A stretch of 11,309 nt of DNA. Source: an uncultured bacterium. Lineage in GTDB: Bacteria; Bacillota; Clostridia; Oscillospirales; Oscillospiraceae. Below, in pieces: positions 1 through 11,309 of this stretch. The DNA lies in NCBI GenBank assembly GCA_905215425.1, contig CAJMQD010000010.1, forward strand, positions 1-11,309. Direction: 5' to 3'. Within the stretch, counting starts at the first letter, position 1, and each line of letters opens with the position of its first letter. Under the pieces are notes generated by a model. That model did not search any database. It saw only the letters and a list, made by a program, of their open reading frames with translations, and had not been told where the DNA came from. A program made the position numbers and the translations under genes.

Positions 1-55
1 CAGGAAGCTATCAGCAACAAAAACGGTTCGGATTTGGATTGCCTTGCTGCACCAC

Positions 56-93
56 GTCGGAGCAAGCTTCATATCGCTTGCTCCGACTTTTTT
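56..93 (+). terminator. Intrinsic terminator of an upstream gene outside the window
   Basis: A perfect 12-bp stem, GTCGGAGCAAGC (56-67) with GCTTGCTCCGAC (76-87), has an 8-nt loop and is followed directly by six T residues (88-93). On the minus strand no T-run follows the stem, so it acts in the plus direction. It would end transcription from a gene lying left of the window and insulate the aro promoter. A second small inverted repeat, GACTTTTT (85-92) with AAAAAGTC (95-102), overlaps the T-run. Confidence 0.85.
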
Positions 94-132
94 CAAAAAG
101 TCAGAGCGCACTCATTCCGCTGCTCCTCCTTT

Positions 133-167
133 TCAAGCCGCAAACGCTCCGCTGGTTTGCGGCTTGA
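133..167. repeat. 13-bp perfect inverted repeat
   Basis: TCAAGCCGCAAAC (133-145) pairs perfectly with GTTTGCGGCTTGA (155-167) around a 9-nt loop. No T-run follows on either strand, so it is not a standard intrinsic terminator. Its role is unknown. It may belong to the same intergenic element as the inverted repeats at 213-252 and 285-492. Confidence 0.6.
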
Positions 168-212
168 TGAGATGGGGCTTTGGATTGGTGCATCTTTTTC
201 GTCAACATAGTT

Positions 213-252
213 CAACAAAGAAGTCACGACGAAAGTCGTGACTTCTTTGTTG
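213..252. repeat. 18-bp perfect hairpin with GAAA tetraloop
   Basis: CAACAAAGAAGTCACGAC (213-230) is exactly complementary to 235-252, and the four-base loop (231-234) reads GAAA on the plus strand, a GNRA-type loop that stabilises RNA hairpins. No T-run follows on either strand, so it does not look like a terminator. A perfect 18-bp arm with so short a loop is unlikely by chance. It could be an intergenic palindromic repeat, a processing or stability hairpin in an RNA, or part of a small mobile element. Confidence 0.7.
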
Positions 253-284
253 GGTTCCGCTCATTTTATTCGCTCCACCCTTCG

Positions 285-492
285 GAGATTTCAATGCTCG
301 GGGGTCGGCAAAGCCGCCCCTGCGCAATTTGTTTTGCGGGGCAAAACGAATTTACGGCGCATAAGCGCCGCCGGCCAGAAGGCCGGTTTTACCGCTTATT
401 CGTCCCGCTGGGCTTCAATTTGGTGGGACGTGATCGGCAGGCAGCGCATTTTTTCGCCAATACAAGACAGCGGACGGGCCTTTTGAAATCTC
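285..492. repeat. 208-nt multi-hairpin block with 10-bp terminal inverted repeat
   Basis: GAGATTTCAA (285-294) and TTGAAATCTC (483-492) are perfect inverted repeats enclosing a series of local stems: GGGG-T-CGGC with GCCG-CCCC (301-320); AATTTGTTTTGC with GCAAAACGAATT (326-352, one G-U pair, loop GGG); CGGCGC with GCGCCG (355-370, loop ATAA); CCGGCC with GGCCGG (371-386, loop AGAA); and CGTCCCGCT with GGTGGGACG (401-430, two G-U pairs). This fits a multibranched RNA closed by a long-range helix, or a MITE-like element with 10-bp terminal repeats. I saw no clear target-site duplication. It matches no RNA class I recognise (not tmRNA, RNase P, SRP RNA or a T-box). The strand is undetermined. 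Confidence 0.5.
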
Positions 493-540
493 GCACAACG
501 GCTGCTCGGCCTTTCTCCGTGTTTTGTGCACTTTTCCCTG

Positions 541-569
541 TTGACATTCCGTCATAAAGTTCTTATACT
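541..569 (+). promoter_or_regulatory. Promoter of the aro operon
   Basis: A perfect -35 hexamer TTGACA (541-546) is followed after exactly 17 bp by TATACT (564-569), one base from the TATAAT consensus. Transcription would start near A576-A577, about 30 nt before the leader peptide start. This is a near-consensus housekeeping sigma-70/SigA promoter. With so strong a promoter, control is likely to act after initiation, at the attenuator downstream. Confidence 0.88.
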
Positions 570-605
570 TTAGCCAACAACAGTTTAGCGACGGAGAGTG
601 TCCAT

Positions 606-659
606 ATGATGAATCGCTACTTTTTTGCATCCTATTACTACTTTACTATGACTGCGTAG
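606..659 (+). CDS. Tyr/Phe-rich leader peptide of the aro operon
   Basis: This 17-codon ORF encodes MMNRYFFASYYYFTMTA and ends with TAG at 657-659. Seven of 17 codons are Tyr (4) or Phe (3), clustered at 618-644 as Y-F-F-A-S-Y-Y-Y-F; there are no Trp codons. A good ribosome binding site, GGAGAG (593-598), lies 7 nt before the ATG, and a near-consensus promoter lies just upstream. A second ATG at 609 is an alternative start. It is followed by mutually exclusive RNA helices and an intrinsic terminator ahead of aroF. This is the layout of a classical attenuation leader, such as those of pheA and trp in enterobacteria. The peptide probably has no function beyond making ribosome progress depend on charged tRNA-Tyr and tRNA-Phe. 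Confidence 0.88.
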   Translation: MMNRYFFASYYYFTMTA

Positions 660-744
660 TAAGGCTAATTTGTGGTGCAAAAATAAGCTCGGTAAGAGAC
701 TGTTTCGTGCGGCACAGGTTAGACCTGTGCCGCATTTTCATTTT
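622..744 (+). promoter_or_regulatory. Ribosome-mediated attenuator (1:2, 2:3, 3:4 helices)
   Basis: Three competing helices can be drawn. Helix 1:2 pairs 622-631 (TTTTTGCATC, within the Phe codons) with 674-683 (GGTGCAAAAA): ten pairs, one of them G-U. Helix 2:3, the antiterminator, pairs 667-678 (AATTTGTGGTGC) with 709-720 (GCGGCACAGGTT): eleven of twelve positions, some G-U, with one G-G mismatch. Helix 3:4, the terminator, pairs 708-719 with 723-734. A ribosome stalled at the Tyr/Phe codons (618-644) covers segment 1 and leaves segment 2 free, so 2:3 forms and transcription continues. A ribosome reaching the stop codon at 657-659 would shield the start of segment 2, so the terminator forms. 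With no translation, 1:2 forms and the terminator again wins. The pairings are read from the sequence; the mechanism is inferred by analogy. Confidence 0.8.
708..744 (+). terminator. Attenuator terminator ahead of aroF
   Basis: TGCGGCACAGGT (708-719) pairs perfectly with ACCTGTGCCGCA (723-734) around a 3-nt TAG loop, followed by the U-rich tract TTTTCATTTT (735-744). It lies 31 nt before the aroF start and after the leader peptide, so it is a conditional terminator within the operon's own leader rather than the end of another gene. Confidence 0.85.
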
Positions 745-775
745 CCCAAAACATTTATAAACGGAGGGCTCGGCA

Positions 776-1777
776 ATGATCGTCGTATTAAAAAACGGAG
801 TAGAAAAAGAAAAACAGGATCAGCTGATGGACTGGCTGAAGGGCCAGGGGCTGAACATCCACGTCTCTCATGGCGTGTATCAGACTGTGCTGGGTCTGGT
901 GGGCGACACCAGCCGCATCGACATGGACCTTATCGGCAGTCTGGGCATTGTGGACTCCGTGACCCGGGTGACCGAGCCCTTCAAGTGCTGCAACCGCAAG
1001 TTCCACCCCGATGACACCGTGGTACAGGTGGGCGACGTGAAGATCGGCCACGGGAACTTCTGCATGATCGCCGGCCCCTGCTCTGTGGAGACAGAGGAAC
1101 AGATCGTAGCTGTGGCCAAGGCGGTCAAGGCCTCCGGCGCCAATATGCTCCGGGGCGGCGCCTTCAAACCCCGCACCTCCCCCTACGACTTCCAGGGGCT
1201 GAAGGCCGAGGGCATCGAGCTGCTGAAGATCGCCCGGCAGGAGACCGGCCTGCCCATCGTCACCGAGATCATGGGGGTGGAGCACCTGCCCCTGTTTGAA
1301 GATGTGGACCTCATTCAGGTGGGCGCCCGGAACATGCAGAACTTCGACCTTTTGAAGGAACTGGGCCGTCTGCGCAAGCCCATCCTCCTCAAGCGCGGCC
1401 TGGCCAGCACCATGAAGGAGCTGCTGATGAGCGCCGAGTACATCATGGCCGGAGGCAACGAGCAGGTCATCCTGTGCGAGCGGGGCATCCGCACCTTCGA
1501 CGACTACACCCGGAACACCCTGGACCTGGCCGTGGTGCCCATGCTGCGGGAGCTGACCCACCTGCCCATCATTGTAGATCCCAGTCACGCCACCGGAATT
1601 GCCCGGCTGGTGCCCCCCATGGCTCTGGCGGCCACCGCCTGCGGGGCCGACGGTCTGATCATCGAGGTACACAACGACCCCATTCACGCTCTGTGCGACG
1701 GCGCCCAGTCTCTGCGGCCGGAGGAATATGACGCTCTGGCCAAGAAGGTGCGCTCTGTGCGGGAGGCGGTACAATGA
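776..1777 (+). CDS. aroF: 3-deoxy-7-phosphoheptulonate synthase (DAHP synthase)
   Basis: Catalyses the first committed shikimate step, condensing phosphoenolpyruvate and erythrose-4-phosphate to DAHP in the cytoplasm. The 333-aa product has the Thermotoga maritima-type architecture: an N-terminal ferredoxin-like regulatory domain (about residues 1-70, opening MIVVLKNGVEKEKQ) and a TIM-barrel catalytic domain (about 75-333). Family motifs visible are IAGPCSVE, LRGGAFKPRTSPYDFQG, GARNMQNF, LLKRG, CERGIRTF and DPSHATG. The expected divalent metal ligands are present as Cys102, His271, Glu297 and Asp308. In this subfamily the ferredoxin-like domain binds Tyr/Phe and mediates feedback inhibition. 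The ATG has a strong GGAGGG site (763-768). This is the first structural gene after the attenuator, so it carries transcriptional and probably allosteric control. Its stop overlaps tyrA by ATGA. Confidence 0.97.
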   Translation: MIVVLKNGVEKEKQDQLMDWLKGQGLNIHVSHGVYQTVLGLVGDTSRIDMDLIGSLGIVDSVTRVTEPFKCCNRKFHPDDTVVQVGDVKIGHGNFCMIAGPCSVETEEQIVAVAKAVKASGANMLRGGAFKPRTSPYDFQGLKAEGIELLKIARQETGLPIVTEIMGVEHLPLFEDVDLIQVGARNMQNFDLLKELGRLRKPILLKRGLASTMKELLMSAEYIMAGGNEQVILCERGIRTFDDYTRNTLDLAVVPMLRELTHLPIIVDPSHATGIARLVPPMALAATACGADGLIIEVHNDPIHALCDGAQSLRPEEYDALAKKVRSVREAVQ

Positions 1778-2607
1778 CAATCGGGATTCTCGGCCTGGGG
1801 CTGATCGGCGGTTCCTTTGCCAAAGCCTATCACGAGGCGGGCTGGCAGGTGCTGGCCCTTGACGCCGATCCCAGCACTCAGGAATTCGCCCAGCTCAGCG
1901 GCGCGGTAGACGGCCCGCTTACCGATGACAAGCTTGCCGCCTGCGACCTGATCCTGCTGGCGGCCTATCCCGCCGCCTCCATCGCCTACTTTAAAGAAAA
2001 GGCCCCTCTCATGGGCCCCCACCCGGTGGTCATCGACTGCTGCGGCACCAAGCGGGTGGTGTGCTCCGCCTGTTTCCCCGTGGCCAAGGAGCACGGCGTC
2101 ACCTTCCTGGGCGGCCACCCCATGGCGGGCACCCACAACTCCGGCTTCAAATACGCCCGGGCCAACCTGTTCCACAGCGCCCCCATGGTGCTGGTGCCCA
2201 TGGACCGGGACGACATCACTCTGCTGGACCGGGCCAAGGCCCTGCTGGCCCCGGCGGGCTTTGGCCGCTTCTCCATCACCGGCGCGCCGGAGCACGACGA
2301 GATGATCGCCTTCACCTCTCAGATGGCCCATGTGATCTCCAACGGATACATCAAAAGCCCCACCGCCGGGGCCCACAAGGGCTTCTCCGCGGGCAGCTAC
2401 AAGGACATGACCCGGGTGGCCTGGCTGGCGCCCCAGATGTGGGCGGAGCTCTTCCTGGAAAACAAGGACTTTCTGCTGAAAGAGCTGGACTTTTTTATGG
2501 CCAGTATGCAGCAGTATCGCGACGCCCTGGCGGCAGACGATCAGCAGGAGCTGGTGCGGCTGCTGGACGAGGGCAGAAAACGAAAGGCGGAGGTTGACGG
2601 ACGATGA
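1774..2607 (+). CDS. tyrA: Prephenate dehydrogenase
   Basis: Converts prephenate to 4-hydroxyphenylpyruvate with oxidation by NAD(P)+, the tyrosine branch. The 277-aa protein opens with a Rossmann dinucleotide-binding motif (ILGLGLIGGS, glycines at about 7, 9 and 12). It has the TyrA signature GGHPMAGTHNSG with the conserved active-site His115, then a helical dimerisation domain containing GSYKDMTRVA, whose Arg is the usual prephenate-contacting region. Asp at the end of beta-2 (ALDADP) suggests NAD rather than NADP preference; this is inference. There is no ACT or chorismate mutase domain, so it is a monofunctional short form. Its position, second in the operon ahead of the common-pathway genes, is not pathway order. 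Both ends overlap neighbours by ATGA, implying translational coupling. Confidence 0.95.
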   Translation: MTIGILGLGLIGGSFAKAYHEAGWQVLALDADPSTQEFAQLSGAVDGPLTDDKLAACDLILLAAYPAASIAYFKEKAPLMGPHPVVIDCCGTKRVVCSACFPVAKEHGVTFLGGHPMAGTHNSGFKYARANLFHSAPMVLVPMDRDDITLLDRAKALLAPAGFGRFSITGAPEHDEMIAFTSQMAHVISNGYIKSPTAGAHKGFSAGSYKDMTRVAWLAPQMWAELFLENKDFLLKELDFFMASMQQYRDALAADDQQELVRLLDEGRKRKAEVDGR

Positions 2608-3665
2608 CTACCATTCATGTTGCGGCATCCCGGGAATACGACATTGAGATCGGCCGCGGCCTGCTGGACCAGGCCGGAGCGCACATCGCCCAGGTCACCG
2701 GAGCGGGGCGCACCGCCGCCGTGATCTCCGACACCAATGTGCTGCCCCTGTACGGCCAGCGTCTGTGCAGCAGTCTGGAGCAGGCGGGCTTCCGGGTGAT
2801 CTCCTGGGCCTTCCCTGCCGGGGAGGCCAGCAAGAATCTGACCACTTACGGGCAGCTGCTCCACTTTTTAGGGGAGAACCACATGACCCGCAGCGACATT
2901 ATCGTGGCCCTGGGCGGCGGCGTCACCGGGGACATGGCGGGCTTTGCCGCCGCCACCTATCAGCGGGGCATCCCCTTCATTCAGGTGCCCACCACCCTGC
3001 TGGCGGCGGTGGACTCCTCTGTAGGGGGCAAAACCGCCATCGACCTGAACACGGGCAAGAATCAGGCCGGGTGCTTCTATCAGCCCTGGCTGGTGCTGTG
3101 CGACCCGGACACCCTGACCACCCTGCCGGAGCGGGAGTACCGCTGCGGCTACGGAGAGATCATCAAGTACAGCGTGCTCTTCGACGCCAACTTTTTTGAG
3201 GAGCTTTGGAATACCCCCGTCAAGGATCAGGTGGAGCATGTGATCTCCACCTGCGTCACCCTGAAGCGCATGGCGGTGATGGAGGACGAGTTCGACACCG
3301 GCGCCCGCCGGAAGCTGAACCTGGGACACTCCTTCGGCCACGCGGTGGAGGCGTGCAGCGACTTCTCCATCCCCCACGGCTGCGCCGTGGCCATCGGCAT
3401 GGCCATCATCACCCGGGCGGCGGTGAAGCGGGGCATCTGCACCCAGGAGGTACTGGACCGCCTGCTGGCCATTCTGGACAAATACGACCTGCCCACCCAG
3501 ACCGATTACCCCCTGGAGGCGCTGTACCGCGCCGCCCTGTCCGATAAAAAGATCTCCGGCGGCAAGATGCACCTGATTGTCCCCGAGGCCATCGGCCGCT
3601 GCCGCATCGAGTCCATTCCCGAGGCTGAGATTCGGGACTGGATGCGGGACGGGGGCATCCAATGA
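2604..3665 (+). CDS. aroB: 3-dehydroquinate synthase
   Basis: Cyclises DAHP to 3-dehydroquinate, an NAD+- and Zn2+/Co2+-dependent reaction and the second shikimate step. At 353 aa it is of normal length. The N-terminal Rossmann-like half has GGGVTGD (104-110) and VPTTLLAAVDSSVGGKTAID, the classic AroB signature covering NAD binding and the active-site Lys. The metal ligands are visible as Glu185 (in YGEIIKY), His242 (first His of GHSFGHA) and His258 (in IPHGCAVAIGM). The ATG overlaps the tyrA stop and the gene ends in an ATGA overlap with aroA. Nothing suggests damage or unusual domain content. Confidence 0.97.
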   Translation: MTTIHVAASREYDIEIGRGLLDQAGAHIAQVTGAGRTAAVISDTNVLPLYGQRLCSSLEQAGFRVISWAFPAGEASKNLTTYGQLLHFLGENHMTRSDIIVALGGGVTGDMAGFAAATYQRGIPFIQVPTTLLAAVDSSVGGKTAIDLNTGKNQAGCFYQPWLVLCDPDTLTTLPEREYRCGYGEIIKYSVLFDANFFEELWNTPVKDQVEHVISTCVTLKRMAVMEDEFDTGARRKLNLGHSFGHAVEACSDFSIPHGCAVAIGMAIITRAAVKRGICTQEVLDRLLAILDKYDLPTQTDYPLEALYRAALSDKKISGGKMHLIVPEAIGRCRIESIPEAEIRDWMRDGGIQ

Positions 3666-4921
3666 CGGCCGTCGCGGCCCCCGGCCCCCGCACGGGACGG
3701 GTGACCATCCCCGCCTCCAAGTCTCAGGCCCACCGGCTGCTGATCTGCGCTGCCCTGGGCCGGGAGCCGGTGGAGCTGGTGTGCGGCGGCCCCTCTGCCG
3801 ACATTTTAGCTACGACCAAATGTCTCAATGCCCTTGGGGCGGACATTCAGCAGACTGCCCCGGATCGCTTTTCCGTCCGGCCCATTGCCGCCGCCCCCGG
3901 CGCCCCGGCACAGCTGGCCTGCGGCGAGAGCGGCTCCACCCTCCGCTTCCTGCTCCCCTTAGTGGGGGCCCTGGGGGCGGAAGGCACCTTTGTCATGGAG
4001 GGCCGCCTGCCCCAGCGGCCTCTGGCCCCCTTTGATACGGTTCTGAAGGAGCACGGCATGACTCTGGAGCAGGAGGGCAGCCTCCTCCGCTGCGGCGGCC
4101 GGCTGCGCCCCGGGGAATATACACTGCCCGGAAACGTGTCCTCCCAGTACATCTCCGGCCTGCTCATGGCCCTGCCCCGGCTGGCGGGGGACAGCACCCT
4201 CACTGTCACCGGACCCATGGAGTCGGCGGGCTATGTGGCCATGACCGAGGATGCCCTGCGCCTGTCCGGCATCCGGTTCACCCGGGACGGCCAGAGCTGG
4301 CGCATCCCCGGCGGCCAGACCTGCCGCCTGCCCGGACTGTGCCGGGTGGAGGGAGACTGGTCCAACGCCGCCTTTTTCCTGTGCGCCGGGGCCCTGTCCC
4401 CGGGGGGAATCACCGTAGAGGGCCTGTCCCTCACCTCCTCCCAGGGGGACCGGGCAGTTCTGGACATCCTCCGCGCCTTCGGGGCGCAGGTGGAGGCGTC
4501 AGAGGGCTCCGTCACCGTCCGCAGGAGTGCCCTGCGGGGCGTCACCATCGACGCCGCCCCCATCCCCGATCTGATCCCCGCTCTCAGCGCGGTGGCCGCG
4601 GCGGCGGAGGGGACCACTTATATTGAAAACGCCGGGCGGCTGCGCCTGAAGGAGTCCGACCGGCTGAAGAGCACCGCCGCCCTGCTGTCCGCCCTGGGCG
4701 GGCAGGTGGAGGAACAGGAGAGCGGTCTGGTCATCCACGGCCGAGCCCAGCTGGCGGGCGGCACCGTGGATGCCTGGAACGACCACCGCATCGCCATGGC
4801 GGCCGCCGTGGCCGCCTGCGCCTGCCGCGGACCGGTCACGGTGACGGACAGCCAGTGCGTCGCCAAATCCTACCCCCGCTTCTGGGAGGACTTTCAGCAG
4901 CTGAAAGGAGAACAGCCATGA
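3662..4921 (+). CDS. aroA: 3-phosphoshikimate 1-carboxyvinyltransferase (EPSP synthase)
   Basis: Transfers the enolpyruvyl group of PEP to shikimate-3-phosphate, the sixth shikimate step. The 419-aa protein has the expected two-domain inside-out barrel signatures: the N-terminal KSQAHR motif (Lys20, Arg25), CGESGSTLRF for PEP binding, LPQRPL, GDWSNAAFF, the catalytic Asp303 in IPDLIPAL, ESDRLKS and WNDHRIAMA, ending with SYPRFWEDF. The glycine in SGST that corresponds to the glyphosate-sensitive position is retained, so this reads as a glyphosate-sensitive type rather than the Ala-containing tolerant type (inference). The start codon overlaps the aroB stop. The end overlaps aroC by ATGA, with the aroC ribosome binding site inside the last aroA codons. 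Confidence 0.96.
   Translation: MTAVAAPGPRTGRVTIPASKSQAHRLLICAALGREPVELVCGGPSADILATTKCLNALGADIQQTAPDRFSVRPIAAAPGAPAQLACGESGSTLRFLLPLVGALGAEGTFVMEGRLPQRPLAPFDTVLKEHGMTLEQEGSLLRCGGRLRPGEYTLPGNVSSQYISGLLMALPRLAGDSTLTVTGPMESAGYVAMTEDALRLSGIRFTRDGQSWRIPGGQTCRLPGLCRVEGDWSNAAFFLCAGALSPGGITVEGLSLTSSQGDRAVLDILRAFGAQVEASEGSVTVRRSALRGVTIDAAPIPDLIPALSAVAAAAEGTTYIENAGRLRLKESDRLKSTAALLSALGGQVEEQESGLVIHGRAQLAGGTVDAWNDHRIAMAAAVAACACRGPVTVTDSQCVAKSYPRFWEDFQQLKGEQP
4904..4910 (+). promoter_or_regulatory. Ribosome binding site that fixes the aroC start
   Basis: AAAGGAG ends 7 nt before the ATG at 4918. This supports 4918 as the aroC start over a longer in-frame reading from 4855, which would add 21 residues from within aroA that no chorismate synthase carries. 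Confidence 0.85.
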
Positions 4922-5988
4922 GCAGCAGCTACGGTGAAAATCTGCACCTGACCATCTTCGGTCAGTCCCACTCCCCGGCCATCGGCGTGACCATGGAGGG
5001 TATCCCCGCCGGGGAGAATGTGGATCTGGAGGCCCTCCAACGGTTTTTAGGCCGCCGGGCCCCGGGGCAGAATGCCTGGTCCACCCCCCGGAAGGAGGGG
5101 GATGTACCCGAATTCCTGTGCGGTCTGAAGGACGGCCGCACCTGCGGCGCACCCATAACGGCCATCATCCGCAACACCAACACCCGCTCCGGCGACTACG
5201 CCGCCCTGGCCCGCACCCCCCGCCCCGGCCACGCCGACTACACCGCCCAGGTGAAATACTTCGGCGCCCAGGACTACGCCGGGGGCGGCCACTTCTCCGG
5301 GCGGCTCACCGCCCCCCTGTGCATCGCCGGCGGCATCTGCCTCCAGCTGCTGGAGCGGGAGGGCATCCAGATCATCAGCCGCATCGCCACCGTCGCCGGA
5401 GTGGAGGACGCGGGGGAGCTGACCTGCTCCACCGCACACAAGCCCTTCCCCACTGTCAGCGACGCCCAGGGGCAAAAAATGCAGCAGGCCATCGCCGCTG
5501 CCCGACAGGAGGGTGACTCCGTGGGCGGCATCGTGGAGTGCGCCGTACTGGGTCTGCCCGCCGGACTGGGGGACCCCATGTTCGGCGGCATGGAAAACCG
5601 CATTGCCGCCATCGTCTTCGGCATTCCCGCCGTGAAGGGCGTGGAGTTCGGCGCCGGGTTTGGCGCCGCCGGGCTGCGGGGCAGCGAAAACAACGACCCC
5701 TTCACTGTGGAAAACGGGAAGGTAGTCACCACCGCCAACCGCTGCGGCGGAATTTTAGGGGGCATCACCGACGGAATGCCCCTCACCTTCCGGGCCGCCT
5801 TTAAGCCCACCCCCTCCATCTCCCGGGAGCAGCGCAGCGTAGACCTGAACACCATGACTCCCGCCCCGCTGACCGTCACCGGGCGGCACGACCCCTGTAT
5901 CGTGCCCCGGGCCGTCCCCTGTGTGGAGGCAGCCGCCGCCATCGCCGTATACGACGCCCTGCTGGCGCGCAAAAAAGAAACGAGGTAA
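4918..5988 (+). CDS. aroC: Chorismate synthase
   Basis: Converts EPSP to chorismate, the last common step, using reduced FMN without net redox change. The 356-aa product begins MSSSYGENLHLTIFGQSHS. Signatures visible: the N-terminal motif around FGQSH (His18), RPGHADY (His105), GGGHFSGR, ENNDPF, GGILGGITDGMPL and the C-terminal RHDPCIVPRAVPCVEA (His324). His18 and His105 match the two catalytic histidines known in the family. The first motif reads GQSHS rather than the more familiar GESHG; from memory, FGQSH also occurs in other clostridial enzymes, so activity is not in doubt. The start overlaps the aroA stop by ATGA, and a 4-nt gap separates the stop from pheA. Whether the reduced flavin is made by a separate reductase cannot be told here. 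Confidence 0.97.
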   Translation: MSSSYGENLHLTIFGQSHSPAIGVTMEGIPAGENVDLEALQRFLGRRAPGQNAWSTPRKEGDVPEFLCGLKDGRTCGAPITAIIRNTNTRSGDYAALARTPRPGHADYTAQVKYFGAQDYAGGGHFSGRLTAPLCIAGGICLQLLEREGIQIISRIATVAGVEDAGELTCSTAHKPFPTVSDAQGQKMQQAIAAARQEGDSVGGIVECAVLGLPAGLGDPMFGGMENRIAAIVFGIPAVKGVEFGAGFGAAGLRGSENNDPFTVENGKVVTTANRCGGILGGITDGMPLTFRAAFKPTPSISREQRSVDLNTMTPAPLTVTGRHDPCIVPRAVPCVEAAAAIAVYDALLARKKETR

Positions 5989-5992
5989 CAAC

Positions 5993-7135
5993 ATGGACCT
6001 TAACGACTATCGCAAGCAGATCGACGACATCGACCGCCAGCTGCTGGCCCTGTTCGGCCAGCGCATGGAGGTGGCCGCCGCCATCGCCGCCTATAAAAAG
6101 GAGCATGATCTGCCCGTTCTGGACGGCAAGCGGGAGCGGGAGAAGCTGCTGGATGTGGCGGCAAAAACTCCGGATGACCTGAAGGATTACGCCGTATCTC
6201 TCTACTCCCTGCTGTTCGAGCTCAGCCGCAGCCACCAGACCCGCATGCTGGGCACCAACACCGCCCTGACCGAACAGATCGCCCGGGCCATTGAACACAC
6301 CCCCAAGCTCTTCCCCAGCAGCGCCGCCGTGGCCTGTCAGGGCGTGGAGGGGGCCTACTCCCAGCTGGCCTGTGACCGGCTGTTCAAGCTGCCCAACGTA
6401 TTCTATTTTTCCAATTTCGAAGCCGTGTTCTCCGCCATTGAAAAGGGACTGTGCCAATACGGCGTCATCCCCGTGGAGAACAGCACCGCCGGCTCCGTCA
6501 ATGCGGTATACGACCTGATGATGCGCCACGACTTCCGCATCGTGCGCAGTCTGCGGCTGAAGGTGGACCACAACCTGCTGGCCAATCCCGGAGCCAAGCT
6601 GTCCGACATCAGGGAGATCTGCTCCCACGAGCAGGCCATCGCCCAGTGCTCCGCCTTTTTGCAGCAGCACCCCGAGATCACCGTGGTCCGCTGCGAAAAC
6701 ACTGCCGCCGCCGCCAAGCGGGTGGCCCAGTCCGGCCGGAAGGATGTAGCGGCCCTGTCCTCCCGCTCCTGCGCTGAGCTGTACGGCCTGACCTGTCTGG
6801 CCTCCAATGTACAGGACCAGGGGAACAACTTCACCCGGTTCATCTGCATCTCAAAAAACCTGGAGATCTACCCCGGGGCCGACCGCACCAGCCTGATGAT
6901 GGTGCTGCCCCACCGCCCCGGCTCTCTGTACAAGGTGCTGTCCCGGTTCTATGCCCTGGGCATCAACCTGAACAAGCTGGAGAGCCGGCCCATGCCCGAG
7001 CGCAACTTCGAGTTCATGTTCTACTTCGACTTGGAGACCTCCGTTTACACCCCCCAGTTCCAGCAGCTCATGGCCGAGCTCCCCTCTCTGTGCGAGGAGT
7101 TCTCCTATCTGGGCAGCTACAGCGAGGTGGTATAA
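5993..7135 (+). CDS. pheA: Bifunctional chorismate mutase / prephenate dehydratase (P-protein)
   Basis: Rearranges chorismate to prephenate and dehydrates it to phenylpyruvate. The 380-aa protein has three domains. An AroQ-class chorismate mutase (1 to about 85) keeps the residues known from E. coli as Arg7, Arg24, Lys35, Asp44, Arg47 and Glu48. A prephenate dehydratase (about 110-290) has GVEGAYSQLA, GVIPVENSTAGSV and the catalytic TRF motif with Thr281. A C-terminal ACT domain (about 298-375) has PGSL (309-312) and ESRP (330-333), the Phe-binding motifs of this family. Phenylalanine feedback inhibition is therefore expected. Its mutase also supplies prephenate for TyrA, since no separate mutase is present. 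The ATG at 5993 has GAGG 7 nt upstream. The stop overlaps the next start as TAATG. Confidence 0.96.
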   Translation: MDLNDYRKQIDDIDRQLLALFGQRMEVAAAIAAYKKEHDLPVLDGKREREKLLDVAAKTPDDLKDYAVSLYSLLFELSRSHQTRMLGTNTALTEQIARAIEHTPKLFPSSAAVACQGVEGAYSQLACDRLFKLPNVFYFSNFEAVFSAIEKGLCQYGVIPVENSTAGSVNAVYDLMMRHDFRIVRSLRLKVDHNLLANPGAKLSDIREICSHEQAIAQCSAFLQQHPEITVVRCENTAAAAKRVAQSGRKDVAALSSRSCAELYGLTCLASNVQDQGNNFTRFICISKNLEIYPGADRTSLMMVLPHRPGSLYKVLSRFYALGINLNKLESRPMPERNFEFMFYFDLETSVYTPQFQQLMAELPSLCEEFSYLGSYSEVV

Positions 7136-8361
7136 TGGAAGGGAAATACGGACTTTTAGGGGAAAAGCTGGGCCACAGCTACTCCCCTGCCATCCACGCC
7201 CTGCTGGGAGACTACGACTACAAGCTGTATGAGTGTCCCAAGGACAAGCTGGACGAGTTTCTCACCCGCCGGGACTTCGCCGGACTGAACGTGACCATCC
7301 CCTACAAAAAAGCGGTCATCCCCCACTGCGCCCAACTGTCCCCCATCGCGAAAAAGCTAGGCAGCGTGAATGTACTGATCCACCGGAAGGACGGCACCCT
7401 GTACGGCGACAACACCGACGCCTACGGCTTTGCCGGGATGGTGGCCCACAGCGGCATCGCCGTGGCGGGCAGAAAGGTGCTGGTGCTGGGCAGCGGCGGC
7501 GCCTCCGCCACGGTGTGCGCCGTGCTGGAGCAGCTGGGGGCCGCCAGCGTCACCGTCATCTCCCGCTCCGGCGAGGACAACTACAACAATCTGGACCGCC
7601 ACGCCGACGCCGACGTGATCGTCAACACCACCCCCGTGGGGATGTACCCCAACAATGGGGTCTCCCCCCTGGACCTGAAGGGCTTTCCCCGGTGCAGCGG
7701 CGTGCTGGACATCCTGTATAACCCCGCCCGCACCGCTTTGATGCTTCAGGCGGAGGAGCTGGGCATCCCCTGCGCCGGAGGGCTCTATATGCTGGTGGCC
7801 CAGGCCAAGCGCACCGCCGAGCTGTTCCTGGATCAGGAGATCGCCGACAGCGAGATCGTCCGCATCCGCGACCTGCTGGCCCGCCGGATGCAGAACATCG
7901 TCCTGATCGGTATGCCCGGCAGCGGCAAGTCCACGGTGGCCGCTCTGCTGGGGAAAAGGCTGGGCCGCCCCGTAACTGACAGCGATGCCGCCGTGGAGGC
8001 GGCCGCCGGAACGTCCATCCCCAAGATCTTCGCCGACCAGGGGCAGGACGCCTTCCGCACTCTGGAGACTCAGGCGCTGGCTCAGCTGGGCAAGAGCTCA
8101 GCCGGCATCATCGCCACCGGGGGCGGCTGCGTCACCCGGCGTGAAAACTACCCCCTGCTGCATCAGAACGGGGTGATCTTCTGGCTGCGCCGGGATACGG
8201 ACCGCCTGCCCCGGGAGGGGCGCCCCATCTCCCTCAGCCGGGACCTGAAGGAGCTGGAGATGGAACGGGAGCCCCTGTACCGGGCCTTTGCCGACCATAT
8301 CATTGACAACAACGGCCCCGTGGAGGACACGGTGCGCCAGATCATGGAGGTGATGGGATGA
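7135..8361 (+). CDS. aroE/aroK: Fused shikimate dehydrogenase - shikimate kinase
   Basis: One 408-aa frame carries two consecutive shikimate enzymes. Residues 1 to about 248 are AroE: LGHSYSP (shikimate-binding Ser15, Ser17), NVTIPYKK with catalytic Lys58, Asn79, DNTD with Asp95, the nucleotide-binding GSGGAS (119-124) and NTTPVGMYP. Residues about 252-408 are AroK: Walker A GMPGSGKST (259-267, Lys265), DSD (282-284), FRTLE with Arg308, GGG (329-331), and a GRP lid segment with Arg363. It would reduce 3-dehydroshikimate with NADPH, then phosphorylate shikimate with ATP. The AroE C-terminal helix runs almost directly into kinase strand 1 (RRMQNIVLIG) with hardly any linker. I see no stop or good ribosome binding site at the junction (around 7888), although Met252 could in principle be an internal start. 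The start overlaps the pheA stop; GAGGTGG lies just upstream. Confidence 0.93.
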   Translation: MEGKYGLLGEKLGHSYSPAIHALLGDYDYKLYECPKDKLDEFLTRRDFAGLNVTIPYKKAVIPHCAQLSPIAKKLGSVNVLIHRKDGTLYGDNTDAYGFAGMVAHSGIAVAGRKVLVLGSGGASATVCAVLEQLGAASVTVISRSGEDNYNNLDRHADADVIVNTTPVGMYPNNGVSPLDLKGFPRCSGVLDILYNPARTALMLQAEELGIPCAGGLYMLVAQAKRTAELFLDQEIADSEIVRIRDLLARRMQNIVLIGMPGSGKSTVAALLGKRLGRPVTDSDAAVEAAAGTSIPKIFADQGQDAFRTLETQALAQLGKSSAGIIATGGGCVTRRENYPLLHQNGVIFWLRRDTDRLPREGRPISLSRDLKELEMEREPLYRAFADHIIDNNGPVEDTVRQIMEVMG

Positions 8362-8804
8362 AGCTGCTGATCATCAACGGCCCCAACCTGAATCTGCTGG
8401 GCCTGCGGGAGCCGGATATCTACGGCAGGCAGGACTATGCCCAGCTGTGCCAGTTTGTGCTGGACGCCTGCCAGGAGGCCGGCGTGGAGGGCGAGGTATT
8501 CCAGTCCAACCACGAGGGGGCCATTGTGGACCGGATCCAGGAGGCTTACGGCAGGTTCGACGGCATCGTTATCAACCCCGCCGCCTATACCCACACCAGC
8601 GTGGCCATTCTGGATGCCCTGAAGGCGGTAGCCCTGCCCGCGGTGGAGGTCCATCTGTCCGACGTCAGCCAGCGGGAGAGCTTCCGTCAGATCTCCTACG
8701 CCGGCATGGCCTGCATCAAAACCTATATGGGGCTGGGCTTCGAGGGGTACCGTCAGGCCATTCTCTCTTTGAAGGACTATCTGTCCAAGGAGGCAAACGT
8801 ATGA
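8358..8804 (+). CDS. aroQ: 3-dehydroquinate dehydratase, type II
   Basis: Dehydrates 3-dehydroquinate to 3-dehydroshikimate, the third shikimate step. The 148-aa product is a standard small type II dehydroquinase, a flavodoxin-like fold usually assembled as a dodecamer. It begins KLLIINGPNLNLLG and has the catalytic Tyr22 with Arg17 (LREPDIYG), SNHEG, INPAAYTHTS (Asn73, His79) and EVHLSD...REsFR (His99, Arg106). The usual HxSN is HLSD here, a conservative change at a loop whose main chain contacts substrate. It overlaps aroE/aroK and the aminotransferase by ATGA. No type I (AroD) enzyme is seen. Confidence 0.96.
   Translation: MKLLIINGPNLNLLGLREPDIYGRQDYAQLCQFVLDACQEAGVEGEVFQSNHEGAIVDRIQEAYGRFDGIVINPAAYTHTSVAILDALKAVALPAVEVHLSDVSQRESFRQISYAGMACIKTYMGLGFEGYRQAILSLKDYLSKEANV
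8787..8793 (+). promoter_or_regulatory. Ribosome binding site that fixes the aminotransferase start
   Basis: AAGGAGG lies inside the last aroQ codons, 7 nt before the ATG at 8801. It supports this start over a longer open frame reaching back to 8447, which would overlap nearly all of aroQ and add about 118 residues foreign to the aminotransferase fold. Confidence 0.88.
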
Positions 8805-9991
8805 TTCCTGAACGACTTGTTACCTGGGGCAGCAGCGGCTGCTCCATCCGCGAGATCGCCGCATACGGCGAACAGCGGGCCGCCATTGTGGGGCCGGAGA
8901 ATGTGTATAACTTCACCATCGGCAGTCCCAGCATCGACCCGCCCCCCTGCGTCCGTCAGACCATCGACCGCCTGATGGACACCATGCCCCCCACGGCACT
9001 CCACGCCTATGCCCCCGCCCAGGGACTGGCCGATGTGCGCCGGAAGATGGCCGACTACCTGAACCGCACCTTCTCCATGGACTACCGCCCCCAGGACGTG
9101 TACATGACCGACGGTGCCTCCGCCGCCCTTTCCATCCTGGCCCACGCCCTGCTCTCCCCGGGGGACGAGGCCGTCACCCTGGCCCCCTTCTTCTCGGAGT
9201 ACCGGGTGTTTGTGGAGGACGCCGGCGGCGTACTGCGGGTGGTGCCCGGTCTGCCCGGCACCTTCCAGCCCGACCCGCCCGCTATCGAGGCGGCCATCAA
9301 CGAAAAGACCGCCGTGTTCCTCCTCAACTCCCCCAACAACCCCTCCGGCGTAGTGCTGTCCCGGGAGAGTCTGACCGACCTGTGCGCTCTGCTGGAGCGC
9401 AAGCAGCGGGAATACGGACACCCCATCTACATCGTGGCGGACGAGCCCTACCGCGAGCTGGTCTACGGCGGCACAGAGGTGGCCTTCCTCCCCGCCATGT
9501 ACGCCAACACCGTGTACTGCTACTCCTTCAGCAAGTCCATGTCCCTGCCCGGCGAGCGGGTGGGCTTCCTGGCCCTGTCCCCCCGGGTGGAGGACCACGA
9601 CCGGGTGATGGCCGCGGTGGCCGGGGCTTACCGGACCCAGGGCTACATCTGCGTGTCCTCCCTGTTCCAGCGGGTGGCCGCCGCGTGCATCGGTCAGACG
9701 GCGGACATCTCCGCCTATGAGGCCAACCGCGACCTGATCTACAACGGCCTGCGGGAACTGGGCTTCCAGTGCGTCTATCCCGACGGGGCCTTCTACCTGT
9801 TCGTCAAGTCGCCGGAGCCCGACGCCCGGGCCTTCTGCAAGCGGGCCATGGAGTACGACCTGCTGATGGTGCCCGGCGACGACTTCGAGTGCCCCGGCTA
9901 TGTGCGCCTGGCCTACTGCGTAGCCAAGGACACCCTGGAGCGCTCTCTGCCCGTGTTTAAAAAGCTGGCTCAGAGCTACGGCTTGGTCTAA
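8801..9991 (+). CDS. Class I/II PLP-dependent aminotransferase, probable aromatic/aspartate type
   Basis: A 396-aa fold-type I aminotransferase of the aspartate/aromatic group (class I/II). Visible motifs are NSPNNPSG (176-183), ADEPYRELVY (Asp214 contacting the PLP pyridine nitrogen, Tyr217), YSFSKSMSLPGERVGF with the PLP Schiff-base Lys245, and the C-terminal VRLAYC with Arg369, expected to bind the substrate alpha-carboxylate. It is the last gene of an operon that makes phenylpyruvate and 4-hydroxyphenylpyruvate, so it is probably the transaminase that finishes Phe and Tyr synthesis. Substrate specificity cannot be read from sequence, and an aspartate or general aminotransferase is possible. 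Its ATG overlaps the aroQ stop. A bidirectional terminator follows 13 nt after its stop codon. Confidence 0.9.
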   Translation: MIPERLVTWGSSGCSIREIAAYGEQRAAIVGPENVYNFTIGSPSIDPPPCVRQTIDRLMDTMPPTALHAYAPAQGLADVRRKMADYLNRTFSMDYRPQDVYMTDGASAALSILAHALLSPGDEAVTLAPFFSEYRVFVEDAGGVLRVVPGLPGTFQPDPPAIEAAINEKTAVFLLNSPNNPSGVVLSRESLTDLCALLERKQREYGHPIYIVADEPYRELVYGGTEVAFLPAMYANTVYCYSFSKSMSLPGERVGFLALSPRVEDHDRVMAAVAGAYRTQGYICVSSLFQRVAAACIGQTADISAYEANRDLIYNGLRELGFQCVYPDGAFYLFVKSPEPDARAFCKRAMEYDLLMVPGDDFECPGYVRLAYCVAKDTLERSLPVFKKLAQSYGLV

Positions 9992-10004
9992 GACCACAAC
10001 ATAA

Positions 10005-10045
10005 AAGCGGCGCCCCGCTATAAACGGGGCGCCGCTTATTGTTTT
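10005..10045. terminator. Bidirectional intrinsic terminator between convergent operons
   Basis: AAGCGGCGCCCCG (10005-10017) pairs perfectly with 10025-10037 around a 7-nt loop. On the plus strand it is followed by ATTGTTTTGTT. On the minus strand the preceding ATAAAA reads as TTTTAT. It lies between the aminotransferase stop (9991) and the rnfA stop (10048) and can end both transcripts. Confidence 0.92.
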
Positions 10046-10047
10046 GT

Positions 10048-10638
10048 TCAGTTCAGGTGAAGGCCATAGAACCCTACCATAGCCATTGCCATCAGTCCCA
10101 TGGTGATCAAGCGAATGGGCACGCCCCGGAATACTTTGGGGCAGCTCTCCATATCCACTTCCTCCCCAAGGGAGGCATAGCTGACCATAACCACCGTTGC
10201 GCCGATCCCGCCGCACAGGGCAAACACCAGGGCGGCCCCCAGGCCATAGCCCCGCTGAGAGATCAGCAGGACCACGCCCAAAGCCGCGCAGTTGGTGGTG
10301 ATAGAGGCCAGATTTTCGTCGATCCGCCGGGACAATTCCGGCAGACAGGCCCGGATCACCCGCCGCAGACCGGCCACCACGCTCAGGGCCAGCAGGGTGA
10401 ACACCAAGGTCCGCAGATACGTCAGACTGAAGCGCACCAGAATCAGGTTGTCCGCCAACCAGCCCAGCAGGGCGGTAACCACCATCACCAGGGTCAGGCT
10501 GTACCCGGTGCGGAAGGCGTCCTTGGGCTCCCGCAGAGCCTGTTCCCGCACGCCCAGTCCAAGGCATTTGACCAGAATAAAATTTTCCGACAGCAGGGCC
10601 GCCAGGGCGATCCCCGCCAATTCAAAGGGTATTTTCAC
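10048..10638 (-). CDS. rnfA: Divergent RnfA, Rnf electron transport complex subunit
   Basis: A 196-aa polytopic membrane protein (about six helices) that aligns along most of its length with RnfA/RsxA: ENFILVKCLGLG against NNFVLVKFLGLC, YLRTLVF, ITTNCAALGV (Cys117), and a C-terminal FRGVPIRLITMGLMAMAMVGFYGL. RnfA and RnfE form the membrane core of the ferredoxin:NAD+ oxidoreductase, sharing a [2Fe-2S] cluster held by conserved cysteines. This protein keeps the TTNC cysteine but has Gly29 where LGLC normally ends; a different Cys sits four residues earlier (Cys25). Polar DENLAS also replaces the usual hydrophobic GIFLPL before TTNC. The start is GTG with an AAGGGGAG site upstream, 18 nt after the rnfG stop. 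It is RnfA rather than RnfE by the TTNCAxLG motif and its C-terminus. No rnfB follows. Confidence 0.85.
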   Translation of the reverse strand: MKIPFELAGIALAALLSENFILVKCLGLGVREQALREPKDAFRTGYSLTLVMVVTALLGWLADNLILVRFSLTYLRTLVFTLLALSVVAGLRRVIRACLPELSRRIDENLASITTNCAALGVVLLISQRGYGLGAALVFALCGGIGATVVMVSYASLGEEVDMESCPKVFRGVPIRLITMGLMAMAMVGFYGLHLN

Positions 10639-10656
10639 CGTTCTCTCCCCTTTTCT

Positions 10657-11309
10657 TTACACTTCGCCGTCTTCATAGGACTGGTCGTCCTCCGGATCCA
10701 GATTGGCCACAATGGCCAGCGCCCGGTTCACTCCGGCGGTGATGGCCTTGGAGGTGGCCGTGGCTCCGGACACCGCGTCCACGCAGTTGCTGCCGGACAT
10801 ACGAATGGTGCCGGAGCGGCCCACATACTGGTCCAGATAGTCCTTCTCCATGGCCTTCGTGCCCATGTTCCGGGTCTCGCTGTGATCGGTCACCGCCACA
10901 CCGGTGACCTTACCGTCCAGATCCACCCCCACCACCATGGTGATGGGTCCGCCAAAGCCGTGGGTCTGTACCTCCACACAGTAGCCGATCATCTCATCGT
11001 CGCTGTATCCCGCCGTAATGCTCAAGGCGTAGGGGGAACGGTAGGGGGTCTCCGAGCGATAGGATGCCTCCGGCATCACCTGCCGCAGCAGCTCCCGCTG
11101 CTCCACCAGCTCTGCCCGGGCTGTGTCCAGACCGGTCAGCTGAGACAAACCGTTCAGCCCCAGCACCACAACTGCAATCACGGCGGCCAGCACCCCACAG
11201 GACTTGCCCCAGGCGCGGTACTGGTCCAGATGGGCCTCCCCGGCCACGGAGCCGTCAGCTTTTACAAAATGGGGCAGCTTCAGCTGGGGACGGACAAATT
11301 TGATTTGAG
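10657..11309 (-). CDS. rnfG: RnfG, FMN-carrying subunit of the Rnf complex (5' end outside the window)
   Basis: The frame is open from the right edge to TAA at 10657-10659; only the 3' part of the gene is present. It shows a cytoplasmic N-terminal stretch of at least 35 residues, one transmembrane helix (GVLAAVIAVVVLGLNGL), then an extracytoplasmic FMN-binding domain with FGGPITMVVGVD, HSETRNMG and the flavinylation motif DAVSGAT (10759-10779). ApbE is known to attach FMN to the Thr of such motifs, here the codon at 10759-10761. RnfG passes electrons across the membrane within the Rnf complex, which couples ferredoxin oxidation to Na+ or H+ export. A GTG at 11245-11247 could begin a shorter form, but it lacks a ribosome binding site, so I favour a start beyond the edge. 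rnfA follows closely. Confidence 0.88.
   Translation of the reverse strand, partial: QIKFVRPQLKLPHFVKADGSVAGEAHLDQYRAWGKSCGVLAAVIAVVVLGLNGLSQLTGLDTARAELVEQRELLRQVMPEASYRSETPYRSPYALSITAGYSDDEMIGYCVEVQTHGFGGPITMVVGVDLDGKVTGVAVTDHSETRNMGTKAMEKDYLDQYVGRSGTIRMSGSNCVDAVSGATATSKAITAGVNRALAIVANLDPEDDQSYEDGEV

Follow-up and report, generated by a model that had tools for sequence, protein, structure and literature searches.

The locus analyzed here raises the question of how an operon for the biosynthesis of phenylalanine and tyrosine is controlled in a group of bacteria, the Firmicutes, that are usually described as users of T-boxes and TRAP for aromatic amino acid pathways. The window, that is, the entire analyzed stretch of 11,309 nucleotides from an uncultured member of the Oscillospiraceae, contains on its forward strand an operon with the gene order aroF-tyrA-aroB-aroA-aroC-pheA-aroE/K-aroQ-aminotransferase. 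The aroF gene (776..1777) encodes a DAHP synthase that matches the NF006421 and TIGR01361 profiles above the cut-off, and is followed by tyrA (prephenate dehydrogenase, 1774..2607), for which the best matches fall below the equivalog cut-offs. Profile matches identify aroB (3-dehydroquinate synthase, 2604..3665), aroA (EPSP synthase, 3662..4921), aroC (chorismate synthase, 4915..5988), pheA (chorismate mutase-prephenate dehydratase, 5993..7135), aroQ (type II 3-dehydroquinate dehydratase, 8358..8804) and a PLP-dependent aminotransferase of the PRK06836 type (8801..9991); between pheA and aroQ, shikimate dehydrogenase and shikimate kinase are fused in one frame (aroE-aroK, 7135..8361), with best matches, below the cut-offs, that cover residues 5-246 and 252-405. 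The opposite strand at 10048-11247, convergent with the aro operon, carries an RnfA-like gene (best match, below the cut-off) preceded by an RnfG-like ORF recognized by eye. The region preceding aroF had been interpreted, without database searches, as a Tyr/Phe leader-peptide attenuator; this sequence-only reading is supported, at the level of sequence comparison, by the analysis described here.

The promoter, ribosome binding site, 17-codon peptide, competing helices and terminator proposed in that reading were all recovered at the same positions by scanning, folding and visual inspection. A consensus scan detects a sigma-70 type promoter, TTGACA-N17-TATACT, at 541..569 (forward strand, as are all the leader features), with 11 of the 12 consensus positions matched; given that shuffled sequences contain on average 0.6 sites of this score, the promoter alone is weak evidence. 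Further upstream, there are strong inverted repeats, one of them terminator-like (56-87) and the other seen by eye (213-252). The ribosome binding site, GGAGAG (593..598, by eye), is located 7 nt 5' of the ATG at 606 that opens the leader peptide ORF MMNRYFFASYYYFTMTA (606..659; stop codon TAG at 657-659), in which 7 of the 17 codons are for Tyr or Phe, as originally noted. Thus, at the sequence level, the leader includes a short ORF with a start codon and a ribosome binding site that is rich in codons for the products of the operon, as an attenuator requires.

Folding of the leader RNA yields the three mutually exclusive helices that had been named and an additional one. Segment 1 (622..631), which consists of the Phe-Phe-Ala codons, forms 9 pairs with 674..683, that is, the 3' part of segment 2 and the bases next to it, and this 1:2 helix is also supported by the swap test described below. 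Inside it lies the hairpin missing from the original list of helices, 641-650:655-664, in which 10 base pairs join the last Tyr/Phe codons to the flank of the stop codon (641..664; folding and swap test). Segment 2 (667..678), delineated by a motif with the consensus GUGAUUUGUGCUGCA in the relatives and by the swap test, pairs with segment 3 (709..720; folding and covariation) at 11 of 12 positions, with G675-G712 unpaired, to form the antiterminator; alternatively, segment 3 pairs with segment 4 in the intrinsic terminator (707..743), a helix of 13 pairs (707-719:723-735, -23.6 kcal/mol) that covaries in relatives and is followed by the U-rich tail TTTCATTTTC. The terminator thus lies between the leader and the first gene, the place expected for an attenuator. 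The leader RNA of the window folds better than 200 of 200 dinucleotide shuffles (z -4.7). In two-state folding, 661-720 alone adopts the antiterminator (-19.1 kcal/mol) and the sequence from 672 onward adopts the terminator; when the whole of 661-740 is available, the terminator exceeds the antiterminator in stability, so that read-through depends on prior formation of the antiterminator, just as classically modelled.

With this anatomy, with the conservation and covarying alternative pairings of the element, and with codons that match the genes behind them, we infer stalling, termination and amino acid response, and consider the element to be, in all likelihood, a ribosome-mediated transcription attenuator of the aro-tyr-phe operon and one member of a chassis family in which the codons fit the gene behind. 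Under this model, a shortage of charged tRNA-Tyr or tRNA-Phe would stall the ribosome within the aromatic codons, where it would cover segment 1 and make segment 2 available to segment 3; with these two paired, the terminator would be blocked and the operon transcribed. When both charged tRNAs are plentiful, the ribosome would run over or up to segment 2, segments 3 and 4 would pair, and transcription would stop near position 740. When no ribosome is present, the 1:2 helix and the 641-664 hairpin would hold segment 2, and the terminator would form as well.

The sequence-only reading proposed that conservation of the Tyr/Phe codons be checked in related genomes. We collected relatives by scanning with the AroF protein of the window and analyzed the best 80 of a larger number of aroF loci, the titles of which are mostly those of Oscillospiraceae, Ruminococcaceae, Lachnospiraceae or Clostridia metagenome-assembled genomes (MAGs). 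In 73 of these best 80 loci, in addition to the window, a script recognizes an aromatic leader accompanied by a terminator-like hairpin, and in seven it recognizes none (L010, L025, L027, L042, L051, L063 and L075); of the latter, L042 has only 57 nt of upstream DNA, and at L025 a model match marks a leader that is weaker, MTFSANYYYACPAAVVRVG. One of the assigned loci, L004, has a doubtful hairpin that overlaps the ORF, and the assignment of its leader, which ends in WRWRKF, is uncertain; the aro operon of this locus ends with aroQ followed by a trpB-like gene. Upstream of aroF, 60 of the 79 loci (from the best 80) with enough upstream DNA contain a short ORF in which 6 or more of 8 residues are aromatic, a density that is reached in 15 of 1580 shuffled sequences, in one of the 79 reverse strands and in 11 of the 5830 other windows. 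Nearly all leaders (72 of 74) start with ATG and, under a stricter cut (-14 kcal/mol or lower, with at least 5 U), 60 of the 74 retain a terminator. The original reading, in which such an attenuator was considered notable given the more frequent use of T-boxes or TRAP in Firmicutes, needs correction in this respect: within this group, the element is frequent rather than rare. The leaders use UUU for Phe far more often than UUC (276 vs 68), whereas the aroF genes, over their first 975 nt, show the reverse preference (260 vs 403); the UUU preference may come from UUU:AAA pairing in the arm of the 1:2 helix.

The recurrence of a hydrophobic peptide of the same kind could also be explained if the ORF encoded a small, membrane-like working peptide, with the downstream terminator being unrelated. 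However, the peptides vary widely in length (16 to 42 residues) and in C-terminal sequence, what persists being the aromatic content, the start and the RNA pairings, and, as shown below, the leader residues shift with the downstream gene, including Leu-rich and Ile-rich versions on the same RNA. We regard a working peptide as highly improbable.

The attenuator reading makes the position of segment 2 relative to the regulatory codons a central property. The segment 2 motif was derived by an iterated weight matrix, the seed for which was chosen after inspection of the antiterminator results for individual loci. In 69 loci from the best 80, segment 2 starts at a median of 20 nt past the aromatic run, with a standard deviation of 7.3 nt, as against 18.6 nt for the distance from the stop codon. 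This spacing, tight with respect to the aromatic codons and loose with respect to the stop, is consistent with a constraint imposed by a stalled ribosome; in 63 of the 69 loci, segment 2 is within 10-30 nt of the aromatic run, the spacing that stalling calls for. It lies past the stop codon in 34 of the 69 loci and inside the ORF in 35, so that the start of segment 2 at 7 nt past the stop codon, emphasized in the sequence-only reading, is accurate for the window but does not generalize to the relatives, where the distance scatters.

The alternative pairings were assessed with a swap test in which the pairing score of the segments of each locus was compared to that obtained with swapped partners (69 loci, 5000 permutations). 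The 2:3 and 1:2 pairings yielded z of 10.3 and 9.0, respectively, and none of the 5000 permutations reached either value, whereas in the same 69 loci the controls, 1:3 pairing and reversed segment 2, gave -0.2 and 1.1. The kinship of the sequences inflates shuffle statistics, but a general artefact is not what the flat 1:3 control suggests. The inner hairpin passed the same test in two architectures (z 6.6 in 32 loci and 7.0 in 33 loci), and four pairs that reach into the terminator loop scored 3.34 of 4 with own partners vs 2.37 with swapped ones (z 8.8; 38 sequences). When the loci are considered individually, the antiterminator is better than in dinucleotide shuffles (p 0.05) at 34 of 73, and 46 of 69 2:3 pairings and 34 of 69 1:2 pairings exceed simple shuffles. 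In the 19 closest sequences, the inner hairpin and the terminator together show 32 doubly changed cells vs 10.2 in shuffles (0 of 500), almost all of them in the terminator, with 4 from the inner hairpin. In the same 19 sequences, the antiterminator hardly covaries: it is 89% paired, and 332 of 500 shuffles reach its number of pair types and 52 of 500 its pairing. After this weak signal, the test was widened to the 69 diverse loci and to paralogues. With four paralogues added to the 19 closest sequences, 2 of 500 shuffles reach the antiterminator score and 189 of 500 its pair types; in a set of 19 paralogues and three aroF leaders, the antiterminator does covary, with 16 cells vs 5.3 (0 of 500 shuffles), although 117 of 500 shuffles reach its doubly changed pair count. 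Taken together, these tests reveal the mutually exclusive antiterminator, with covariation that is weak in the 19 closest sequences and middling with the four paralogues, along with a protective 1:2 helix that incorporates the regulatory codons, both hallmarks of attenuators. The helix covariation that had been proposed as a check is thus borne out for the alternative pairings, not clearly so for the antiterminator in the 19 closest sequences.

If the leaders sense amino acids, their codons should follow the genes behind them, and this is what we observe. Phe codons precede pheA, aroF-pheA and phenylacetate-CoA ligase genes, Tyr codons precede aroF-tyrA and symporters, Trp-containing leaders precede trpB-like genes, and a Leu leader precedes one acyl-CoA synthetase. 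With the gene content of the operons determined by tblastn using the proteins of the window, the share of Phe among the Phe and Tyr codons is 0.79 in Phe-only units (n=9), 0.54 in operons with both tyrA and pheA (n=48) and 0.36 in those for which tyrA, but no pheA, was detected (n=6); the Mann-Whitney p values for these differences, 3e-6 and 0.003, come from leaders that are related rather than independent, and the Phe-only value remains 1.6e-5 after one of each pair of near-duplicates (L068/L078 and L023/L028) is dropped. One genome, G023, has both kinds, with 7 Phe and no Tyr codons before aroF-pheA, and 4 Tyr and 1 Phe before aroF-tyrA. Trp codons are present in all 8 trpB-like leaders tested vs 4 of the 48 leaders of tyrA+pheA operons (p 3e-7), where Tyr and Phe are mixed, in agreement with the original proposal that Tyr and Phe, not Trp, are sensed in the window; a ninth trpB-like leader, L199, contains three Trp codons by eye. 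All trpB-like leaders keep Phe codons and most keep Tyr codons, so these leaders may not be Trp-specific. This match bears on the possibility that the attenuator senses general translation speed or polarity rather than Tyr and Phe, given that segment 2 should become available whenever a ribosome stalls in the ORF. Such a general sensor would not call for codon content that follows the product of the operon itself, or for 7 aromatic codons among the 17 in the window, and we consider it very unlikely.

Another alternative is that a T-box or a metabolite riboswitch runs the operon, the small ORF being incidental. T-boxes are certainly at hand: matches over the cut-off were found in all 15 genomes tested. 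The trpE gene was not found in 12 of 15 genomes tested, many of which are MAGs and may be incomplete; in the other three, a T-box match is located 5' of trpE, no farther than about 0.2 kb away in G008 and in G013 and 2.4 kb away in G001, and exceeds the Rfam cut-off in G008 only. Furthermore, L010, one of the loci without an aromatic leader, has a T-box before a trpB-like gene, and at L037 and L014 a T-box-like sequence, seen by eye and without a match at the Rfam cut-off, precedes such a gene; the same gene therefore appears to occur under either control. By contrast, the window contains no Rfam family at the gathering score, a loose scan of 480-800 returned just two eukaryotic chance matches, the T-box covariance model (RF00230) has no match in the window leader, and Rfam 15 scans of the window and 18 paralogue loci detected no known leader family, including RF01743. 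In addition, the predicted structure is made from the codons of the ORF itself. That the operon is run by a T-box or riboswitch appears extremely unlikely.

The attenuator extends beyond aroF. A covariance model of 19 aroF leaders (R1) retrieved, from the genome of locus L001 (G001), a Leu-rich leader, MKHISLANLFLLLLLPQEIE (E 7e-12; L119/L109), that precedes a gene for a fused TIM-barrel and acyl-CoA synthetase protein, and an Ile-rich leader, MMKQSSFAIIIGIIISFIIRKCDKVGL (E 2.5e-7; L101/L175), that sits at a contig end. The same model places an aromatic leader ahead of the TrpX-like ABC genes of G002 (E 3e-11) and, as a weak match, of G004 (E 0.05), the latter reaching E 7e-7 with a second model, R2. 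R2 and a third model, R3, represent the chassis, namely, segments 2-4 and about 16 nt 5' of them. R2 matches 27 of 40 tested genomes from among those of the first loci (E 0.01). Within the family of G006, it matches 57 of 150 genomes (E 0.001), and within that of G001, 18 of 100 (E 0.01), where only G001 and G126 fall below 1e-5. Order-wide scans with R3 at E 1e-4, with strict filters and 14 or 36 candidates scored per genome, match 17 of 295 genomes in the order of G006 and 1 of 116 in that of G001. Because G001 is the sole match in the sample of its order, its Leu and Ile copies may come from misbinned contigs or transfer.

Among 113 chassis loci, some of them seen before, 59 start with aroF and 26 (23 distinct) are other loci with a leader; the remaining 28 of the 54 non-aroF matches have no recognizable leader and were left out of the family (L146, L149, L153, L212, L232, L216, L205, L132 and L229 were viewed as sequence, the rest through the ORF list). 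Twenty of the 23 distinct leaders precede non-aroF genes: TrpX-like substrate-binding proteins (5), sodium symporters (4), trpB-like genes (4), pheA (2), phenylacetate-CoA ligase (2), aroB (2) and the acyl-CoA synthetase fusion (1); the other three are a displaced aroF (L194), what by eye is the beginning of an aroF gene cut off by the end of its contig (L195) and the Ile copy. A sixth TrpX-like gene follows a leader at L111. The genes at L142, L203, L213, L202, L209, L220, L218, L185, L206, L144, L207, L200, L204 and L109 were named from profile matches, other trpB-like genes by tblastn, and those at L165, L166, L223 and L111 by eye; the TrpX, PaaK, symporter and prephenate dehydratase assignments are best matches below the NCBI equivalog cut-offs, whereas TrpB-like matches are above them. 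At L256, a leader, MTRNNVFGTGNYYCKE, is followed by a small ORF, behind which lies a gene that by eye resembles tyrosyl-tRNA synthetase. From their similarity, we read segments 2-4 as a codon-exchangeable attenuator family of common origin in Oscillospirales-type Clostridia, with Tyr/Phe, Phe, Tyr, Trp-containing, Leu and Ile codons that would each fit the gene behind.

The sodium symporters behind Tyr-rich or Trp/Phe/Tyr leaders (L202, L209, L220 and L223) are possible aromatic amino acid transporters. Phe-rich leaders precede phenylacetate-CoA ligase-like genes at L185 and L206, suggesting control of Phe made from phenylacetate. The available part of one paper mentions rumen routes from phenylacetate to Phe and, via isovalerate carboxylation, to Leu (PMC7356843); the Phe leader before phenylacetate-CoA ligase fits the former route, and the Leu leader before the acyl-CoA synthetase might fit the latter, the links being ours. 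Overall, it seems likely that one homologous chassis was multiplied in Oscillospirales-type Clostridia and acquired different leader codons (Tyr/Phe, Phe, Tyr, Trp with Tyr/Phe, Leu, Ile), linking to the ribosome the genes by which each amino acid is made, salvaged and imported, as a counterpart of the T-box that sometimes takes its place at the same gene, with codons that predict substrates. A large gut and rumen group appears to run the whole aromatic pathway by leader peptides, beside T-boxes. Since a shared RNA frame is combined with another set of codons ahead of each kind of gene, these codons can serve as a label: if the proposal is correct, they predict substrates, for example, testable ones (Tyr or Phe) for the TrpX-like ABC and sodium symporter transporters, and point to the conversion of phenylacetate to Phe and perhaps of isovalerate to Leu. 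The family also provides a natural set of codon swaps for attenuation studies.

The classical ribosome-mediated attenuators are those of Proteobacteria, trpL, pheL and hisL. The element described here shares with them the leader peptide with cognate codons, the 1:2, 2:3 and 3:4 helices and the intrinsic terminator, but differs in that one chassis serves different amino acid specificities within one bacterial group, that segment 2 is inside the ORF at about half of the loci, and that regulatory codons form an extra hairpin. Among the closest precedents, the uORFC-13-1 element, 24 sequences from Acholeplasma and environmental DNA, pairs a uORF that has one or more Phe codons with a terminator, both ahead of aroF, and attenuation has been proposed for it (PMC8632094); compared by description only, it is similar, but Tyr, Trp and Leu versions like those found here are not mentioned in the available part of that paper. 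The Leu/phe leader of Lactococcus lactis (RF01743; PMC2864571), by its name a two-amino-acid leader in Firmicutes, is perhaps a precedent for exchanged codons, as far as the available text goes, but belongs to another bacterial group and had no match in our Rfam scans. The His leader peptides before hisS/hisZ in bacilli, as outlined in PMC2965389, differ in being confined to histidine and one gene family. For the Phe and Tyr operons of Actinobacteria, the available part of PMC1262725 reports no conserved RNA structures, and also notes that attenuator pairing patterns can stay conserved over large distances. In the literature searched, we found these precedents and no description of the element or of a codon-exchanged family. 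At the family level, the closest analogy is to the T-box (RF00230), in which a common RNA frame is likewise combined with a codon choice that sets the amino acid, the difference being that here sensing is predicted to be by the translating ribosome rather than by direct binding of tRNA. Thus, the mechanism is of a known kind, and the new part is the organization of the family.
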